Assembly (NCBI GenBank): GCA_024330185.1
Contig: JANDLV010000001.1
Coordinates: 62,001 to 126,000 of the forward strand
Direction of reading: 5' to 3'
DNA length: 64,000 bases
Origin: Candidatus Siliceabacter maunaloa
Lineage (GTDB): Bacteria; Actinomycetota; Thermoleophilia; Solirubrobacterales; Solirubrobacteraceae
Below, in pieces: positions 1 through 64,000 of this stretch. The position numbers were made by a program, and so were the translations under genes. The number at the start of each line of letters is the position of its first letter. Positions within the stretch are counted from its first letter, which is position 1. The notes under the pieces were generated by a model. That model was not told the DNA's origin, made no database searches, and worked only from the letters and a program-made list of their open reading frames with translations.

Positions 1-281
1 GCAAGCCCAGCGTGTCCACCAACGGCGCGCAGGCCGACGAGGCCGCCTTCGCCCGGCTCATGGCCGGCGCGGGGAGCGCCGACGGGCTGCGCGTGGCCGA
101 CCTGGTGGGCGCCGTGACCCGCGAGGCCGGGGTGGACGGCGAGGCCGTGCGAGACGTGCTCGTGCTCGAGCGCTTCGCGTTCCTGTCGGTGCCCGAGGCC
201 GACGCCGCGCGCATCGCCGACGCCGTGAGCGGCGCGCAGGTGAGCGGCGTGACGCTGAAGCTGGAGCGTGCCCGGGCGTAG
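1..281 (+). CDS. C-terminal end of a DbpA-domain (DEAD-box helicase-like) protein, 5' truncated by window
   Basis: The reading frame is open from the left edge of the window and ends at the TAG at 279-281, so only the last ~90 residues are visible. They form a compact beta-alpha-beta unit with the pattern of the DbpA RNA-binding domain (RVADLVGAVTREAG, later FAFLSVPEADAARI and a final strand GVTLKLERA) that closes many actinobacterial DEAD-box RNA helicases. The GTG at 12 is internal, not a start. The helicase core lies outside the window, so the full function is inferred from this domain alone. Confidence 0.65.
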   Translation, partial: KPSVSTNGAQADEAAFARLMAGAGSADGLRVADLVGAVTREAGVDGEAVRDVLVLERFAFLSVPEADAARIADAVSGAQVSGVTLKLERARA

Positions 282-291
282 GGTCCGCGCG

Positions 292-309
292 CCGGGGGCC
301 CTCCCCCGG
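292..309 (+). terminator. GC-only hairpin downstream of the helicase-like gene
   Basis: CCGGGGG at 292-298 pairs perfectly with CCCCCGG at 303-309 across a CCCT loop, 10 bases after the stop codon. There is no T tract, so it is a terminator candidate of the U-less type common in GC-rich actinobacteria, not a proven one. Confidence 0.45.
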
Positions 310-412
310 GCGGAGCGGGCGCCCCCTCGCGAGCCCCGCAACTCTCGCCGCCACCGCCCGTTTGGACCATCGATCCCACCGACGCCCGAGGATCTGCCAC
401 TCTCCCACACTT

Positions 413-1627
413 ATGAAATTGCTCAACCGCAACCGAGACGACGACCTGACGCAGGTGCACGAGCCCGTCGAGGCGGATACCGATGCGGTTTCCGCCGCTG
501 GCACAGGCACCAATGCGGTTTCCGCCGCTGGCACAGGCACCAATGCGGCTTCCGCCGCTGGCACAGGCACCAATGCGGCTTCCGCCGCTGGCACAGGCAC
601 CAATGCGGTTTCCGCCGCTGGCACAGGCGAGCACGAGCACGAGGTCCTGCCCGAGGTCCCCGACTTCGCCTGCCCGAGCTGTGGCGCGGGCATGAACGCC
701 GGCCAGGACTGGTGCCTGGAGTGCGGCACCGCAGCCCCCGGCCGCCTCGGCACGCGCCCCGGCTGGCGCGCCGCGCTGACCGTGACCTCGGTGACAGTGG
801 TGCTCGTGCTGGGCGCCGTCATGGCCGCCTACGCGGCCATGACCACTGACGCCACGCGCGACACGCGCGACGGGCAGCCCGATGACGGCGCGCCCATCCA
901 GGCCCAGGTACCTCCGCCCCCGGCTCCCCCGGCGCCGACCACCACGCCCCCGGCCACCGGCGAGGGGCCCACGATCCCCGCGCCCCAGGCCGGGTCCTCG
1001 GACAGCGAGGCCGAGCCCATCCCCGGTGGCGACGGTAGCGGGATCCCCGCCCCCGGCGGCGGGGATGGCGGCGGCGCCGCTCCGTCCGGCGGTGGCGGCG
1101 CTCCGGCGCCCAGCGGCGGTGGCGGCGGTTCCTCCACTCCGGCTCCGCCAGCGGTCGGCCCGATCTCCCTGGCCGCCGAGTCGGGCTCCAAGTACGATCC
1201 CTCCGAGCGCAGCGGCGCGCGCTTCTCCGATCCCACCGGGGCCTACGACGGCAGCGAGGCCAGGGGCTTCACCATCAGCGTCCCCGGCGACGGGGACCCG
1301 TTCGGCGCGGGCATCGCCTTCCGCCTCGCCGAGCCGCGCGACCTGCGCTCGCTGGAGATCTCGACGGAGACTGAGGGCTTCACCGTCGAGGTCTACGGCT
1401 CGGCCAGCGGCACACGGCCACCCGACATCCTCGACAACCGCTGGGCCAACCTGGGCCGGCGCACCGACGTCCAGGACGGCACCCGCATCTCGCTGGACAG
1501 CGACGAGGTCAACCGGGTGCGCCACGTGGCCGTGTGGATCACCACCGTGCCTCGGGGCACCGGGGCCGAAGAGGGCAGCAGCCGGCGCACGGTGAACCTC
1601 AACGAGCTGCGCTTCCGCGGAAGGTGA
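413..1627 (+). CDS. Zinc-ribbon, single-pass membrane protein with a decapeptide repeat and extracytoplasmic beta-domain
   Basis: A 404-residue protein built of clear modules. Residues ~25-72 are five near-identical decapeptides of the type [10 protein letters not shown]. Residues ~87-104 are a CPSC...CLEC zinc ribbon. One hydrophobic helix (~119-142) follows, then a long Pro/Gly/Ser linker, and a C-terminal ~150-residue domain resembling discoidin/carbohydrate-binding beta-sandwiches. The likely topology is zinc ribbon in the cytoplasm and beta-domain outside. I chose ATG 413 over the upstream in-frame codon at 362 because the first 17 residues from 362 look like non-coding sequence. The function is unknown; sensing or anchoring at the envelope is a guess. 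Confidence 0.75.
483..628. repeat. 30-bp tandem repeat, five copies (last partial)
   Basis: Units start at 483, 513, 543, 573 and 603. Copies 1, 2 and 5 carry ATGCGGTTTCC where copies 3 and 4 carry ATGCGGCTTCC (Val/Ala alternation); otherwise they are identical until position ~628. The unit length is a multiple of three, so copy-number change keeps the reading frame of the host gene (413-1627). Confidence 0.97.
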
Positions 1628-1634
1628 ACCACTG

Positions 1635-2093
1635 ATGCCCAGCACCGCCACCATGAGCACCAGCGAGGGCGAGCTCGTCATCGAGCTCTTCGACGAGGAG
1701 GCCCCCAAGACCGTGGAGAACTTCCGCGAGCTGTCACAGAAGGGCTTCTACGACGGGCTGACCTTCCACCGGATCATCCCCAAGTTCATGATCCAGGGCG
1801 GTTGTCCGCTGGGCACCGGCACCGGGGACCCCGGCTACAAGTTCGAGGACGAGATCAACGAGCACAAGATCGTCCGCGGCGCGCTTGCCATGGCCAACGC
1901 CGGGCCGGACACCAACGGCTCGCAGTTCTTCATCGTCACCATCGAGGCCGCGCCATGGCTGGACGGCAAGCACACGGTCTTTGGCCAGGTGACCGAGGGG
2001 ATGGACGTCGTGGACCGTCTCGAGGCGCTGCCCACCGACGCGCGCGACCGCCCGGTCGAGCCGGCGGGCATCGAGACCGTCTCCGTGAGCTAG
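1635..2093 (+). CDS. Cyclophilin-type peptidyl-prolyl cis-trans isomerase
   Basis: A 152-residue single-domain cyclophilin without signal peptide, so probably cytoplasmic; it catalyses proline cis-trans isomerisation during protein folding. The catalytic-site sequence [13 protein letters not shown] (about residues 44-56) and the second signature DTNGSQFFI are both intact. GGAAGG at 1619-1624 is a plausible ribosome-binding site for ATG 1635; ATG 1653 is an alternative and fits homologs that begin closer to the first beta strand. It lies 7 bases after the zinc-ribbon membrane protein and immediately before uppP, suggesting one transcript. Confidence 0.93.
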
Positions 2094-2102
2094 GGCCGGC
2101 CA

Positions 2103-2936
2103 CTGTCCACACTGGAGGCGATCCTCCTGGGGCTCGTGCAGGGCCTCACCGAGTTCCTGCCCGTCTCCAGCTCAGGCCACCTGCGCATCCTGCCGGCCAT
2201 GTACGGTGGGGAGGATCCCGGCGCGGCGTTCACGGCCATCGTCCAGCTCGGCACCATGGCGGCCGAGCTGGTCTTCTTCCGCTTCGACATCGCGCGCATC
2301 GCGCGGGCGACGTGGCGTAGCATCGCCACCCGGCGCGTGGGCGGCGACGTCGACGCGCGGCTGGGCTGGTTCATCCTCATCGGCACGGTGCCGATCTCGA
2401 TCCTCGGGCTGGCGCTGGCCGACAGCATCGAGACGGGCGCGCGCAACCTGACGCTGATCGGATCTACGCTGATCCTGTTCGGCGTGGTCCTGTTCGCCGC
2501 GGAGAGGGTGGGCAGGCGCACGCGGCCGCTGGAGCGCATCCGTACCCGCGACGGCCTCATCATGGGCTTCGCCCAGGCGCTGGCGCTGGTGCCGGGCGTC
2601 TCGCGCTCGGGCGCGACCATCTCGGCGGGCCTGTTCCTGGGCCTGGAGCGCGTGGCCGCCGCGCGCTTCTCGTTCCTGCTGTCCATCCCCGCCATCGTGC
2701 TCAGCGGCGGCCTGCAGCTCTTCAGCCTGCTGCTGGGCGAGGGGGACGCCAGCGGCGCCGACCCCGGCTGGCCGGCCATCGTGGTGGCCACGGTGCTGGC
2801 CTTCGTCGCGGGCTACGCGACCATCGCGCTCCTACTGCGCTACCTGGTCACCCACTCGGTCAACGTCTTCGTCGTCTACCGCATCGCGCTGGGCACGCTG
2901 GTCCTGGTGCTCGTGGGTACCGGCGCCATCGCCTAG
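2103..2936 (+). CDS. uppP: Undecaprenyl-diphosphatase UppP (BacA), probable CTG start
   Basis: Integral membrane enzyme that dephosphorylates undecaprenyl diphosphate to recycle the lipid carrier for cell-wall synthesis. The family signatures EFLPVSSSGHL near the N terminus and PGVSRSGATIS in the centre are present, with many hydrophobic helices. No ATG, GTG or TTG in frame gives the family N terminus: the first standard start, GTG 2136, would cut off the conserved EAILLGLVQG helix. Reading from CTG 2103 gives MSTLEAILLGLVQG, matching the family exactly; the frame is closed by the TAG at 2091. The gene follows the cyclophilin stop by nine bases, so translational coupling is possible. Confidence 0.9.
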   Translation: MSTLEAILLGLVQGLTEFLPVSSSGHLRILPAMYGGEDPGAAFTAIVQLGTMAAELVFFRFDIARIARATWRSIATRRVGGDVDARLGWFILIGTVPISILGLALADSIETGARNLTLIGSTLILFGVVLFAAERVGRRTRPLERIRTRDGLIMGFAQALALVPGVSRSGATISAGLFLGLERVAAARFSFLLSIPAIVLSGGLQLFSLLLGEGDASGADPGWPAIVVATVLAFVAGYATIALLLRYLVTHSVNVFVVYRIALGTLVLVLVGTGAIA

Positions 2937-2964
2937 TGGCCCATCCTGCAAGGACGGACCACTA
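2934..2964 (+). terminator. Imperfect hairpin after uppP
   Basis: Arms of 14 bases pair with two mismatches around a GCA loop: TAGTGG at 2934 pairs with CCACTA ending at 2964, and TCCT pairs with AGGA next to the loop. The uppP stop codon is part of the left arm. There is no T run. It separates uppP from the aldehyde dehydrogenase gene and probably acts as a terminator. Confidence 0.5.
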
Positions 2965-2976
2965 GCCTCTTCGCCC

Positions 2977-4527
2977 ATGGCCAGCGCAGACACCACGACA
3001 GCCAGCAGCGCGAACGGGCACAGCGCCGACGGCGCCGGCATCCCGGTCGACAACCCGGCCACGGGCGAGGTCATCGCCCACGTCCCCGACCTGGGCGCCG
3101 AGGCCGTCGCCGACCTGGCGCGCCGCGGGCGCGCCGCGCAGCCCGGCTGGCTGGCGCTGGGCTTCGAGGGCCGCAGCCGCGTGTTGCTGCGCATGCAGAA
3201 GTGGTGCATGGACAACGCCGGGCGGATCGTCGACACCATCGTGTCCGAGACGGGGAAGACCCACGAGGACGCGCTGCTCTCCGAGGTCTCCTACGCGGGC
3301 GGCGCGTTCGGCTTCTGGGCCAAGGAGGCGGCGGGCTACCTGGGCGACGAGAAGGTCAAGACCTCCTCGGTCTTCGTCAAGGGCCGCAAGCTCGTGGTGC
3401 GCTACGAGCCGCTGGGCCTGATCGGCGTCATCGGCCCGTGGAACTACCCGCTGACCAACTCCTTCGGCGACTGCATCCCTGCGCTGGCCGCCGGCAACGC
3501 CGTCATCCTCAAGCCCAGCGAGCAGACCCCGCTGACCAGCCTGCTCATGGCCCAGGGCCTGCACGAGTGCGGCCTGCCCGAGGACGTGTTCCAGGTGGCC
3601 ACCGGACGCGCGGAGACCGGCGCGGCGCTGGTGGATCAGGTCGACATGGTCATGTTCACGGGCTCCACGGCGACGGGCAAGGCCGTCATGGAGCGCGCCG
3701 CCCGCACGCTGACGCCGGTCTCGCTGGAGTTGGGCGGCAAGGACCCGATGATCGTCCTGCGCGACGCCGAGCTCGAGCGGGCGGCCAACGCCGCCGTCTA
3801 CTACTCGATGCAGAACTCGGGACAGACGTGCATCTCGGTGGAGCGCTGCTACGTCGAGGAGCCCGTCCACGACGCGTTCGTGGCCAAGGTCACCGAGAAG
3901 GTGCGCGCCATCCGCCAGGGCGACCCGTCCGGCGGAGCTGGCAGCGTCGAGGTGGGCGCGATGACCTTCGCGCCCCAGGTGGACCTCGTCGAGGCCCACG
4001 TCGAGGACGCGCGGCGCAAGGGCGCGCGGATCCTGACCGGCGGGCGGCGCGGCGCCGGGCGCGGCCTCTTCTACGAGCCCACGGTGCTCGCGGACGTCGA
4101 CCACTCGATGACCTGCATGACCGAGGAGACCTTCGGACCCACGTTGCCGATCATGAAGGTGCGCGACGCCGAGGAGGCCCTGCGCCTGGCCAACGACTCG
4201 CCCTACGGGCTCTCGGGCTCGGTGTTCTCCAAGGACGTCGTGCGCGGGGAGCAGATAGCGCGCCGGCTGCAGGCCGGGTCGGTGTGCGTCAACGACGCGA
4301 TGATCTTCTACGAGGCGCTGGAGCTGCCCATGGGCGGCTGGAAGGCCTCGGGCCTGGGCTCGCGGCACGGGGCAGACGGCATCCGCAAGTACACCGCGCG
4401 CCAGTCGGTGTTGGTGTCCAGGCGCCACCCCAAGCGCGACATCCACATGTTCCCGTACCGCAAGCGGACAAGCCGGATGCTGGGCCGCATGCTGCGCTTC
4501 CTCTACGGGCGCGGCGACCGGGGCTAG
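2977..4527 (+). CDS. NAD(P)-dependent aldehyde dehydrogenase
   Basis: A 516-residue member of the aldehyde dehydrogenase superfamily, oxidising an aldehyde to a carboxylate with NAD(P)+. The catalytic thiol is Cys285 in the context NSGQTCISVER; the general base is Glu251 in SLELGGKD; the cofactor loop GSTATGK and IGPWNYP motif are also present. Length is near the family norm. The last ~30 residues (KRDIHMFPYRKRTSRML...) are strongly basic and amphipathic, which may tether the protein to the membrane. The substrate cannot be read from sequence. It sits between uppP and ctaG with its own spacing on both sides. Confidence 0.9.
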   Translation: MASADTTTASSANGHSADGAGIPVDNPATGEVIAHVPDLGAEAVADLARRGRAAQPGWLALGFEGRSRVLLRMQKWCMDNAGRIVDTIVSETGKTHEDALLSEVSYAGGAFGFWAKEAAGYLGDEKVKTSSVFVKGRKLVVRYEPLGLIGVIGPWNYPLTNSFGDCIPALAAGNAVILKPSEQTPLTSLLMAQGLHECGLPEDVFQVATGRAETGAALVDQVDMVMFTGSTATGKAVMERAARTLTPVSLELGGKDPMIVLRDAELERAANAAVYYSMQNSGQTCISVERCYVEEPVHDAFVAKVTEKVRAIRQGDPSGGAGSVEVGAMTFAPQVDLVEAHVEDARRKGARILTGGRRGAGRGLFYEPTVLADVDHSMTCMTEETFGPTLPIMKVRDAEEALRLANDSPYGLSGSVFSKDVVRGEQIARRLQAGSVCVNDAMIFYEALELPMGGWKASGLGSRHGADGIRKYTARQSVLVSRRHPKRDIHMFPYRKRTSRMLGRMLRFLYGRGDRG

Positions 4528-4552
4528 GCCCCGGCTCGCGCGGCGCGACGCG

Positions 4553-5434
4553 GTGCTGGCCCACGTCGGCTCACTCGTCCTCGCCCCGGCGCAGCTGCTT
4601 CCGGGGCTGGTGCTCGGCGTCCTGTACTGGCGCCGGACCCGCACGCTGGCCGCGGACGGGCGTGCGGTGGCCCGTGGCCGGCAGGCCTGCTTCTACGGCG
4701 GCCTGGCCATCATCTCGGTCGCGATCGTCTCGCCGCTGGCCCACATGGCCGACGAGCTGTTCTGGGCTCACATGGCCGAGCACCTGCTCATCGCCGACCT
4801 GGGCGCGCTGGCCATGGCCGCCGGGCTCACCGGCCCGATCCTCCAGCCCATCCTGCGCATCCCCGCGCTGGCCTGGACGGGCCACCTCGCCCATCCCGTC
4901 GTCGCCGTCGCGCTGTGGTCGGCCAATCTCGTGGCCTGGCACATCCCGGTCCTCCACGAGGCGGCGCTGACCAGCGAGCCGCTGCACGGGCTGCAGCACG
5001 TCCTGTTCATCGGCCTGGGGCTGAACATGTGGCTCGCTCTGATCGGCCCGCTGCCCAGCCCTGCCTGGTTCGGCAACGCCGCCAAGCTCCTCTTCATCAT
5101 CGCGGTGCGCCTCACCGGCACCGTCGCCGCCAACGTCTTCGTCTGGGCGGAGGCGGACCTCTACCCCGCCTACGCCGCCGGTCGCGCCGAGTGGGGCCTG
5201 TCCGCCGCGACCGATCAGGTCGTCGCCGGCTCGATCATGATGGTCGAGGGCTCGATCCTCACCATCTGCCTCTTCGGCTGGCTGTTCCTGCGCTCGGCCC
5301 GCGAGGGCGAGGAGCGTCAGGCCCTGCTCGACCTCGCCGGCGCCCGCGGCGTCCCGCTCACCGAGCGCCGCGCCGCCCGCGCCGTCTCCGCCGGAGAGGG
5401 CGGCAGGCTGCGCGCGCGGATCGAGGACGGGTGA
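4553..5434 (+). CDS. ctaG: Cytochrome c oxidase assembly factor, CtaG (caa3) family membrane protein
   Basis: A 293-residue membrane protein with about seven hydrophobic helices and conserved histidines in them (AHMAEHLLIADLGA, GLQHVLFIGLGLNMW). This pattern belongs to the caa3-type CtaG family, which helps deliver copper to, or mature, cytochrome c oxidase subunits in the cytoplasmic membrane. The start is GTG 4553, 26 bases after the aldehyde dehydrogenase stop. The charged C-terminal tail (~residues 245-293) is cytoplasmic-looking. No oxidase subunits are in this window, so its partner genes are elsewhere. Confidence 0.85.
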   Translation: MLAHVGSLVLAPAQLLPGLVLGVLYWRRTRTLAADGRAVARGRQACFYGGLAIISVAIVSPLAHMADELFWAHMAEHLLIADLGALAMAAGLTGPILQPILRIPALAWTGHLAHPVVAVALWSANLVAWHIPVLHEAALTSEPLHGLQHVLFIGLGLNMWLALIGPLPSPAWFGNAAKLLFIIAVRLTGTVAANVFVWAEADLYPAYAAGRAEWGLSAATDQVVAGSIMMVEGSILTICLFGWLFLRSAREGEERQALLDLAGARGVPLTERRAARAVSAGEGGRLRARIEDG

Positions 5435-5453
5435 TCCCCGGCTAGCCGGACCC

Positions 5454-5651
5454 ATGTCCATGATCAGCAAGCTCGCCCGGTTCGCCCGCTCCCCCCAGGG
5501 TCAGAAGATGGCCCGCAAGGCGATGGAGAAGGCCAACGACCCCAAGACACGCCGGCAGATCGACGACGCCCGCGAGAAGCTCGCCCGGAAGCGCGGCGGC
5601 TCGGGCGGGTCCGCCGGGGGCTCGCCCCCGCCGTCTGACCCACGCCCGTGA
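5454..5651 (+). CDS. Small basic hypothetical protein
   Basis: A 65-residue protein, helical and rich in Lys/Arg/Ala in the first ~47 residues (SKLARFARSPQGQKMARKAMEKA), then a Gly/Ser/Pro tail. Starts at ATG 5454 or ATG 5460. It follows ctaG by 19 bases on the same strand. I do not recognise a family; the composition suggests a small nucleic-acid- or membrane-associated protein. Its 3' end lies inside the left copy of the 31-bp direct repeat described for 5643-5673. Confidence 0.6.
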   Translation: MSMISKLARFARSPQGQKMARKAMEKANDPKTRRQIDDAREKLARKRGGSGGSAGGSPPPSDPRP

Positions 5652-5673
5652 GCACGCCCGCCTGACCGGGCGG
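5643..5673. repeat. Left copy of a 31-bp near-perfect direct repeat
   Basis: This 31-base block matches 7198-7228 at 29 of 31 positions in the same orientation. Each copy contains a hairpin CCGCC-TGACCG-GGCGG, so part of the similarity could reflect two related terminators, but the match extends about 13 bases to the left of the hairpin. The copies lie 1555 bases apart and bracket the TetR/VOC remnants and a VapBC pair. Confidence 0.85.
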
Positions 5674-5794
5674 CTGGAGTCGGCCATCCCCGGCCGTCGC
5701 GGTCAGTATCGTCTTGGGGGAAGCTCGCGCGTGCTGCGCTATGCGCCAAGGCGCCCGGGGACGGCGTGGTGGTCCTTCACGGGATGGGGCCCGA

Positions 5795-6266
5795 TCAGCC
5801 TGCGCCCGCGCGCCGATACCGGGTGGGCGCCGATCCAGCCGGCGGTCGCCGGTGGCTGATCGCCAGGCAGCGGATGGCAGCGCGCGCGGCATCGGCCGAC
5901 GCGCCCTCGGCGGTCGCCGCGAGCGCGGCGCGCCACGCGGCGGCGAGCATTGCGCCGAGCGGTGCCGGGGCGTCCGCCAGCTGCTCGGTCAGCAGCACCG
6001 CGATCGGGTCCGGCCGGCCGTCTGGATGCGCCTCGGACAACATCCGCGCGAAGCCGGCGCGCGCGACGTAGTCGAATGCCACGATCAGCGCCTCCGCGGG
6101 ATCGCCACCGACCGTCAGCGCGCCCTCGAGGCGGTCGAGCACGCGGCGCTCCACGTCCTCGCGCACGAGCGCGTAGAGGCCGAGCTTGCTCTCGAAGTGG
6201 TGGTAGAGGGGACCGGTGGTGGTAGCCGCGGTGCGCGCGAGCTCCGCGACCGATACGGCGGCGTCG
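5795..6266 (-). pseudogene. TetR-family regulator, 5' truncated
   Basis: Read on the minus strand, the frame holds the second half of a TetR helix-turn-helix (VAELARTAATTTGPLYHHFESK, here split as VAELARTAA and LYHHFESK) followed by a regulatory domain of ~130 residues ending at the TGA at 5795. The first ~20 residues of the family (first helix and the run-up to the HTH) are missing: a TGA lies directly upstream at about 6266-6269, and the first start codon in frame (GTG 6166) is already past the DNA-binding helices. The gene therefore cannot make a normal regulator. Its broken end abuts a fragment of an unrelated gene at 6268. Confidence 0.75.
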
Positions 6267-6267
6267 G

Positions 6268-6330
6268 CTCATGGGATTCCGCGACGCTGCCGGCAACCAC
6301 GTCTACGTGATGGATCAGAGCGCGGAGTGA
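6268..6330 (+). pseudogene. C-terminal tail of a glyoxalase/VOC-family gene
   Basis: On the plus strand the last ~20 codons before the TGA at 6328-6330 read MGFRDAAGNHVYVMDQSAE, matching the F-x-D-P-x-G-N-x-x-x-V ending of vicinal-oxygen-chelate (glyoxalase/bleomycin-resistance) proteins, with the usual Pro replaced. Nothing of the rest of the gene is present; the adjacent sequence belongs to the truncated TetR gene on the other strand. This looks like the far side of a deletion junction. Confidence 0.5.
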
Positions 6331-6468
6331 ACGTTGCCGGTCGTCGGACCGTCGCTCCGCGCGGTCCCGGTCAGGCTCCCGGGAGCGGCGACGCGGTAAT
6401 GACCCCGGGCCAGGACGGGTTCGCAGATCCGCTGCTCGGCCTTGCCGTCGGGCGGTCTCGGGCAACCT

Positions 6469-6900
6469 CTACAGAACCGTCAGGTGGTCCTCCGAGGCGC
6501 CGTGTACCGAGGAGAGGGCCAGCGACCGATCGAAGGTGACGAAGCGCCCGTCGTGCACCGTTGCCAGCGCAAGTAGGTATGCGTCGGTGACCTGGCGTGG
6601 GCCGTGCAGGCGGAAGCGGTCCACGACCTTTGCGTCGAGCAGGCTGATCTCGCAGGACCAGAACTCGTGGTGATCGGTGTCGCGCGCTCGGCTCAGCAGG
6701 TCGATGGCCTCGGCGGGTGAGACTGGGCTCGGATAGCGAGGTTGGCTGATGATCCGCACGAAGCCGTTCTCGGTGATCGCGCATGACGCCCATCCGGCGT
6801 CGATCTCGGCCTCGAGCCAGTCGTGGGCCCGGCGGTGATCGACGTGATCGCCGTCGAGCAGCGCCAGAAGCACGTTGATGTCGAGCAACGCCTGCGTCAC
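6469..6900 (-). CDS. VapC-type PIN-domain toxin (pair 1)
   Basis: A 143-residue PIN-domain protein, expected to be a Mg-dependent ribonuclease toxin. It begins with the canonical ALLDINVLLALL strand carrying the first acidic residue; further acidic positions are in ITENGFVR (Glu), VTDAYLLALA (Asp) and FVTFDRSL (Asp). GTG 6900 overlaps the stop of the antitoxin gene by four bases (GTGA), so the two are translationally coupled. It sits inside the repeat-flanked 5.6-7.2 kb segment beside decayed genes, which suits a mobile addiction module. Confidence 0.88.
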   Translation of the reverse strand: MTQALLDINVLLALLDGDHVDHRRAHDWLEAEIDAGWASCAITENGFVRIISQPRYPSPVSPAEAIDLLSRARDTDHHEFWSCEISLLDAKVVDRFRLHGPRQVTDAYLLALATVHDGRFVTFDRSLALSSVHGASEDHLTVL

Positions 6901-7133
6901 GCTGGCTCGTCCTCCCGAAGTCGGTCGATAAGGGCGTTGGATATCGCGGCGCCTCGAGGCGGTAGAGGCCGAAACCCGTGATGCCCGGTCGCATCGTCGT
7001 CGGGCCGGCGATGTTCCGTCAGCGCTTGACGTGCGAGATCCGATAGCACCTGTCCGGCTGTCCGCTTCTCGCGCCTTGCCCGCTCCCGGACCGCGAGCAG
7101 AACGTCGTCATCCAAGCTCAACGTAGTGCGCAT
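6897..7133 (-). CDS. VapB-type ribbon-helix-helix antitoxin (pair 1)
   Basis: A 78-residue protein whose N terminus MRTTLSLDDDVLLAVRERAR is a ribbon-helix-helix DNA-binding strand and helix; the C-terminal part (RGAAISNALIDRLRED) would wrap the toxin. First gene of the operon, directly downstream of an inverted repeat at 7139-7154 that it probably binds for autoregulation. It overlaps the toxin start by four bases. Confidence 0.85.
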   Translation of the reverse strand: MRTTLSLDDDVLLAVRERARREKRTAGQVLSDLARQALTEHRRPDDDATGHHGFRPLPPRGAAISNALIDRLREDEPA

Positions 7134-7138
7134 GCACC

Positions 7139-7154
7139 TGATGCTAATGCATCA
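7139..7154. promoter_or_regulatory. Inverted repeat, probable VapB operator (pair 1)
   Basis: TGATGC at 7139-7144 and GCATCA at 7149-7154 are a perfect inverted repeat separated by TAAT, five bases upstream of the antitoxin start codon. The placement over the expected promoter or leader and the low local GC fit an autoregulatory site. The same hexamer TGATGC also occurs twice, as a direct repeat, upstream of antitoxin gene 2. Confidence 0.5.
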
Positions 7155-7189
7155 CCTGCAGCGACAGCCGCGCCACCTACGGTTCGCCG

Positions 7190-8656
7190 CTACCCCGCGC
7201 CCATGAGCACCCCCGCCTGACCGGGCGGGGCGTCCAGGCCGGCGAGCGCCGCCGGGACCACGGGCTGGGGGCTGGGGGCACGGAAGCGCACGAGGGTGAA
7301 GCCGGCGGTCTGCGTGCGTCCCGCCTCCGTGAAGGCCGGGCCCGGCGGAGCGATCGTCGCGGCGTCGGGTGGCGTGTCGGAATCATCGTCGGGCAGGCCG
7401 ACGACGACGACCTCGCCCACGGCGGTGCCGTCGGCGGGCATCGGTTCGAGCGCCGGGCGGTAGTACTTCAGCGGCACGACCCCGCTGACCGGGGTGACCA
7501 CCACGGCCCGGTCGGCCGGCGCGCCCAGCGCGGCGGCGGCGCCGCGCCAGTCCTCGCGCTGGAAGCGCGGCTCCAGGGCCACGCCGATCACGATGGCGAT
7601 CCACAGCGCGGCCAGCCCGCCGCCCAGCGCCAGGCCGGTGCGCGGTGCACGGCGGGCGGCGAAGGCCACGCCGAGGGCTACGAGCAGCACGGGGAGCGCG
7701 ACGAGGGTGTTGCGTGTGAGGAAGTGGTCGATGCCGACCAGGGCCAGCGCGAGCGGGACGACCACGGCGGCGGCGCCCGCCCCGCCGGCCAGCAGCGCGC
7801 CGCGGCGCTGACGCTCGTCGCCGCGCGCGAGGAGGAGCGCCGCGCCGGCGCCGGCCAGCACGAGGGCCAGTACGCCGGTGACGAGCTCGATCGGCGCGTC
7901 GTAGCCCACCAGGAACTGCTTGGGCACCTGGGCCACGCGCGTGGTCAGGGTCACGTCGCCGATGAAGTCGGCCAGGTCGCGCTCGCGCTGGGCCAGCGCG
8001 AGGGGGGCGAGGGCCAGGGTGGCGACGGCCACGCCACCCGCCGCGGCGAGCACGGAGCGCCGGCCGCGCAGGACCACCAGCAGCCAGACCGCCTCCGCCG
8101 CGATCAGGAAGGCGGCGAAGTAGTGGGTGGCCAACGCCAGCGCGCCGGCCACCGCCCACGCCGCGAGCCGGCGGCCGCCGGGCTCCTCCCGCGCGCGCAG
8201 GGCCAGCAGCGCGCTCAGCGCGCCCAGGAAGGCCAGCAGGGCGTAGGCGCGCGCCTCCTGGGAGAACCAGACCAGCAGGGGACAGCAGGCGGTGAGCAGC
8301 GCGGCGAGAGCCCCGGAGCGCAGGCTCGTGGCGTCGCCGGCCTCCCCCGCCAGCCGTCGCCCCAGCAGCCAGGCCACGGCCACCGTGGCGATGCCCAGCA
8401 GCGCCGACAGCGAGCGCAGCGCCGCCTCCCCGGTGCCCAGCACGGCGCTCCAGGCCCAGGCCAGCAGGTAGTACAGCGGCGGCGTCGACTCGCTGCCCTT
8501 CACCTGGGCCAGGACGCCGCCCAGGTCCTGGTCGACGAGCCGGGCGGTGACCGTCTCGTCGAACCAGAAGCTCTGCGCGCCCAGCGTCGGCACGCGCAGC
8601 AGCGCGGCCAGCACCAGGATGCCGCCCAGGACCAGGCTCGACCGCCGGACGGACAT
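7190..8656 (-). CDS. GT39-type membrane glycosyltransferase (polyprenyl-phosphate sugar dependent)
   Basis: A 488-residue polytopic protein with ~11 hydrophobic helices. Near the N terminus the first periplasmic loop holds FWFDETVTARL, the acidic DE pair typical of GT39/ArnT/PMT-like enzymes, followed by the STPPLYYLLAWAW loop; such enzymes move a sugar from a polyprenyl phosphate to a protein or lipid outside the membrane. I placed the start at ATG 8656 (MSVRRSS then a clean signal-anchor) rather than the in-frame codon at 8725. The last ~12 codons lie in the right copy of the 31-bp direct repeat. Confidence 0.85.
   Translation of the reverse strand: MSVRRSSLVLGGILVLAALLRVPTLGAQSFWFDETVTARLVDQDLGGVLAQVKGSESTPPLYYLLAWAWSAVLGTGEAALRSLSALLGIATVAVAWLLGRRLAGEAGDATSLRSGALAALLTACCPLLVWFSQEARAYALLAFLGALSALLALRAREEPGGRRLAAWAVAGALALATHYFAAFLIAAEAVWLLVVLRGRRSVLAAAGGVAVATLALAPLALAQRERDLADFIGDVTLTTRVAQVPKQFLVGYDAPIELVTGVLALVLAGAGAALLLARGDERQRRGALLAGGAGAAAVVVPLALALVGIDHFLTRNTLVALPVLLVALGVAFAARRAPRTGLALGGGLAALWIAIVIGVALEPRFQREDWRGAAAALGAPADRAVVVTPVSGVVPLKYYRPALEPMPADGTAVGEVVVVGLPDDDSDTPPDAATIAPPGPAFTEAGRTQTAGFTLVRFRAPSPQPVVPAALAGLDAPPGQAGVLMGAG
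7198..7228. repeat. Right copy of the 31-bp direct repeat
   Basis: Matches 5643-5673 at 29 of 31 positions. Here it encodes, on the minus strand, the end of the GT39 protein (PPGQAGVLMGAG). The left copy would encode PPGQAGVLTGVG in the same frame but has no gene attached, so the left copy looks like a duplicated 3' end of this gene. A perfect 7-bp-arm hairpin (CCCCGCC / GGCGGGG, loop TGACCG) lies inside at 7210-7229. Confidence 0.85.
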
Positions 8657-8829
8657 GGCGGCAGAGTCTAGGAAGGCGCCGGCGAGGCGAGCGGCGCCGA
8701 GCGCCCAGCCATTCCCGAGCGCCACCTCCTCCGCGCGGTACGCCAGCTCCAGCGCCGTCGCCGAGGGCCCTGAGCCTACGGCAACACCGCGTACACCGCG
8801 GCGAACCCCGGGCGCGATAGCTTGCCCGC

Positions 8830-9315
8830 GTGTCCCAGCAGCTCTGGCTCCTGCGCCACGGCGAGGCCGAGCGCCACGACGCGCGCCCCGACGCGCAGCG
8901 GCGCCTGACCAGGCGCGGCGAGCGTCAGTCCGCGACCGCGGGTCGCGCGCTCGCGGCGCTCGGCCTGGTCGTCCACGACGCGTTCACGAGCCCGAAGGTG
9001 CGCGCGCTGAACACCGCGCGCCTGGCCTGCGCGGCGCTCGGCGTCGAGCCCGTGGAGCACGCCGAGCTGGGCGAGGGCTTCGATGTGCGCGAAGCGCTCA
9101 CCCTCGTCGCCGCGGCTGGCCCCGACCGCCGCGTGCTCCTCGTCGGCCACAACCCCGACCTCGCTCAGGTCGTGCACGACCTCACGGGCGCGCGCATCAA
9201 CCTCAAGAAGGGCGGCGTGGCAGGGATAGCGCTCGACGGCTCCCGCGGCGAGCTCCTGGCCCTCCTGCGCCCTCGCGAGCTCGCGGCGATCACGGGCGGC
9301 TACCTCAAGGGCTGA
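8830..9315 (+). CDS. sixA: SixA-type phosphohistidine phosphatase (histidine phosphatase superfamily)
   Basis: A 161-residue cytoplasmic phosphatase. The catalytic RHGE motif is at residues 9-12 (His10 the phospho-acceptor) and the second catalytic histidine is in LLVGHNPDL; the length and the phrase TSPKVRALNTARL fit the SixA branch, which removes phosphate from histidine phosphotransfer domains. GTG start at 8830. Its last 11 bases overlap the 3' end of the convergent toxin gene 2. Confidence 0.88.
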   Translation: MSQQLWLLRHGEAERHDARPDAQRRLTRRGERQSATAGRALAALGLVVHDAFTSPKVRALNTARLACAALGVEPVEHAELGEGFDVREALTLVAAAGPDRRVLLVGHNPDLAQVVHDLTGARINLKKGGVAGIALDGSRGELLALLRPRELAAITGGYLKG

Positions 9316-9748
9316 GCGTCCCGCGGGGAACGAACCAACGGTGGCGCAGCTCGCTGACGCCTGCGATCAGATCGTAGTCGGCGTCGTAGTGCAGGAGCCC
9401 GACGCCCGCGTTCTCGGCTGCCGCCGCGATCAGGAGGTCGGTGGGCGGCACGCGGCGATGATGGTCGCCGGGGGAGAGGGCGAGCTGCAGCTCGCGACAG
9501 CGTTGCCACACGTCGTCGGGCATGGCGACGGTCGCAAAGCCGGAGAGCCGGCGGGCGATCTCGTCCGCGCGTCGCTCGTTGGCAGCGAGACGCACCAACT
9601 CGAGGATCACCACATCGCAGACGAGCACCTTGCCCGCGGACACCTGAGCGTCGAACCAGGGCTTGAGGTGGGGAAAGCGCCGATCGCGTGACCAGGTCCA
9701 GACGGCGCTGTCGACGAGCCAAGGCTCTTCGAGCGGGGGCGGTCTCAC
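9305..9748 (-). CDS. VapC-type PIN-domain toxin (pair 2)
   Basis: A 147-residue PIN-domain protein. Starting from GTG 9748 the core begins at WLVDSAVWTWSRD (first Asp), with further acidic positions in CDVVILELVR (Glu), RVPPTDLLIAAAAENAG (Asp) and LLHYDADYDLI (Asp). Predicted ribonuclease toxin. The start overlaps the antitoxin stop by four bases (GTGA). Confidence 0.85.
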   Translation of the reverse strand: MRPPPLEEPWLVDSAVWTWSRDRRFPHLKPWFDAQVSAGKVLVCDVVILELVRLAANERRADEIARRLSGFATVAMPDDVWQRCRELQLALSPGDHHRRVPPTDLLIAAAAENAGVGLLHYDADYDLIAGVSELRHRWFVPRGTLSP

Positions 9749-9966
9749 TCATCTAGAAGATCGAGCGGGATGCGCGCTGCCCGGCCCGCCGCAACCTCCT
9801 CGGGGGTGCCATCGATGTCGCGCACGACATCGAAGTCCGAGAGATCCTTTCGGCGACGAACCTCCCGCAACGCCTCGTTGACCGTCTGCGAGGTGCCTCC
9901 GGTGCCCAGGGCCTCGCGCGCTCCGTCGAGAGCCTCGGCGTCGATGTTCACGGTGGTGCGGGGCAT
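9745..9966 (-). CDS. VapB-type antitoxin (pair 2)
   Basis: A 73-residue protein: MPRTTVNIDAEALDGAREAL is the strand and first helix of the actinobacterial VapB family (RTTVNID pattern), TSQTVNEALREV the second helix, and an acidic C terminus for toxin binding. ATG 9966 is preferred; ATG 9972 would add MH. Just upstream two TGATGC hexamers are directly repeated 13 bases apart, a possible binding site. It diverges from the fpg gene, whose start lies 50 bases away. Confidence 0.83.
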   Translation of the reverse strand: MPRTTVNIDAEALDGAREALGTGGTSQTVNEALREVRRRKDLSDFDVVRDIDGTPEEVAAGRAARIPLDLLDE

Positions 9967-10015
9967 GTGCATCAGGCTAGGGCATCAACGGTGGGTACGC
10001 CTATGCTTGACGGGT

Positions 10016-10864
10016 ATGCCCGAGCTGCCCGAGGTCGAGATCACGGCGCGACGGCTCGACGAGGCGCTGCGGGGCGTGGAGATCGAGTCGGCGCTCGCGC
10101 CGGGGATCAACGCGCTGAGGAGCTTCGAGCCGCAGCTGCACGCGCTCGACGGCCGCGCCTTCACGGAGGTGCGCCGGCGTGGGAAGCACCTCGTGCTCGA
10201 CCTGGCGGGAGACCTCAGCGTGCTCGTGCACCTCATGAGCGCCGGGAGGCTGCAGCTCTTCGACAAGCGCGCGGGGGTGCGCGACCGCACATCGCGCCTG
10301 CTGCTGCGGTTGCCCGAGCAGCGCGAGCTGCGCCTGCGCGAGTTCGGCACCCGCCAGTCGGCCTGGGTCAAGGTGCTGCGTGCCGACAAGCTCGAGGCCG
10401 AGGAGGCGCTGGTCACCCTGGGCCCCGAGGCCTGGCCGCAGCCGCCCGAGGACCTCCGGTGGCGCCTGGCCGTGCCCCGCCCACTGCACGCCCTGTTGCG
10501 CGACCAGCACGTGATCGCGGGCATCGGACGCTCATGGGTCGACGAGATCCTGTGGACTGCGCGGCTGTCGCCGTTCAAGCGCGGCGACGACCTCGACGAG
10601 GAGGAGAGCGTCCTGTTGCGCGAGGTGATCGCGACGGTCCTCGACGGCGCCCTCGAGCACTACGAGCGCGTGGTCACGCTGCCGATCCCCGACAAGCTGC
10701 CCATGCCCCTGCAGGTCCACCGGCGGCAAGGGGAGCCGTGCCCGCGCTGCGAGGCGACGCTCGAGGCCGTCCACTACGAGGACTACGTGATGAGCTACTG
10801 CCCGGTCGAGCAGACGGGCGGGAAGGTCCTTAAGGACCGCCGTCTGTCGCGCCTGCTGAAGTAG
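10016..10864 (+). CDS. Fpg/Nei-family DNA glycosylase with atypical zinc finger
   Basis: A 282-residue base-excision-repair enzyme that removes oxidised bases and nicks the abasic site. Processing exposes the catalytic Pro of PELPEVE immediately after the initiator Met, with the catalytic Glu next to it; a lysine of the family is in RRRGKHLVLDL. The helix-two-turns-helix and C-terminal finger follow. The finger starts normally with CPRC, but the second pair reads YCPVEQTGGK, so its last cysteine is replaced by Glu. ATG 10016 is fixed by the invariant N terminus, although the frame stays open far upstream. Confidence 0.93.
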   Translation: MPELPEVEITARRLDEALRGVEIESALAPGINALRSFEPQLHALDGRAFTEVRRRGKHLVLDLAGDLSVLVHLMSAGRLQLFDKRAGVRDRTSRLLLRLPEQRELRLREFGTRQSAWVKVLRADKLEAEEALVTLGPEAWPQPPEDLRWRLAVPRPLHALLRDQHVIAGIGRSWVDEILWTARLSPFKRGDDLDEEESVLLREVIATVLDGALEHYERVVTLPIPDKLPMPLQVHRRQGEPCPRCEATLEAVHYEDYVMSYCPVEQTGGKVLKDRRLSRLLK

Positions 10865-10951
10865 CCCGCCCCTCCTCGCGATCCCGCCAGGGTCCGGACG
10901 GGGTCCTGCTCGAAGGCGGCATCCCTGCGCGGGCGATCCTATGCTCCGGCC

Positions 10952-11569
10952 ATGGCGATGACCGCCCGCGCGCTGGCGGATCCCCCGCCCCGGGTTCGCC
11001 GCGCCGCCGACGAGGACCGCGCGGCGCTGGCGGCGGTGCTGGCCCGGGCCTTCCTCGACGACCCGGTCACCAGCTACTTCTACCCGGCGGCGCGCAGCCG
11101 CGGCGCGTACGCGCGGCGCTTCTTCCGCGCGCGGTTGGGCGTCATGGGCCGCCAGGAGCAGGTGTGGACGACCGACGACCTGGCCGGCGCGGCGCTGTGG
11201 GCGCTGCCGGGTCGGTGGCGCGACGGCGCCCTGGACGGGTTCCGCCTGTTTCCCAGCCTCCCGGGCCTGCTGCCCCATCCGTGGCGCGCGTTGCGCGGGG
11301 TGCACCTGATCGAGGAGCGCCACCCGCCGCCCCAGCACTTCTACCTGTCGGTCATCGGCACCGACCCGGCGCGCCAGGGCCGGGGGATCGGCTCCGCGCT
11401 CCTGCGCCCGGTGCTCGACCTCTGCGACCGCGAGCGCTTCCCCGCCTACCTGGAGTGCTCCAAGGAGCGCAACGTGGCCTTCTACGCCCGCCACGGGTTC
11501 CGTGTGCGCGAGCGGATGGCCCTGCCCGACGGTCCCCCGTTGTGGCTCATGTGGCGCGAGCCGCGGTAG
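10952..11569 (+). CDS. GNAT-family N-acetyltransferase
   Basis: A 205-residue acetyltransferase. The acetyl-CoA loop reads GTDPARQGRGIGSALL (the R/Q-x-x-G-x-G/A signature), followed by a helix and the terminal strand YARHGFRVRERMAL. The N-terminal half (FLDDPVTSYFYP...) matches GNATs of the small-molecule or puromycin-type class, but the substrate is not readable. The stop TAG shares its last base with the GTG of the next gene, so they are co-translated. Confidence 0.85.
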   Translation: MAMTARALADPPPRVRRAADEDRAALAAVLARAFLDDPVTSYFYPAARSRGAYARRFFRARLGVMGRQEQVWTTDDLAGAALWALPGRWRDGALDGFRLFPSLPGLLPHPWRALRGVHLIEERHPPPQHFYLSVIGTDPARQGRGIGSALLRPVLDLCDRERFPAYLECSKERNVAFYARHGFRVRERMALPDGPPLWLMWREPR

Positions 11570-12534
11570 TGCTCGTCCCGGCCTCGATCGAGGGCTTCTT
11601 CGACGCGGTCGGCTCGTTCTTCGCCAACCTGGCCGGCCTGCAGCTCGGGCCGCTGGTCCTCGGCGCCGTGCTGTTCGTGGGCTATCTGACGCTGCGCGCC
11701 CGGGCGTACTTCCACGTGCTGCGCGCGGCCTACCCGGGCGAGCAGTTCCAGTTCCGCCACATCTGGGGCGCGTACATGAGCGCCTACGGGATCAACAACC
11801 TCCTCCCCGCGCGCGCCGGGGACGTGATGAAGGTCTACCTGGTCAAGACCTCGATCCCCAACGGCCATTATCCGGCGGTGGGGTCGGCGATGTTCGTGGA
11901 GGCCATCTTCGACGCGGTGATGGCGGTGTTCATCCTCACGTTCGCCTTCAGCCAGGGCGTGTTCCCCAAGCCGCCGGACTTCGCCGACCTCGACGCGTTC
12001 GACCTCTCGTTCCTGGCCCAGAACCCGCGGCTGGCGCTGTTCATCCTCACGGCGATCGCGGTCGGCGCGCTCGTGCTCTTCGCCGTGCTCAGCGCGCGGG
12101 TCAAGGCCTTCTGGGCGCGGATGCGCCAGGGGGTCGTCATCCTCCAGGACCGCCGGCGCTACCTGCGCGAGGTCTTCGCAGTCCAGTGCGCGGGCTGGCT
12201 GCTGCGCTTCGCGGCCATGTGGGCCTTCCTGGAGGCCTTCAACATCGGCGGCTCGTTGCAGAACACCCTGCTGGTGCTGGGCACCTACGCGGTGGCCGCG
12301 GTGGTGCCGATCACCCCGAGCGGCGCAGGCGTCCAGCAGGTGCTCATCCTCCAGGTCTTCGCCGGGACCGCCGCGACGGCCACCGTGGCCGCCTACTCGG
12401 TCGGCCTGGCCATCGCCGTCGGGGGGACCACCCTCGTCGTCGGCTTCCTGGCCCTCGTCTTCATCTTCGACATCCGCTCGTTCGGCGAGGCGGTGCGCCG
12501 GGGCAAGGCCGACCGCGAGGCGGCGCCGGCCTGA
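11569..12534 (+). CDS. LPG-synthase-type (UPF0104) flippase-like membrane protein
   Basis: A ~321-residue protein with eight or so hydrophobic helices, of the lysylphosphatidylglycerol-synthase transmembrane family. The hallmarks are SAYGINNLLPARAGDVMKVYLV in the N-terminal half (quoted in part: NNLLPARAGD) and PITPSGAGVQQ in the C-terminal half. The synthase catalytic domain is absent, so it resembles stand-alone flippase-type members found next to glycosyltransferases. GTG 11569 overlaps the GNAT stop by one base; there is a long open frame upstream but no homology in it. Confidence 0.85.
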   Translation: MLVPASIEGFFDAVGSFFANLAGLQLGPLVLGAVLFVGYLTLRARAYFHVLRAAYPGEQFQFRHIWGAYMSAYGINNLLPARAGDVMKVYLVKTSIPNGHYPAVGSAMFVEAIFDAVMAVFILTFAFSQGVFPKPPDFADLDAFDLSFLAQNPRLALFILTAIAVGALVLFAVLSARVKAFWARMRQGVVILQDRRRYLREVFAVQCAGWLLRFAAMWAFLEAFNIGGSLQNTLLVLGTYAVAAVVPITPSGAGVQQVLILQVFAGTAATATVAAYSVGLAIAVGGTTLVVGFLALVFIFDIRSFGEAVRRGKADREAAPA

Positions 12535-12612
12535 GGGGGGTGCCGCCGGCCGTCATCGACCAACCGCTTCGCCGTCGGTGCCCGCTGCCCGGCGGCGGGC
12601 CCCCTCTTCTTG

Positions 12613-12885
12613 CTACTTCAGGCCCGAGCGAGCCTCGCGCACCAGCGCGACCGCCTCGGGGAAGACCGTCACCATGACCTGGCGGATCTGCTCGGCCTGC
12701 TGCTCGACGGTGCCCTGCACGTTGGCCCGGTTGACCGCCGCGACGGTCATCTCCACGGCGAGCTTGATGGCGTTGTCGGCCCAGGCCAGGTTCTGCTGGC
12801 CCTGCATCGACTCGAAGAACTCGCCGAGCTGACGGCGCATGTCATCGGAGTCCCCGAAAGGGAAGTTGAAACCGCTGCCTTCCAT
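12613..12885 (-). CDS. Small conserved-looking hypothetical protein
   Basis: A 90-residue protein starting MEGSGFNFPFGDSDDMRRQL, then helical and Gln/Val-rich (QQAEQIRQVMVTVFPEAVALV). No signal peptide and no family I can name. ATG 12885 is chosen; GTG 12894 adds three residues. It diverges from the hydrolase-like gene, and the ~40-bp gap must hold both promoters. Confidence 0.6.
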   Translation of the reverse strand: MEGSGFNFPFGDSDDMRRQLGEFFESMQGQQNLAWADNAIKLAVEMTVAAVNRANVQGTVEQQAEQIRQVMVTVFPEAVALVREARSGLK

Positions 12886-12928
12886 GCGCTCCACGATAGC
12901 GCTGCGCTACAACAGGGTCGTGATCGGC

Positions 12929-13657
12929 GTGGTGGAGGGAGCGGGGGTGGCGCTTGCCTACGAGGAGGCGGGGCCGCCGGACGGGCCGGCCGTGGTCCTG
13001 GTCCACGACATGGCCGCCGACGCGCGGACGTGGGCGCCGGTGGCGCAGGCGCTGGCGGGCCGGGTGATCGCCTACGACCGCCGCGGCTACGGCGGCTCGG
13101 GCGCGCCCGAGCCATACCGGGCCACTACGGTCAGCGAGCAGGCGGAGGATCTCGCGGCCCTCGTGGCCGGCCTCGGCGCGGCGCCCGCACTGCTGGCCGG
13201 CGAGGGTCTCGGCGCGCTCGCCGTGCTCGACGTCCTGCGCCGTCATCCTGCGGCGGCGCGCGGGGGCCTCCTCATCGACCCGCCGCTGTTCGCCTTCGTG
13301 CCCGAGGCCACGCAGGAGCTGTCCGCCCGTCGCGCGGAGCTGGAGGGCGCCGTGCGGGCCGGGGGGCCGGGCGAGGCGGTGGCCCGGTGGCTGGGCGCGG
13401 CGGCCGACCCCGGGTGCGTCGAGCGCGCCCGCGGCGACGCCCGCGCGTTCTTCGCCGACCTGGGCGGGCTGGCCACGCTGTCGCTGACACGCGCCGAGCT
13501 GCGCGCGATCGCAGCGCCGGTCGTCGTGCTCACGGGGCCGGGTACCGCGCCCGCGGTGCGCCTGGCCGCCGACCGGGTGGTGGACCTGCTCGCCGCGGGC
13601 ACGCGGGCCGACGACGGCGACGTGGTCGCAGTTCTCAGCGCACTCGCCGCGCACTGA
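12929..13657 (+). CDS. Alpha/beta-hydrolase-fold protein lacking the nucleophile serine
   Basis: About 242 residues with the alpha/beta-hydrolase outline: VVLVHDMAADARTW (oxyanion-loop region; HG is replaced by HD), YDRRGYGGSGAP, then the nucleophile elbow. The elbow reads AGEGLGA instead of GxSxG, so the nucleophile position is Gly; no convincing catalytic His follows either. It is probably a non-enzymatic binder or a decaying hydrolase. Start is one of several GTG codons (12920, 12929, 12932); an upstream ATG at 12839 would overlap the divergent gene. The 3' end overlaps the convergent methyltransferase by 23 bases. Confidence 0.7.
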   Translation: MVEGAGVALAYEEAGPPDGPAVVLVHDMAADARTWAPVAQALAGRVIAYDRRGYGGSGAPEPYRATTVSEQAEDLAALVAGLGAAPALLAGEGLGALAVLDVLRRHPAAARGGLLIDPPLFAFVPEATQELSARRAELEGAVRAGGPGEAVARWLGAAADPGCVERARGDARAFFADLGGLATLSLTRAELRAIAAPVVVLTGPGTAPAVRLAADRVVDLLAAGTRADDGDVVAVLSALAAH

Positions 13658-14591
13658 CGGCGATCGTGCCGCCGCGGCGGCACAGGCCGGCCAGCAGCTC
13701 GGTCGCCGCCGCCAGCGGAGCGAGCGGTAGCGCGAGCGCTGTGGGCACCGCATCGCGGGGGGTGAGCGGGGCGTTGCGCTTGAGGACGTGGAACAGCCAC
13801 GACGGCGTGGGCGTCGCGCGGCTGACCAGCGACTGCCAGAGGCCGAACGGGTTGTGCTCGCCCAGCACGTGGTGGGTGCGCAACGGCTCGAGGCCGTGGG
13901 CGCGCAGGAGGGCTCGCAGGCCCTGGGGCGTGAAGTGCGTGCGGTGACGAGGGACGTCGAGGTGGAGCGCCACCGGTCCACCCAGGCGCGCCTGGAGGCT
14001 CGCCACGTTGGGCACGCCCACCAGCGCAACGCCGCCTGGGCGCAGCCACCCGACGACGCGCGCCAGGGCGCCGGCCGGGTCGTCGAGGTGCTCGAGCACG
14101 TGCCAGATGGTCACGGCGTCCAGCGAGCCCGGCGAGATCGCCACATCTCCGATCGTGGCCCGCTCGAGCTGCACGCCGTACACCGCCTGCGCCGCTGCCA
14201 CACCGCGGGCGGAGGGCTCGACGCCGCGCGCGTCGTGACCCGCCGCCCGGGCCGCGGCCACGAACCGCCCGCGGCCCGCGCCGACGTCGAGCAGGCGCGT
14301 CGGCGGCCCGGCGCCCGCCGCGCGCAGTAGCGCGAGGCGGTGGCTGTCGAAGGCGCGCAGGAGCAGGGCGGCGTGCCCGGCGCCGCGAGGCGCGGCGGTG
14401 GCGTACTGACCCGCGTCGTGGACCTCGCGCGGAGCCGGCGCGTCCGTGACCGCGCTCGCGCACGACGCGCAGCGCAGCAGCGTCACGGGCTGCGGCCAGG
14501 CCGGATCGGAGCCCGGCACGCGGCGCCACGCCCGCAGCGCGCCGCCGCAGGCGGGGCAGGCCGAGGGAGGGATCGAGGGTCCGGCGGGCAC
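13635..14591 (-). CDS. SAM-dependent methyltransferase with N-terminal zinc-ribbon
   Basis: A 318-residue protein. Residues ~12-46 hold two CxxC pairs (CPACGG and CASC) like the small zinc-binding head of hypothetical-sugar or cell-surface methyltransferases. The Rossmann core starts at RLLDVGAGRGRFVAAARAAG (motif I quoted in part as DVGAGRG), with HVLEHLDDP (post-motif II) and LRPGG (motif III). Such proteins often methylate surface sugars or lipids; the substrate here is unknown. It reads towards the hydrolase-like gene and diverges from the small gene at 14643. Confidence 0.85.
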   Translation of the reverse strand: MPAGPSIPPSACPACGGALRAWRRVPGSDPAWPQPVTLLRCASCASAVTDAPAPREVHDAGQYATAAPRGAGHAALLLRAFDSHRLALLRAAGAGPPTRLLDVGAGRGRFVAAARAAGHDARGVEPSARGVAAAQAVYGVQLERATIGDVAISPGSLDAVTIWHVLEHLDDPAGALARVVGWLRPGGVALVGVPNVASLQARLGGPVALHLDVPRHRTHFTPQGLRALLRAHGLEPLRTHHVLGEHNPFGLWQSLVSRATPTPSWLFHVLKRNAPLTPRDAVPTALALPLAPLAAATELLAGLCRRGGTIAVSARRVR

Positions 14592-14642
14592 CGGGTCACG
14601 CTATCCAGGCGGCCGAGCCGACGGGCATCTAGACTGCCGCCC

Positions 14643-14855
14643 GTGTCCGCCCCCAAGCCGCCCATCGCCCGCCACCGCGCGCGGGTCGAGGCCGCGCTGC
14701 GGGTCGCCGCCCCCCTCCTGGACCTCGTGCTGGCCACCGGCGACCGCCTGTCGCGCACGCTCTCCCGCGGCGACCGGGGGAATGCCTCCCCGCCGGTGCA
14801 CGTCGCCGGCGACCGCGGCCGCACCGTCGGGCCGGGGCCCGAGGGCAGCGACTGA
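14643..14855 (+). CDS. Small hypothetical protein
   Basis: A 70-residue protein from GTG 14643 (APKPPIARHRARVEAALRVAA, a single amphipathic/hydrophobic helix APLLDLVLATGDRL, then a charged tail). Its TGA overlaps the ATG of the following membrane-protein gene (TGATG), which is the best argument that it is real. No family recognised. Confidence 0.5.
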   Translation: MSAPKPPIARHRARVEAALRVAAPLLDLVLATGDRLSRTLSRGDRGNASPPVHVAGDRGRTVGPGPEGSD

Positions 14856-15859
14856 TGGCCACGGCCACCCCCAAGGCCGTCGCGCCCGACCCCGAGGAGG
14901 TCGTGGCCGACGAGGGCCCTCGTCGCACGCCCGCGGCCATCGCCGCGATCCTGGCCGGCCTGCTCACCATCGGCGTCTCGATTTATTCCGGTCTCTTGGC
15001 GGCCGACCGGCCTGCGGTGAGCGTCGTCGAGACGCTGGCACCGCTGGTCAACACCGGTGAACCGCCCGCGGTAAGCCCTCGGGTCGCCATTCTCCAGTTC
15101 GAGGTCGATACGGCGTTCGATCAAGTGCTCGGTTCGGTGCTCCGTGCACTGGGTCTCCTCACTGCTGGATTCGCGCTGAGGTTCCTGATCCGAGCGGCGC
15201 GTCACCGCAAGCCCGACATCCCAGCATTCCTACCGACCGCAATCCTTCTCGGCGCGCTCGTGCTCGGCGTCGTCACCGTCATCGTGGCCCTCCTCAGGCT
15301 CAGCGACGCATCCGACTTCCTCGCCGCCGAAGATCGCAGCCCGGCCGCATTCGAGGAACTGGGCAGCGGTCTTCCGCCCGGGCCGGTGTCCTCCGTTCTC
15401 CTATTCGCACTCTTCGTCCTGGCCTTCGGCTACGTCTACGGCGCTCTGAACGCCATGCGCGTCGGCCTGCTCACCCGCTTCATGGGCGTCCTGGGCATCA
15501 TCGTCGGCGCAGCGCTGATCATCGGCTCACTGCTGCCCTTCGCCGGCTCCGGCTTCCCGCTCGTCCAGGCCTTCTGGCTCATCGGGCTGGGCCTCATCTA
15601 CCTCGACCGCTGGCCCGGTGGCGTCCCGCCCGCCTGGAGCGCCGGCGAGGCCCGCCCCTGGCCCACCCAGCTCGAGCTGCGCGAGGCCCGTGACCGGGAG
15701 CGCCTGGAGCGCGACGGGCACGCACCGTCCGATGAGCCCGAGCCCGAGCCCGAGCCCGAGCGCACCCGCGAGCCCCTCGACGCACCCGGCGCCACCCAGC
15801 CTCACGCGCCGACCCGCACCCACTCCTCATCCAAGAAGCGCAAGCGCAAGCGCCGGTAG
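14855..15859 (+). CDS. Polytopic membrane protein with acidic EP repeat and poly-basic tail
   Basis: A 334-residue protein with about six hydrophobic helices (first at ~28-48; others around LLGALVLGVVTVIVALL, VLLFALFVLAFGYVYGAL, GVLGIIVGAALIIGSLL). The cytoplasmic tail contains repeated Glu-Pro and ends in KKRKRKRR. The organisation resembles uncharacterised actinobacterial membrane proteins; no enzyme motif is visible. Bases ~15060-15440 use third positions noticeably less GC-biased than the neighbours. Start ATG 14855 overlaps the preceding small gene. Confidence 0.7.
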   Translation: MATATPKAVAPDPEEVVADEGPRRTPAAIAAILAGLLTIGVSIYSGLLAADRPAVSVVETLAPLVNTGEPPAVSPRVAILQFEVDTAFDQVLGSVLRALGLLTAGFALRFLIRAARHRKPDIPAFLPTAILLGALVLGVVTVIVALLRLSDASDFLAAEDRSPAAFEELGSGLPPGPVSSVLLFALFVLAFGYVYGALNAMRVGLLTRFMGVLGIIVGAALIIGSLLPFAGSGFPLVQAFWLIGLGLIYLDRWPGGVPPAWSAGEARPWPTQLELREARDRERLERDGHAPSDEPEPEPEPERTREPLDAPGATQPHAPTRTHSSSKKRKRKRR

Positions 15860-15955
15860 TCCTTCCGGGCCCGTGCCCGAGCTGGGCCGTGTTCCCACAC
15901 CGCCGGGCCCGGGCATGATGGGACGACAGGCACGCAGCAAGGAGGAGGAGACGAC

Positions 15956-17940
<1,985 letters not shown>

Positions 17941-17944
<4 letters not shown>

Positions 17945-18171
17945 TCCCGCACGAGCTGCTCGCCGACCTGGGCGAGCGCCTGGGCACCGCCCCCCCGACC
18001 GACGAGGAGCGCGAGACGCTGCTGGCCATGGCCGGCGTCGCCGCCCACGCCTCCGAGCGCTGGGCCGCCCCCCTGGCCTGCTGGATGGCGGGGCGCGCTG
18101 GGGTGATGCCCGCCGAGGCCGCCGCGGTCGTGCGGGAGATCACCGAGGAAGGAGCCAGGAGCGAGCAGTGA
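17941..18171 (+). CDS. DUF6457-type small protein
   Basis: A 76-residue all-helical protein from GTG 17941 that overlaps the acsA stop by four bases. The pattern (TPPTDEERETLLAMAGVAAHASERWAAPLACWMAG, seen here as PTDEERETLLAMAG then ERWAAPLACWMAG) is that of DUF6457, a short domain often fused or adjacent to MobA-type molybdopterin guanylyltransferases in actinobacteria. A mobA gene does lie immediately downstream, but on the opposite strand. Role unknown. Confidence 0.7.
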
Positions 18172-18173
18172 GG

Positions 18174-18222
18174 GACGCGTGGGGCTTTACCCCCGCTATC
18201 CGGGGGTAAAGCCCCACGCGTC
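18174..18222. terminator. Perfect 22-bp-arm hairpin between convergent genes
   Basis: Bases 18174-18195 and 18201-18222 are exact reverse complements around a CTATC loop; the arm begins GACGCGTGGGGC and contains GGGGCTTTACCCCC. The acsA/DUF6457 unit ends three bases to the left. The mobA stop codon falls in the loop, and the last codons of mobA (WGFTPG) are the right arm. It is a good candidate for a bidirectional terminator that doubles as coding sequence. Confidence 0.75.
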
Positions 18223-18798
18223 TGCGAGCAGCGCCTCCACCCGCGCCAGATCGGCAGGCGTGTCCACATCGGCCAGGAAGACCTCCGGCTCCCCGAAGCG
18301 CCGCAGCTCCTCCTCACCGATGCTGTTCGCGCCGGCGGCCACGGCGGCGCTGCGGAGCGACCCACCACGCTCGAGAACGCAAAGCAGCGCCGGCAGCGCC
18401 GATGCCTCCCACCGCGCCACCAGCGGCTGCGCCACGCCCCCGATCCGCGGCACCACCGTCCCCTCGCACGCCGCCAGCCACGCCAGGAGCGCCGGCGGCA
18501 CCAGCGGCAGGTCGCACGCCAGCGCCACCACCGGCCCGCCCCACGCCTCCAGCGCCGCCACGAGCCCGCGCGCCGGGTGGGGCTCCCCGGCCGGCTCGTG
18601 CCACAGCGCCACCCCGGGCGGCAGCTCCGGCAGCGCCGCCCCCGACGGCGCCACCACGCCAACAGCGAGCCCCGCAGCCACCGCCGCGTCGACGGCACGC
18701 AGCGCGAGCTCCCGTCCGGCCAGCTCCAGCGTTGCCTTGGGCGCTCCCATCCGCCGGCTGCGTCCACCGGCCAGGATCGCCACAGTAGTCGCTGTCAT
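18196..18798 (-). CDS. mobA: Molybdenum cofactor guanylyltransferase (MobA-like NTP transferase)
   Basis: A 200-residue nucleotidyltransferase that would attach GMP to molybdopterin. It opens with the family signature VAILAGGRSRRMGAPKATLEL (core GGRSRRMG), followed by ALACDLPLVPP (metal-binding Asp) and a terminal VDTPADLARV. Length fits MobA. No other molybdenum-cofactor gene is in the window. Its C-terminal codons form one arm of the hairpin at 18174-18222. Confidence 0.85.
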   Translation of the reverse strand: MTATTVAILAGGRSRRMGAPKATLELAGRELALRAVDAAVAAGLAVGVVAPSGAALPELPPGVALWHEPAGEPHPARGLVAALEAWGGPVVALACDLPLVPPALLAWLAACEGTVVPRIGGVAQPLVARWEASALPALLCVLERGGSLRSAAVAAGANSIGEEELRRFGEPEVFLADVDTPADLARVEALLADAWGFTPG

Positions 18799-18880
18799 GG
18801 CTCCAGCATGGCCTACGCCCTTCCGGCCCCCTTTTTCACGCGCGCCCCGTCAACGAGGCAGCCCGCCTGAGCGACGAGGC

Positions 18881-19537
18881 TCACTCCGCGACCATGGGTG
18901 CCCGAGCCAGCAGCACCGCGGTGCGCTCCGCATCTCCGTCGCCGCCGATGACGCCCGTGTCCACCAGGTGCTTGAGCCGCTCGCGCCCGATCGCGCCCAG
19001 TGGGCCGTGCTGGTCGCGCAGCACCGAGCAGGCCAGGCCGGCGCGCGCGCATGCGGCCTGCGTGGCCTCGATCCCGGCGAGCTGGGAGTGCACGAGCAGC
19101 AGCGCTCCGCCCGGGCGCAAGTGCGCCGGGGCGCCGGCGCACAGCGGGTCCAGCAGCGCGCGGCCGTCGCCGCCGGCGTCCCAGGCCCGCGCCGCGCGCG
19201 TGGTGCGCGCGCCCGGCGCAGCGGGTATGTAGGGGGGGTTGGACACGATCAGGTCGAACCGCTCGCCGGCCACGGGGCCGAACAGGCTGCCGCGCCGGGC
19301 GTCGACCCGCACGCCGTTGAGCCGACCGTTGAGGCGCGCCGTGGCGACGGCGCGGCGCGACAGGTCGACCGCCGTGGCCCGGCCGCCCGCCAGCGCCGCG
19401 GTCACCGCGAGCAGGCCGCTGCCCGTGCACAGGTCGAGCACCCGGTCGCCCGGCGACACCAGCTCGGCCACCACCGCCGCCAGCATGCGGCTGTCGGGCC
19501 GCGGGCGGAAGACTCCCGGAAGGACGGCGAGACGCAT
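18881..19537 (-). CDS. HemK2/MTQ2-type protein-glutamine methyltransferase
   Basis: A 218-residue SAM-dependent methyltransferase. VFRPRPDSRMLAAVV opens it as in the HemK/PrmC-MTQ2 group; motif I is VLDLCTGSGLLA and the catalytic NPPY motif is present (IVSNPPYIPAAP). Members N5-methylate glutamine in release factors or other proteins. ATG 19537 is chosen because upstream frame has no homology. The separate N-terminal helical domain of classical PrmC is absent, hence the MTQ2 assignment. Confidence 0.82.
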   Translation of the reverse strand: MRLAVLPGVFRPRPDSRMLAAVVAELVSPGDRVLDLCTGSGLLAVTAALAGGRATAVDLSRRAVATARLNGRLNGVRVDARRGSLFGPVAGERFDLIVSNPPYIPAAPGARTTRAARAWDAGGDGRALLDPLCAGAPAHLRPGGALLLVHSQLAGIEATQAACARAGLACSVLRDQHGPLGAIGRERLKHLVDTGVIGGDGDAERTAVLLARAPMVAE

Positions 19538-19576
19538 GCGAGGAGCCCCTTCCCGCCTGCCCACCGCCGCCAAACC

Positions 19577-20686
19577 GTGACCGAGCCCGACGACCTGCGC
19601 CACCGGTTCGACCGCGAGCGCCCGATGACCGTGGGGCTCGAGGAGGAGCTCATGGTCCTCGACCCCGCGACGCTGGACCTCGCGCCCCGCGCCCGCGAAC
19701 TGCTCGGCGCCCTGGGCGACGACGCCCGCGCCAAGCCCGAGCTGCCCGAGGCACAGCTCGAGCTTCTCAGCACGCCCTGCACGACCGTGGCCACCGCGGC
19801 CGCCCAGCTCGCCGACGCACGGCGCGACCTGGCCGCCGCCGCGGCCGGGCGGGCGCGGCTGGCCGGCTGCGGCGCGCATCCTTTCGCGGCCCCCGAGGGG
19901 CCGCTCAACCCCGCGCCGCGCTACGCGGCCATGCGCGAGGAGTACGGGCCGATCGCGCGCCGCCAGCTCGTCTTCGGCCTGCACGTGCACGTCGCCGTCG
20001 GCGGCTGCGACCGCGCGCTGGCCGTCTACAACGCCCTGCGCTCCGACCTGCCCGAGCTGGCTGCGCTGGGCGCCAACGCCCCCTTCCATGGCGGTCGCGA
20101 CACCGGCCTGGCCTCGGTGCGGCCCACGATCTGCGAGACGCTGCCCCGCCAGGGGGTGCCGCCGGCCTTCGCGACCTGGGCGCAGCTGGCGGGCGCCCTG
20201 GCCTGGGGGCGCCGTGCGGGCGCGCTGCCCGAGCCGCGCCTGTGGTGGTGGGAGCTGCGCCTGCACCCGTTGCACGGCACGGTCGAGGTGCGGGTACCCG
20301 ACGCGCAGGGCACGGTCGGGGAGACCGCGGCGCTGGGCGCTGTCGTCCACGCCCTGGTCGCCGACCTGGCCCGCCGTCACGACGCCGGGGAGGCGCTGCC
20401 CGTCGCGCCGACGTGGCGCATCGAGGAGAACCGCTGGAGCGCCCTGCGCCACGGGCTGGACGGCACGCTGGCCGACCTCATCACGGGCGAGCCCGCGCCC
20501 ACCCGCGGGCGCCTGGACGCCCTGCTGGAGCGCCTGCGTCCCGCGGCGCGCGAGGTGGGCTGCGAGGCCGAGCTGGTCGCCGCGCAGGGCCTGGTGGAGC
20601 GCAACGGCGCCCAGCGTCAGCGCGAGGCGGCCGGCGGCGACCCGCACGCGGCGACCGCCTGGCTGGCCGGGCGCTTCCTGGCCTAG
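19577..20686 (+). CDS. YbdK-type carboxylate-amine ligase (glutamate-cysteine ligase 2 family)
   Basis: A ~369-residue ATP-dependent ligase of the GCS2 family. Signatures: TVGLEEELMVLDP near the N terminus (metal-binding Glu residues), FGLHVHVAVG, and RLWWWELRLHPLHGTVEVRVPDAQ in the active-site region (core WELRLHP). These proteins form gamma-glutamyl-type amide bonds; the natural substrate of most members is unknown. The start is GTG 19577 or the internal ATG 19625; neither has a clear ribosome-binding site. It diverges from the methyltransferase gene with a 39-base gap. Confidence 0.85.
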   Translation: MTEPDDLRHRFDRERPMTVGLEEELMVLDPATLDLAPRARELLGALGDDARAKPELPEAQLELLSTPCTTVATAAAQLADARRDLAAAAAGRARLAGCGAHPFAAPEGPLNPAPRYAAMREEYGPIARRQLVFGLHVHVAVGGCDRALAVYNALRSDLPELAALGANAPFHGGRDTGLASVRPTICETLPRQGVPPAFATWAQLAGALAWGRRAGALPEPRLWWWELRLHPLHGTVEVRVPDAQGTVGETAALGAVVHALVADLARRHDAGEALPVAPTWRIEENRWSALRHGLDGTLADLITGEPAPTRGRLDALLERLRPAAREVGCEAELVAAQGLVERNGAQRQREAAGGDPHAATAWLAGRFLA

Positions 20687-20717
20687 CGGCTTGCCTTCCC
20701 GCCCGGCGGGGTAAAGC

Positions 20718-21737
20718 GTGCGCGTGCAGCGCCTCCCGACACCGCGAGGACCCGTCAGTGCGGCGCTGCTCGAGGCGTTGGTCGAGGCCCCGGGGGCCCT
20801 CCTCCCGCTCGACGTGCCGCTCCCCGACGACCCGCTGGCCGACGAGGACCTCCACCTCGCGCTGTACCTCTGCTACGAGCTGCACTACCGGGGGCTGCCC
20901 GGCGTGGACGAGCGCTGGGAGTGGAATCCGGGGCTGCTCGGCGTGCGCGCCGCTGCGGAGGAGCGCTTCGAGGACGGCCTCATCGAGACCGTGCCCCGCC
21001 CGGCGCCCGTCCCGGCCGAGGCGACGGACGAGGCGCTACGCGAGATCGCGGCCGACGAGGGGCCTGCGCTGGCGCGCCACCTGGAGCGTGAGGCCACGCT
21101 GGAGCAGTTCCGCGAGTTCGTCGTGCACCGCTCGGCCTATCAGCTCAAGGAGGCCGATCCGCACTCGTGGGCGCTGCCGCGCCTGGACGGCCCGCCCAAG
21201 GCGGCGCTGATCGAGATCCAGTTCGACGAGTACGGCTCGGGCCGGGCGCCGCGCATTCACGCGGTCCTCTTCGCCCAGGCCATGGAGGAACTGGGCCTGG
21301 ACGCCTCCTACGGCGCCTACGTCGACGTCATCCCCGGCGTCACCCTGGCCACGGTCAACCTCATGTCCCTGTTCGGGCTGCACCGCCGCCGCCGCGGCGC
21401 GATCGTGGGCCACCTCGCGCTGTTCGAGATGACCTCCTCGCTGCCCAACCGCCGCTACGCCAGGGGCGCGCGGCGCCTGGGCTTCGGCGACCGCGCGTGC
21501 GCCTTCTTCGACGAGCACGTCATGGCCGACGCGGTGCACGAGGTCATCGCGGCGGTCGATCTGGCCGGCGGCCTGGCCGCCCGCGAGCCGGCGGTGGCCG
21601 GCGACGTGCTGTGGGGCGCCGCCGCGCTGGCCGAGCTGGACCGTCGGTTCGCCGAGGCGCTACTGGGCGCCTGGGAGGCCGGGCGCAGCTCCCTGCGCGC
21701 TGGGGCCGGTGCCGGCGCCGTCGTCCTCGGGGCCTGA
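20718..21737 (+). CDS. Iron-containing redox enzyme (HO-like fold)
   Basis: A 339-residue protein of the heme-oxygenase-like, non-heme-iron family (Haem_oxygenas_2 type). Candidate iron ligands are in QFDEYGSGRAPRIHAVLF (Glu, His) and in FFDEHVMADAVHEVI (Glu, His, Asp, His), the second helix set of this fold. The N-terminal ~100 residues are an actinobacterial extension. GTG 20718. The 3' end overlaps by 78 bases the gene of a CDGSH iron-sulfur protein on the other strand; these two families are commonly neighbours, suggesting an electron-transfer partnership. Confidence 0.82.
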   Translation: MRVQRLPTPRGPVSAALLEALVEAPGALLPLDVPLPDDPLADEDLHLALYLCYELHYRGLPGVDERWEWNPGLLGVRAAAEERFEDGLIETVPRPAPVPAEATDEALREIAADEGPALARHLEREATLEQFREFVVHRSAYQLKEADPHSWALPRLDGPPKAALIEIQFDEYGSGRAPRIHAVLFAQAMEELGLDASYGAYVDVIPGVTLATVNLMSLFGLHRRRRGAIVGHLALFEMTSSLPNRRYARGARRLGFGDRACAFFDEHVMADAVHEVIAAVDLAGGLAAREPAVAGDVLWGAAALAELDRRFAEALLGAWEAGRSSLRAGAGAGAVVLGA

Positions 21738-21956
21738 CTCCAGCGTCCCCGGCGCGCGGAAGTGCACGAGGCGGTGGGTGCCGTCGCACAGCGGGCGGGT
21801 GCGCGACTTGCCACACCGACACAGCGCGACAGTGCGCCGGGCGGTGTCGATGACCGTGCCGTCCTGGTCGAGCAGCTCGAACGGCCCGCGCACGAGCAGC
21901 GGCCCGTCGCGGTAGGTGGTGATGGTGGGGCGCTGGGGTTCGCTCACTGACGACAT
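21660..21956 (-). CDS. CDGSH iron-sulfur domain protein
   Basis: A 98-residue protein. After a strand-rich start (PTITTYRDGPLLVRGPFEL) it carries CRCGKSRTRPLCDGTH, the C-x-C-x-n-C-x3-H ligand set for a redox-active 2Fe-2S cluster of the CDGSH type. The C-terminal ~25 residues are a low-complexity Gly/Ala/Pro tail, and these are exactly the codons that overlap the convergent iron-enzyme gene. ATG 21956. Confidence 0.85.
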   Translation of the reverse strand: MSSVSEPQRPTITTYRDGPLLVRGPFELLDQDGTVIDTARRTVALCRCGKSRTRPLCDGTHRLVHFRAPGTLESGPEDDGAGTGPSAQGAAPGLPGAQ

Positions 21957-22012
21957 CGGCGCGTGGCTTCCCGTCGGCGGGTGTCGGCCAAACGGGACGC
22001 GGTGGCGGGGCG

Positions 22013-23611
22013 CTACGTGTGCCCGACCGTGTCGGCGCGCCCCTGGGTGCGCATCTCCGACAGGATCCGCTCCAGCCGTGGCTCGGCGGTGGTGTCGACG
22101 TGGCGCATGGCGTCGGCCACGGCGGGGTGCTGGGCGGCGATCTGGCGGTGCATCTCCCGGGCCACGGCGCGATAGGCGGGGTGGCCCTCGCGCCCCGAGC
22201 GCAGCTCGATGAGCGCCATGGCCTCGCGGGCGTTGAGGTCGAGCACGTAGCGGATGCGATAGCCCAGGCACAGCGCGTAGGCGGCCTCGCGCGGGCGGCC
22301 CTCGTCGCGCAGGCGCTCGTAGGCGGCGCGCGAGACGTCCAGCGCGCGGCGGTAGTCGTCCCCGACCCCGGCCTCGTCGAGCTCCTCGGGGACGCCGGCG
22401 CCGAGGTCGGGCGTGAGGCCCTGCCACTGGACGGTGAGCATGCGGTGGCGCTGCAGGTCGCGGAACGCCCCGTAGTCGCTGACGATCTCGAAGCGGTAGC
22501 GCAGGGCCTCGAAGCCGCGGCCGGGGCGGTGGCGGCGGTTGGCTCGCTCGCCCACGAGGTCGGCCAGGGCCCGGGCGCGTTCGTCGGCGCCCAGCGTGCT
22601 GACGCGGATGCGCGCCTCCTCCTCGCTCACCGCCGCGGCCTCGAAGAGCAGCGCGGCCAGCAGCGCCTCCTCGTCGCCGTCGACGTGCAGCAGGCGGACC
22701 GACGGCCCGCTCGCGCCGTCGTCGCCGGGCGCGCGGTCCAGCCCCAGGCGCCCCGCCCAGCGCGCCGCCGCGTGCTCGCGGGCCTCGAGGTGCCCGACCC
22801 ACTCGCCGCCGCGGTCGGGACGCTCGACGCGCGCCACGAAGCTGGGCATCACCGCCTTGACGGCCTCGAGGATCAGCCCGCCGGCGTGGCGCGCCTCGGG
22901 CAGCGGGTGGGCCAGCAGGTGCAGGATGAGCTGCTCGTAGGTCTGGCCCGAGGCGTAGATGCCCATGTGCGACAGCGACGCGGCGGGCAGCACACCGCGC
23001 AGGAGGTCCAGCGCCTTGGCGCGCAGCGCGCGCTCGTACGCGGCGGGGGACCCGCCGGCGGCGGTCGGGAAGCGCTCCGCGGCCCACGCCTGCACGCGCG
23101 GCAGCGCGGCGGCGTAGGTAGAGAAGAGGTCGTCCATCGCCCGCTCGTACTGCGGCCCCAGCGACGGGTCGCGGAAGTACCGGAACCCCCCACCGGGCAT
23201 GGCCGCGTCGTAGGCGATGTAGCGGGTGGACTGCTCCAGGTAGGCGGCCAGGCGCGGGCGCTGCAGGATCTTGGTCAGCACGTTGCTGACCCACTCGCAG
23301 GCCACGTGCGCTCCGCCGAGCTGAGCCACCGAGTCGTCGCCGTAGCCCACGAAGATGCGCTCGTAGAGCGCCGCGGCACGCTCGCCCTCCCCGGCCTCGA
23401 AGCGCCCGGCGTGCTCGGGCAGCGAGTCCGCGAACTCGTCGAGGAACAGCCTGCGCAGCGTGCCCGGATAGCGCGAGTAGCGCGCGAACAGCGCCCCCTT
23501 GACCGTCTCGGGCAGGTTGGTGAGCGCGAACACCGGACCCTCGAGGTCGGTGAAGTGCGGCGCCAGGCGCGCGCGCTCGGCGTCGCTGAAGCTCTCGGCG
23601 GGGACGGTCAC
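22013..23611 (-). CDS. Tandem ThyX-like protein (FAD-dependent thymidylate synthase fold, duplicated)
   Basis: A 532-residue protein made of two ThyX-like halves. The N-terminal half has RPR at 118-120 followed by seven residues and Ser128 (AAYLEQSTRY), then an LRGVLPAASLSHMG helix like the ThyX R-x-x-LP motif. The C-terminal half has RHR at 388-390 followed by seven residues and Gly398, then LNAREAMALIELR, the ThyX dUMP/FAD-side helix. Normal ThyX is a ~220-250-residue tetramer with RHR-x7-S; here each half keeps a different part of that motif. A thymidylate synthase role is therefore uncertain. GTG 23611. Confidence 0.75.
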   Translation of the reverse strand: MTVPAESFSDAERARLAPHFTDLEGPVFALTNLPETVKGALFARYSRYPGTLRRLFLDEFADSLPEHAGRFEAGEGERAAALYERIFVGYGDDSVAQLGGAHVACEWVSNVLTKILQRPRLAAYLEQSTRYIAYDAAMPGGGFRYFRDPSLGPQYERAMDDLFSTYAAALPRVQAWAAERFPTAAGGSPAAYERALRAKALDLLRGVLPAASLSHMGIYASGQTYEQLILHLLAHPLPEARHAGGLILEAVKAVMPSFVARVERPDRGGEWVGHLEAREHAAARWAGRLGLDRAPGDDGASGPSVRLLHVDGDEEALLAALLFEAAAVSEEEARIRVSTLGADERARALADLVGERANRRHRPGRGFEALRYRFEIVSDYGAFRDLQRHRMLTVQWQGLTPDLGAGVPEELDEAGVGDDYRRALDVSRAAYERLRDEGRPREAAYALCLGYRIRYVLDLNAREAMALIELRSGREGHPAYRAVAREMHRQIAAQHPAVADAMRHVDTTAEPRLERILSEMRTQGRADTVGHT

Positions 23612-23667
23612 GGAGCGGTGACCCTAGCGCCGGGTGGCGTCGGAACGGCGGGCGCCGTAGAGGGTAT

Positions 23668-23681
23668 GCAGGCATGCCTGC
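23668..23681. promoter_or_regulatory. 14-bp perfect palindrome, probable operator of antitoxin 3
   Basis: GCAGGCATGCCTGC reads the same on both strands and lies 14 bases upstream of the antitoxin ATG. Placement over the leader or promoter suits autoregulation by the RHH antitoxin encoded next. Confidence 0.5.
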
Positions 23682-23695
23682 TACCGTGCCTGCGC

Positions 23696-23995
23696 ATGGC
23701 TCAGCTGACGCTCCGTGTCGATGACGAGCTGGCCGATGACCTGCGCGACCTCGCTGTCCGCCAGGGTGAGAGCGTCAACGCCATGGCCACGAAGATGCTG
23801 CGTGCGCTGACCGATCCGGACGCGGCGGGCACCGATGTCGAGCGTTACCGCGAGCGCTTGCGGCGCGCGGGGCTCTTGGCGGAGCCGCCCGCCGAACCGG
23901 CTCCTCGGCCGGACCCCGAGCTCGTCGCGGCGGCGGGCCGCGAGGCGGCGAAGGGCAAGATGCTCTCGGACATCGTCCTTGAGGACAGGGACTGA
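23696..23995 (+). CDS. Ribbon-helix-helix antitoxin (pair 3)
   Basis: A 99-residue protein: AQLTLRVDDELADDLRDLA is an RHH/Arc-like strand and helix, then GESVNAMATKMLRALTD, then a Pro/Glu-rich linker and a C-terminal helix (GREAAKGKMLSDIVLEDRD) for toxin neutralisation. ATG 23696; an upstream in-frame codon adds residues without homology. The stop overlaps the apparent CTG start of the toxin. Confidence 0.78.
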   Translation: MAQLTLRVDDELADDLRDLAVRQGESVNAMATKMLRALTDPDAAGTDVERYRERLRRAGLLAEPPAEPAPRPDPELVAAAGREAAKGKMLSDIVLEDRD

Positions 23996-24420
23996 ACGGC
24001 TTCGCCGACTCGTCCGCGCTGGTCAAGCTCTACGTACCCGAGCCTGGGCACGAGATCGTTCGGGCTCTGGCTGACGTGACGATCAGCGCGCTCGCCCGGG
24101 TGGAGGTTCCGGCTGCCTTCTGGCGCAAACAGCGGGTCGGTGAGCTGCGCCCCGACCGCGCGGCCGGGCTGGCGGCGCAGTTCGCTGCGGACGTGAAGGG
24201 CACGGGTCTGGAGACCCCACGCTTCACGCTCGTCCTCGTCGATGACGCCACCCTCGCGGCGGCAGCGAGCCTCGTCGCCCGCCACCCGCTGCGCGCCTAC
24301 GAGGCCGTCCAGCTCGCCACGGCACTCGCGGTGATCCCGGCGGACCCGAGCATGCGGTTCGTCTCCTTCGACACCCAGCTCAACGCGGCCGCGGCCGCTG
24401 AGGGCCTGCAGCTCCTGTAG
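23992..24420 (+). CDS. VapC-type PIN-domain toxin (pair 3), probable CTG start
   Basis: A 142-residue PIN-domain protein if read from CTG 23992: NGFADSSALVKLYVPEPG is the canonical first strand with the catalytic Asp. Later acidic positions are in SALARVEVPAAF (Glu), LRAYEAVQLATA (Glu) and FVSFDTQLN (Asp). The only standard start in frame, GTG 24076, would remove the first strand and first catalytic Asp, and a TGA at 23980 closes the frame upstream. CTG 23992 overlaps the antitoxin stop (CTGA), the usual coupling geometry for these pairs. Confidence 0.82.
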   Translation: MNGFADSSALVKLYVPEPGHEIVRALADVTISALARVEVPAAFWRKQRVGELRPDRAAGLAAQFAADVKGTGLETPRFTLVLVDDATLAAAASLVARHPLRAYEAVQLATALAVIPADPSMRFVSFDTQLNAAAAAEGLQLL

Positions 24421-24427
24421 CGGCGCC

Positions 24428-24643
24428 CTACCCCGCGTCGGGGTTGCCCGTGGCCTGCTCGGGATCGCCCTCGTGCTCGCTGCTGGTGCTCGGCGCGTCG
24501 GCGCCGCCCTCGCCCTTCTCGCGCTCGGGCGGGGCCTCCCGCTGGGTGGCCTCGCCGGCGCCCTCGGGCTGTTCCTCGGGGTAGCCCGCGCCGGTGTCGG
24601 TGTCGCGCGGGTCCTCGGTGGGGTCGGGCTTGCGTTCGTCCAT
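24428..24643 (-). CDS. Small acidic, disordered protein at the end of the nuo operon
   Basis: A 71-residue protein (MDERKPDPTEDPRDTDTGAG...), almost entirely Glu, Asp, Pro, Gly, Thr and Ser, so probably disordered. ATG 24643 lies ten bases after the nuoN stop on the same strand. No known family; the composition alone gives no function. Confidence 0.55.
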   Translation of the reverse strand: MDERKPDPTEDPRDTDTGAGYPEEQPEGAGEATQREAPPEREKGEGGADAPSTSSEHEGDPEQATGNPDAG

Positions 24644-24653
24644 GGGGGCGAGC

Positions 24654-26201
24654 CTAGAACAACCCCGGGAACGCCTCGCCGGCCTTGGCGGCGAAGTCCA
24701 GCAGCGGCTGGGGGACGATGCCAACCACCAGGGTGGCCGCGCCGAAGAGCACGGCCATCACGGTCAGCTCGCCCGTGCCCCGGCGGGTGTGGCGCGTGGG
24801 CGCGGTGATCTGTGCCTCGGTCGACGCGCCGGCCAGCGCGGGCCGGGGGCCCGTGGCGGCGACGGCGGCCGCTCCCGCGGGCGCCTCGCGCATCCACATC
24901 GCCGCGATCACCTTGAGGTAGTAGGCCAGGGAGATCATCGAGCCGATGACGATCATCAGGCCGACCCAGGTGTAGCCGGAGGCCACCGAGGCCTCGATGA
25001 GCTTGAACTTCCCGATGAACCCGGCGGTGAGGGGGAAGCCGGCCAGCGCGAGCATGGCGATGGTCATCGGCCAGGCCAGCCAGGGCCGGCTCGTGCCCAG
25101 GCCCGCCAGCGCGTCGACCGAGTCGCCCAGGTTGGTCTCGCGCTCACGCGCGGCGATCACGGCGAAGGCGGCCATGTTCATGAGCAGGTAGACCGCGAGG
25201 TAGAAGACCGTGGCCTGCACGCCCAGCGAGGTGCCCACCACCACGCCGGCCAGCAGGTAGCCGGCCTGTGCGACGCCCGACCAGGCCAGCAGGCGCTTGA
25301 GCGAGCTCTGGCCCAGCGCGCCGACGTTGCCCACGACGATCGTGACCGCTGCCAGCACGGCCACCGCCGGCGCCCAGGCCTCGGCCGCCGGAAGCAGCGC
25401 CACATCGAGGAAGCGCAGCAGCACGCCCAGTGCCGCCGCCTTGGTGGCCGTGGCCATGAACGCGGTGATCGGGGTGGGGGCGCCCTCGTAGACGTCGGGC
25501 GTCCACTGGTGGAAGGGCGCCACCGAGGCCTTGAAGGCGAAGCCCACGATGGCCAGCGCCAGGCCGGCCAGCAGCAGCACGTCGCTGCTCAGATCGCCCG
25601 AGATCGCCTCCGCGATGCCGGCGAAGCCGGTCGTGCCGGCCGCGCCGTAGATCAGCGCGAACCCGTAGACCAGCGTGGCCGAGCCCACCGAGCCCACCAC
25701 GAGGTACTTCAGCCCCGACTCCAGCGAGCCGCGCCGGCGGAGCTGGATGGCGCACAGCACGTACAGCGGGATGGACAGCAGCTCGAAGCCCAGGAACAGC
25801 GTGACGAGGTCCTGCGCCGCGACGAGCACGACCATGCCGCCGATCGAGCTGAGCAGCAGGGTGTAGAGCTCGGGGCCCGGCGACTCGACCGGATCGAGGT
25901 GGCGCCAGGTCATCACGACCGTCGCCATGCCGGCCACGACGAAGACGAACGACAGCGTGACCGTAAGTCCGTCCACGCGCAGCGCGCCCTCGAGCAGGTC
26001 GGTCGAGGTGTCGTACTGCCACACGAGCAGCCCCGCGGTGACCGCCAGGGTGAGCAGCGCGAGCCCGGGCACGACCCGGTCACGTACGCCGCGGCCCGGG
26101 AACAGGCCCACCATCAGGACGACGAGCGCCCCGCCGGCCAGCGCCAGCAGCGGCGAGAGGGCCGCCCAGTCCACCGACGCGCCCTGCGCGGCGCCGTTCA
26201 C
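24654..26201 (-). CDS. nuoN: NADH-quinone oxidoreductase subunit N
   Basis: A 515-residue antiporter-like proton-pumping subunit of complex I with ~14 helices. Key charged residues of the family are visible: Glu in FLGFELLSIPLYVL, Lys in GLKYLVVGSVGSA and the lysine helix KASVAPFHQWTPDVYEGAPTP (core FHQWTPDVYEGAP). GTG 26201 overlaps the nuoM stop (GTGA). A ~40-residue Ala/Gly/Pro loop precedes the last helix. It is the last nuo gene of the operon. Confidence 0.95.
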   Translation of the reverse strand: MNGAAQGASVDWAALSPLLALAGGALVVLMVGLFPGRGVRDRVVPGLALLTLAVTAGLLVWQYDTSTDLLEGALRVDGLTVTLSFVFVVAGMATVVMTWRHLDPVESPGPELYTLLLSSIGGMVVLVAAQDLVTLFLGFELLSIPLYVLCAIQLRRRGSLESGLKYLVVGSVGSATLVYGFALIYGAAGTTGFAGIAEAISGDLSSDVLLLAGLALAIVGFAFKASVAPFHQWTPDVYEGAPTPITAFMATATKAAALGVLLRFLDVALLPAAEAWAPAVAVLAAVTIVVGNVGALGQSSLKRLLAWSGVAQAGYLLAGVVVGTSLGVQATVFYLAVYLLMNMAAFAVIAARERETNLGDSVDALAGLGTSRPWLAWPMTIAMLALAGFPLTAGFIGKFKLIEASVASGYTWVGLMIVIGSMISLAYYLKVIAAMWMREAPAGAAAVAATGPRPALAGASTEAQITAPTRHTRRGTGELTVMAVLFGAATLVVGIVPQPLLDFAAKAGEAFPGLF

Positions 26202-27859
26202 GGGGTCCCCCCCGGCGACGGGGCAGGAGCGCCCCGGGGCACGGGCGGCGGGGCTTGGGGCGGCACGGGCGGGGCGCCACCACCCTGCGGCGGCGCGCCC
26301 TGGGGCAGCGGCACGGGCGCACCGCCGCCCTCGGCGAGGCCCTCCTCCTCCAGGCGCTCGAGCTCGCGCTCCTGAGCGACCCGCTCCTGCGCCACCCGCG
26401 TGGGCACCAGCGAGGCGTTGATGGCCTCCTCCCCGCGCGAGAGCGCGAACTGCGGGTACAGCGCCAGCGCGAGGATCACCGCCACCAGCGGGACCAGCAC
26501 CACGCCGTCGAGCACGGTGATCTCCTGCGAGCTCGCCCGCGGCCCGACCCGGTCGTGCATCGAGCCGATGAAGGCGCGCAGCATGTAGACGGCGGCCAGC
26601 ACCACGCCGGCCGCGGCCACGAAGGCGAACACCTCGGAGCTCTGGAACACGCCGAGCAGGATGTAGAACTCGCCCACGAAGTTGGCCGAGCCGGGCATGG
26701 CCAACGTGGCCAGCGCGACGATGAGGAACAGCGCCGCGAGCACCGGCGCGCGGAAGGCCAGGCCGCCCATCTCGCGCAGGTCCTCCGAGCCGCCCGATCG
26801 CGCGCTGAGCAGCGCGACGGCGAAGAAGGCCGGCGCCACCACGAGCCCGTGGTTGACCGACTGCAGGATCGCCCCCTGCGCGCCCGCCTCGTTCAGCGCG
26901 AAGACGCCCATGACGATGAACCCGAGCTGGGCCACCGACGAGTAGCCCAGGATCAGGCGGATGTTCGTGGTGGTGAAGGCCATGACCGACCCGTAGAGGA
27001 TCGAGGCCAGCCCGACGAGCAGCATGAGCTCCTGGAAGGCCACCGACGCGTCGGGGAACAGGGGCAGCACGATCTTGAGGAAGCCGTAGGCGGCCACCTT
27101 GCTCAGCACCGCGCTGAACAGCGCGAGCACGGGGAGGGGCATGGCGCGGTAGCCGTCGGGCATCCAGCCGTGCAGCGGGAAGGCGGGCATCTTGACGAGG
27201 AAGGCCGCGGCGAAGCACAGGAAGATCCACTGTTGCTGGCCCTCGGCCAGCCCGTTGTCCACCAGCGCGGTGAGCTCGAAGGTCAGCGGCGCGCCCGACT
27301 GCACGCTGACCAGCACGCCGGTGGCCACCGCCGCGACCAGCATGAGCAGCGAGCCCACCAGCGTGTAGATGACCAGCTTGACCGTGGCCGCCACGCGGTC
27401 GGCGCCGCCCCAGATGCCGGTCAGGAAGAAGAACGGCACCAGCATGAGGTCGAAGAACAGGACGAACACGGCCAGGTCCTGGGCCAGCAGCGCGCCCAGC
27501 ACGGCCGTCTCGGCCAGGGCCAGCCAGAAGAAGAGCTGGCGGCGCTCGCGCCACTCGCCCCGCAGGTCGGCCCACAGCGTGCAGGCCGCCCACAGCAGCG
27601 CGGTGAGCAGCACGAGAAAGAGGTTGAGCCCGTCGACGCCGAGCTTGTAGGAGATGCCCAGGTCGGAGATCCACGTCTCGTCGGTGACGAACTGCAGCCC
27701 GGCGCCGCCGTCGAAGCGCGACAGCGCCCCGACGGCGTAGGCCAGCGTGAGCAGCGCTCCCAGCAGCGTGACCTTCCCGCTCAAGCGCTGCGGGACGACC
27801 AGCGCGACGAGCCCGAAGGCCAGCGGCAGCCACAGCAGGAGGGAGAGGTGGATGGTCAC
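26198..27859 (-). CDS. nuoM: NADH-quinone oxidoreductase subunit M, with Pro/Gly-rich tail
   Basis: A 553-residue antiporter-like complex I subunit. LGVDGLNLFLVLLTALL, LAFFDLMLVP-type helix (seen as FVLFFDLMLVPFF) and FLVKMPAFPLHGWMPDGY are diagnostic. After the last helix the protein carries a charged helix (VAQERVAQERELERLEEEG) and then ~50 residues dominated by Pro and Gly, which ordinary NuoM lacks. Overlaps nuoN by four bases; 15 bases after nuoL. Confidence 0.95.
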   Translation of the reverse strand: MTIHLSLLLWLPLAFGLVALVVPQRLSGKVTLLGALLTLAYAVGALSRFDGGAGLQFVTDETWISDLGISYKLGVDGLNLFLVLLTALLWAACTLWADLRGEWRERRQLFFWLALAETAVLGALLAQDLAVFVLFFDLMLVPFFFLTGIWGGADRVAATVKLVIYTLVGSLLMLVAAVATGVLVSVQSGAPLTFELTALVDNGLAEGQQQWIFLCFAAAFLVKMPAFPLHGWMPDGYRAMPLPVLALFSAVLSKVAAYGFLKIVLPLFPDASVAFQELMLLVGLASILYGSVMAFTTTNIRLILGYSSVAQLGFIVMGVFALNEAGAQGAILQSVNHGLVVAPAFFAVALLSARSGGSEDLREMGGLAFRAPVLAALFLIVALATLAMPGSANFVGEFYILLGVFQSSEVFAFVAAAGVVLAAVYMLRAFIGSMHDRVGPRASSQEITVLDGVVLVPLVAVILALALYPQFALSRGEEAINASLVPTRVAQERVAQERELERLEEEGLAEGGGAPVPLPQGAPPQGGGAPPVPPQAPPPVPRGAPAPSPGGTP

Positions 27860-27874
27860 GTGCTCACGCTCTCG

Positions 27875-29887
27875 TCACGCCTGTAACAGGAACCAGATCG
27901 TGAGGGCGACCATGCCGCCCAGGAACAGCGCCACGTAGAAGCGCAGGAAGCCGCTCTGGGCCGCGCGCACCGCGGCTGAGCCGGCGCGCACGATGCCCGA
28001 TGTCCCGCCCACCAGCGTCCCCTGCACGAAGAGGCGCTCGAAGGCGGTCAGCGCGAAGGAGCCCAGCCACCGCGCTGGCCGCACGATCACCGTGCCGATC
28101 AGCTCGTCGAACCACCACTTGTTGACGAACAGCGCGTAGGCGGGGCGCAGGCGCTCGCGCACCTTCGCCGGCGTGCCCGGCTCGCGCACCCACACCAGCC
28201 ATGCGGTGGCGATGCCGGCCAGCGCGATCAGCGCGCCCAGGCCCAGCCCGACGAAGGTGGCAGCGTCGGAGGGCGACAGCGCCTCGAAGTAGATCGAGTC
28301 GGCGAAGGTCGGCTCCAGGAAGTCGTCGAGCAGGTGGGTGACCTTGGGGATCTGCAGGAAGCCGCCGACGATGGCCAGCAGCGCCAGCGTGCCCATCGCC
28401 ACCTTCATCGTTGGCGACTGCTCGGCCACGTGGTGCTCGGGCCCCGGGAAGCCCACCTCGGTGTCCTCGATCTCCCCGCTGGCCGGGTTGGTCGGGTGCT
28501 CGGGGTGGTGCAGGTGCCCCTGCTCTAGCTCGCGCGCCTCGGGCACCGGCTCGCCCAGGAACGTGCGGAAGATCATCCTGAACGTGTAGACGGCGGTCAG
28601 GAACGCGGCCACGTAGCCCACCAGCACCAGCACGAGGAAGATCCCGCCGCGCTCGGCTGTGTAGGCCAGGATCTCGTCCTTGGAGAAGAAGCCCGAGAAC
28701 GGCGGCACCCCGGCCAGGGCCAGCCCCCCGATCACGAAGCAGCCGAACGTGAAGGGCATCGCGCGGCGGAAGCCGCCCATGCGGTCCATGTTCTGATTCC
28801 CGGCCATGGCGGCGATGACCGAGCCCGCGGCCATGAACAGCAGCGCCTTGAAGAAGGCGTGGGTCACGAGGTGGAACAGGCCCGCGACGTAGGCGCCGGC
28901 GCTGACGGCCATGACCATGTAGCCGATCTGGGACATCGTCGAGTAGGCGATGACCCGCTTGAGGTCCGTCTGGGCCATCGCGGTGGTGGCCGCGATGAGC
29001 AGCGTCGCGCAGCCGATGATCGCCCCGACCGTGCCCGCCGTGGGCGCGAGCTCGAAGAGGGGATGCATGCGGGCGATGAGGTAGACGCCCGCGGTGACCA
29101 TCGTCGCCGCGTGGATGAGCGCGGAGACCGGCGTGGGACCCTCCATGGCGTCGGGCAGCCAGGTGTGCAGCGGCACTTGGGCCGACTTGGCAAAGGCGCC
29201 GACCAGCAGCAGGATGCAGCCGGCCACCAGCTCCCCGTCGTTCTCGGCGAAGACCTCCGGGGCGCGTTCGAAGGTGGTGAGGAAGTCCAGCGTGCCGGTG
29301 CCGCGGAAGAGGAAGTAGGCGCCCAGCACCAGCCCGACGTCGCCCAGCACGTTGATGACGAAGGCCTTGATCCCCGCGGCCGTCGCGGTGGCGCGCCGGT
29401 ACCAGAAGCTGATCAGCAGGTAGGAGGCGGCGCCGACGAACGCCCAGCCGATGATCAGCACGAGGAAGTTGCCCGCCAGCACGAGCAGCACCATCGAGAA
29501 GACGAAGAAGTTGAGGTAGCTGAAGAAGCGCGTGTAGCCGCGGTCGCCGCCCATGTAGGCCACCGCGTAGAGGTGGATCAGGGCCGAAACGCCGGTGACC
29601 ACCAGCAGCATGAGGATCGACAGAGGGTCGACGAGGATGGAGAGCTGCGCGTCGAGGCCGGCGGTGGCCGCGTAGTCCCACAGCGCGGAGACGAGCTGGC
29701 GGCCCTCGGCGGGCTCGCCCTGCAGGGCGAAGAAGGCGCCGATGGCGCAGGCGAAGGATCCGAACAGCGCGGCCGTGCCCACGTAGCCCGCCGCGCGGCC
29801 CCGCCAGAACCGGAAGCCCAGGGCGGTGACGATCGCGCCGGCCAGGGGCAGGGCGAGGGCCAGCCAGGCCAGCGTGGTGGCGCTCAT
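27875..29887 (-). CDS. nuoL: NADH-quinone oxidoreductase subunit L
   Basis: A 670-residue antiporter-like subunit. The N-terminal half has the proton-channel signatures (FAKSAQVPLHTWLPDAMEGPTP, core LHTWLPDAMEGP; HAATMVTAGVYLIAR). The C-terminal part has the extra helices that form the long lateral helix along the membrane arm. A His/Glu-rich loop (GHLHHPEHPTNPASGEIEDTE) near residue ~460 is a lineage extra. Start ATG 29887. Confidence 0.95.
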   Translation of the reverse strand: MSATTLAWLALALPLAGAIVTALGFRFWRGRAAGYVGTAALFGSFACAIGAFFALQGEPAEGRQLVSALWDYAATAGLDAQLSILVDPLSILMLLVVTGVSALIHLYAVAYMGGDRGYTRFFSYLNFFVFSMVLLVLAGNFLVLIIGWAFVGAASYLLISFWYRRATATAAGIKAFVINVLGDVGLVLGAYFLFRGTGTLDFLTTFERAPEVFAENDGELVAGCILLLVGAFAKSAQVPLHTWLPDAMEGPTPVSALIHAATMVTAGVYLIARMHPLFELAPTAGTVGAIIGCATLLIAATTAMAQTDLKRVIAYSTMSQIGYMVMAVSAGAYVAGLFHLVTHAFFKALLFMAAGSVIAAMAGNQNMDRMGGFRRAMPFTFGCFVIGGLALAGVPPFSGFFSKDEILAYTAERGGIFLVLVLVGYVAAFLTAVYTFRMIFRTFLGEPVPEARELEQGHLHHPEHPTNPASGEIEDTEVGFPGPEHHVAEQSPTMKVAMGTLALLAIVGGFLQIPKVTHLLDDFLEPTFADSIYFEALSPSDAATFVGLGLGALIALAGIATAWLVWVREPGTPAKVRERLRPAYALFVNKWWFDELIGTVIVRPARWLGSFALTAFERLFVQGTLVGGTSGIVRAGSAAVRAAQSGFLRFYVALFLGGMVALTIWFLLQA

Positions 29888-29897
29888 GAGTGGGTCA

Positions 29898-30197
29898 CTA
29901 CCCCTGCAGCTCGCGCATCTCGTCGACGTCGATGGGCAGGTGACGTCGGTACAGCGCGACGATGATGCCCAGGCCGATCACGACCTCGCAGGCCGCGACG
30001 ACCATGACCATGAGCGCGAAGATCTGGCCGTCGCCGCCCCCGTGCATGCGGTTGAAGGCGACGAGGGCCAGGTTGCCCGCGTTGAGCATCAGCTCGACGC
30101 AGAGGAGGAGGACCAGCGGGTTGCGCCGCGTGAGCACGCCGCCGGCCCCGATGACGAAGATCAGCGCCGAGAGCGCGAGGTACCACTCGATGGCCAC
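29898..30197 (-). CDS. nuoK: NADH-quinone oxidoreductase subunit K
   Basis: A 99-residue, three-helix subunit. The conserved membrane Glu residues are in [16 protein letters not shown] and [20 protein letters not shown], as in all NuoK. Start ATG 30197, three bases after the nuoJ stop region; ten bases before nuoL. Confidence 0.96.
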
Positions 30198-30200
30198 GGT

Positions 30201-30929
30201 CTAGGAGCCGTCCCGCTCGGGCGACCCGGGGGGAACGCGGGGGCGGTCCTCGGCGTCGTTGGCGTCGCGCTCCTCGCCCCCTTCCCGCGCCTCCCGCTCG
30301 TCGCGGTCCCCGGTGGCCTGGGCCGCGGGCAGGCCGCTTACGGCCTCGGCCATCGTCCCGGTGCCCCGCGGGCGCAGGAGCTGGGCCACGCTGATCCCCG
30401 GCTCTTCTGCGCCCTCGCCCACGCCGCGGCGGCGGCTGGCCAGCACCACGGCGCCCACGGCGGCCAGCAGCAGCAGGTAGGACGCCAGCTCGAAGGGCAG
30501 CAGGAAGCGGTTGAGCAGCAGGTCGCCGATCTGCTGCGGCGTGCCGTAGCCCGGGCCCACCTCGGCGCCCTGCGTCCCGATGGCCTGCAGGCCTGACCCC
30601 AGCGTGGCGATGCACAGGCACACGAACAGCGCGCCCGCGAACAGGACGGCGAGCACCCGCAGCTCGCTGGCCTGTCCCGACCCGACGGCCGCCTCGCCGC
30701 CACCGACGTAGGCGACCACGAACACGTAGAGCACCATCACCGCCCCCGCGTACACCACGACCTGCGCCGCGGCGATGAACTCCGCGTTCAGCGTCAGGAA
30801 CAGCGCGGCCAGCGACAGCAGGTGCACGACGAGCGCGAGCACCGTGTAGAACGGGTTGCGCAGGACGACGACGCCGATGGCACCACCGACGACGCCGATC
30901 GCCGCGAGGAAGAACAGGACCTCGGCCAT
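30201..30929 (-). CDS. nuoJ: NADH-quinone oxidoreductase subunit J
   Basis: A 242-residue membrane subunit; five helices in the first ~170 residues including AAQVVVYAGAVMVLYVFVVAY with the pi-bulge glycine region of the family. The C-terminal ~70 residues are a charged, probably disordered extension (ATGDRDEREAREGGEERDAND) beyond the usual NuoJ core. Start ATG 30929, 15 bases after nuoI. Confidence 0.93.
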   Translation of the reverse strand: MAEVLFFLAAIGVVGGAIGVVVLRNPFYTVLALVVHLLSLAALFLTLNAEFIAAAQVVVYAGAVMVLYVFVVAYVGGGEAAVGSGQASELRVLAVLFAGALFVCLCIATLGSGLQAIGTQGAEVGPGYGTPQQIGDLLLNRFLLPFELASYLLLLAAVGAVVLASRRRGVGEGAEEPGISVAQLLRPRGTGTMAEAVSGLPAAQATGDRDEREAREGGEERDANDAEDRPRVPPGSPERDGS

Positions 30930-30944
30930 GAGCGGCCCGGGAGC

Positions 30945-31478
30945 CTATTCCCCTTCGGCGCGCAGCGGGGTGCGATCCAGGGGCTCGGCGAGCAGCATCT
31001 CCTTGGTGAAGATCAGGTCCGAGCGCGAGTAGTCGGACATCTCGTAGTCCTGGCCCATGGTGATCGCGTCGAACGGGCAGGCGACCTCGCAGTAGCCGCA
31101 GAAGATGCAGCGGCTGAGGTTGATCTCGTAGACGGCCGCGTAGCGCTCGCCGGCGCTGATGCGGTGCTCGGGCGTGTTCTCGGCGGCCACCACGCGGATG
31201 CAGTCGGCCGGGCACGCGGCCGCGCACAGCGAGCAGCCCACGCACTTCTCCAGGCCGGTGTCCTCGAAGCGGTGCAGGCGGTGGCGCCCGCGGAAGCGCG
31301 GGTACACCGGCACCTTCTCCTCCGGGTACTGGATGGTGTGGATGCCCTCGAAGACGCGGGCCATCGTGGTCTTCAGGCCGCGCAGCGTCTCTCCGAAGGC
31401 GCGGTACGCGCCGCCGGCGCCGCCGGGGCTGGGCGCGCTGACGGTGATGAGCTCTTGCGGTGTCGGGGGCCAGGCCAT
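30945..31478 (-). CDS. nuoI: NADH-quinone oxidoreductase subunit I (2x 4Fe-4S)
   Basis: A 177-residue peripheral-arm subunit carrying clusters N6a and N6b: CVGCSLCAAACPADC and CIFCGYCEVACPFDA are two complete CxxCxxCxxxCP motifs. Between them is the family's basic linker. Start ATG 31478, 16 bases downstream of the nuoH stop. Confidence 0.96.
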   Translation of the reverse strand: MAWPPTPQELITVSAPSPGGAGGAYRAFGETLRGLKTTMARVFEGIHTIQYPEEKVPVYPRFRGRHRLHRFEDTGLEKCVGCSLCAAACPADCIRVVAAENTPEHRISAGERYAAVYEINLSRCIFCGYCEVACPFDAITMGQDYEMSDYSRSDLIFTKEMLLAEPLDRTPLRAEGE

Positions 31479-31494
31479 TGAGGATCTCCCGGGG

Positions 31495-32514
31495 CTAGGT
31501 GACGGCGACCACGATGGCCGTGACGAGGGCGTTGAGGGTGGCCAGCGGGATCAGGACCTTCCAGCCGAAGCTCATGAGCTGGTCGTAGCGCAGGCGCGGC
31601 AGCGTGGCGCGCACCCAGATGAACAGGAAGGCGAAGAAGCCGATCTTGGCCAGCACGACGAAGGGGTCGACCCATGTGGGCGGGTCGATGCCGAAGGGCA
31701 GCAGCCAGCCGCCCATGAACACGGTGACGGCGATGCCCGAGACGACGATGATGTTGAGGTACTCGGCCAGGTAGTAGGAGGCGAAGCGCGAGCCGCCGTA
31801 CTCGGTGTTGTAGCCCTGCACCAGCTCGGCGTCGGCCTCGGGCAGGTCGAACGGCGCCCGGTTGGTCTCCGCGAAGGCGGAGACCAGGAAGATCAGGAAG
31901 CCGACGAGCTGGGGGACGACATACCACAGGCCCTGCTGGGCCTCGACGATCCCCGTCAGCGACAGCGTGCTGGACATCATCAGGACGCCGAGCACCGACA
32001 GGCCCATGGCGATCTCGTAGGAGATGAGTTGCGCGGCGGCGCGCATCGCGCCCAGGAACGAGTACTTGGAGCCGCTGGCCCAGCCGCCGAGCATCAGCCC
32101 GTAGAAGGCCACCGCGCTGAAGGCGAACAGGTAGAGGAGCCCGATGGAGGGGTCGACCCCGTACAGGCCCACCTGTGTCCCGAGGATATCCACCGTGTTG
32201 GAGAAGGGGATGATCGCGAAGGCCGCGACGGCGGTGAAGATCGAGATGATCGGCGCGAGCGCGTAGATCAGCCCGACGGCGTTGTAGGGGACGGCGTCCT
32301 GCTTGCTGATCAGCTTCACGATGTCGGCGATGGGCTGGAGCACGCCGAAGATGCCGATGCGGTTTGGCCCGTAGCGGCCCTGGAAGCGCCCGAGCATCTT
32401 GCGCTCGCAGACCAGCACCACCGGCACGAGCTGGAGGGCGAGCGCGCCGATGACCAGCCCCTTGACGAGCTGGATCCACCACGGCTCGGCGTAGCCGACG
32501 ACGGCGAGGCTCAC
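31495..32514 (-). CDS. nuoH: NADH-quinone oxidoreductase subunit H
   Basis: A 339-residue subunit that forms part of the quinone chamber. Signatures GRFQGRYGPNRIGIFGVLQPI (core RYGPNRIG), SAFAETNRAPFDLPEAD (core ETNRAPFDLPE) and TEYGGSRFASYYLAEY are all present. GTG 32514 overlaps the nuoG stop by four bases; the long open frame further upstream belongs to nuoG sequence in another frame. Confidence 0.96.
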   Translation of the reverse strand: MSLAVVGYAEPWWIQLVKGLVIGALALQLVPVVLVCERKMLGRFQGRYGPNRIGIFGVLQPIADIVKLISKQDAVPYNAVGLIYALAPIISIFTAVAAFAIIPFSNTVDILGTQVGLYGVDPSIGLLYLFAFSAVAFYGLMLGGWASGSKYSFLGAMRAAAQLISYEIAMGLSVLGVLMMSSTLSLTGIVEAQQGLWYVVPQLVGFLIFLVSAFAETNRAPFDLPEADAELVQGYNTEYGGSRFASYYLAEYLNIIVVSGIAVTVFMGGWLLPFGIDPPTWVDPFVVLAKIGFFAFLFIWVRATLPRLRYDQLMSFGWKVLIPLATLNALVTAIVVAVT

Positions 32515-35063
32515 GACGGGGCCTCGGCCGGGTCGGGCGCCGGCGGGCCGGCCCGGGGCGGGGCCTTGCGCACGTCCACCGGACCGGCGCGCAGGGCGTC
32601 GGTCTCCACGAAGACGGTGCCCCGGGGAACGGCATCGCGCAGGACCACCGTCGCGTGGAGCGCGGCGCCGTTGTGCCCCACGGTCACGTGGTCGCCCTGG
32701 GTGACGTTGCGCCGCTGGGCGTCGGCGGGCGCCATCTCGACGCGCGGCTTGGGGACGAGGAAGCGCAGCGCCGGCGAGTGGCCGACCTCCGGGCCCGCCC
32801 AGATGGAGCGGAAGGTGCCCAGGCGCAGGTCGCCGTTGGCCTTCACCGGCCCGGGCGGGACCTCGAGGCCGAACGGTCCGGCGTCGGCCCGGGGCCAGGC
32901 GGCGGCCTGCTCGCGCGCCGGCCAGCGCACGCCGCGCCCGCCGAGCTCCTCCAGCGTGAGCCCGGCGTAGACGGGCACCGCCTCGAAGAGCTGCCGTGAG
33001 GCCATCGGCCCGGTGAGCACGCGCGGGTCGCCTGCGCCCGGGTCCGCAGGGTCCTGGGTGGCGCCGACGCGGGCCATCAGGTCGGCGAGCACCTGCCAGC
33101 CCGGGCGCACGCCGCCCTGGCGCCCGATGGCGGGGCGCAGACGCTGTACCCGCCCGTCGGGGTGGGTGACCGTGCCCTCCTTCTCGGCGTAGGACTCGGC
33201 GGGGAGGACGACGGTCGCGTGCGCGCGCAGGGCGTCGGTGAGGAAGGCCGCGTGCGCGATGACCGTGCCGGCCGCCGCGAGCGTCGCGGCGTCGACCTCG
33301 GCGTCCCACAGCAGCAGCGTCGTGAGGTCGCCGCGGGCGAGGCCGTCGGGCAGCTCGAGGCCGTCGATGGCGGCCATCTCACCGTGCGGCGGCTCGCTCA
33401 GGCCGGGCCCCGCGTCGTGCAGCACGCCGGCCTCGCGCAGGCCGCGGCCGTTGGCGGCGACGGGGACCTCCAGCAGGCCGGCGCCCTCGCGGCCCCCGAG
33501 CCTGAGGCGGGCGGCGACGTTGAGCAGCCCGCGCGCCGCGGCAGCGCCGCGGCGGCCCTGCGTGAGGCGCTCGCCCCAGAGGATCACGATGTCGCGCGGG
33601 CCGGCCTCGTCCGATCCCGTCGCGCCCTCGCCCACCTCGACGCCGCGCAGCACGCCGGTCACGCCGCGCAGTGCCTCGACCGTGGTGCCCGCGGAGCTCG
33701 CCAGCTCGTCGACATTCTTCCCCTCGCCCCCGAGCATGGCGCTCAGCGCGGCCACGAACGCCTCGCCGCAGCCGGGCGCGTAGCGCACGCTCACGTCGGC
33801 GTTGCGATCCAGCGAAGAGGGGCGCGGCGTGGCCACCGCGAGGCGCACGCGGTTGCGCCGCACGCCCTTGCGGATGCGCAGGTCGACGATCGGCATGTCG
33901 TCCACGGGCTCGGTCTCCAGCACCAGGACCGCGTGCGCGTGCTCCAGGTCGGGCACCGTGGCCTGCAACGCGGGGGCGCCCAGCGCGGCGGCCAGCTCAC
34001 GGCCCGGCCCGCCGCCCGCACGGGAGTCCACGTGGGGGGTGCCGACCGCCTCGCGCGCCAGGCGCTGGAGCAGGTACCCCTCCTCGTTGGTCGCGCCGCC
34101 GCCGGCCAGCACGGCGCTCTGTGCGCCCGCCCGCCCGAGCGCACCGGCGGCCTCGTCCAGCGCGCGCTCCCAGCTCACCGGGCGCAGCTCGCCGCCCTCG
34201 CGCACCATCGGACGGGTGATCCGCTCGTCCACGTGGACGGACTGGTAGGCGAAGCGGCCCTTGTCGCACAGCCAGCCGTCGTCGACCCCGGGGTGCTGAC
34301 GGGCCAGCACGCGCAGCACGCGCTCGTCGCGGACGGTCAGCTCGACGTTGCACTGGGCGGGGCACAGCGTGCACACGGAGCCGGCGCCCTCGATGTCCCA
34401 CGGACGCGCGCGGAAGCGGTAGGGCTGGGAGGTCAGCGCGCCCACCGGGCACAGCTCGATGATGTTGCCGCTGAACGGCGCGACGTAGGGATGGCCGTCG
34501 AAGGTGGAGACGTAGGTGTCGGCGCTGCGCTCGGCCAGGATGAGCTGGTAGTCCTCGCTGATCTCCTGGCTGAAGCGCACGCAGCGGTAGCAGAGGATGC
34601 AGCGCTCACGGTCGATGGCGATCAGCGGGCTCAGGGCGAGCGGCTTCTCGAAGTGGCGCTTGGGCTCGATGAAGCGCGACCGCCCGCCGCCCCAGCCGAA
34701 GGAGATGTCCTGCAGCGGGCACTCGCCGCCCTTGTCGCACACGGGGCAGTCGAGCGGGTGGTTGACCAGCAGGAACTCGACGATCGCCTCCTGGGCCTCC
34801 TTCACGCGCTCCGATTGCGTGATGACGACCATGCCGTCCTTGACCGGGGTGGAGCACCCGGTCTGCAGCTTGGGGATGCCCTCGATCTCCACCAGGCACA
34901 TGCGACACGCGCCCACCGGCTGGCCGAGCTTGGGCTCGTAGCAGAACACCGGGATCTCGACGTCGCCCAGCTTGGCGGCGTCGACGAGCATCGCGTTCTC
35001 GGGCGCGCGCACCTCGCGGCCGTCGACCGTGAAGGTGATCATGTGGATCTCGGGGCGGGGCAT
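32511..35063 (-). CDS. nuoG: NADH-quinone oxidoreductase subunit G
   Basis: An 850-residue iron-sulfur subunit. N-terminal 2Fe-2S ferredoxin domain (CYEPKLGQPVGACRMCLVEI), the His/Cys-ligated cluster region (HPLDCPVCDKGGECPLQD), two 4Fe-4S motifs (CILCYRCVRF and the CTLCPAQCN of the molybdopterin-type domain), then a degenerate molybdopterin oxidoreductase fold. ATG 35063 (MPRPEIHMITFTVDG). It lies 28 bases after nuoF. Confidence 0.95.
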   Translation of the reverse strand: MPRPEIHMITFTVDGREVRAPENAMLVDAAKLGDVEIPVFCYEPKLGQPVGACRMCLVEIEGIPKLQTGCSTPVKDGMVVITQSERVKEAQEAIVEFLLVNHPLDCPVCDKGGECPLQDISFGWGGGRSRFIEPKRHFEKPLALSPLIAIDRERCILCYRCVRFSQEISEDYQLILAERSADTYVSTFDGHPYVAPFSGNIIELCPVGALTSQPYRFRARPWDIEGAGSVCTLCPAQCNVELTVRDERVLRVLARQHPGVDDGWLCDKGRFAYQSVHVDERITRPMVREGGELRPVSWERALDEAAGALGRAGAQSAVLAGGGATNEEGYLLQRLAREAVGTPHVDSRAGGGPGRELAAALGAPALQATVPDLEHAHAVLVLETEPVDDMPIVDLRIRKGVRRNRVRLAVATPRPSSLDRNADVSVRYAPGCGEAFVAALSAMLGGEGKNVDELASSAGTTVEALRGVTGVLRGVEVGEGATGSDEAGPRDIVILWGERLTQGRRGAAAARGLLNVAARLRLGGREGAGLLEVPVAANGRGLREAGVLHDAGPGLSEPPHGEMAAIDGLELPDGLARGDLTTLLLWDAEVDAATLAAAGTVIAHAAFLTDALRAHATVVLPAESYAEKEGTVTHPDGRVQRLRPAIGRQGGVRPGWQVLADLMARVGATQDPADPGAGDPRVLTGPMASRQLFEAVPVYAGLTLEELGGRGVRWPAREQAAAWPRADAGPFGLEVPPGPVKANGDLRLGTFRSIWAGPEVGHSPALRFLVPKPRVEMAPADAQRRNVTQGDHVTVGHNGAALHATVVLRDAVPRGTVFVETDALRAGPVDVRKAPPRAGPPAPDPAEAPS

Positions 35064-35091
35064 CAGCCCGCCCTCCTCGGGGGCCGGCCTC

Positions 35092-36438
35092 TCATGCCGC
35101 CGCTCCCTGCACCAGCACCGGGTCGGGCGAGGGCTGCTCGTCGCCGAAGGGGTTGCGCGTGCGCGCCGCCTCGATGTGGGCCTCGAACTCGTCGCGGAAC
35201 TTGGCCACCATCGAGCCGATGGGCATGGCCATCGCGTCGCCCAGCACACACAGGCAGTTGCCGATGATCTGCTCCTGCACGGAGGCCATGATGTCCAGGT
35301 CCATCGGGGTGGCCAGGCCGTTGTCGACGCGCTCGAGCATCGACACCGTCCAGCGGGTGCCCTCGCGACACGGCGTGCACTTACCGCACGACTCGTGCTT
35401 GTAGAACTTGGCCAGCTTCAGCGCGACGGCGACCACGGGCACGCTGTCGTCGACCACGATGATCGCGCCCGAGCCCAGCATCGAGCCGGCCTTGGCCAGG
35501 GCGTCGAAGTCGTAGGGCACGTCGAGGTCGTCCCCGGTGAGCACGGGCGCGCTCGAGCCGCCGGGGAACCACAGCTTCACCGTCCGGCCCTCGGGCGGGC
35601 CGCCGGCCAGGCCGTAGATGATCTCCCGGGAGGGCGTGCCCAGCTCGACCTCGTAGTTGCCCGGCCGCTGCACGTTGCCGCTGACCGACACCAGCTTGGT
35701 GCCCGTCGAGGTCTCGGTGCCCACCTTGGCGTACTCCGCGCCGCCCATCCTGATGATGTGGGGCACGGTCGCGAGCGTCTCGACGTTGTTGATGAGAGTC
35801 GGACCCTGATAGAGGCCCTGGTTGGCCGGGAAGGGGGGCTTGAGGCGCGGGTTGCCGCGCTTGCCCTCCAGCGAGTCCAGCAGGCCGGTCTCCTCGCCGC
35901 AGATGTAGGCCCCGGCGCCGCGGTGCACGACGAGGGTCAGCTCGAAGTCCGAATCCAGGATGCGCTCGCCCACCAGCCCCTCGGCCTGCGCCTCGACCAG
36001 GGCGGCGTCGAGGATGTCGGCCTGGGCCTGGTACTCGCCGCGGATGTAGATGAACGCGCGGTTGGCCCCGGCCGCGTAGGCGGCGATGATCATGCCCTCG
36101 ATGAGCATGTGCGGGCTCTTCTGCATCAGCTCGCGGTCCTTGAACGTCCCCGGCTCGGACTCGTCGGCGTTGCAGATCAGGTACTTGTCCATCTGCCCCG
36201 CGGGCATGAACGAGACCTTCTTGCCCATCTGGAACCCGGCGCCACCGCGCCCCCGCAGGCCGCTGGCCTGCAGCTCGGCGAGCACGTCCGCGGGGCTCAT
36301 CGCGTCGAGTACGCGCTTCAGCGAGTCGTAGCCCCCGCGGCGACGGTAGACCTCCAGCGTGTGCAGGCCCTCCTCGTCGATCCCGCGGAAGAGGATCGGC
36401 TGCGCGCGCTCGCCATTCGAGGCCGTGGTCGTGCTCAT
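35092..36438 (-). CDS. nuoF: NADH-quinone oxidoreductase subunit F (NADH/FMN site)
   Basis: A 448-residue subunit that takes hydride from NADH. GLRGRGGAGFQMGKK is the NADH/FMN-binding glycine-rich loop, ICNADESEPGTFKDR and GAYICGEETGLLDSLEG bind FMN, and ESCGKCTPCREGT with a later Cys (GNCLCVLGD) ligates the 4Fe-4S cluster. ATG 36438 overlaps the nuoE stop (ATGA). Confidence 0.96.
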   Translation of the reverse strand: MSTTTASNGERAQPILFRGIDEEGLHTLEVYRRRGGYDSLKRVLDAMSPADVLAELQASGLRGRGGAGFQMGKKVSFMPAGQMDKYLICNADESEPGTFKDRELMQKSPHMLIEGMIIAAYAAGANRAFIYIRGEYQAQADILDAALVEAQAEGLVGERILDSDFELTLVVHRGAGAYICGEETGLLDSLEGKRGNPRLKPPFPANQGLYQGPTLINNVETLATVPHIIRMGGAEYAKVGTETSTGTKLVSVSGNVQRPGNYEVELGTPSREIIYGLAGGPPEGRTVKLWFPGGSSAPVLTGDDLDVPYDFDALAKAGSMLGSGAIIVVDDSVPVVAVALKLAKFYKHESCGKCTPCREGTRWTVSMLERVDNGLATPMDLDIMASVQEQIIGNCLCVLGDAMAMPIGSMVAKFRDEFEAHIEAARTRNPFGDEQPSPDPVLVQGAAA

Positions 36439-37187
36439 GTCGCTCCCTCCTCGCTCTGGTCGGCGTCCTGCAGTGGGATCGGGCTCTGCTGCTCGACGGG
36501 CGCCGGCGGGCCGGGCGCCTCCTCGGGCATCTGGCCCCCGTAGGTCGTCGGGCCCTTGGGGATCGCGGCCAGCGGCTCGGCCACCGCGCGCCCGCCGAGC
36601 TGCCTGGCGGGCAGCGGGGCCTCGCCGGCCTTGATCTGGGCGACGAGGGTCCCGACCTCGTCGAGGGCCACCGGGCCGACGTACACGCCGTCGACGCTGG
36701 CCATCGGCGCGATGTCGCACGCCCCCAGGCACTCGAAGCTGCGGATGTTGAGGTCGGGGTCGCCGTCGGCGGCGTCCACGATGGCCGCCAGAAGGTCGTC
36801 GGCGCCGCACAGCGAGCACGAGATGTTGGTGCACACGAAGATGCTGTGGCGCCCGACGGGGTGGGTCTCCAGCATGTCGTAGAAGCTCGCGACGCTGAAC
36901 AGGTAGCCGGGGGTCAGCGCCATCACGCAGGCGACCTGCTCGATGGCCTCGGGCGAGCACCAGCCGTGGTGGCGCTGCGCGGCGGCCAGGGCGGGGATGG
37001 AGGCCGAGCGGTGGTCGGGGTACTTGGCCATGTGGGACTCGATCTCCGCGCGCAGATCGGCGGGCACCGGCGTGGTCGCCGCGTCGGGCACCACGGCCGG
37101 GTCCTTGCGCAGGTCGGCCGCGTCGTCCCACCCGGGAACGCGCGAGCCGTGGCCGAATCTGGGTACCTCGCTTCGCCTGCTGCTCAC
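36435..37187 (-). CDS. nuoE: NADH-quinone oxidoreductase subunit E (2Fe-2S)
   Basis: A 250-residue thioredoxin-like 2Fe-2S subunit. The four ligands are in CTNISC and CLGAC (motif C-x4-C and C-x3-C). It has a ~50-residue N-terminal and a ~45-residue Pro/Glu-rich C-terminal extension compared with the ~160-residue core. GTG 37187 overlaps the nuoD stop (GTGA) and its own stop overlaps nuoF. Confidence 0.94.
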   Translation of the reverse strand: MSSRRSEVPRFGHGSRVPGWDDAADLRKDPAVVPDAATTPVPADLRAEIESHMAKYPDHRSASIPALAAAQRHHGWCSPEAIEQVACVMALTPGYLFSVASFYDMLETHPVGRHSIFVCTNISCSLCGADDLLAAIVDAADGDPDLNIRSFECLGACDIAPMASVDGVYVGPVALDEVGTLVAQIKAGEAPLPARQLGGRAVAEPLAAIPKGPTTYGGQMPEEAPGPPAPVEQQSPIPLQDADQSEEGAT

Positions 37188-38437
37188 CGGTCGATCCCTC
37201 CCAGCACGGGGTCCAGCATGGCCAGCGTGGCGATCAGGTCGGCGAGGTAGGCGTCCTTGGTCATCGGCGCGGTCGCCTGCAGGTTCACGAAGGAGGGGTC
37301 GCGCATGTGCACGCGCGCGGGCTTGCTCGAGCCGTCGGAGCGCACGAAGCAACCGAGCTCCCCGCGCGGGGACTCGATCGGGTAGTAGACCTCGCCCGGC
37401 GGCACCCGGAAGCCCTCCGTCACCAGCTTGAAGTGGTGGATGAGCGCCTCCATCGAGGTGGCCAGCTCGTGGCGCGGGGGCAGCGCGACCTTGCGGTCGT
37501 CGGTGATGTACGGACCCTCGGGCAGGCCGTCCAGGCACTGCTCGACGATCTTGACCGACTCCTTGATCTCGGCCAGGCGCACCGCGAAGCGGTCGTAGTT
37601 GTCGCCCTCCGTGCCCACCGGGATGGCGAAGTCGAAGTCCTCGTAAGACGAGTAGGGCATGGCCTTGCGCAGGTCCCACGGGTTGCCCGCCGCGCGCAGC
37701 AGCGGGCCGGTGACGCCCAGCGCCAGCAGCTCGTCGGCGCCCATCGGGCACACGTGACGCAGGCGCCGCAGCACGATCTCGTTGCGGTCGAGCAGATCGT
37801 TGTACTGGTCCACCCGCGTGGGCATCTGCGCGCAGAAGGCGCGCACCCGCTCCTCGAAGCCCGCGGGGATGTCCTCGATGACCCCGCCGACCTGGATGTA
37901 GCGCGTGTGCATCCGCTGTCCGCTGGACATCTCGAACAGGTCCAGCACGGCCTCGCGCTCGCGGAAGCAGTACCAGAACATCGACATCGCCCCGAGGTCC
38001 AGCGCGCTGGTGCCCAGCCACACCAGGTGGCTCATGATCCGGTTGAGCTCGAGGTGCAGGACGCGCAGGTACTGCGCGCGCTTGGGCACCTCCACTCCCA
38101 GGAGGGTCTCCGTCGCGCCGCAGAAGGCGAAGGCGTTGAAGTAGTAGGCCAGGTAGTCCATCCGCTCGACGACGGGGATGGCCTTCCAGTAGCTCTTGTC
38201 CTCGGCGGTCTTCTCGATGCCGGTGTGGACGTAGCCGATGATGGGCTTGAGGTCGCGCACCACCTCGCCGTCGAGGGTCACCAGCAGGCGCAGCACTCCG
38301 TGCGTCGCGGGGTGGTGCGGGCCGATGTTGAGCGTCATGAGCTCGCGATCCTCTTCGCCCTGCTCGGCGATCTGCTCACCTAGCGGAGCCATGGTGATCG
38401 ACTCCTCCTGCGCCCGGTATTCGCTGATGGAGCTCAC
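37184..38437 (-). CDS. nuoD: NADH-quinone oxidoreductase subunit D
   Basis: A 417-residue quinone-site subunit related to hydrogenase large subunits. Diagnostic segments: LNIGPHHPATHGVLRLL (core GPHHPATHG), GYVHTGIEK, ELNRIMSHLVWLG, and the C-terminal DPVLGGIDR. GTG 38437 overlaps the nuoC stop by four bases. Confidence 0.96.
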   Translation of the reverse strand: MSSISEYRAQEESITMAPLGEQIAEQGEEDRELMTLNIGPHHPATHGVLRLLVTLDGEVVRDLKPIIGYVHTGIEKTAEDKSYWKAIPVVERMDYLAYYFNAFAFCGATETLLGVEVPKRAQYLRVLHLELNRIMSHLVWLGTSALDLGAMSMFWYCFREREAVLDLFEMSSGQRMHTRYIQVGGVIEDIPAGFEERVRAFCAQMPTRVDQYNDLLDRNEIVLRRLRHVCPMGADELLALGVTGPLLRAAGNPWDLRKAMPYSSYEDFDFAIPVGTEGDNYDRFAVRLAEIKESVKIVEQCLDGLPEGPYITDDRKVALPPRHELATSMEALIHHFKLVTEGFRVPPGEVYYPIESPRGELGCFVRSDGSSKPARVHMRDPSFVNLQATAPMTKDAYLADLIATLAMLDPVLGGIDR

Positions 38438-38964
38438 GTGCGTTCCTCCTCGCCGTGGGCGGTGTAGTCGGTGCCCTGGGCGTCGTTGAAGGTGAACAGC
38501 ACCGGCTCGCCGCCGAGGGGGAAGTCGCGGCGCTGGGGGTGGCCCTCGTAGTCCTCGGGCATGAGGATGCGCCGCAGGTCGGGGTGCCCCTCGAAGACCA
38601 CGCCGAACATGTCGTAGATCTCGCGCTCCTGGTGGTCGGCGGTGGGCCAGTCGGGGGTGACGGAGGGGACCGCCGGCGCGTCGACGGGGACACGCAGCTT
38701 GATCGTGATGCGATCGAGCGCCTGCATGTCCAGCAGCTCGTAGAGCACGCCCAGGCGCGGCTCCTGTGGGTAGTAGTCCACGCCGTGCACGGAGGCCAGG
38801 AAGGCGAAGCCCTTGCCGCGCAGGAACTGGAGGGCGGGGCGGATCTGCTGGGAAGCCACGCTCACGGTCGCCCTGTCGCGGAAGTGCAGCGTGTCGACGA
38901 CCGCGCCCGCGTGGGCCTCGCGCAGCTCGCGGGCGAGCAGTTCCAGGCCCGTCGCGTCAGGCAC
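38434..38964 (-). CDS. nuoC: NADH-quinone oxidoreductase subunit C
   Basis: A 176-residue 30-kDa-subunit homolog. The family signature EREIYDMFGVVFEGHPDLRRILMPEDYEG (core EREIYDMFG and RRILMPEDY) is intact. GTG 38964. Unlike the other junctions of this operon, the distance to the preceding gene nuoB is large (144 bases) and contains hairpins. Confidence 0.95.
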   Translation of the reverse strand: MPDATGLELLARELREAHAGAVVDTLHFRDRATVSVASQQIRPALQFLRGKGFAFLASVHGVDYYPQEPRLGVLYELLDMQALDRITIKLRVPVDAPAVPSVTPDWPTADHQEREIYDMFGVVFEGHPDLRRILMPEDYEGHPQRRDFPLGGEPVLFTFNDAQGTDYTAHGEEERT

Positions 38965-39108
38965 AACGCACCCGGGGGGCTGCGCCCCCCGGGGACCCCC
39001 CCACTGAGGGTCCCGGCCGCAGGTTGGGTTCGTCTGTGCTGCATGCCGCTCGCCGGCTTTGCTGATTGCTGTGTACGGTCACTGGCAGGCTCCCTTACAC
39101 CGCAGACG
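38965..39108. other. Structured nuoB-nuoC intergenic gap
   Basis: The only long gap in the nuo operon. Hairpin A: CCCGGGGGGC at 38971-38980 pairs perfectly with GCCCCCCGGG at 38984-38993 around TGC. Hairpin B: ACACCGCAG at 39097-39105 pairs with CTGCGGTGT at 39117-39125, with the nuoB stop codon in its loop. Between them the sequence is less GC-rich (39050-39100). No open frame of note. Functions could be partial termination, RNA processing, or an inserted repeat-type element. Confidence 0.6.
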
Positions 39109-39770
<662 letters not shown>

Positions 39771-39780
<10 letters not shown>

Positions 39781-40151
39781 TCCAGTGCCCCTCTGCGCCA
39801 CTGGTGGATGAAGGCCACCGCCAGCAGCGCGACGAAGATGATGATCTTGATCAGCGCGTCGACTCCTGCCTCGGCGAGCCCCAGGGCGACCGGGAAGACC
39901 AGGATGACCTCGATGTCGAAGAGGATGAACAGCATCGCGATCAGGTAGAAGCTGATCCCGAAGCGGAAGTTCTTCTGGACCTCGCTCGGGAGGCCGCACT
40001 CGTAGGCCTCACGGGTCGCACGGCGGCGGATGCGCTTGGGCCCGAGGTACCGGTTGGCAACCGCGAAGACGACGCCGATGAGGATACCGAACAGGAGGAC
40101 GATCAGTGCGGGAAGGTAGCTCTGCAACACGGTGACCGCAGTTTCTAGCAC
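39771..40151 (-). CDS. nuoA: NADH-quinone oxidoreductase subunit A
   Basis: A ~126-residue three-helix subunit, first gene of the operon. [34 protein letters not shown] (core YECGL and FDIEVI) is diagnostic. GTG 40151 is used; GTG 40130 ([12 protein letters not shown]) resembles the usual N terminus equally well, and neither has a clear ribosome-binding site. An upstream in-frame start at 40253 would overlap the divergent gene at 40207 and is unlikely. Confidence 0.93.
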
Positions 40152-40192
40152 GAGCTTGTAACGCCGTGATACTTGGTGGCGGACCGCACGCG

Positions 40193-40200
40193 AAGGAGGT
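40193..40200 (+). promoter_or_regulatory. Consensus ribosome-binding site AAGGAGGT
   Basis: An exact Shine-Dalgarno consensus six bases before GTG 40207, one of the strongest in the window, fixes that start. Confidence 0.8.
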
Positions 40201-40206
40201 ACGGAC

Positions 40207-40650
40207 GTGAGCACCGCTGCGCTCTGGGCGGCCTGGGCGTGTACCGCCGTCAACCTCGCGGCCGCCGGCTGGGGCGCCTGGCGGTGGTGGACCGTGGAGG
40301 CGAGTCGTCTCTTCTGGGTGCTCGCGCGGGCCGGCCAGGCCGCCGCGGTGGCCCAGGCCCTGGTGGCCGGCGTGCTGTACGTGGCCGGCTACGAGCCGAC
40401 TGACGGCCTCTACTGGCTCTACGCCCTGCTGCCCGTGGCCATCGGGGCGATCGCCGAGCAACTGCGCCTCCTGTCCGCCGAGCAGGTGCTCGAGCGCCGC
40501 GAGCTGGCCGACGTCGAGGCGCTGCGCGCGCGGCCCGAGGCGCAGCAGCGCTCGGTGGTGCGCGAGATCGTGCGCCGCGAGATCGGCGTGATGGCCGTCG
40601 CCGCGGTGGTGGTGGCCTTCCTGGCGCTGCGCGCCGCTTTGATCGTCTGA
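40207..40650 (+). CDS. Small membrane protein, three to four helices
   Basis: A 147-residue protein: helices at ~5-25, ~35-60, ~68-85 and a last one (~122-145, GVMAVAAVVVAFLALRAA), with a cytoplasmic Glu/Arg-rich helix (EQVLERRELADVEALRARPE) between the third and fourth. It diverges from nuoA. No family recognised; it may share a promoter region with the nuo operon. Confidence 0.75.
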   Translation: MSTAALWAAWACTAVNLAAAGWGAWRWWTVEASRLFWVLARAGQAAAVAQALVAGVLYVAGYEPTDGLYWLYALLPVAIGAIAEQLRLLSAEQVLERRELADVEALRARPEAQQRSVVREIVRREIGVMAVAAVVVAFLALRAALIV

Positions 40651-40671
40651 CGCGCGGGACGCGGTAGGGCG

Positions 40672-41115
40672 CTAGGGCAGCGGCTCGCCCTCGACGACGA
40701 GCCTGCCGTTGAGGCCCAGGTCGTCCTGATTGCCGATGGTGGAGGTCAGGCGGTAGACCCCGGGCTCGAGGGTGAGCTTGCCCTCCACGCGCTCACCGGG
40801 CTGAGCGGTCGGCGTGCCGCAGGGTCGGTCAGGGCACGCCGGCCGACCACGATCCCCGTCGTCGGGGATCGTCTCCACCCGCACGTTGTGGGTCAGCCGG
40901 CCCTCGTTGCGCAGCACGAACTTCATCTTCCCCGGGCGCACGCTCAGGTCCGACGGCGTGAGGGTGTACTCGTCGACCGTGAACTCGACCTGTGGGCGCT
41001 CGGAGCGCACCTGCTCGGGGCCGCCGAGGCTCGGCAGCGCGAGGGCGAGCGTGAACGCGACGGCGAGCCCCGCGAGGAGGGCGATCATGCTGCGACGTGG
41101 GCGCATCGGTCCCAT
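40672..41115 (-). CDS. Cupredoxin-like secreted protein without copper ligands
   Basis: A 147-residue protein with a basic start (MGPMRPRRS) and a hydrophobic signal or anchor (MIALLAGLAVAFTLALAL), then a cupredoxin beta-sandwich (VEFTVDEYTLTPSDLSVRPGKMKFVLRNEG...). In the terminal ligand loop, where copper proteins have C, H and M, it reads YRLTSTIGNQDDLGLNG, i.e. Ser, Gln and Leu. Two Cys in CPDRPC may form a disulfide. It probably cannot hold type 1 copper. Divergent from a cytochrome c gene across a tandem duplication. Confidence 0.7.
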   Translation of the reverse strand: MGPMRPRRSMIALLAGLAVAFTLALALPSLGGPEQVRSERPQVEFTVDEYTLTPSDLSVRPGKMKFVLRNEGRLTHNVRVETIPDDGDRGRPACPDRPCGTPTAQPGERVEGKLTLEPGVYRLTSTIGNQDDLGLNGRLVVEGEPLP

Positions 41116-41125
41116 GGTGGCAGGA

Positions 41126-41231
41126 GACAGCCGGGGGGCCCGGCTCGGGCAGCGACGTCCTTTGCCCTCGCCACCCCTGACAGCCGGGGGGCCCGGCTCG
41201 GGCAGCGACGTCCTTTGCCCTCGCCACCCCT
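41126..41231. repeat. Exact 53-bp tandem duplication
   Basis: 41126-41178 and 41179-41231 are identical. Each unit includes GCCGGGGGGCCCGGC (hairpin-forming) and GACGTCCTTTGCCC. The duplication fills the space between the divergent cupredoxin-like and cytochrome c genes, so it duplicates whatever promoter or operator lies there. Confidence 0.97.
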
Positions 41232-41249
41232 GTATGGTCACCGCCCGCT

Positions 41250-41657
41250 ATGGCTCGCCTCCTGGAGACCCGTCGCGCCGCGCCGGTGGCAGCCGTGCTC
41301 GCGGCCGCCGTCCTCGCCGCCGGCTGCGGGCAGGAGGGCATCGAACTGGCCGAGAGCGACCCCGGCTACGAGGCGGCGGTCCTCTTCAACGAGAACTGCG
41401 GCATGTGCCACACCCTGGACGTGGCAGCGTCCGAGGGGTCGTCCACGGACGCCAACGACGCCGAGCGTGTCGACGGGCCCAACTTCAACCAGCGCCGGGA
41501 GGATGTGCAGGCGGTCCTCTACGCCATTCGCAACGGCGGCTTCTCGGGCGCGATCATGCCCGAGAACATCCTCACCGGCGGGGACGCCCAGCGCGTTGCC
41601 GAGTTCCTGGCCCGCTACGCCGGCCAGGACACGCCGTCGGGTTCGGGCGGCGGCTGA
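41250..41657 (+). CDS. Class I cytochrome c lipoprotein
   Basis: A 135-residue secreted cytochrome. Signal peptide with lipobox (VLAAGCGQ) anchors it to the outer face of the membrane. One heme is bound by CGMCH; the sixth ligand is the Met in GAIMPENIL. Length fits small cytochromes that shuttle electrons to terminal oxidases. ATG 41250 lies 18 bases after the tandem duplication. Confidence 0.88.
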   Translation: MARLLETRRAAPVAAVLAAAVLAAGCGQEGIELAESDPGYEAAVLFNENCGMCHTLDVAASEGSSTDANDAERVDGPNFNQRREDVQAVLYAIRNGGFSGAIMPENILTGGDAQRVAEFLARYAGQDTPSGSGGG

Positions 41658-41670
41658 GCGCCGCCGCGAC

Positions 41671-41684
41671 CTAGTGGCCACTAG
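41671..41684. promoter_or_regulatory. 14-bp perfect palindrome at the serS start
   Basis: CTAGTGGCCACTAG ends one base before GTG 41686 and contains the alternative GTG 41674. On the mRNA it could fold over, or a protein could bind it as DNA; neither is shown. Confidence 0.35.
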
Positions 41685-41685
41685 C

Positions 41686-42957
41686 GTGCTCGACCTCCGA
41701 CGACTACGCGAGGACCCGGCCGCGGCGCGCGCGGCGTTGGGTCGCCGCGACCCCGCGCTGGGCGTCGCCCTCGACGGCGTGCTGGCGCTCGACGAGCGCC
41801 GCCGCGCCCTCCTGCCCGAGGTCGAGGGGCTGCGCGCGCGCAAGAACGAGGCGTCCCAGGCCATCGGCGAGGCCAAGCGCTCGGGCGGCGACGCCACCGA
41901 GGCCATCGCCGCCCTGCGCGAGGTTGGGGAGCGTCAGAAGGCGATGGAGGAGGAGCTGGCCCGGGTCGAGGCGGCGCTGGAGCCCGCACTGGCGGCACTG
42001 CCCAACCTGCCCGATCCGCAGGCCGCCCAGGGCGGCGACGCGGTGCTGCGCGAGGTCGGCGAGCGCCCGGCGATCGCCGCCCCGCGCGACCACCTCGAGC
42101 TGGCCGGCGAGCGCATCGACATGGAGCGCGCGGCGAAGCTCTCGGGAGCGCGCTTCGCCTACCTGCGCGGCGAGCTGGTGTTCCTCGAGCTGGCGCTGGT
42201 GCGCTGGGCGCTCGAGCTCGTGCGCGGCCACGGCTTCGAGGCGGTCATCCCGCCCGTGCTCGTACGCGAGGAGGCGCTGTTCGGCACCGGCTTCCTGCCC
42301 GACACCGAGCAGCAGATCTACCGCCTGGCCGACGACCCCCTGTACCTGGTGGGCACCAGCGAGGTCGCGCTGGCCTCCCTGCACGCCGACGAGGTCCTCG
42401 ACGCGGCCGCGCTGCCGCGTCGCTACGCCGGCTTCTCGCCCTGCTTCCGCCGCGAGGCGGGGGCGGCGGGCCGCGACACGCGGGGCATCTTCCGCGTGCA
42501 CCAGTTCGACAAGGTGGAGATGTTCAGCTTCGTGGAGCCGTCGGCCTCGGGCGCCGAGCACGAGCGGCTGCTGGGGGTGGAGGAGGAGATCCTCGGCGCG
42601 CTGGGGATCCCCTACCGCGTGGTGAACATCGCCGTCGACGACCTCGGCGCCAGCGCGGCGCGGAAGTTCGACTGCGAGGCGTGGCTGCCCTCCCAGGAGC
42701 GCTACCGCGAGCTGACCTCGTGCTCGAACACGACCGACTTCCAGGCCCGGCGCCTGCGCGTGCGCGCGAAACCGTCCGACCCACCCAAGAGCCGCCCCTA
42801 CGACGTCCACACCCTCAACGGCACCGCCGTGGCCGTCGGGCGGACCATCGTCGCGCTGCTGGAGAACGGCCAGCGCGACGACGGCAGCGTGGCGCTGCCC
42901 GAGGTGCTCGTGCCCTACGGGGCGCCGCCGGAGCTGCCCGCGGTCCCTGCGTCTTGA
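41686..42957 (+). CDS. serS: Seryl-tRNA synthetase
   Basis: A 423-residue class II synthetase that charges tRNA-Ser. The N-terminal ~100 residues are the antiparallel coiled-coil arm that grips the long variable arm of tRNA-Ser; the catalytic core has YLVGTSEVALAS, motif 2 (CFRREAGAAGRDTRGIFRVHQF, core FRREAG...GIFRVHQF), ELTSCSNTTDFQARR and motif 3 (NGTAVAVGRTIVALLENGQ, core AVGRTIVALLEN). The natural N terminus is LDLRRLRED, so GTG 41686 is chosen over GTG 41674. Two tRNA-Ser genes follow within 1.3 kb. Confidence 0.95.
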   Translation: MLDLRRLREDPAAARAALGRRDPALGVALDGVLALDERRRALLPEVEGLRARKNEASQAIGEAKRSGGDATEAIAALREVGERQKAMEEELARVEAALEPALAALPNLPDPQAAQGGDAVLREVGERPAIAAPRDHLELAGERIDMERAAKLSGARFAYLRGELVFLELALVRWALELVRGHGFEAVIPPVLVREEALFGTGFLPDTEQQIYRLADDPLYLVGTSEVALASLHADEVLDAAALPRRYAGFSPCFRREAGAAGRDTRGIFRVHQFDKVEMFSFVEPSASGAEHERLLGVEEEILGALGIPYRVVNIAVDDLGASAARKFDCEAWLPSQERYRELTSCSNTTDFQARRLRVRAKPSDPPKSRPYDVHTLNGTAVAVGRTIVALLENGQRDDGSVALPEVLVPYGAPPELPAVPAS

Positions 42958-42961
42958 GCGC

Positions 42962-43090
42962 GCACCCGCGTCCCGGCGTAGCCCGTTGAGCAGCACGCTC
43001 AGGCCGGTGGAGTCGATGAACTCGACCTCGCTGAGGTCCAGGACGAGACTCCTCGAAGACGTCGATCTCGGTCGGTATGGGGTGTCTCAC
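42962..43090 (-). pseudogene. STAS-domain (anti-sigma-factor antagonist) remnant
   Basis: Read leftward from 43047, the DNA encodes LVLDLSEVEFIDSTGLSVLL and NGLRRDAG, the core of a SpoIIAA-like STAS domain including the Asp-Ser-Thr-Gly phosphorylation site. Just upstream, in another frame, GTG 43090 starts VRHPIPTEIDVFEE, which may be the beginning of the same gene with the middle (~20-30 residues) deleted. The right half is lost into the serS 3' end. It cannot encode a complete protein. Confidence 0.65.
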
Positions 43091-43100
43091 GGCAGGCTCT

Positions 43101-43769
43101 ATGTTGTCCGTGGTGGTCGCTTCCACACCCGAGCTGCTCAAGCCGCGCCTGCGCGGCGTGGTGCACCAGTGGGCCTTCTTCGTGGCCTGCGCGCTGGGCG
43201 CCGCGCTGATCCTCACCGCGCCGGACGGAAGAGCGACCGTGGCCGCGTCGATCTACGCGGCCAGCGTCGCCGGACTGTTCGGCGCGAGCGCGCTCTACCA
43301 CCGCGTGACCTGGTCGCGCGCCGCGGCGCGGGCCTGGATGCGCCGGCTGGACCACTCGATGATCTTCGTGCTCATCGCGGGCAGCTACACGCCCTTCGCC
43401 CTGCTGGTGCTCGACGGCACCCTGGCCACGGTGATCCTGCTGGTCGCGTGGATCGGCGCCGCGCTGGGGATCGTGCTCAAGCTCCTGTGGATCGGCGCCC
43501 CCAACTGGCTGTCGGCGGCGGTCTACCTGGTGCTGGGTTGGGTCAGCATCGTGACCTTCCCCGCCCTGGCCGCGGGCCTGGGCGCCGTCGGCATCACGCT
43601 CGTCGCAGCGGGCGGCGTCCTCTACTCGGTCGGCGCCGTCGTCTACGCCTCGCAGCGCCCCGATCCCGTACCCACCGTCTTCGGCTACCACGAGATCTTC
43701 CACGTCCTCGTGGTCATAGCCGCCGCGCTCCAGTACGCCGTCGTGGCGTTCTGGGTGCTGCCGGGGTGA
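43101..43769 (+). CDS. Hemolysin III / PAQR-family membrane protein
   Basis: A 222-residue seven-helix protein. Metal-ligand positions of the family are visible: ASALYHR (His), RLDHSMIFVLIAGSYTPF (Asp, His) and FGYHEIFHVLVV (two His). Members are bacterial relatives of adiponectin receptors with probable hydrolase activity; the hemolysin name is historical. ATG 43101 (MLSVVVAS) is used; ATG 43077 is possible but overlaps the STAS remnant. Confidence 0.82.
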   Translation: MLSVVVASTPELLKPRLRGVVHQWAFFVACALGAALILTAPDGRATVAASIYAASVAGLFGASALYHRVTWSRAAARAWMRRLDHSMIFVLIAGSYTPFALLVLDGTLATVILLVAWIGAALGIVLKLLWIGAPNWLSAAVYLVLGWVSIVTFPALAAGLGAVGITLVAAGGVLYSVGAVVYASQRPDPVPTVFGYHEIFHVLVVIAAALQYAVVAFWVLPG

Positions 43770-43880
43770 TTATAAGTGTGGGCTATCCACCTCCGTCCAC
43801 CTGGGGGGCGTAGCGTGGCGGCATGCCTGCAGGCGTCCCTCGGGCGGGCATCGGCACGCTGATCCCCGCGAGCACGCGCA

Positions 43881-43925
43881 ACCGTCCTGTCCTGCTGTTC
43901 CATACCAACAGCCAGGCAGGACGGT
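43881..43925. repeat. Long imperfect hairpin in the serS-tRNA interval
   Basis: Arms of 19 bases (ACCGTCCTG...CTGTT and AACAG...CAGGACGGT) match at 16 positions around a CCATACC loop. It lies in a 257-base stretch (43770-44026) with no credible gene. It could end the 43101 transcript or belong to an unannotated small RNA. Confidence 0.5.
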
Positions 43926-44026
43926 GGGTGTTGTCGCCCCCTCCTCACGCACCTGACAGTTCGCCACGGTTCTAGCCTTCGATTCCGAGTGGCTGGCTCC
44001 AGCCGGGACCATTCCCTGAGGCGCAG

Positions 44027-44113
44027 CGGAGCGGGAGGGATTCGAACCCCCGGGCCGTCTCCGGCCGGCTGCTTTCAAGGCAGCTGCAATCAACCAGGCT
44101 CTGCCACCGCTCC
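44027..44113 (-). tRNA. tRNA-Ser (UGA)
   Basis: Minus-strand 87-nt class II tRNA. Acceptor GGAGCGG pairs with CCGCTCC followed by discriminator G. The anticodon arm GCTGC-CTTGAAA-GCAGC gives anticodon UGA; a GC-rich long variable arm and GGTTCGAATCC T arm follow. CCA is not encoded. Confidence 0.95.
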
Positions 44114-44171
44114 GAGTCCTCCATTGTGCCGCTTGGTGCGGCTATACCGCGGCTACACTGATACGCCCCCC

Positions 44172-44261
44172 GGAGAGGTGGCCGAGTGGCTGAAGGCACT
44201 CGCCTGCTAAGCGAGTATGGGGCGGCAAGCTCTATCGCGGGTTCGAATCCCGCCCTCTCCG
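44172..44261 (+). tRNA. tRNA-Ser (GCU)
   Basis: A 90-nt class II tRNA. GGAGAGG pairs with CCTCTCC plus discriminator G; the anticodon arm CTCGC-CTGCTAA-GCGAG gives GCU; long variable arm and GGTTCGAATCC T loop are present. CCA is not encoded. Confidence 0.95.
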
Positions 44262-44348
44262 CTGATCACGTGAGCAGCGTGATCGTCCCCCACGGACGGG
44301 CCGCCCCGCCCCTCCTCGCGTGCTCTAGGATGGACGGGCGTCGCACCC

Positions 44349-44422
44349 GCGCCCGTAGCTCAGCTGGATAGAGCGCCGGTCTACGGAACCGGAGGTCAGA
44401 GGTTCGAATCCTCTCGGGCGCG
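44349..44422 (+). tRNA. tRNA-Arg (ACG)
   Basis: A 74-nt tRNA. GCGCCCG pairs with CGGGCGC plus discriminator G; D arm GCTC/GAGC; anticodon arm CCGGT-CTACGGA-ACCGG gives ACG (A34 read as inosine); T arm AGAGG-TTCGAAT-CCTCT. CCA is not encoded. Confidence 0.96.
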
Positions 44423-44471
44423 TCAGGAAACCCCAGTAGATCGCACGGTTTCCGAGTTGTAGCACAGGCGC

Positions 44472-44668
44472 TCAGAACTGGCGGGACCCCGAGGGGCCCC
44501 AGGAGGCCCTACCGAGACGGACCCCGAGTCCCGTCGCCTTGGGGATCGCCTGCCACCAGCGCATGACCTCGGGCGTGCGGCGCATCGCGCGCAGGGTCTC
44601 GACGTCGGCGCCGCGACGGGGCGGAGTGCCACGCGTTCGCCGGCGAGCTCGGGCCACATCCCGGGCAC
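44472..44668 (-). pseudogene. Frameshifted N-terminal fragment of a GNAT acetyltransferase
   Basis: On the minus strand one frame gives WPELAGERVALRPV (first strand of a GNAT) and the next frame continues ADVETLRAMRRTPEVMRWWQAI (first helices), so a frameshift lies near 44605. After PKATGLGV the sequence no longer resembles the family and the acetyl-CoA-binding half is absent. It lies between tRNA-Arg and the Rieske gene. Confidence 0.6.
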
Positions 44669-44678
44669 GGACCGGCCC

Positions 44679-45560
44679 TCACCCCCGCGGCGCCAGGCGC
44701 ACCTCGACCCGGCCGTCGCTCTGGCGCACCTCGTAGGCGGGCTGGTCGGTCGTGGCCGGGCCGCGGCGCAGCGCGCCGTCGCGCAGGGCGAACTGCGAGC
44801 CGTGGCACCGGCAGGTGATGGTGTCGCCCTCGATCTCGCCCTGCGCGCTCAGCGAGCAGCCGCGGTGCGAGCAGCGGTCGTGCAGCGCGTGAATGGTCTC
44901 GCCCCGGCGCAGCAGCAGCACGGGGGTCTCGTCGACCACCACGCGCGTGGGGGCACCGGCGGGCAGGTCGGCCGCCATCCCCGCGCCCGTCCAGTCGGCC
45001 GGCCCCTCGTCGAAGGCCGTCTGGTTGGGGCCCACGCCCTGGGCGAAGGACATGTGGGCGCCCAGGTAGCCGCCGGCGCCGAGCGTCGCGCCGCCGGCGA
45101 GGCCCAGGAGCTTGCCGCGCCCGTGGTCGCCGCGCCGGCGGGCGGCCAGCGACGCCGCGTACAGGGCCAGGGCGCCCGCGTTGGTCGCGGCGTGGATGAG
45201 GCCGATCCGCCGCACCCGCTCGTCGGCGGGCTCGCTGTCGGCCCAGTCGCTGAGGCCGGTGAGCGCGGTCGGGGGGTAGGCGGCGATCCCCACCGCGATC
45301 AGCCGCCGGGCGGCGGTCCCGTCGTCATCCCCGCCGAGCACGTCGAGCAGCGACGCGCTGACCCACGAGCCGATGACCACGTCGGTCAGCAGCGGGTGCA
45401 GCGCATGGCCGATCCACGTCCCGCTGAGCGCGTCCTTCGCAGCGCCGGGTGACAGCAGGCCGCGGACCTTCGCGCCGATGGCCCGACCCGGGGCGTCGAG
45501 GGCGGCGAGGGACTCGAGGCGCTCCAGGAGTGGGCGCAGGGGTGAGCTGTGGGGTTCCAT
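44679..45560 (-). CDS. DUF2231 membrane domain fused to a Rieske 2Fe-2S domain
   Basis: A 293-residue protein. Residues ~45-190 are the DUF2231 four-helix membrane domain (GHALHPLLTDVVIGSW is its signature, with conserved His). Residues ~205-293 are a Rieske domain with both ligand boxes, CSHRGC and CRCHGS. This architecture suggests a membrane-bound redox protein; electron partners are not known. ATG 45560. Ends 11 bases before the GNAT remnant. Confidence 0.85.
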   Translation of the reverse strand: MEPHSSPLRPLLERLESLAALDAPGRAIGAKVRGLLSPGAAKDALSGTWIGHALHPLLTDVVIGSWVSASLLDVLGGDDDGTAARRLIAVGIAAYPPTALTGLSDWADSEPADERVRRIGLIHAATNAGALALYAASLAARRRGDHGRGKLLGLAGGATLGAGGYLGAHMSFAQGVGPNQTAFDEGPADWTGAGMAADLPAGAPTRVVVDETPVLLLRRGETIHALHDRCSHRGCSLSAQGEIEGDTITCRCHGSQFALRDGALRRGPATTDQPAYEVRQSDGRVEVRLAPRG

Positions 45561-45615
45561 GGCGCGAGGCTCCCCCGTCGGCGTCAATGGCGAACCCCCG
45601 CCCCGCTCGACATGC

Positions 45616-46741
45616 TCAGCCCGCGCCCAGCACCCCGGCCACCGGCCCCGGCCGCGCGATCCCGAAGCCCTGCGCCAGGTCGACGCCCAGGTCGCCCAGC
45701 AGCGCCAGCGTGGCCTCGTCCTCGACGCCCTCGGCCACGGTGCGCTGCCCGAAGCCCTGCGCCAGGCCGACCACCGCGCGCACGACCTGCCGGCTGCGCT
45801 CGTCGTCGACGAGATCGGCCACGAACTCCATGTCGATCTTGCGGAAGTCCAGGGGCAGGCGCTTGAAGTGGGAGAAGCCCCCGTACCCCGTCCCGAAGTC
45901 GTCGAGGGCCAGCCGGCAGCCCGTCGCCTTGAGCCGCTCCCGGGCGGGACGAGCTCGTCGTCCTCGTCGATCATGCGCACCAGCAGCTCGTGCGCCGCGA
46001 GGGCTCCGGTGCGCACCTCGACGATCGGCTGGGCGTGCAGTACGAGGCGGTCGTCGACCAGGGCGTCGCGCAGGCGCCTCGCCCAGACCAGGGTCTCGAG
46101 CTGCTCCTCGAGGCGGCGCTCGCGCTCGCGGCGCCCGGTCACGTCGCGGAACACCACGACGCGCCCCTGCACCCCGCCCCGGGTCTCGAAGTCCGACGTG
46201 GTCATCTCGAACGGCAGCTTGCTGCCGTCGTGGCGGCGCAGGATGCCCTCGTCGGCGCCGAGGACCTCGTGCATGAACTGACCGATGAGCTCCTCGCTGC
46301 GTTGGCCCAGGAGCCCCTCGCCGCGGCGCGAAGGCGCCAATCGGTCTCCACGCGCCGGCTTATGTCCACCGAGACCCACACGATGCCGGCCCGCTCGCCG
46401 TCGAGGCCGCAGAAGACGGCGTTGCGGACGTAGGCCGGGAAGGTCGAGCCGTCTCGTCGACACACCTCGAACTCGCCCTCCCAGTGGCCGGTGGGAAGCA
46501 TGCCGGCCAGCGTGAAGCGGGCCCGTGCGCGGTCGCGCTCGTGCACGGTCAGCTCCATGACGGAGCGCCCGACGGCCTCCTCGCGTGACCAGCCGTAGAG
46601 CCGCTGCGCACCCTTGCTCCAGTGGGTGACCACCGCGTCGAGGTCGGTGGCGATGGTGGCCGCGTCGACCGCATCCAGGAGCAGGGCCTGCAGGTCGATC
46701 TCGCGCAGCTCCTCGCCCTCGTGGGGTGGCACGACGCTCAC
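45616..46741 (-). pseudogene. PAS-PAS-EAL c-di-GMP phosphodiesterase, broken by deletions and frameshifts
   Basis: Three frames in succession carry pieces of one gene. Frame 1 (46741 to ~46330): complete PAS domain ending WVSVDISRRVETDWRL. Frame 2 (~46320 to ~45945): second half of another PAS (EGLLGQRSEELIGQF...VVVFRDVTGRRERE) and the start of an EAL domain (HAQPIVEVRTGALAAHELLVRM). Frame 3 (~45940 to 45616): ERLKATGCRLALDDFGTGYGGF and QRTVAEGVEDEATLALL, the end of EAL. The first half of PAS 2 and roughly the second quarter of EAL, including Asn and Glu ligand strands, are gone. Confidence 0.8.
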
Positions 46742-46950
46742 CCTTCCACCATCGCCGCTCAGGCGTCGTCACGTGACGCGACGGCCCGGGGCCGCGAAAG
46801 GGCTGAGCGCCCCTTCCTCCCTCGTGAGGTCTGCGTCAGGCCGGGTGGCGCCGTCGGCAGCCCTCGGGCTGAGCGTCTGGAACGCAACTGCGCCATGCCG
46901 CCCCCGGAGAGTGATAGAACACACACACAGATCGAGCGGAGGAGGTAGGG

Positions 46951-48555
46951 GTGCCAAAGGCAGGAACCAAGTCGAGTGCCGTGCGACGGGTCCGTTCAGG
47001 GCTGCGTCGTCGCACCGGGCTCGTCATATCGCTCAGCCTTCTGGTGCTGGCCGTGCTCTTGCCTGTCGGCGTCGTCGCCCAGGCGCCCGCGGGCACCGCG
47101 TACAGCGGCGTCGCCGAGGGCGTCGTGGCCGAGGTGCTGGTGGCGCCCGCTCCCGGCCAGCCCCCGACGCTCGATGTCACCACCGGCGAGACCACCGGCG
47201 CGGTGAACTCCGCAGCCAACATCATCCCCGACTCGCCGGCCAGCCCGGAGAACGAGGCGGAGGACTTCTCCGTGGGCACCGCGACCCCGCTGCGCCTGGG
47301 GGCGGGCGGCGACCCTCTCCTGCAGCCGTTCTCCGTCCAGTCCTCGGCCCCGGCCAACGCGGGCGGCAGCAACGCGGCGGTGGACATCACCGAGGACGCC
47401 GCGACCCTGCGGGTCCTCCGCGCGGAGACGCAGAGCCAGGCGGCGCAGGACGCCTCGACCGCGGCGACCCAGAACGACGTCGACATCGCCAACGCGGTGC
47501 TCCCGGGCGCCCTGACGCTGCCGGCCGGCAGGTCAAATGCCGACGTGGCACGCACAGCCGACGGCGCGATCACGGCCTTCGCCGACAGCGCGGTCGACGC
47601 CCCGACCGTCCTCCTGGGCGACACGCCTGCGGACGGGGTGATCACCGCGGATGCGATCACGGCCGTAAGCAACAGCAACGCCAACGGGACGACGTCGGCC
47701 AACACGACCGACTTCCAGATCACCAACCTGAACGTCGCTGGCCTGGTCACCGTCAACGCGGGGCCCGCGGAGGGCAATCCCGGCTGCGTGACGGCGGTGA
47801 TCGACATTGGTGGGTTGAACGACATGACCGGCTCGGGCGGCTTGTTGCCGGGGGGTGTGCTCCCCGACCTGGCCGGCCTCAACGACTTGGTGGGCCCTGA
47901 CGGCGTGCTCACGCTCACCCTGCCCCGCGGCGTGAACCTGCTCGACCCAGCGACGTTCGACGACAACGAGGCATGCGCTGGCGAGCCCGGCCTCGCTCTC
48001 GGTGAGCTCATCACCGAGCTCGGACCGGTCCTCGGCCCGTTCACCGGCCCCGGCGGCCTGCTCGAGGGCACCGCGCTGATCATCGGCGGAGGGTTCTCCG
48101 AGCAGGGCGACGGCACGTTCGCTCGCGGTCTGGTGGAGGCGATCCGGATCGATGTCGCGGTGACCGGCCAGCCGGTCACCAGCACCGTCCTTGGCCGCGC
48201 GTTCACGGAGGTCAACGCCGTGCGGGCCGACGCGGTCGACTTCACCCCGGTGCGGGAGGCCACGCCCGCCGAGACCATCTTCACCAACCCGATCCCGCAG
48301 CCGCCGGCGCCCGAGCCGGAGCCCGAGCCCGAGCCCGAGCCCGAGCCGGAGGAAGAGCCGGAGGAAGAGCCGGAGGAGGAAGAGCCCGAGGAGGAGGCCG
48401 AGCCCGATCCGCCCGCGGAGGCCGCTGACGACGAGCTGCCGTTCACCGGCCTGGGCCTCGCGGCCGTCGCCGGCATGGGCGGGCTCATGCTCATGGGCGG
48501 TGGCGCGGTGCGCATGGTGGCCCGCCGGCGCGGCGCGCTGCCGACCGAGGAGTAG
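46951..48555 (+). CDS. Secreted surface protein with LPFTG sortase signal
   Basis: A 534-residue exported protein. A basic start and hydrophobic segment (VISLSLLVLAVLLPVGVVAQA) form the signal peptide. Residues ~45-440 are a Thr/Ala/Asn-rich beta-type region; ~450-490 is a Pro-Glu repeat that would span the cell wall; the end is ELPFTG, a hydrophobic helix and RRRGALPTEE, a standard sortase sorting signal. GGAGGAGGT before GTG 46951 is a strong ribosome-binding site. Function is unknown; it would be covalently attached to peptidoglycan. Confidence 0.82.
   Translation: MPKAGTKSSAVRRVRSGLRRRTGLVISLSLLVLAVLLPVGVVAQAPAGTAYSGVAEGVVAEVLVAPAPGQPPTLDVTTGETTGAVNSAANIIPDSPASPENEAEDFSVGTATPLRLGAGGDPLLQPFSVQSSAPANAGGSNAAVDITEDAATLRVLRAETQSQAAQDASTAATQNDVDIANAVLPGALTLPAGRSNADVARTADGAITAFADSAVDAPTVLLGDTPADGVITADAITAVSNSNANGTTSANTTDFQITNLNVAGLVTVNAGPAEGNPGCVTAVIDIGGLNDMTGSGGLLPGGVLPDLAGLNDLVGPDGVLTLTLPRGVNLLDPATFDDNEACAGEPGLALGELITELGPVLGPFTGPGGLLEGTALIIGGGFSEQGDGTFARGLVEAIRIDVAVTGQPVTSTVLGRAFTEVNAVRADAVDFTPVREATPAETIFTNPIPQPPAPEPEPEPEPEPEPEEEPEEEPEEEEPEEEAEPDPPAEAADDELPFTGLGLAAVAGMGGLMLMGGGAVRMVARRRGALPTEE
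48310..48420. repeat. Pro-Glu / Glu codon repeat in the LPFTG protein
   Basis: Hexamer GAGCCC/GAGCCG repeated, then GAGGAAGAGCCG-type units. Encodes the wall-spanning PEPEPE...EEEPEEE segment. A shorter relative occurs at ~15738-15765 in the membrane-protein gene and a non-coding one at ~59881-59900. Confidence 0.85.
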
Positions 48556-48632
48556 CGCTCCTCCAGCCGTTGCGCGTTCGCGCCCGGTCCCCGCTCGGGG
48601 GCCGGGCGCGACGCGCTTGCGGGGCGCGGCGG

Positions 48633-49730
48633 TCAGCGCCGTCGCCGCCGGCGGTGCAGCAGGCGCACGAGCGGTGGGGCGGCGAGGACCATCGCGAACA
48701 GGCGCAGGGCCTGCACCGCGACGACGAAGGTGGCGTTGCCGCCGGCCGCGGCCGCCACGGCCACGACCGCGTACAGTCCACCGGGCGTCGTGGCCAGGTA
48801 GGCGTCGGGCGCCGAGACGTCGGTCAGCGCCAGCAGGAGGGCGGCGAGCCCGGCGCAGGTGACGATCAGGCCTGCGATGGCCAGCAGCACGGCGGGCAGC
48901 AGCCGCCCGGCCTCGCGGATCGTCGCCGCGGTGAAGCGCAGGCCGACCTGCAGCCCGATCCCGGCGAAGGCCATGTCCTGCATCAGCGGGGGCACCCGCG
49001 CTCCGCCGTTGAGCTGCGTGATGGCCAGCCCCGCGGCGAGGGTCAGCGGCACGAGCAGCGTCCCGGCCGTGATCTTCAGCCGGCGCGCGACGAGCACGCC
49101 CACGAGGGCGCAGCCGGCGGTGAAGGCCAGGTCGGCCGGCAGCCCGGCACCGGCCACGCCGGCCAGGCCCGCCGTCGCGCCGCCGGCGGGGGCCGGGGCG
49201 TCGTCCACCGCCGCCGCCACCGCCACCAGCTCCGCCAGCAGCGGCGCGGTCACCACCACCACCAGCACGCGCAGGTACTGCATGAAGGCCACGAGCCGGG
49301 CATCGGCCCCCAGCTCGTCGCTCATGGCCACGATCCCGCTCGCTCCGCCCGCGACGAGCCCCAGCAGCGACGTCGAGCGATCGACCCCGGTCGCCGCCGC
49401 GAACACCAGGCCCGCGAGCAGCGAGATGGCCACCGTCGCGACCGTGACCAGCGCGATGGGCGCCCAGTCCCCCGCGATCGTGGTCAACGTCGAGGTCTCG
49501 AAGCCCGCGCCCAGCGCCACCCCGATCAGCGCCTGCGAGGCCAGCAGCACCCACGCCGGCGCCGTCAGCGGCGCCCGCGCGGCAAGCGTCAGCGCATAGG
49601 CGATCCCCACGGCCAGCGACCCGAACAGCGCCGGACTGGGCAACCCCGCCGCTCCCGCGGCCAGCGAGGCGGCCACCGTCGCGACGGCCACCCCGAGCCA
49701 GCGCGGCAGATGACCGTGGGTGCGCTCCAA
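48633..49730 (-). CDS. AbrB-family (PF05145-type) membrane protein
   Basis: A ~365-residue protein with about ten hydrophobic helices and an internal duplication: each half ends in a GG-rich element (GLVAGGASGIVAMSDELGADARLVAFMQYLRVL and ATTPGGLYAVVAVA...VQALRLFAMVLAAPP), the pattern of the AbrB/ammonia-monooxygenase-associated transporters. The start is unclear: TTG 49730 fits the first helix, while the frame runs open to 49994 and would overlap the divergent kinase gene. Confidence 0.72.
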   Translation of the reverse strand: MERTHGHLPRWLGVAVATVAASLAAGAAGLPSPALFGSLAVGIAYALTLAARAPLTAPAWVLLASQALIGVALGAGFETSTLTTIAGDWAPIALVTVATVAISLLAGLVFAAATGVDRSTSLLGLVAGGASGIVAMSDELGADARLVAFMQYLRVLVVVVTAPLLAELVAVAAAVDDAPAPAGGATAGLAGVAGAGLPADLAFTAGCALVGVLVARRLKITAGTLLVPLTLAAGLAITQLNGGARVPPLMQDMAFAGIGLQVGLRFTAATIREAGRLLPAVLLAIAGLIVTCAGLAALLLALTDVSAPDAYLATTPGGLYAVVAVAAAAGGNATFVVAVQALRLFAMVLAAPPLVRLLHRRRRRR

Positions 49731-49917
49731 GCCAGAGCAGGCTAGGTGTGGTCGCCAGTACGGCAGCGGCCACGCCGCCGCGAGGCCCGGCGGCAGCAGC
49801 CGGCCGTCGTCGTCCCCCGGCCCCGCCGTCAGGATCGGCGTCCACGGCCGCGTGGGTCCGACCGCCCGAACGGGGGGAGGGTGGCGCGGGCGTCGCGCAC
49901 GCGTCAGACTTGGGGCC

Positions 49918-51030
49918 ATGTCGACCGCCTCCGACGCCGGCGTCGAGCTGCGTGCCGTCGAGACGCTGGCCGACCTGCTCTTCGCCTTCGACACCGAGGA
50001 TCCCGACGGGGGCTTCTACAGCCGGGTGTGCGAGGCGACCTGCCGGCTTGCCGAGATGGACCGCGCGGTCCTCTTCCTCTACGACGAGACGCTGCGCAGC
50101 GTCCGCGCCGCGGGCAGCCACGGGATCGAGCTCAGCCGGCTCAGCGAGGTGCGCGCCACCGTCGAGAAGACGCCGATCGCCCTGCGCGCGCTGAGCGAGG
50201 ACCGTGTGGTGGAGACGGCACAGAGCCCCGCCGCGCAGGTGCCGGCCGCCTACGCCGACCTCATCACCGACGCCCGCCTGGTGTGCACGCCGATGAGCGC
50301 CGCGGGGCGCTGGCCGGGGGTCATCCTCTCCGGGCGCGCGAACGACCGGCCGCTGACCGCCGCCGAGGCCCACCTGCTGTGGACGCTGGGCAAGGTCGCG
50401 GCCCTCGCGGCCAGCGCGCGCGGGGCCACGCGCGCGCAGGAGCGCGCGCGCCAGCTCCAGGACCGCATCGACCTGGCGCGCGAGATCCACGACGGGGTCA
50501 TCCAGCGGCTGTTCGGCGTCTCGATGGCGCTGTCGTCGGGCGCCGAGCTGGACCGTGAGGAGCGCCGGCGCGTCGCCGACGAGATCCAGGACGCCCTGGC
50601 CGACCTGCGTACCGTGGTGCAGCGTCCGCTGGGCCGCTCGGCCCGCGCGACGCAGACCACGCTGCTGGACGAGGTGCGCCGCCTGGCCGACGAGCACCCC
50701 GAGCTGCACGTCGTCCTGGAGCCCGGCTCACAGACCGAGGTGCCGGCGCACCTCGAGCCCGTCGCGCAGTCCGTCCTCACCGAGGCGCTGCGCAACGCCG
50801 CCAAGCACGCGCAGCCCACCAGCGTCGGGGTGCGCGTGACCCGCGCGAACGGGACGTTCCTGCTCGAGGTGACCAACGACGGGGTGCGACCGCCGACGGG
50901 CCGTACGGGCATGGGCCTGCGCCTGGCCGCCTTCGAGGCCCTCCAGCACGGAGGGGTCATCGAGTTCGGCGCCGGCGAGGACGAGCGCTGGCGCGTGCGC
51001 CTGCTCGTGCCAGCGGAGGGTGGACCGTGA
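49918..51030 (+). CDS. Sensor histidine kinase, GAF plus HisKA_3 (NarL-type partner)
   Basis: A 370-residue soluble kinase. Residues ~15-165 form a GAF-like sensor. The phospho-acceptor His191 is in REIHDGVIQRLFGVSMAL, typical of HisKA_3. The ATPase domain has LRNAAKHAQPTSVGV (N box) and a short G box (TNDGVRPPTGRTGMGLR). No membrane helix, so the signal is intracellular. ATG 49918. Its stop overlaps the start of the cognate regulator (GTGA). Confidence 0.85.
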   Translation: MSTASDAGVELRAVETLADLLFAFDTEDPDGGFYSRVCEATCRLAEMDRAVLFLYDETLRSVRAAGSHGIELSRLSEVRATVEKTPIALRALSEDRVVETAQSPAAQVPAAYADLITDARLVCTPMSAAGRWPGVILSGRANDRPLTAAEAHLLWTLGKVAALAASARGATRAQERARQLQDRIDLAREIHDGVIQRLFGVSMALSSGAELDREERRRVADEIQDALADLRTVVQRPLGRSARATQTTLLDEVRRLADEHPELHVVLEPGSQTEVPAHLEPVAQSVLTEALRNAAKHAQPTSVGVRVTRANGTFLLEVTNDGVRPPTGRTGMGLRLAAFEALQHGGVIEFGAGEDERWRVRLLVPAEGGP

Positions 51031-51665
51031 CCGATGCGCGCCCCGTCCAGATCGCCGCGCCCGCGGGTCAGCGCCGGCTGCGCGTGCTCGTCGTCGACGA
51101 CCACGACGTCGTGCACTGGGGCTTTCGCCTCATGCTCACCGAGCAGCCGTGGGTGGAGCGCTGCCTCAGCGCGCGCAACGCCGCCGAGGCGCTCGCGCTG
51201 GCCCAGCGCTACGAGCCCCAGGTCGCGCTCGTCGACCTGTTCATCGGCGAGGAGTCGGGCGCCGAGGTGTGCGAGCAGCTGCGCGAGGGCTTTCCGGCCA
51301 CGCGCGTGCTGCTCATCTCCGGGGCGGGGCGCATCTCGCCCAGCGCCGCGCGCGCCGTCGGCGCCTCGGGCTTCGTGCCCAAGGAGTGGCCCGCGCAGGA
51401 GATCGCCCAGGCCGTTCAGATGGTCGGGCGCGGCATGACCGTCTTCCGCGACGTGGAGGAGCCGCCCGCCGGACGCCTCTCGGCGCGTGAGCGCGAGGTT
51501 CTGGGCCTCATGGCCTCGGGAGCGACGAACCGCGAGATCGCCGACGCGCTGCACCTCTCGCCCTGGACGGTCAAGGAGTACACCGGCGCGCTGTATCGCA
51601 AGCTCGACGTGCGCAACCGGGCAGAGGCCGTGCGGCGCGGCCAGCGGCTCGGGCTGCTGGAGTAG
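51027..51665 (+). CDS. NarL/FixJ-type response regulator
   Basis: A 212-residue regulator. Receiver domain with VVDDHD and phospho-acceptor Asp70 in ALVDLFIG, Ser in LLISGAG and Lys in GFVPKEW; LuxR-type HTH at ~150-205 (SAREREVLGLMASGATNREIADALHLSPWTVKEY, core NREIADALHLS). Coupled to the kinase gene. It is directly upstream of the fatty-acid operon, which it may or may not control. Confidence 0.9.
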   Translation: MTDARPVQIAAPAGQRRLRVLVVDDHDVVHWGFRLMLTEQPWVERCLSARNAAEALALAQRYEPQVALVDLFIGEESGAEVCEQLREGFPATRVLLISGAGRISPSAARAVGASGFVPKEWPAQEIAQAVQMVGRGMTVFRDVEEPPAGRLSAREREVLGLMASGATNREIADALHLSPWTVKEYTGALYRKLDVRNRAEAVRRGQRLGLLE

Positions 51666-51693
51666 CAACCCCACCCCGCAGTGGAGGTTCGAT

Positions 51694-51708
51694 CCCCCGA
51701 AGCGGGGG
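51694..51708 (+). terminator. CCCCC-GAAGC-GGGGG hairpin after the response regulator
   Basis: Five-base GC arms with a GAAGC loop, 29 bases after the regulator stop; no T run. Possible terminator separating the two-component operon from the fab operon. Confidence 0.35.
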
Positions 51709-51733
51709 GTAGATGGACCGGGGAAGGTCTACC
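51708..51733. promoter_or_regulatory. Inverted repeat upstream of the fab operon
   Basis: GGTAGA at 51708-51713 and TCTACC at 51728-51733 with a 14-base spacer, 28 bases before the fabD start. Position is right for an operator of the fatty-acid operon; no named regulator is implied. Confidence 0.35.
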
Positions 51734-51761
51734 GCAACCGGCGTTGGGAGAGGGTGAGATA

Positions 51762-52628
51762 ATGGCTTCAGACGTCCCTACCGCGATCCTCTTCCCTGGC
51801 CAGGGCAGCCAGCAACCGGACATGCGCGACATGGTCGCTGAGCGCGAGCCCGCGCTGTTGGAGCGCTGCGTGGAGCTGGTCGGCGAGGATCCGTTCCCGC
51901 GCGCCGGCGAGAGCACGCGCTTCGCCCAGCCGGCCATCTTCCTTGCCAGCGTCGCGGGCTGGCGCCGCGCGGCCGGCCTCCTCGATGCCCCCCCTGTCGC
52001 GATGGCCGGACACTCGCTGGGCGAGCTCGCCGCGCTGGTTGCCGCGCAGGCCGTCGACGCCGACCACGCGCTGGAGCTGGTGGTCGTGCGCGGGCGGGAG
52101 ATGGCCAAGGTCGGCACGGGGACGATGCTCGCGCTGCTGGGCCCCGAGCCCGAGGAGGCCGACGCGCTGGCCCGCGACCACGGCGTCCACGTGGCCAACG
52201 ACAACGCTCCCGGCCAGGTCGTGCTCTCGGGCGACGCAGACGCGCTCGTCGAGGTCTCGCGCGTCGCCCGCGAGCGTGGCCACAAGGCCATGGAGCTGGG
52301 CGTCGTCGGCGCCTTCCACTCCCCGGCCGTGGAGCCCGCCGTGGCGCCCTTCGCGCAGGCGCTGGAACAGGTCGCCTTCGCCGCGCCTGCGATCCCGGTG
52401 ATCTCCTGCGCCACCGCGCAGCCCATGGGCGATCCGCGCGTGGAGCTGGCCGCGGCGCTGACCCTCCCCGTGCACTGGCGGGCCACCATGGCCGCGCTTG
52501 TCGAGCTCGGCGCACGGCGCTTCCTGGACGCCGGGCCCGGCCGGGTGCTCGATCGGTTGGTCAAGCGCACCGCTCCCGAGGCGCAGCACGGCACCCTGGC
52601 CGCGCTGGAGGAGGGTGCCCGTGCCTGA
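51762..52628 (+). CDS. fabD: Malonyl-CoA:ACP transacylase
   Basis: A 288-residue enzyme loading malonyl groups onto ACP. ILFPGQGSQ opens the protein; the catalytic Ser85 is in GHSLGELAAL; the catalytic His is in VVGAFHSPAVEP. ATG 51762 follows a GA-rich leader (GGAGAGGGTGAGAT). First gene of a tightly packed FAS II operon. Confidence 0.95.
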   Translation: MASDVPTAILFPGQGSQQPDMRDMVAEREPALLERCVELVGEDPFPRAGESTRFAQPAIFLASVAGWRRAAGLLDAPPVAMAGHSLGELAALVAAQAVDADHALELVVVRGREMAKVGTGTMLALLGPEPEEADALARDHGVHVANDNAPGQVVLSGDADALVEVSRVARERGHKAMELGVVGAFHSPAVEPAVAPFAQALEQVAFAAPAIPVISCATAQPMGDPRVELAAALTLPVHWRATMAALVELGARRFLDAGPGRVLDRLVKRTAPEAQHGTLAALEEGARA

Positions 52629-53607
52629 GCTGCTGAACTCGAGCGCCTCCGCCCCCCGCGAGCGCACGTTGCGCAGCGCCGGCGTGGCCGGCCTGGGCTA
52701 TGCGTTGCCCGAGCGCCTCGTGTCCAGCGCGGAGATCGAGCGCCACCTCGGCGTGGAGGCCGGCTGGATCGAGCGGCGCACCGGGATCGCCGGTCGACGC
52801 CACATCGGCGCCGACGAGACGCTGACCGGCCTGGCCACCACCGCCGGCGCTGCGGCGCTGGCCGACGCGGGCGTGACCGCCGACCAGCTCGACATGATCC
52901 TGGTGGCCACCATGGCCGCCGACGAGCTCCTGCCCAACGCGGCCCCGCTGGTCGCCCACGCCCTGGGCATCACTGCCGCGGCGATGGACGTCGGCGCGGC
53001 GTGCACGGGCTTCCTCGCCGCGCTGGCGGTCGCCGCCCCGGCCATCGAGACCGGCCGCGCCGAGCACGTGCTGGTCATCGGCGCCGAGACGCTCTCGCGC
53101 CACACCGACCACGATGACAAGCGCACCGCCCCCCTGTTCGGCGACGGCGCCGGCGCAGCCGTGATCTCGGCCGGAGCGGGCGCCGTCGGGCCGGTGATCC
53201 TGCGCAGCGACGGCGGCCAGGCCGAGCTCATCACCGCCTCGCGCGAGCGCGGGGTGATCGAGATGCAGGGCCACGAGACGTTCATCGCCGCCGTCGCGCG
53301 ACTGTCCGAGGCCACCGCCGACGCGGTCGCCGCCGCCGGGGCGACGCTGGCCGACGTCGACCTGTTCGTCTACCACCAGGCCAACCGGCGCATCCTCACC
53401 GCGATCGCCGAGCGCCTGGAGCTCGATCGCGACCGGCTCGTCGACGCCATCGGCGAAATGGGCAACACGTCGGCGGCCAGCGTGCCGCTCACCCTCTGCC
53501 AGGCGGCCCAGGAGGGCCGCCTGCACCCCGGCGCTCGCGTCCTCGTCTCCGCAGCCGGCTCGGGCTTCACCTACGGCGCGGCCCTCCTCGAATGGGGCAG
53601 CGCATGA
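52621..53607 (+). CDS. fabH: 3-oxoacyl-ACP synthase III
   Basis: A 328-residue initiating condensing enzyme. The triad is complete: Cys128 in GAACTGFLAAL, His in YHQANRRI and Asn in EMGNTSAAS. A ~17-residue N-terminal extension precedes the first strand. GTG 52621 overlaps fabD by eight bases. It joins acetyl-CoA (or a branched starter) to malonyl-ACP. Confidence 0.95.
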   Translation: MPELLNSSASAPRERTLRSAGVAGLGYALPERLVSSAEIERHLGVEAGWIERRTGIAGRRHIGADETLTGLATTAGAAALADAGVTADQLDMILVATMAADELLPNAAPLVAHALGITAAAMDVGAACTGFLAALAVAAPAIETGRAEHVLVIGAETLSRHTDHDDKRTAPLFGDGAGAAVISAGAGAVGPVILRSDGGQAELITASRERGVIEMQGHETFIAAVARLSEATADAVAAAGATLADVDLFVYHQANRRILTAIAERLELDRDRLVDAIGEMGNTSAASVPLTLCQAAQEGRLHPGARVLVSAAGSGFTYGAALLEWGSA

Positions 53608-54353
53608 GCGACGCCTCCGGCAACGGCCACCCCGACGGCTGCGCGCTGGTCACCGGCGCCTCGCGGGGCATCGGCGAGGCGATCGCCACCGCGCTGGCCG
53701 CCGACGGCTGGCCCGTGGGCGTCAACTTCCGCAGCGACGAGCAGGGCGCCGACCGCGTCGTGGCGGCCATCGAGGCCGCCGGCGGCACGGCGGTCGCCGC
53801 TCCCGGCGACGTGACCGACCCCGCCACCGCCGACGCCCTCTTCACGCAGCTCGAGGAGCGCTTCGGCCCCGTGCTGGTCCTTGTCAACAACGCCGGCACG
53901 CGCGCCGACGGGCTGACGGTGCAGATGGAAGACGATGCCTGGGACCTCGTGGTCCAGACCAACCTCTCGGCCGCCTTCCGCCTCACCCGCCGCGCGGTGC
54001 GCACGATGACCCGGCAGCGCTTCGGGCGCATCATCAACATCGCCTCCATCGTCGGCCCCAAGGCCAACGCGGGGCAGGCCAACTACGCGGCGGCCAAGGC
54101 GGGCCTCATCGGGTTCACCAGGACGGTCGCCGTCGAGGTCGCCCGCCGCGGGGTCACCGTCAACGCGGTTGCCCCGGGGCTCGTGGACACCGAGCTGACC
54201 GAGGGCATCCCGTCCAAGTTCCTGGAGGCCGTCCCCGCCCGCCGCGCCGGTACCCCCGAGGACGTCGCCGCCTGCGTGCGCTTCCTGGCCTCCGACCCCG
54301 CCGGCTACGTCACCGGCACGACCCTCACCGTCGACGGCGGCCTGTCCGCCTAA
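53604..54353 (+). CDS. fabG: 3-oxoacyl-ACP reductase
   Basis: A 249-residue short-chain dehydrogenase. NADPH loop TGASRGIGEA, NNAGTRADG, and catalytic Ser (NIASIVG) with YAAAK; C-terminal FLASDPAGYVTG...TVDGG. All residues for activity are present. ATG 53604 overlaps the fabH stop (ATGA); an upstream codon at 53592 is possible. Confidence 0.95.
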   Translation: MSDASGNGHPDGCALVTGASRGIGEAIATALAADGWPVGVNFRSDEQGADRVVAAIEAAGGTAVAAPGDVTDPATADALFTQLEERFGPVLVLVNNAGTRADGLTVQMEDDAWDLVVQTNLSAAFRLTRRAVRTMTRQRFGRIINIASIVGPKANAGQANYAAAKAGLIGFTRTVAVEVARRGVTVNAVAPGLVDTELTEGIPSKFLEAVPARRAGTPEDVAACVRFLASDPAGYVTGTTLTVDGGLSA

Positions 54354-54379
54354 GCAAACCAAACCAGAGGAGATAACAC

Positions 54380-54631
54380 ATGGCCACCACCGTCACCGCA
54401 GACCAGGTCGAGAAGGTCGTCTACGACGCGCTCGCAGAGATCGGCCCCAGCCGCGACCAGCTCAACCGCGAGGCCACCTTCGAGGAGCTCGACGTCGATT
54501 CGCTGGACCTCGCCGAGGTCAGCCAGGTCGTGGAGGAGGAGTTCGGCGTCACGCTCAAGGGCGATGACGTCGAGAAGCTCAAGACCGTCGGCGACGCCCT
54601 AGACCTGATCCTCCAGCGCGCGACGTCGTGA
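54380..54631 (+). CDS. acpP: Acyl carrier protein
   Basis: An 83-residue acidic four-helix protein. Ser41 in DVDSLDLAE carries the phosphopantetheine arm. AGAGGAG precedes ATG 54380. It is the only gene of this operon with a noticeable gap (26 bases) and a strong ribosome-binding site, fitting the need for high ACP levels. Confidence 0.96.
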   Translation: MATTVTADQVEKVVYDALAEIGPSRDQLNREATFEELDVDSLDLAEVSQVVEEEFGVTLKGDDVEKLKTVGDALDLILQRATS

Positions 54632-55842
54632 GCCGCCGCGTCGTCATCACCGGGGTGGGTGCCGTCACGCCGCTGGGCGTGGGCGCGCGCACCCTGCACG
54701 AGCGCTGGAGCGCCGGCGCGTGTGGCATCGAGGACGGCGAGGGCGTCTGCGCCGACTTCGACCCCACGGCGGTGATGTCGACCAAGGAGGCGCGGCGCGC
54801 GGACCGCTTCACCCAGTTCGCCATCGTCGCGTGCGACGAGGCGCTGGCCGAGGCCGGCTGGGAGGACGGCCTGCCCTACGAGGCCGAACGGGTCGGCTGC
54901 TTCCTGGGCACCGGGATCGGCGGCATCGGCACGCTCGAGGCCAACCACCAGGAGCTGCTGGAGCGCGGCCCCGGCCGCGTCTCCCCCCTGGCCGTGCCGC
55001 TGATGATGGGTAACGCGGGCGCAGCGGCGCTGTCCATGCGCTACGGCCTGCGCGGACAGACCTACGGGCTCGTCTCGGCCTGCGCGGCCGGCGCCCACGC
55101 CGTCGGCGCGGCCGCCCGCACCATCCAGGCCGGCGACGCCGACGCGATGGTCACCGGCGGCTCGGAGGCCGCGCTCACCCCGCTTGCCCAGGCCGCCTTC
55201 GCCGCGCTGGACGCGATCTCCAACGAGGGTATCTCGCGCCCCTTCGACGCCCGGCGCGACGGCTTCATCATGGGCGAGGGCGCCGGGGTTCTGGTGCTCG
55301 AGGAGGAGGAGGCCGCGCGCGCCCGCGGGGCCACCGTGCTGGGCGAGGTGCTCGGCTACGCAGCGACCTCCGACGCTTACCACCTCACCGCGCCCGAGCC
55401 CCGGGGCAGCGGCGCGGCGGCTGCGCTGCGCGGGGCGCTGCGCGACGCCGGCCTGGAGCCCGGTGACGTCGACTACGTCAACGCGCACGGGACCTCCACC
55501 CCGCTCAACGACCGCAGCGAGACCAACGCGCTCAAGGCGGCTCTGGGCGACCACGCATACAAGGTCCCCGTCTCCTCGACGAAGTCGGCCATCGGGCACC
55601 TGCTCGGCGCGGCGGGCGCCGTCGAGGCGGTGGCCACGATCCTGGCCCTGCGCGACGCCATCGCGCCGCCGACCATCGGCTACGAGGAGCCCGACGAGGG
55701 CCTGGACCTCGACTACGTCCCCGGCTCGGCCCGCCCGCTGGAGCTCGACAACGGCCGGCCGCCCATCGCCCTGTCGGACTCGTTCGGCTTCGGCGGCCAC
55801 AACGTCGTCCTCTGTCTACAGGCAGCCCCTGCAGACTCATGA
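54628..55842 (+). CDS. fabF: 3-oxoacyl-ACP synthase II
   Basis: A 404-residue elongating condensing enzyme. Cys152 in VSACAAGAHAVG, the first His in NAHGTSTPLNDRSE and the second in SAIGHLLGAAG complete the C-H-H triad; GFGGHN near the end is family-typical. GTG 54628 overlaps the acpP stop. Confidence 0.95.
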   Translation: MSRRVVITGVGAVTPLGVGARTLHERWSAGACGIEDGEGVCADFDPTAVMSTKEARRADRFTQFAIVACDEALAEAGWEDGLPYEAERVGCFLGTGIGGIGTLEANHQELLERGPGRVSPLAVPLMMGNAGAAALSMRYGLRGQTYGLVSACAAGAHAVGAAARTIQAGDADAMVTGGSEAALTPLAQAAFAALDAISNEGISRPFDARRDGFIMGEGAGVLVLEEEEAARARGATVLGEVLGYAATSDAYHLTAPEPRGSGAAAALRGALRDAGLEPGDVDYVNAHGTSTPLNDRSETNALKAALGDHAYKVPVSSTKSAIGHLLGAAGAVEAVATILALRDAIAPPTIGYEEPDEGLDLDYVPGSARPLELDNGRPPIALSDSFGFGGHNVVLCLQAAPADS

Positions 55843-57290
55843 GCCTCGCGCTCGTCCCCCGCGCCGACGAGCGCCTGACGCCGCTCGAGCGCCTCGAGGT
55901 GCTGTGCGACCCCGCCTCGCTGAGCCTCATCCGCTCCGGCGTCGAGTCGGAGCACATGGGGGATCGTGCGCGCCCCGGCGACGGCGTGGTGGGGGGCACG
56001 GGGCGCGTCGACGGCCGTCAGGTCGCCTGCTACGCCCAGGATCCGTCCTACGCGGGCGGCTCCCTGGGCGAGGCGCACGCCGAGACCATCGTGCACGTGC
56101 TGCGCATGGCCGGCCGCACGCGCGTTCCCGTCGTCGGGTTCGTGGAGTCGGCCGGCGCGCGCCTGCAGGAGGGCCTGGGCGCCCTGGGCGGCTACGGGCG
56201 GATCTTCGCCGAGCACGTGCGCCTGTCGGGGCGGGTGCCCCAGATCTCGGTGATCACCGGCGCCTCGGCGGGCGGCGGCTCCTACGCCCCCGCGCTGACC
56301 GACTTCACGGTCATGACCGACGCGGCGACCATGTTCCTCACCGGGCCGGGGGTGGTCAAGGAGGTCATGGGCGAGGACCTGACCACCGCCGAGCTGGGAG
56401 GCCCCAGAGTCCATGAACGCAACGGCGTCTGCCAGCTCACGGCGCCCAGCGACGTGGACGCCGCCCTGCTGGTGCGCGACCTGCTCGACCACCTGCCCCA
56501 GCACGGCGGCGAGCGACCGCAGCGCTGGCCGACCGTCGCGCCGCGTGGCGAGCGCCCCGACGCGGTCGTCCCCGCGGAGGATCGCAAGGTCTATGACGTG
56601 CGCGACGTGGCCCGTCAGCTCGTCGACGGCGGGCGGCTGCTGGAGGTCTGCGAGCGCTGGGCGCGCAACATGGTCTGTGCCTTCGCCCGCCTGGACGGCC
56701 GCTCGGTGGGGGTCGTCGCCAACCAGCCCAAGTACCTCGGTGGCGTCCTGGACGCCACGTCGGCCCAGAAGGCCGCGCGCTTCGTGCGCACCTGCGACCT
56801 CTACGGGCTGCCGCTCGTGGTGCTGGTCGACACGCCCGGCTTCCTGCCCGGCAGCCGCCAGGAGGCAGCCGGGGTCATCCGCCACGGGGCCAAGCTCGTG
56901 CACGCCTTCGCTCAGGCCACGGTGCCCAAGGTGACGATCGTGCTGCGCAAGGCCTACGGTGGCGCGTTCATCGCCATGAACGCCAAGGAGCTGGGCGCCG
57001 ACCTGGTCTTCGCCTGGCCGAGCGCGCAGCTCGGCGTCATGGGCCCCAGGCAGGCCGTGGGGATAGTGCACCGCAAGCGCATCGCCGAGGCCGACGACCC
57101 CGCCCAGGCCTGCGACCGCCTGGCGCGCGAGTACGCCGAGGAGCACCTCGCCGCCGCGGCGGCGATGCGCGCCGGACACGTCGACGAGGTCATCCCCCCG
57201 TCGCAGACCCGCGACCGCCTGGCCGGCGCGCTCAACGCGCTGGAGACGGGCGAGCGCGCAACGCCCGGCTATACCAACGTCCCCTTGTAG
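55839..57290 (+). CDS. accD: Acyl-CoA carboxylase beta (carboxyltransferase) subunit
   Basis: A 483-residue crotonase-fold carboxyltransferase of the actinobacterial AccD/PccB type: no zinc ribbon, both halves in one chain. Acyl-CoA-binding oxyanion loops are in SAGARLQEG (N half), GASAGGGSYAPAL, and DTPGFLPG / RKAYGGAFIAM (C half). Supplies malonyl-CoA; the biotin-carboxylase/BCCP subunit is not in the window. ATG 55839 overlaps the fabF stop. Confidence 0.92.
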   Translation: MSLALVPRADERLTPLERLEVLCDPASLSLIRSGVESEHMGDRARPGDGVVGGTGRVDGRQVACYAQDPSYAGGSLGEAHAETIVHVLRMAGRTRVPVVGFVESAGARLQEGLGALGGYGRIFAEHVRLSGRVPQISVITGASAGGGSYAPALTDFTVMTDAATMFLTGPGVVKEVMGEDLTTAELGGPRVHERNGVCQLTAPSDVDAALLVRDLLDHLPQHGGERPQRWPTVAPRGERPDAVVPAEDRKVYDVRDVARQLVDGGRLLEVCERWARNMVCAFARLDGRSVGVVANQPKYLGGVLDATSAQKAARFVRTCDLYGLPLVVLVDTPGFLPGSRQEAAGVIRHGAKLVHAFAQATVPKVTIVLRKAYGGAFIAMNAKELGADLVFAWPSAQLGVMGPRQAVGIVHRKRIAEADDPAQACDRLAREYAEEHLAAAAAMRAGHVDEVIPPSQTRDRLAGALNALETGERATPGYTNVPL

Positions 57291-57316
57291 TCGTGGCCCG
57301 ACCGGAGGAAACACTG

Positions 57317-58123
57317 ATGCTCAACGGCAAGCGACTCGTCATGACCGGAGTCCTCACCAAGGACTCCATCGCCTTCCATGCGGCTCAGCGCGCGCAGGAG
57401 CTGGGGGCCGAGATCGTGCTCAGCAGCTTCGGGCGCCAGCGGCGGATGACCGAGCGGGCCGCCAAGGGCCTGGACCCGGTCCCCGACGTGCTGGAGCTCG
57501 ACGTCAACAGCGAGGCCGACCTGGTCGCTCTGCACGAGGAGCTCTCGGGGCGCTGGGGGAGCGTCGACGGCGTCCTGCACGCGATCGCCTTCGCGCCCCC
57601 CGACGCCCTGGGAGGCAACTTCCTCACCACACCGCCCGACAGCGCCGCGCAGGCCTTCCTGACCAGCGCCTACTCGCTCAAGTCGCTCAGCGAATCGCTC
57701 CTGCCCCTGATGGAATCGCAGGGCGGCGGCGTGGTGGGGCTGGACTTCGACGCCAGCGTGGCCTGGCCGGTCTACGACTGGATGGGCGTGGCCAAGGCCG
57801 CGCTGGAGGCGGTCTCGCGCTATCTGGCGCGTGACCTCGGGCCGCACGGCGTGCGCGTCAACCTCGTCTCGGCCGGGCCGATCGAGACGCTGGCCGCCGG
57901 GGGCATCCCCGGCTTCGAGCAGCTCGCGGGCACCTGGCGCGACCAGGCCCCGCTGGGCTGGGACGCCGCCGATCCGGGGCCCGTGGCCGACGCGGTCTGC
58001 TTCCTGCTCTCCGACCTCGCGCGGGGCATCAGCGGCGAGATCGTGCACGTCGACGGCGGCTTCCACGCCATGGGCGCCCCAATGGGCACCGCCGACCGTG
58101 CCGAGTCGGTGCCCGCCTCGTGA
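57317..58123 (+). CDS. fabI: Enoyl-ACP reductase, FabI/InhA type
   Basis: A 268-residue SDR-type enoyl reductase finishing each elongation cycle. LNGKRLVMTGVLTKDSIAF is the InhA-like start with the altered nucleotide loop; the catalytic Tyr-x6-Lys is in YDWMGVAKAALE; VNLVSAGPIETLA matches the substrate loop. Start ATG 57317 has GGAGGA at 57304-57309; the upstream in-frame GTG 57293 lacks one. Target family of isoniazid/triclosan-type inhibitors. Confidence 0.94.
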   Translation: MLNGKRLVMTGVLTKDSIAFHAAQRAQELGAEIVLSSFGRQRRMTERAAKGLDPVPDVLELDVNSEADLVALHEELSGRWGSVDGVLHAIAFAPPDALGGNFLTTPPDSAAQAFLTSAYSLKSLSESLLPLMESQGGGVVGLDFDASVAWPVYDWMGVAKAALEAVSRYLARDLGPHGVRVNLVSAGPIETLAAGGIPGFEQLAGTWRDQAPLGWDAADPGPVADAVCFLLSDLARGISGEIVHVDGGFHAMGAPMGTADRAESVPAS

Positions 58124-59220
58124 GCGTCCTGCTGACGGGTGCGACCGGCTTCGTGGGCATGGAGGTCCTCGCGCGGCTGCTCGAGGGCGACGAGGAGGTG
58201 GTCGCGCTGGTGCGCGGGGGGGACGAGTCGGAGGCGCAGGCGCGGCTTGACACAGTGCTCGACGGCTTGGGCGTGGAGCCCGCAGCGCGCTCCCGCGTGC
58301 GCGCCGTCGTCGCCGAGCTGACCAGTCCCGGCTTGGGCCTCACCGACGCCGATGCGGACACGCTGGCCGGCGAGGTCACCGAGATCGTGCACTGCGCGGC
58401 TTCGGTCTCCTTCGCCCAGTCGCTGCCCGACGCACGGGCGATCAACGTGCTGGGCACCCGCGGCGTGCTCGAGCTCGCGCAGCGCATCGGGCAGCGCGGT
58501 GCGCTGCGCCGGATGGTCCACGTCTCCACGGCCTACGTCGCCGGGCGCCATCGCGGGCGCTTCGCCGAGCGCGACCTCTACATCGGCCAGGAGTTTCGCA
58601 ACACCTACGAGCAGACCAAGGCCGAGGCCGAGGCCCTCGTCGACGCCGCCGGGCAGGATCTCCCGATCGTCACCCTGCGTCCCAGCATCATCATGGGGGA
58701 GTCCGACACGGGCTGGACGCCCGCCTTCAACGTCCTCTACTGGCCGCTGCGCGCCTTCGACCGCGGCCTGCTGCCCTCCATCCCCACCAAGCCCGGCAAC
58801 CGCGTCGACGTCGTGCCCGTGGACTTCGTGGCCGACGCGATCGTCCACCTGCTGCGCGAGCCCTCCGACGTGCGCGGCGTCGTGCACGCGACGGCGTCCG
58901 ACGCCGCGCCGACCGCGCAGGAGCTCGTCGCTCTGGCTGCACAGACCCTGGGCCGCGATCGCCCGCCGCTCGTCGAGGATAGCGACGACAGCCTCGGCCG
59001 CCACAGCGAGGAGGCGGCACAGTACATGCCCTACTTCGACATGGAGATGATCTTCGACGACGAGCGGGCCCGAGAGCTGCTGAGCCCCGCGGGCATCGTC
59101 GCGCCGCCGCTGCACGACTACTTCCCCGCGCTGGTGGACTACGCGCGCCGCGCGCGCTGGGGCAAGACGGCGCTCACCCGGGCACAGGCGCGCGCGCAGG
59201 CCACAACCCCTGCGGCCTGA
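58120..59220 (+). CDS. Extended SDR, fatty acyl/thioester reductase-like
   Basis: A 366-residue NAD(P)-binding protein. VLLTGATGFVGMEVLARLL is the Rossmann start; EIVHCAASVSFAQ and HVSTAYVAG, then an active-site Tyr in NTYEQTKAEAE with Lys three residues on, place it with the NAD_binding_4 (acyl-CoA/thioester reductase) branch of SDRs. GTG 58120 overlaps the fabI stop, so it is the last gene of the fab operon; reduction of an acyl thioester or a lipid modification is a reasonable inference. Confidence 0.82.
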   Translation: MSVLLTGATGFVGMEVLARLLEGDEEVVALVRGGDESEAQARLDTVLDGLGVEPAARSRVRAVVAELTSPGLGLTDADADTLAGEVTEIVHCAASVSFAQSLPDARAINVLGTRGVLELAQRIGQRGALRRMVHVSTAYVAGRHRGRFAERDLYIGQEFRNTYEQTKAEAEALVDAAGQDLPIVTLRPSIIMGESDTGWTPAFNVLYWPLRAFDRGLLPSIPTKPGNRVDVVPVDFVADAIVHLLREPSDVRGVVHATASDAAPTAQELVALAAQTLGRDRPPLVEDSDDSLGRHSEEAAQYMPYFDMEMIFDDERARELLSPAGIVAPPLHDYFPALVDYARRARWGKTALTRAQARAQATTPAA

Positions 59221-59235
59221 GATCATCGGGGGCGC

Positions 59236-59868
59236 GTGCGCCTCGTGTGCCTCTCCGATCAGCACGGGCACCTGCCCGACCTGCCGGAGGGCGACGTGCT
59301 GGTGCTGGGCGGCGACCTGTGCCCGATCGACGACCACGCGATCCCCGTGCAGGCCGCCTGGCTGGACGGGCCGTTCCGGTCGTGGCTGGAGGGCGCCGGC
59401 TTCGCGCACGTCGTGGGCATAGCGGGCAACCACGACTTCGTCTTCGAAGCCGGGCGGGAGCCGCGCGACCTTCCCTGGAACTACCTGCGCGACGGCGCCG
59501 TTGGCATCGCCGGCGTCAGCTTCTACGGCTTCCCCTGGACGCCGATCCTCGGGCCGTGGGCCTTCGAGGCCACCCCGGGCCAGATGCAGGAGCACCTCGC
59601 CCACCTGACCGCTGCGCCCGATGTGCTCGTCGCGCACGGACCGCCGGGCGGATGCCTGGATCGCACGTGGCGCGGCGAGCGGGTCGGCTCCCTGGAGGTG
59701 CGCGAGGCGGTCCTCCACCACGCCCCGCGCCTGGTGGTGAGCGGCCACATCCACGAGTCCCACGGGCGGGCGCGGCTGGGGTGCAGCGACGTCGTCAACG
59801 CCTCGCTGCTCAACGAGCGCTACGAGCCCGTCTTCGCCCCGGTCGTCATCGACCTGCCGGTGGAGTGA
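59236..59868 (+). CDS. Calcineurin-like metallophosphoesterase
   Basis: A 210-residue enzyme with the full metal-site set: SDQHG, LGGDLCP, GNHDF, VAHGPP and GHIHESHG, in that order. Resembles small phosphoesterases of unknown substrate. GTG 59236, 15 bases after the reductase gene. Confidence 0.88.
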   Translation: MRLVCLSDQHGHLPDLPEGDVLVLGGDLCPIDDHAIPVQAAWLDGPFRSWLEGAGFAHVVGIAGNHDFVFEAGREPRDLPWNYLRDGAVGIAGVSFYGFPWTPILGPWAFEATPGQMQEHLAHLTAAPDVLVAHGPPGGCLDRTWRGERVGSLEVREAVLHHAPRLVVSGHIHESHGRARLGCSDVVNASLLNERYEPVFAPVVIDLPVE

Positions 59869-59956
59869 GCCCGGGAAGGGCGAGCCCGAGCCCGAGCCCG
59901 TGCGGGGAGGAAGAGTGGCGGGCGGTCGACACGCGCCAACGGTATAGGGAGGCCTG

Positions 59957-60178
59957 TCAGGACCCCTCGCCCGCGGGGGCGCGCAGGCGCACGAACCACT
60001 CCACGGCGAAGAACAACCCGCTGAGCACCAGCGCCCACCAGCCCCAGCCGGCGATCGGGCGCGTGGCCACCAGGGCGACGATGAACACCACGAGGGCGAT
60101 GGTCGACAGCGCCTGCCAGGTCTTGTGGTTCGTGAGCACGTGCAGGGAGGGTACGTCGCGCGGCTCGCTGACGGACAA
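59957..60178 (-). CDS. Small two-helix membrane protein, TTG start
   Basis: A 73-residue protein: short charged head (SVSEPRDVPSLHVLTNHKTW), two hydrophobic helices (ALSTIALVVFIVALVATRP and WGWWALVLSGLFFAVEWFV), basic tail. TTG 60178 is the only sensible start after the upstream non-homologous frame. Function unknown. Divergent from the acyl-CoA dehydrogenase gene. Confidence 0.55.
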   Translation of the reverse strand: MSVSEPRDVPSLHVLTNHKTWQALSTIALVVFIVALVATRPIAGWGWWALVLSGLFFAVEWFVRLRAPAGEGS

Positions 60179-60182
60179 TGGA

Positions 60183-60199
60183 GGCACGCATCGCGTGCC
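60183..60199. promoter_or_regulatory. Perfect inverted repeat between divergent genes
   Basis: GGCACGC at 60183-60189 and GCGTGCC at 60193-60199 with ATC between, 19 bases before the dehydrogenase ATG and 5 bases from the TTG start on the other strand. A candidate operator for one or both genes. Confidence 0.45.
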
Positions 60200-60217
60200 G
60201 ACCACAGGAGCCCGCCC

Positions 60218-61462
60218 ATGACCACCACCGCGCCCGCCGGCCTGGACTTCAGCATCCCGCCCCACCTGCAGCCGATCCTCGAGCGCGTGCGCGCCTTCGT
60301 GACGCAGGACGCGCTGCCCGCCGAGCAGCGCATCGCCGACCCCGCCGACGTGCTGGCCTCCTGGGACGTCGTGGAGGCGCTGCGCGACCGCGCCCGCGAG
60401 CGCGGTATCTACACACCCCACCTGCCTGAGCAGTGGGGCGGCCTGGGCGTCGGCGTGCTGGGCATGGCGCTCATCTCCCAGGAGTGCGGCGCCAGCCCGC
60501 TGGCCTCGCTGGGCCTCAACGCGATGGCCCCCGACGAGGGCAACATGCACACGCTGCTCATCGCCGGCGACGAGGGGCAGCTCGAGACCTGGCTGCGCCC
60601 GCTGGCAGAGGGGCGCACCCGGTCGTGCTTCGCCATGACCGAGCCCGACGTGGCCAGCTCGGACCCGACCAACCTCGGGACCACGGCGGTGCGCGACGGC
60701 GACGAGTGGGTCCTCAACGGCCGCAAGTGGTGCATCACCGGCGCCGACGGGGCGGCTTTCGCCATCGTCGTGGCCAAGACCGACGACGACGCGACCAAGG
60801 GCCACCGCAACTACTCCCTGATCATCGTCCCCACCGACACGCCCGGGTGGCGCATCGTGCGCCACCCGCAGTGGCTGGGCTCCGACGTGCCCGGCGGCCA
60901 CCCCGAGATCGCGCTCCAGGACGTCCGTGTGCCGATCGGCAACCTGCTGGGCGGCGAGGGGGAGGGCTTCGCCATCGCCCAGCGCCGGCTGGCCGGCGGG
61001 CGCCTTGCCCACGCGATGCGCTGGATCGGGGTGGCCCAGCGGGCGCTGGACCTCAGTGCGAAGCGGTTGCTGGAGCGCAGGGCCTTCGGCAAGGAGCTGG
61101 CTCGCCACCAGGGCCTGCAGTTCATGCTCGCCGACAGCGCCATGGACCTATACGCCAGCAGGCTGATGGTCCTCCATACGGCCTGGAAGGTGGAGCACGG
61201 GATGCCCCACCGCCAGGAGGTCGCCATGACCAAGACCTTCGTCTCCGAGGCCTTCGGGCGCATCGCCGACCGCGCGGTGCAGATGCACGGCGCCGCCGGC
61301 ATCGCGATGGACCTGCCCATCGCCGGGATCTACGCCGACGCCCGCGCGGCGCGGATCTACGACGGCGCGAGCGAGGTGCACCGCATGGTCATGGCCCGCG
61401 AGGTGCTGAAGCTCGCGGCGGCCGGCGAGTCGACCCGGCAGGCCTGCGGCGACGTGGGCTGA
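60218..61462 (+). CDS. Acyl-CoA dehydrogenase
   Basis: A 414-residue flavoenzyme for the first step of fatty-acid beta-oxidation. FAD/substrate segments CFAMTEPDVASSDPTNL and WCITGADGAAFAIVVAKT; the C-terminal helix bundle has RRAFGKELARHQGLQFMLAD and the IYDGASEVHRMVMAREVLK end. The Asp/Glu at the base position (YDGASE) fits ACAD family 10/11-like members. ATG 60218 is preceded by ACAGGAG. Confidence 0.92.
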   Translation: MTTTAPAGLDFSIPPHLQPILERVRAFVTQDALPAEQRIADPADVLASWDVVEALRDRARERGIYTPHLPEQWGGLGVGVLGMALISQECGASPLASLGLNAMAPDEGNMHTLLIAGDEGQLETWLRPLAEGRTRSCFAMTEPDVASSDPTNLGTTAVRDGDEWVLNGRKWCITGADGAAFAIVVAKTDDDATKGHRNYSLIIVPTDTPGWRIVRHPQWLGSDVPGGHPEIALQDVRVPIGNLLGGEGEGFAIAQRRLAGGRLAHAMRWIGVAQRALDLSAKRLLERRAFGKELARHQGLQFMLADSAMDLYASRLMVLHTAWKVEHGMPHRQEVAMTKTFVSEAFGRIADRAVQMHGAAGIAMDLPIAGIYADARAARIYDGASEVHRMVMAREVLKLAAAGESTRQACGDVG

Positions 61463-61527
61463 GGGGCTGCGCAGGCCGGGCCCCCGCACCGCGGGTGCTC
61501 GATCGCGCGACGCGCTTCCCCGCGCAC

Positions 61528-62352
61528 TCAGCGGCGCGGGAGTCCGTGCCCACCCGCCCTGGGCAGCACGCGGGTGATCTGCAGCTCGGCCGGCGCGGGG
61601 ACCGCGTAACGCACGGTAGTTCCGGTATCGTCGCCCTCGTCGTCCTGCTCGTCCTCGTCGAGCGCGAAGTCCTCGTCGTCGAAGTCGTCGTCGAAGTCCT
61701 CGGCTTCGAGCTCGGCCTCATCGTCCGGGCCGACGTCGTCAGCGAGCGCGGCGTCCTCGTTGGGCCCGGGGACGGGGACCACCGACCCGGGGCCTGTCGT
61801 CTCGCCCTGGCTCTCCAGGGTCGGGTCCGCGCTCACGGCCTCCGTGCGAACCTCGGGCATGGGAAAGCGCCGGTCGGCGTCCTTGGCCAGCGCGGCCAGC
61901 TCCCCGGCGATGCGCTCCATCTCGCCCAGCAGCCGCGTGCGCTCGCGCCACAGGTGCTCGATCTCGGCGTCCAGCTCGCGCGCCCGGGCCTCGGCTGCCT
62001 CCTTTATGGTCGTCGCCTCGCGCTCGGCGCGGGCCAGGCGGTCGTCGGCCTGGGTCCGGGAGCGGGCGGTGATGTCCTCGGCCACCTCGGTGGCGCGCTG
62101 GAGCACCGCGCTGGTCTCCTCGCCCACGCGGGCCAGCGCGTCGCGCACGGCGCCGTCGGGGCGGCGCAGGGTCACCGCCTCGTCGACGAAGCCGCTCACC
62201 CGGGCGACGTAGGCGTCCACCGCATGACGCTCGTAGCCCCACACGCCGCTGGGGAACTCGACCCTGCGCAGGCCGGCGCCCGTGGCCTGCAGGTCGTTGG
62301 AGGGGCCGGCAGGCTCCGGCACGGAGTGCGCGGCGAACGTTTGAGATGCCAT
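61528..62352 (-). CDS. DivIVA-domain coiled-coil protein with acidic C terminus
   Basis: A 274-residue protein. FPSGVWGYERHAVDAYVARV (~33-52) resembles the DivIVA/Wag31 N-terminal membrane-binding element; residues ~75-165 are a charged coiled coil (AEREATTIKEAAEARARELDAEIEHLWRER...); residues ~215-250 are almost all Asp/Glu. Likely a scaffold at the cell pole or septum, which is inference from the family. ATG 62352. Confidence 0.72.
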   Translation of the reverse strand: MASQTFAAHSVPEPAGPSNDLQATGAGLRRVEFPSGVWGYERHAVDAYVARVSGFVDEAVTLRRPDGAVRDALARVGEETSAVLQRATEVAEDITARSRTQADDRLARAEREATTIKEAAEARARELDAEIEHLWRERTRLLGEMERIAGELAALAKDADRRFPMPEVRTEAVSADPTLESQGETTGPGSVVPVPGPNEDAALADDVGPDDEAELEAEDFDDDFDDEDFALDEDEQDDEGDDTGTTVRYAVPAPAELQITRVLPRAGGHGLPRR

Positions 62353-62429
62353 GCGGCGCCTGTTCGACGTCGACGCGCGGGTTCCTGAAAGGTCGCGTGC
62401 AGGACCGGGGCTAGCATCGCTCTCGTCGC

Positions 62430-63641
62430 GTGAGCCCTTCCCGCCTGCCCACCACACCGCAGGTCCGCAGGCGTCGCCTGACGCTCGCCGGCGCGGTCGT
62501 GGCCGTTTGCCTGGTCGGCGTCGTGCTCGGCGCGCGTGCGGGAGGGCCGCCGGCGACCGAGCCGGTGCCCGGCCAGGAAGCCGGTCCACCGGCGGCGCCG
62601 GCGCCCGCACCGCGCGCTGAGTCGCCCGGGGAGGCCGAGCCCCCGGCTGCCGTGGTGGACGAGCTCCCGCTCAAGCAGCAGCTCGGCCAGCTCGTCGTGC
62701 TGCGCTTCGCGGGCACAGAGCTGCCGGGCTACGTGGAGGACATCCTGGCCGACGGCTGGGCCGCCGGGGTCATCCTGTTCGCCGACAACCTCACCTCCCC
62801 CGACCAGGCCAAGGCGTTGGCTGCCGATATCCAGGAGGCCGCGGGCGGCGACGCGCTGATCATGACCGACCAGGAGGGCGGGCCCATCCGCAACCTCGAG
62901 TGGCTCGGGCCCCGTCGAGCGGCCCCCGGGCAGGGCGACCCCGCCGCTGTGCGCGCCGTCCACCGCGAGGCCGGCGCCGGCCTGCGCGACCACGGCATCA
63001 CGGTAGATCTCGCTCCCGTGGCCGACGTGCCGCTGGTCGACGGCTCTTTCATGGCCGGTCGGGCCTTCGCCGCCGATCCGCAGCAGGCGGCGGATCGCGT
63101 CGCCGCCGCCGTCGAGGGGCTCGACGAGAGCGACGTCGCCGCGACGCTCAAGCACTTCCCCGGCCTGGGCGGCGCCACGGTCAACACCGACGACGCCCCG
63201 GCCACCGTCGACCTCTCCGAGGGCGAGCTGACCGGCGCCGCCCTGGAACCCTTCCGCGCGGGCATCGAGGCGGGTGCCGGCCTGGTCATGCTGGGCAGCG
63301 CGCGCTACCCGGCGCTGGACGACGAGCGCATCGCAATGCTCTCCCCGGCCGTCGTCGACGGCCTGCTGCGTGACGAGCTGGGCTTCGACGGGGTGGCCAT
63401 CACCGACTCGCTGGAGGCCGACGCCGTCACCGACGTGGCCGAGGTTGACGACGCGGCCGTGCAGGTGATCGAGGCCGGCGGCGACATCGCGCTGACCACC
63501 GGCCGCGGCTCTTGGATCCGCGTCTTCCGCGCCTACGAGGCGCGGGTCGAGGCGTCGCCCGCCTTTCGCGAGCGGGTGCGCGAGTCGGCCACGCGGGTGC
63601 TCGAGCTCAAGCGCTCGCTCGGGCTCGACGCGCCTGGGTGA
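62430..63641 (+). CDS. Glycoside hydrolase family 3 (NagZ-like), altered catalytic loop
   Basis: A 403-residue exported protein: signal/anchor helix at ~18-36, Pro/Ala linker, then a TIM-barrel GH3 domain (VVLRFAGTELPG, DQEGGPIRNL, LAPVADVPLVDGSF, KHFPGLGGAT, VAITDSLEADAV). The nucleophile Asp (in ITDS) is kept, but the His of the usual KHFPGHGDT...DSH loop is replaced (KHFPGLGGATVNTDD). It may have lost N-acetylglucosaminidase activity or use another acid. GTG 62430. Confidence 0.83.
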   Translation: MSPSRLPTTPQVRRRRLTLAGAVVAVCLVGVVLGARAGGPPATEPVPGQEAGPPAAPAPAPRAESPGEAEPPAAVVDELPLKQQLGQLVVLRFAGTELPGYVEDILADGWAAGVILFADNLTSPDQAKALAADIQEAAGGDALIMTDQEGGPIRNLEWLGPRRAAPGQGDPAAVRAVHREAGAGLRDHGITVDLAPVADVPLVDGSFMAGRAFAADPQQAADRVAAAVEGLDESDVAATLKHFPGLGGATVNTDDAPATVDLSEGELTGAALEPFRAGIEAGAGLVMLGSARYPALDDERIAMLSPAVVDGLLRDELGFDGVAITDSLEADAVTDVAEVDDAAVQVIEAGGDIALTTGRGSWIRVFRAYEARVEASPAFRERVRESATRVLELKRSLGLDAPG

Positions 63642-63714
63642 AGTCGCACTCAGCGCACGGGGGACGCCTGTTCGACGCGAGTGTGAGCGCCGTCACGCCG
63701 GGTAGGGGTCGGCC

Positions 63715-64000
63715 ATGGCTGAAGATCCGACGCGCACGCAGCAGGCCCCCCACGAGCCCGCCGGCCGCGGGCGGGGTGAGGTCTACGAGGAGCAGCAGGT
63801 CGAGGCGGGGCCCTCCCGCCTCGAGCTGGCCGATCAGGCCCGCGGCAGCCGCAACTGGGCCTACGCCGCGGCCTTCCTGGGCATCCTCGCCGCCGGCCTG
63901 GCCGCGGTGGCCATCATCCTCGCCATGGACGACGAGGGCGGCGGCGGGCGGGAAGGCGCCTCCCGGAGCAGCGTGACCGAGCTGCGCGACGACGTCGAGG
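63715..64000 (+). CDS. Single-pass membrane protein, 3' end beyond window
   Basis: From ATG 63715 (GGTAGGGGT upstream) the frame is open to the window edge: a charged ~45-residue head (MAEDPTRTQQAPHEPAG...), one hydrophobic helix (NWAYAAAFLGILAAGLAAVAIILAM), a Gly-rich hinge and the start of an acidic, probably coiled-coil segment (SSVTELRDDVE). No family assignable from this part. Confidence 0.6.
   Translation, partial: MAEDPTRTQQAPHEPAGRGRGEVYEEQQVEAGPSRLELADQARGSRNWAYAAAFLGILAAGLAAVAIILAMDDEGGGGREGASRSSVTELRDDVE

What the first reader, a model, noticed from the sequence alone, without database searches (positions are those of the whole stretch)
22013..23611. ThyX-like protein made of two fused halves with complementary remnants of the RHR-x7-S motif
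The N-terminal half reads R118-P-R120-x7-S128 (His lost, Ser kept); the C-terminal half reads R388-H-R390-x7-G398 (His kept, Ser lost). ThyX works as an oligomer with active sites between subunits, so a fused pseudo-dimer with each half supplying a different part would be a single composite site, or a former enzyme with a new job. It is over twice the normal length.
Basis: partly seen in the sequence, partly recalled or inferred. Interest (0 to 1): 0.6.

Follow-up and report, generated by a model that had tools for sequence, protein, structure and literature searches.

The report
Two-in-one ThyX with shared composite site
This gene encodes two fused copies of the DNA-building enzyme ThyX, each missing a different part of the active site, and it is the only thymidylate synthase its host has, so the two broken halves most likely work together as one enzyme.

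Summary
The 532-aa protein at 22013-23611(-) holds two ThyX (Thy1) domains, found by Pfam, by structure prediction and in relatives. The motif remnants are as read: R118-P-R120-x7-S128 and R388-H-R390-x7-G398. Both are fixed traits of a large actinobacterial family.

It is a working thymidylate synthase, by genomic evidence. Of 61 related genomes, 43 have the double protein and none of these has ThyA, another ThyX or DHFR. The 18 without it all have another synthase. DHFR occurs only in the five genomes with a full ThyA.

The residue split matches the three-subunit ThyX site. The RHR donor is the C-half and the Ser/Arg/Tyr (dUMP and lid) donor is the N-half. In the bacterial form the FAD-phosphate donor is also the C-half; in jumbo-phage doubles it is the N-half. 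A tree of the halves suggests one ancient fusion, resolved in two ways.

A domain-duplicated, uncharacterised ThyX was noted in Chloroflexi in 2009 (PMC3224940). I found no description of the composite site or of the two partitions. No assay or multimer model was possible.

The parts
22013..23611 (-). CDS of the double ThyX protein, 532 aa, GTG start
   Evidence: two Thy1 matches
22826..23554 (-). N-terminal ThyX domain (residues ~20-262): donor of the dUMP/lid residues
   Evidence: Thy1 E 1.2e-12; AF2 model of the N-half alone matches M. tuberculosis ThyX, Z 10.7, with all 47 best entries being ThyX
23321..23341 (-). N-half G91-D-D-S-V-A-Q97, counterpart of Tma G52-H53-x-T55-x-x-E58: H53 and E58 replaced by invariant D92 and Q97
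23219..23260 (-). N-half R118-P-R120...E126-Q-S128-T-R130-Y131: His lost; E86/S88/R90/Y91 equivalents invariant
22997..22999 (-). N-half R205 = Tma R147, invariant; C-half counterpart A444 variable
22082..22714 (-). C-terminal ThyX domain (residues ~300-510): donor of RHR, R174 and FAD-phosphate residues
   Evidence: Thy1 E 1.1e-16; VIA Z 15.7, rmsd 2.5 over 188 residues to T. maritima ThyX
22508..22519 (-). C-half R365-G-F-E368: E368 = Tma E58, invariant; T55 replaced by invariant Arg
   Evidence: profile alignment to H. pylori ThyX
22442..22450 (-). C-half R388-H389-R390, the intact RHR motif
   Evidence: invariant in 70 of 70 and in all phage doubles read
22412..22426 (-). C-half W396-Q-G398-L-T400: ThyX E86/S88/R90 positions lost
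22226..22234 (-). C-half N460-A-R462 = Tma N163/R165 (FAD-phosphate side)
   Evidence: N 66/70, R 70/70; N-half counterparts S/T221 and Q223
22199..22201 (-). C-half R471 = Tma R174 (dUMP activation)
   Evidence: invariant 70/70

Best explanation
This is the cell's thymidylate synthase. It is a fused ThyX pseudo-dimer, two chains of which should build the usual ThyX tetramer-like body. Only two of the four sites are live. In each live site the C-half supplies R388-H389-R390 (FAD and dUMP) and R471 (dUMP activation); a second C-half, from the partner chain, supplies the FAD-phosphate side (E368, N460, R462); and an N-half supplies the dUMP loop and lid (E126, S128, R130, Y131, with R205). The other two sites lack His79, E58, R165, S88, R90 and Y91 equivalents and are vestigial. 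Shown: both ThyX domains, the residue partition and its conservation, mutual exclusion with other synthases, and absence of DHFR. Inferred: the pseudo-tetramer, which chain supplies which half, and catalysis.
For: Subunit roles come from PMC6514825 section 3.1: subunit A gives RHR and R199 (Tma R174); B gives S71 and R190 (Tma T55, R165); C gives S105, R107, Y108 and the 103 backbone (Tma S88, R90, Y91, E86). All A-role residues are invariant in the C-half. All C-role residues are invariant in the N-half and lost in the C-half. Both halves fold as ThyX. Own genome: no ThyA, no other Thy1. Relatives: 43/43 doubles without another synthase, 18/18 others with one (Fisher p 8e-16, not corrected for kinship), with swaps inside four genera (g8, g10, g12, g39). 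DHFR in 0/43 doubles and only in the five genomes with a full ThyA. Across Actinomycetota, 87 of 296 sampled genomes have it; only one of these also shows a strong ThyA match, in two pieces. Phage Tunturi_5 has a double next to dCMP deaminase; a Euzebya plasmid has one near dCTP deaminase.
Against: No assay. The inter-half geometry of the model could not be measured (no coordinates), and no multimer was modelled. H53 is lost in both halves of the bacterial form (D92, P363). The supposed dead site keeps invariant residues (D92, S94, Q97, R120, Q223) and a basic residue at the R174 place of the N-half (R/H/K231), so it may have another use. The curated NCBI thyX model scores 51.2, under its cut-off of 87.9.
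Confidence: 0.82

Rival explanations
1. A former enzyme with a new job: a catalytically dead ThyX relative kept as a structural or regulatory protein.
For: Each half on its own lacks essential residues; score under the thyX equivalog cut-off.
Against: The genomes would then have no thymidylate synthase at all. Every live-site residue class except H53 (and T55, now Arg) is invariant or nearly so across 70 sequences, and the losses are complementary rather than random.
Confidence: 0.05
2. A C5-methylating enzyme with another substrate (UMP, or a phage-type modified base), like the ThyX-fold UMP methylase PolB.
For: ThyX folds with other substrates exist (PolB structures are among the matches); phages carry doubles.
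Against: Chromosomal, one copy per genome as a rule, and it replaces ThyA/ThyX one for one. No other dTMP route seen. Lack of DHFR fits the ThyX reaction, which returns tetrahydrofolate.
Confidence: 0.05
3. A thymidylate synthase, but with the second kind of site still functional in another way (for example folate, NADPH or allosteric dUMP binding), so that the halves are specialised rather than half dead.
For: Invariant D92, S94, Q97, H102, R120, Q223 in the N-half and W396, Q397 in the C-half have no explanation in the live site.
Against: Positions such as R118 (R or W), G398, T400 and A444 vary freely, which argues against a conserved ligand site of the usual kind.
Confidence: 0.2
4. Two separate fusions made the bacterial and phage doubles independently.
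For: The role-B residues sit in opposite halves in the two groups.
Against: The tree of halves joins all C-halves (SH-aLRT 97) and all N-halves (94), apart from canonical ThyX; both share DYG.FRDLQRHR and E.S.RY in the same order.
Confidence: 0.12

Closest known systems
Canonical ThyX (Thy1, PF02511; T. maritima TM0449, M. tuberculosis ThyX)
   Same: Same fold in both halves; same active-site residues in sum; same absence of ThyA and DHFR in carriers
   Different: Canonical ThyX is one domain, four equal subunits and four sites with all motif residues in every chain; here two domains, each with only part of the set
Domain-duplicated ThyX of Chloroflexi (Valas and Bourne 2009, PMC3224940)
   Same: [quoted passage not shown] probably the same family
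   Different: The passages found there give no residues, no composite-site idea and no partition; Chloroflexi members could not be compared here
Phage double ThyX (PHROG 36506; Microcystis phage Ma-LMM01 A0A7D4; jumbo-phage contigs L166-L192)
   Same: Two ThyX domains in one chain; in the contigs read, RHR is in the C-half and E.S.RY in the N-half
   Different: H53/T55/E58 and N163/R165 equivalents are in the N-half of the phage contigs, but in the C-half (H53 lost) of the bacterial form
Fused oligomeric enzymes that lost redundant sites, such as the monomeric herpesvirus dUTPase (from memory, not tested)
   Same: Gene fusion of a homo-oligomeric enzyme followed by loss of duplicate sites
   Different: Unrelated fold and reaction; here two alternative partitions of one site are seen

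Membership tests
ThyX / Thy1 (PF02511) | Match to the curated Pfam model over its cut-off | tested here: met
   Two matches, 60.9 and 47.8 bits against a cut-off of 24.8
ThyX / Thy1 (PF02511) | ThyX fold | tested here: met
   C-half Z 15.7, N-half Z 10.7 to solved ThyX
ThyX / Thy1 (PF02511) | Complete RHR-x7-S motif in one domain | tested here: not met
   His lost in the N-half, Ser lost in the C-half
ThyX / Thy1 (PF02511) | Complete set of site residues in the chain as a whole | tested here: inconclusive
   R78, H79, R80, R174, E58, N163, R165 in the C-half and E86, S88, R90, Y91, R147 in the N-half; but H53 is absent from both halves and T55 is Arg in the C-half
thyX equivalog (TIGR02170) | Score over the curated cut-off | tested here: not met
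   51.2 against 87.9 bits
Functional thymidylate synthase | Sole synthase of the genome; replaces ThyA/ThyX | tested here: met
ThyX-type (not ThyA-type) folate use | No need for DHFR in carriers | tested here: met
   DHFR in 0 of 43 double genomes, in all five genomes with a full ThyA
Functional thymidylate synthase | dTMP formation or complementation | not testable with these tools
   needs bench work
ThyX homotetramer with four sites | Quaternary structure | not testable with these tools
   no multimer prediction, no coordinates of the model

The most novel reading that the evidence does not exclude
A ThyX pseudo-dimer arose once and its three-subunit active site was then divided between the halves in two different ways: RHR plus FAD-phosphate residues in one half (bacterial form), or RHR alone against all the rest (phage form). 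By D2 symmetry, of the three ways to place two N- and two C-halves in the tetramer, only these two give live sites once the halves have split RHR from Ser. The two forms would therefore differ in how the second chain docks onto the first: both possible solutions of the same puzzle would exist in nature.
Probability: 0.5. Interest if true: 0.75.

Novelty: new variant of a known kind. Interest (0 to 1): 0.58.

Why it matters
If right, an essential enzyme of hundreds of soil and water bacteria is a natural fused pair of halves with obligate sharing of one active site. That gives a direct test of how a homo-oligomer site can be divided after gene fusion, with two natural answers to compare. It also explains how lineages can have no complete ThyX motif and no ThyA and still make thymidylate, and it warns annotation that looks for one complete ThyX motif.

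Tried and rejected
Direct profile comparison of the N-half and C-half alignments gave nothing (hhalign probability 1.2): the halves are too far apart and the alignments too shallow (Neff 2-3). Homology rests on each matching Thy1 and the ThyX fold. phmmer of the protein against PDB sequences gave no ThyX; the family profile gave only H. pylori ThyX at E 0.003. First phmmer queries with L028 used the wrong strand and were redone. Neighbouring genes (acetyl-CoA synthetase, MobA-like, methyltransferase, GCS2, iron-containing redox enzyme, CDGSH protein, Nuo subunits) show no nucleotide or folate link, so context in the window does not help. My first reading that R174 is lost from the N-half was corrected: by alignment the place is R/H/K231 or L/M232, so I do not count it as lost. 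Literature searches for a double or tandem ThyX found only the 2009 remark. Measuring distances in the AF2 model was not possible because no coordinates are given out.

Full report
What is there. The ORF at 22013-23611(-) is a 532-aa protein with a GTG start. The window belongs to a 3.79 Mb genome, 95% complete; its nearest named relatives are Solirubrobacteraceae. Pfam Thy1 matches both halves.

Is it real and maintained? Yes. Full-length relatives occur in 43 of 61 near genomes, own genome included, at 63-84% identity to the window protein, and in 87 of 296 genomes drawn across Actinomycetota. Others sit on elements of Euzebya, Miltoncostaea and Parabacteroides, where RefSeq calls them FAD-dependent thymidylate synthase, and in jumbo-phage contigs. 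The gene itself is therefore not unannotated.

Structure. An AF2 model from 70 sequences has mean pLDDT 88.4 and pTM 0.87, with the same order of strands and helices in both halves. Its best solved matches are ThyX; residues 300-510 match T. maritima and M. tuberculosis ThyX at Z 15.7 and 15.6. The N-half folded alone (pLDDT 78.9) matches M. tuberculosis ThyX at Z 10.7, all 47 best entries being ThyX-fold and the first unrelated one at 6.0.

Is it a working thymidylate synthase? The genome has no ThyA and no other Thy1 protein. Of 61 relatives, all 43 with the double protein lack ThyA and a third Thy1 match. All 18 without it have another synthase: ThyA, canonical ThyX (in G056 interrupted by an intein-like insert), or an atypical ThyX (G030, G057). 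Fisher p is 8e-16, not corrected for kinship, but the swap is seen inside four genera (g8, g10, g12, g39). DHFR, needed when ThyA is the synthase, is found only in the five genomes with a full-length ThyA, beside thyA, and in none of the 43. ThyX returns tetrahydrofolate and frees the cell from that need (PMC9931769). In the wider sample one double genome, G254, shows a strong ThyA match in two pieces on a 7-kb contig, and two have weak or partial ones; these were not resolved. On a phage a double lies next to dCMP deaminase, and on a Euzebya plasmid one lies near dCTP deaminase.

How it most likely works. In canonical ThyX each site takes residues from three subunits: A gives the RHR motif and the arginine equivalent to Tma R174; B gives the serine and arginine equivalent to T55 and R165; C gives the S88, R90 and Y91 equivalents (PMC6514825 section 3.1). 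In 70 bacterial doubles the A set is invariant in the C-half (R388, H389, R390, R471), while in the N-half the first Arg is R or W and His is G or P. The C set is invariant in the N-half (E126, S128, R130, Y131, and R205 for R147, whose subunit role is my inference) and gone from the C-half (G398, T400 and A444 vary; Trp at 396). Of the B side, E58, N163 and R165 equivalents are in the C-half (E368, N460, R462) and replaced in the N-half (Q97, S/T221, Q223); T55 is the exception, being Ser in the N-half and Arg in the C-half. So one kind of site is complete but for H53 and T55, and the other is broken. Two chains would give two live and two dead sites.

The phage form. In the jumbo-phage doubles the A and C sets are divided in the same way, but the B set (His, Ser, E/D, and in most N and R) is in the N-half and degraded in the C-half. 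L164 and L165 are of the bacterial type. A tree of halves puts all C-halves together (SH-aLRT 97), all N-halves together (94) and canonical ThyX apart, so one old fusion is the simplest history. In a D2 tetramer the A-B and A-C relations are different axes. If RHR and Ser are split between halves, the same-type halves must be related either by the A-B axis (bacterial form) or by the third axis (phage form); both observed partitions are exactly these two cases. That step is inference from symmetry and not measured.

Limits. The pseudo-tetramer, the docking of chains and catalysis are inferred. H53 is absent from both halves of the bacterial form. Some residues of the broken site are invariant and unexplained. 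The R174 place of the N-half is aligned ambiguously and is usually basic. The tree is a quick one with several long branches.

Prior art. [quoted passage not shown] The phage form is in PHROG 36506 and in BFVD. I found no account of the divided site.

Noticed in passing
L036 (G056:C8:621000-625000), minus-strand frame of 688 aa: Canonical ThyX of a related genome interrupted by an intein-like insert of about 360 aa just before THELVRHR.
   Followed up: no
L035 (G030) and L037 (G057): An atypical ThyX of roughly 300-350 aa with NTHRVFSRNSASSRAIP in place of the RHR motif; it stands in for the double protein in two genera that otherwise have the double.
   Followed up: partly
L039 and L040 (Patulibacter-type genomes G019, G036), near residue 139: Loop inserts of varying length just after the YLEQSTRY strand of the N-half.
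   Followed up: no
G003, G006, G012, G027, G029: thyA and folA lie side by side, and only these five of 61 genomes have DHFR; two of them also keep a canonical ThyX.
   Followed up: yes
L197 (G254:C39:1968-3886): A ThyA match in two pieces about 1 kb apart on a short contig of a genome that also has the double; intron, intein, damage or contamination not settled.
   Followed up: no
about 40 Actinomycetota genomes (families f13, f23, f26, f29 and others): Weak ThyA-model matches (E 1e-8 to 1e-13) in frames of about 220-300 aa, many in genomes without a ThyX match; perhaps a short, divergent ThyA type.
   Followed up: no
L193 (Parabacteroides distasonis 278-kb circular element): A double ThyX of the actinobacterial type (38% identity) in a Bacteroidota element recorded as a plasmid.
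   Followed up: partly
23735-24417 (+): Two small ORFs laid out like an antitoxin-toxin pair but with no Pfam match.
   Followed up: no
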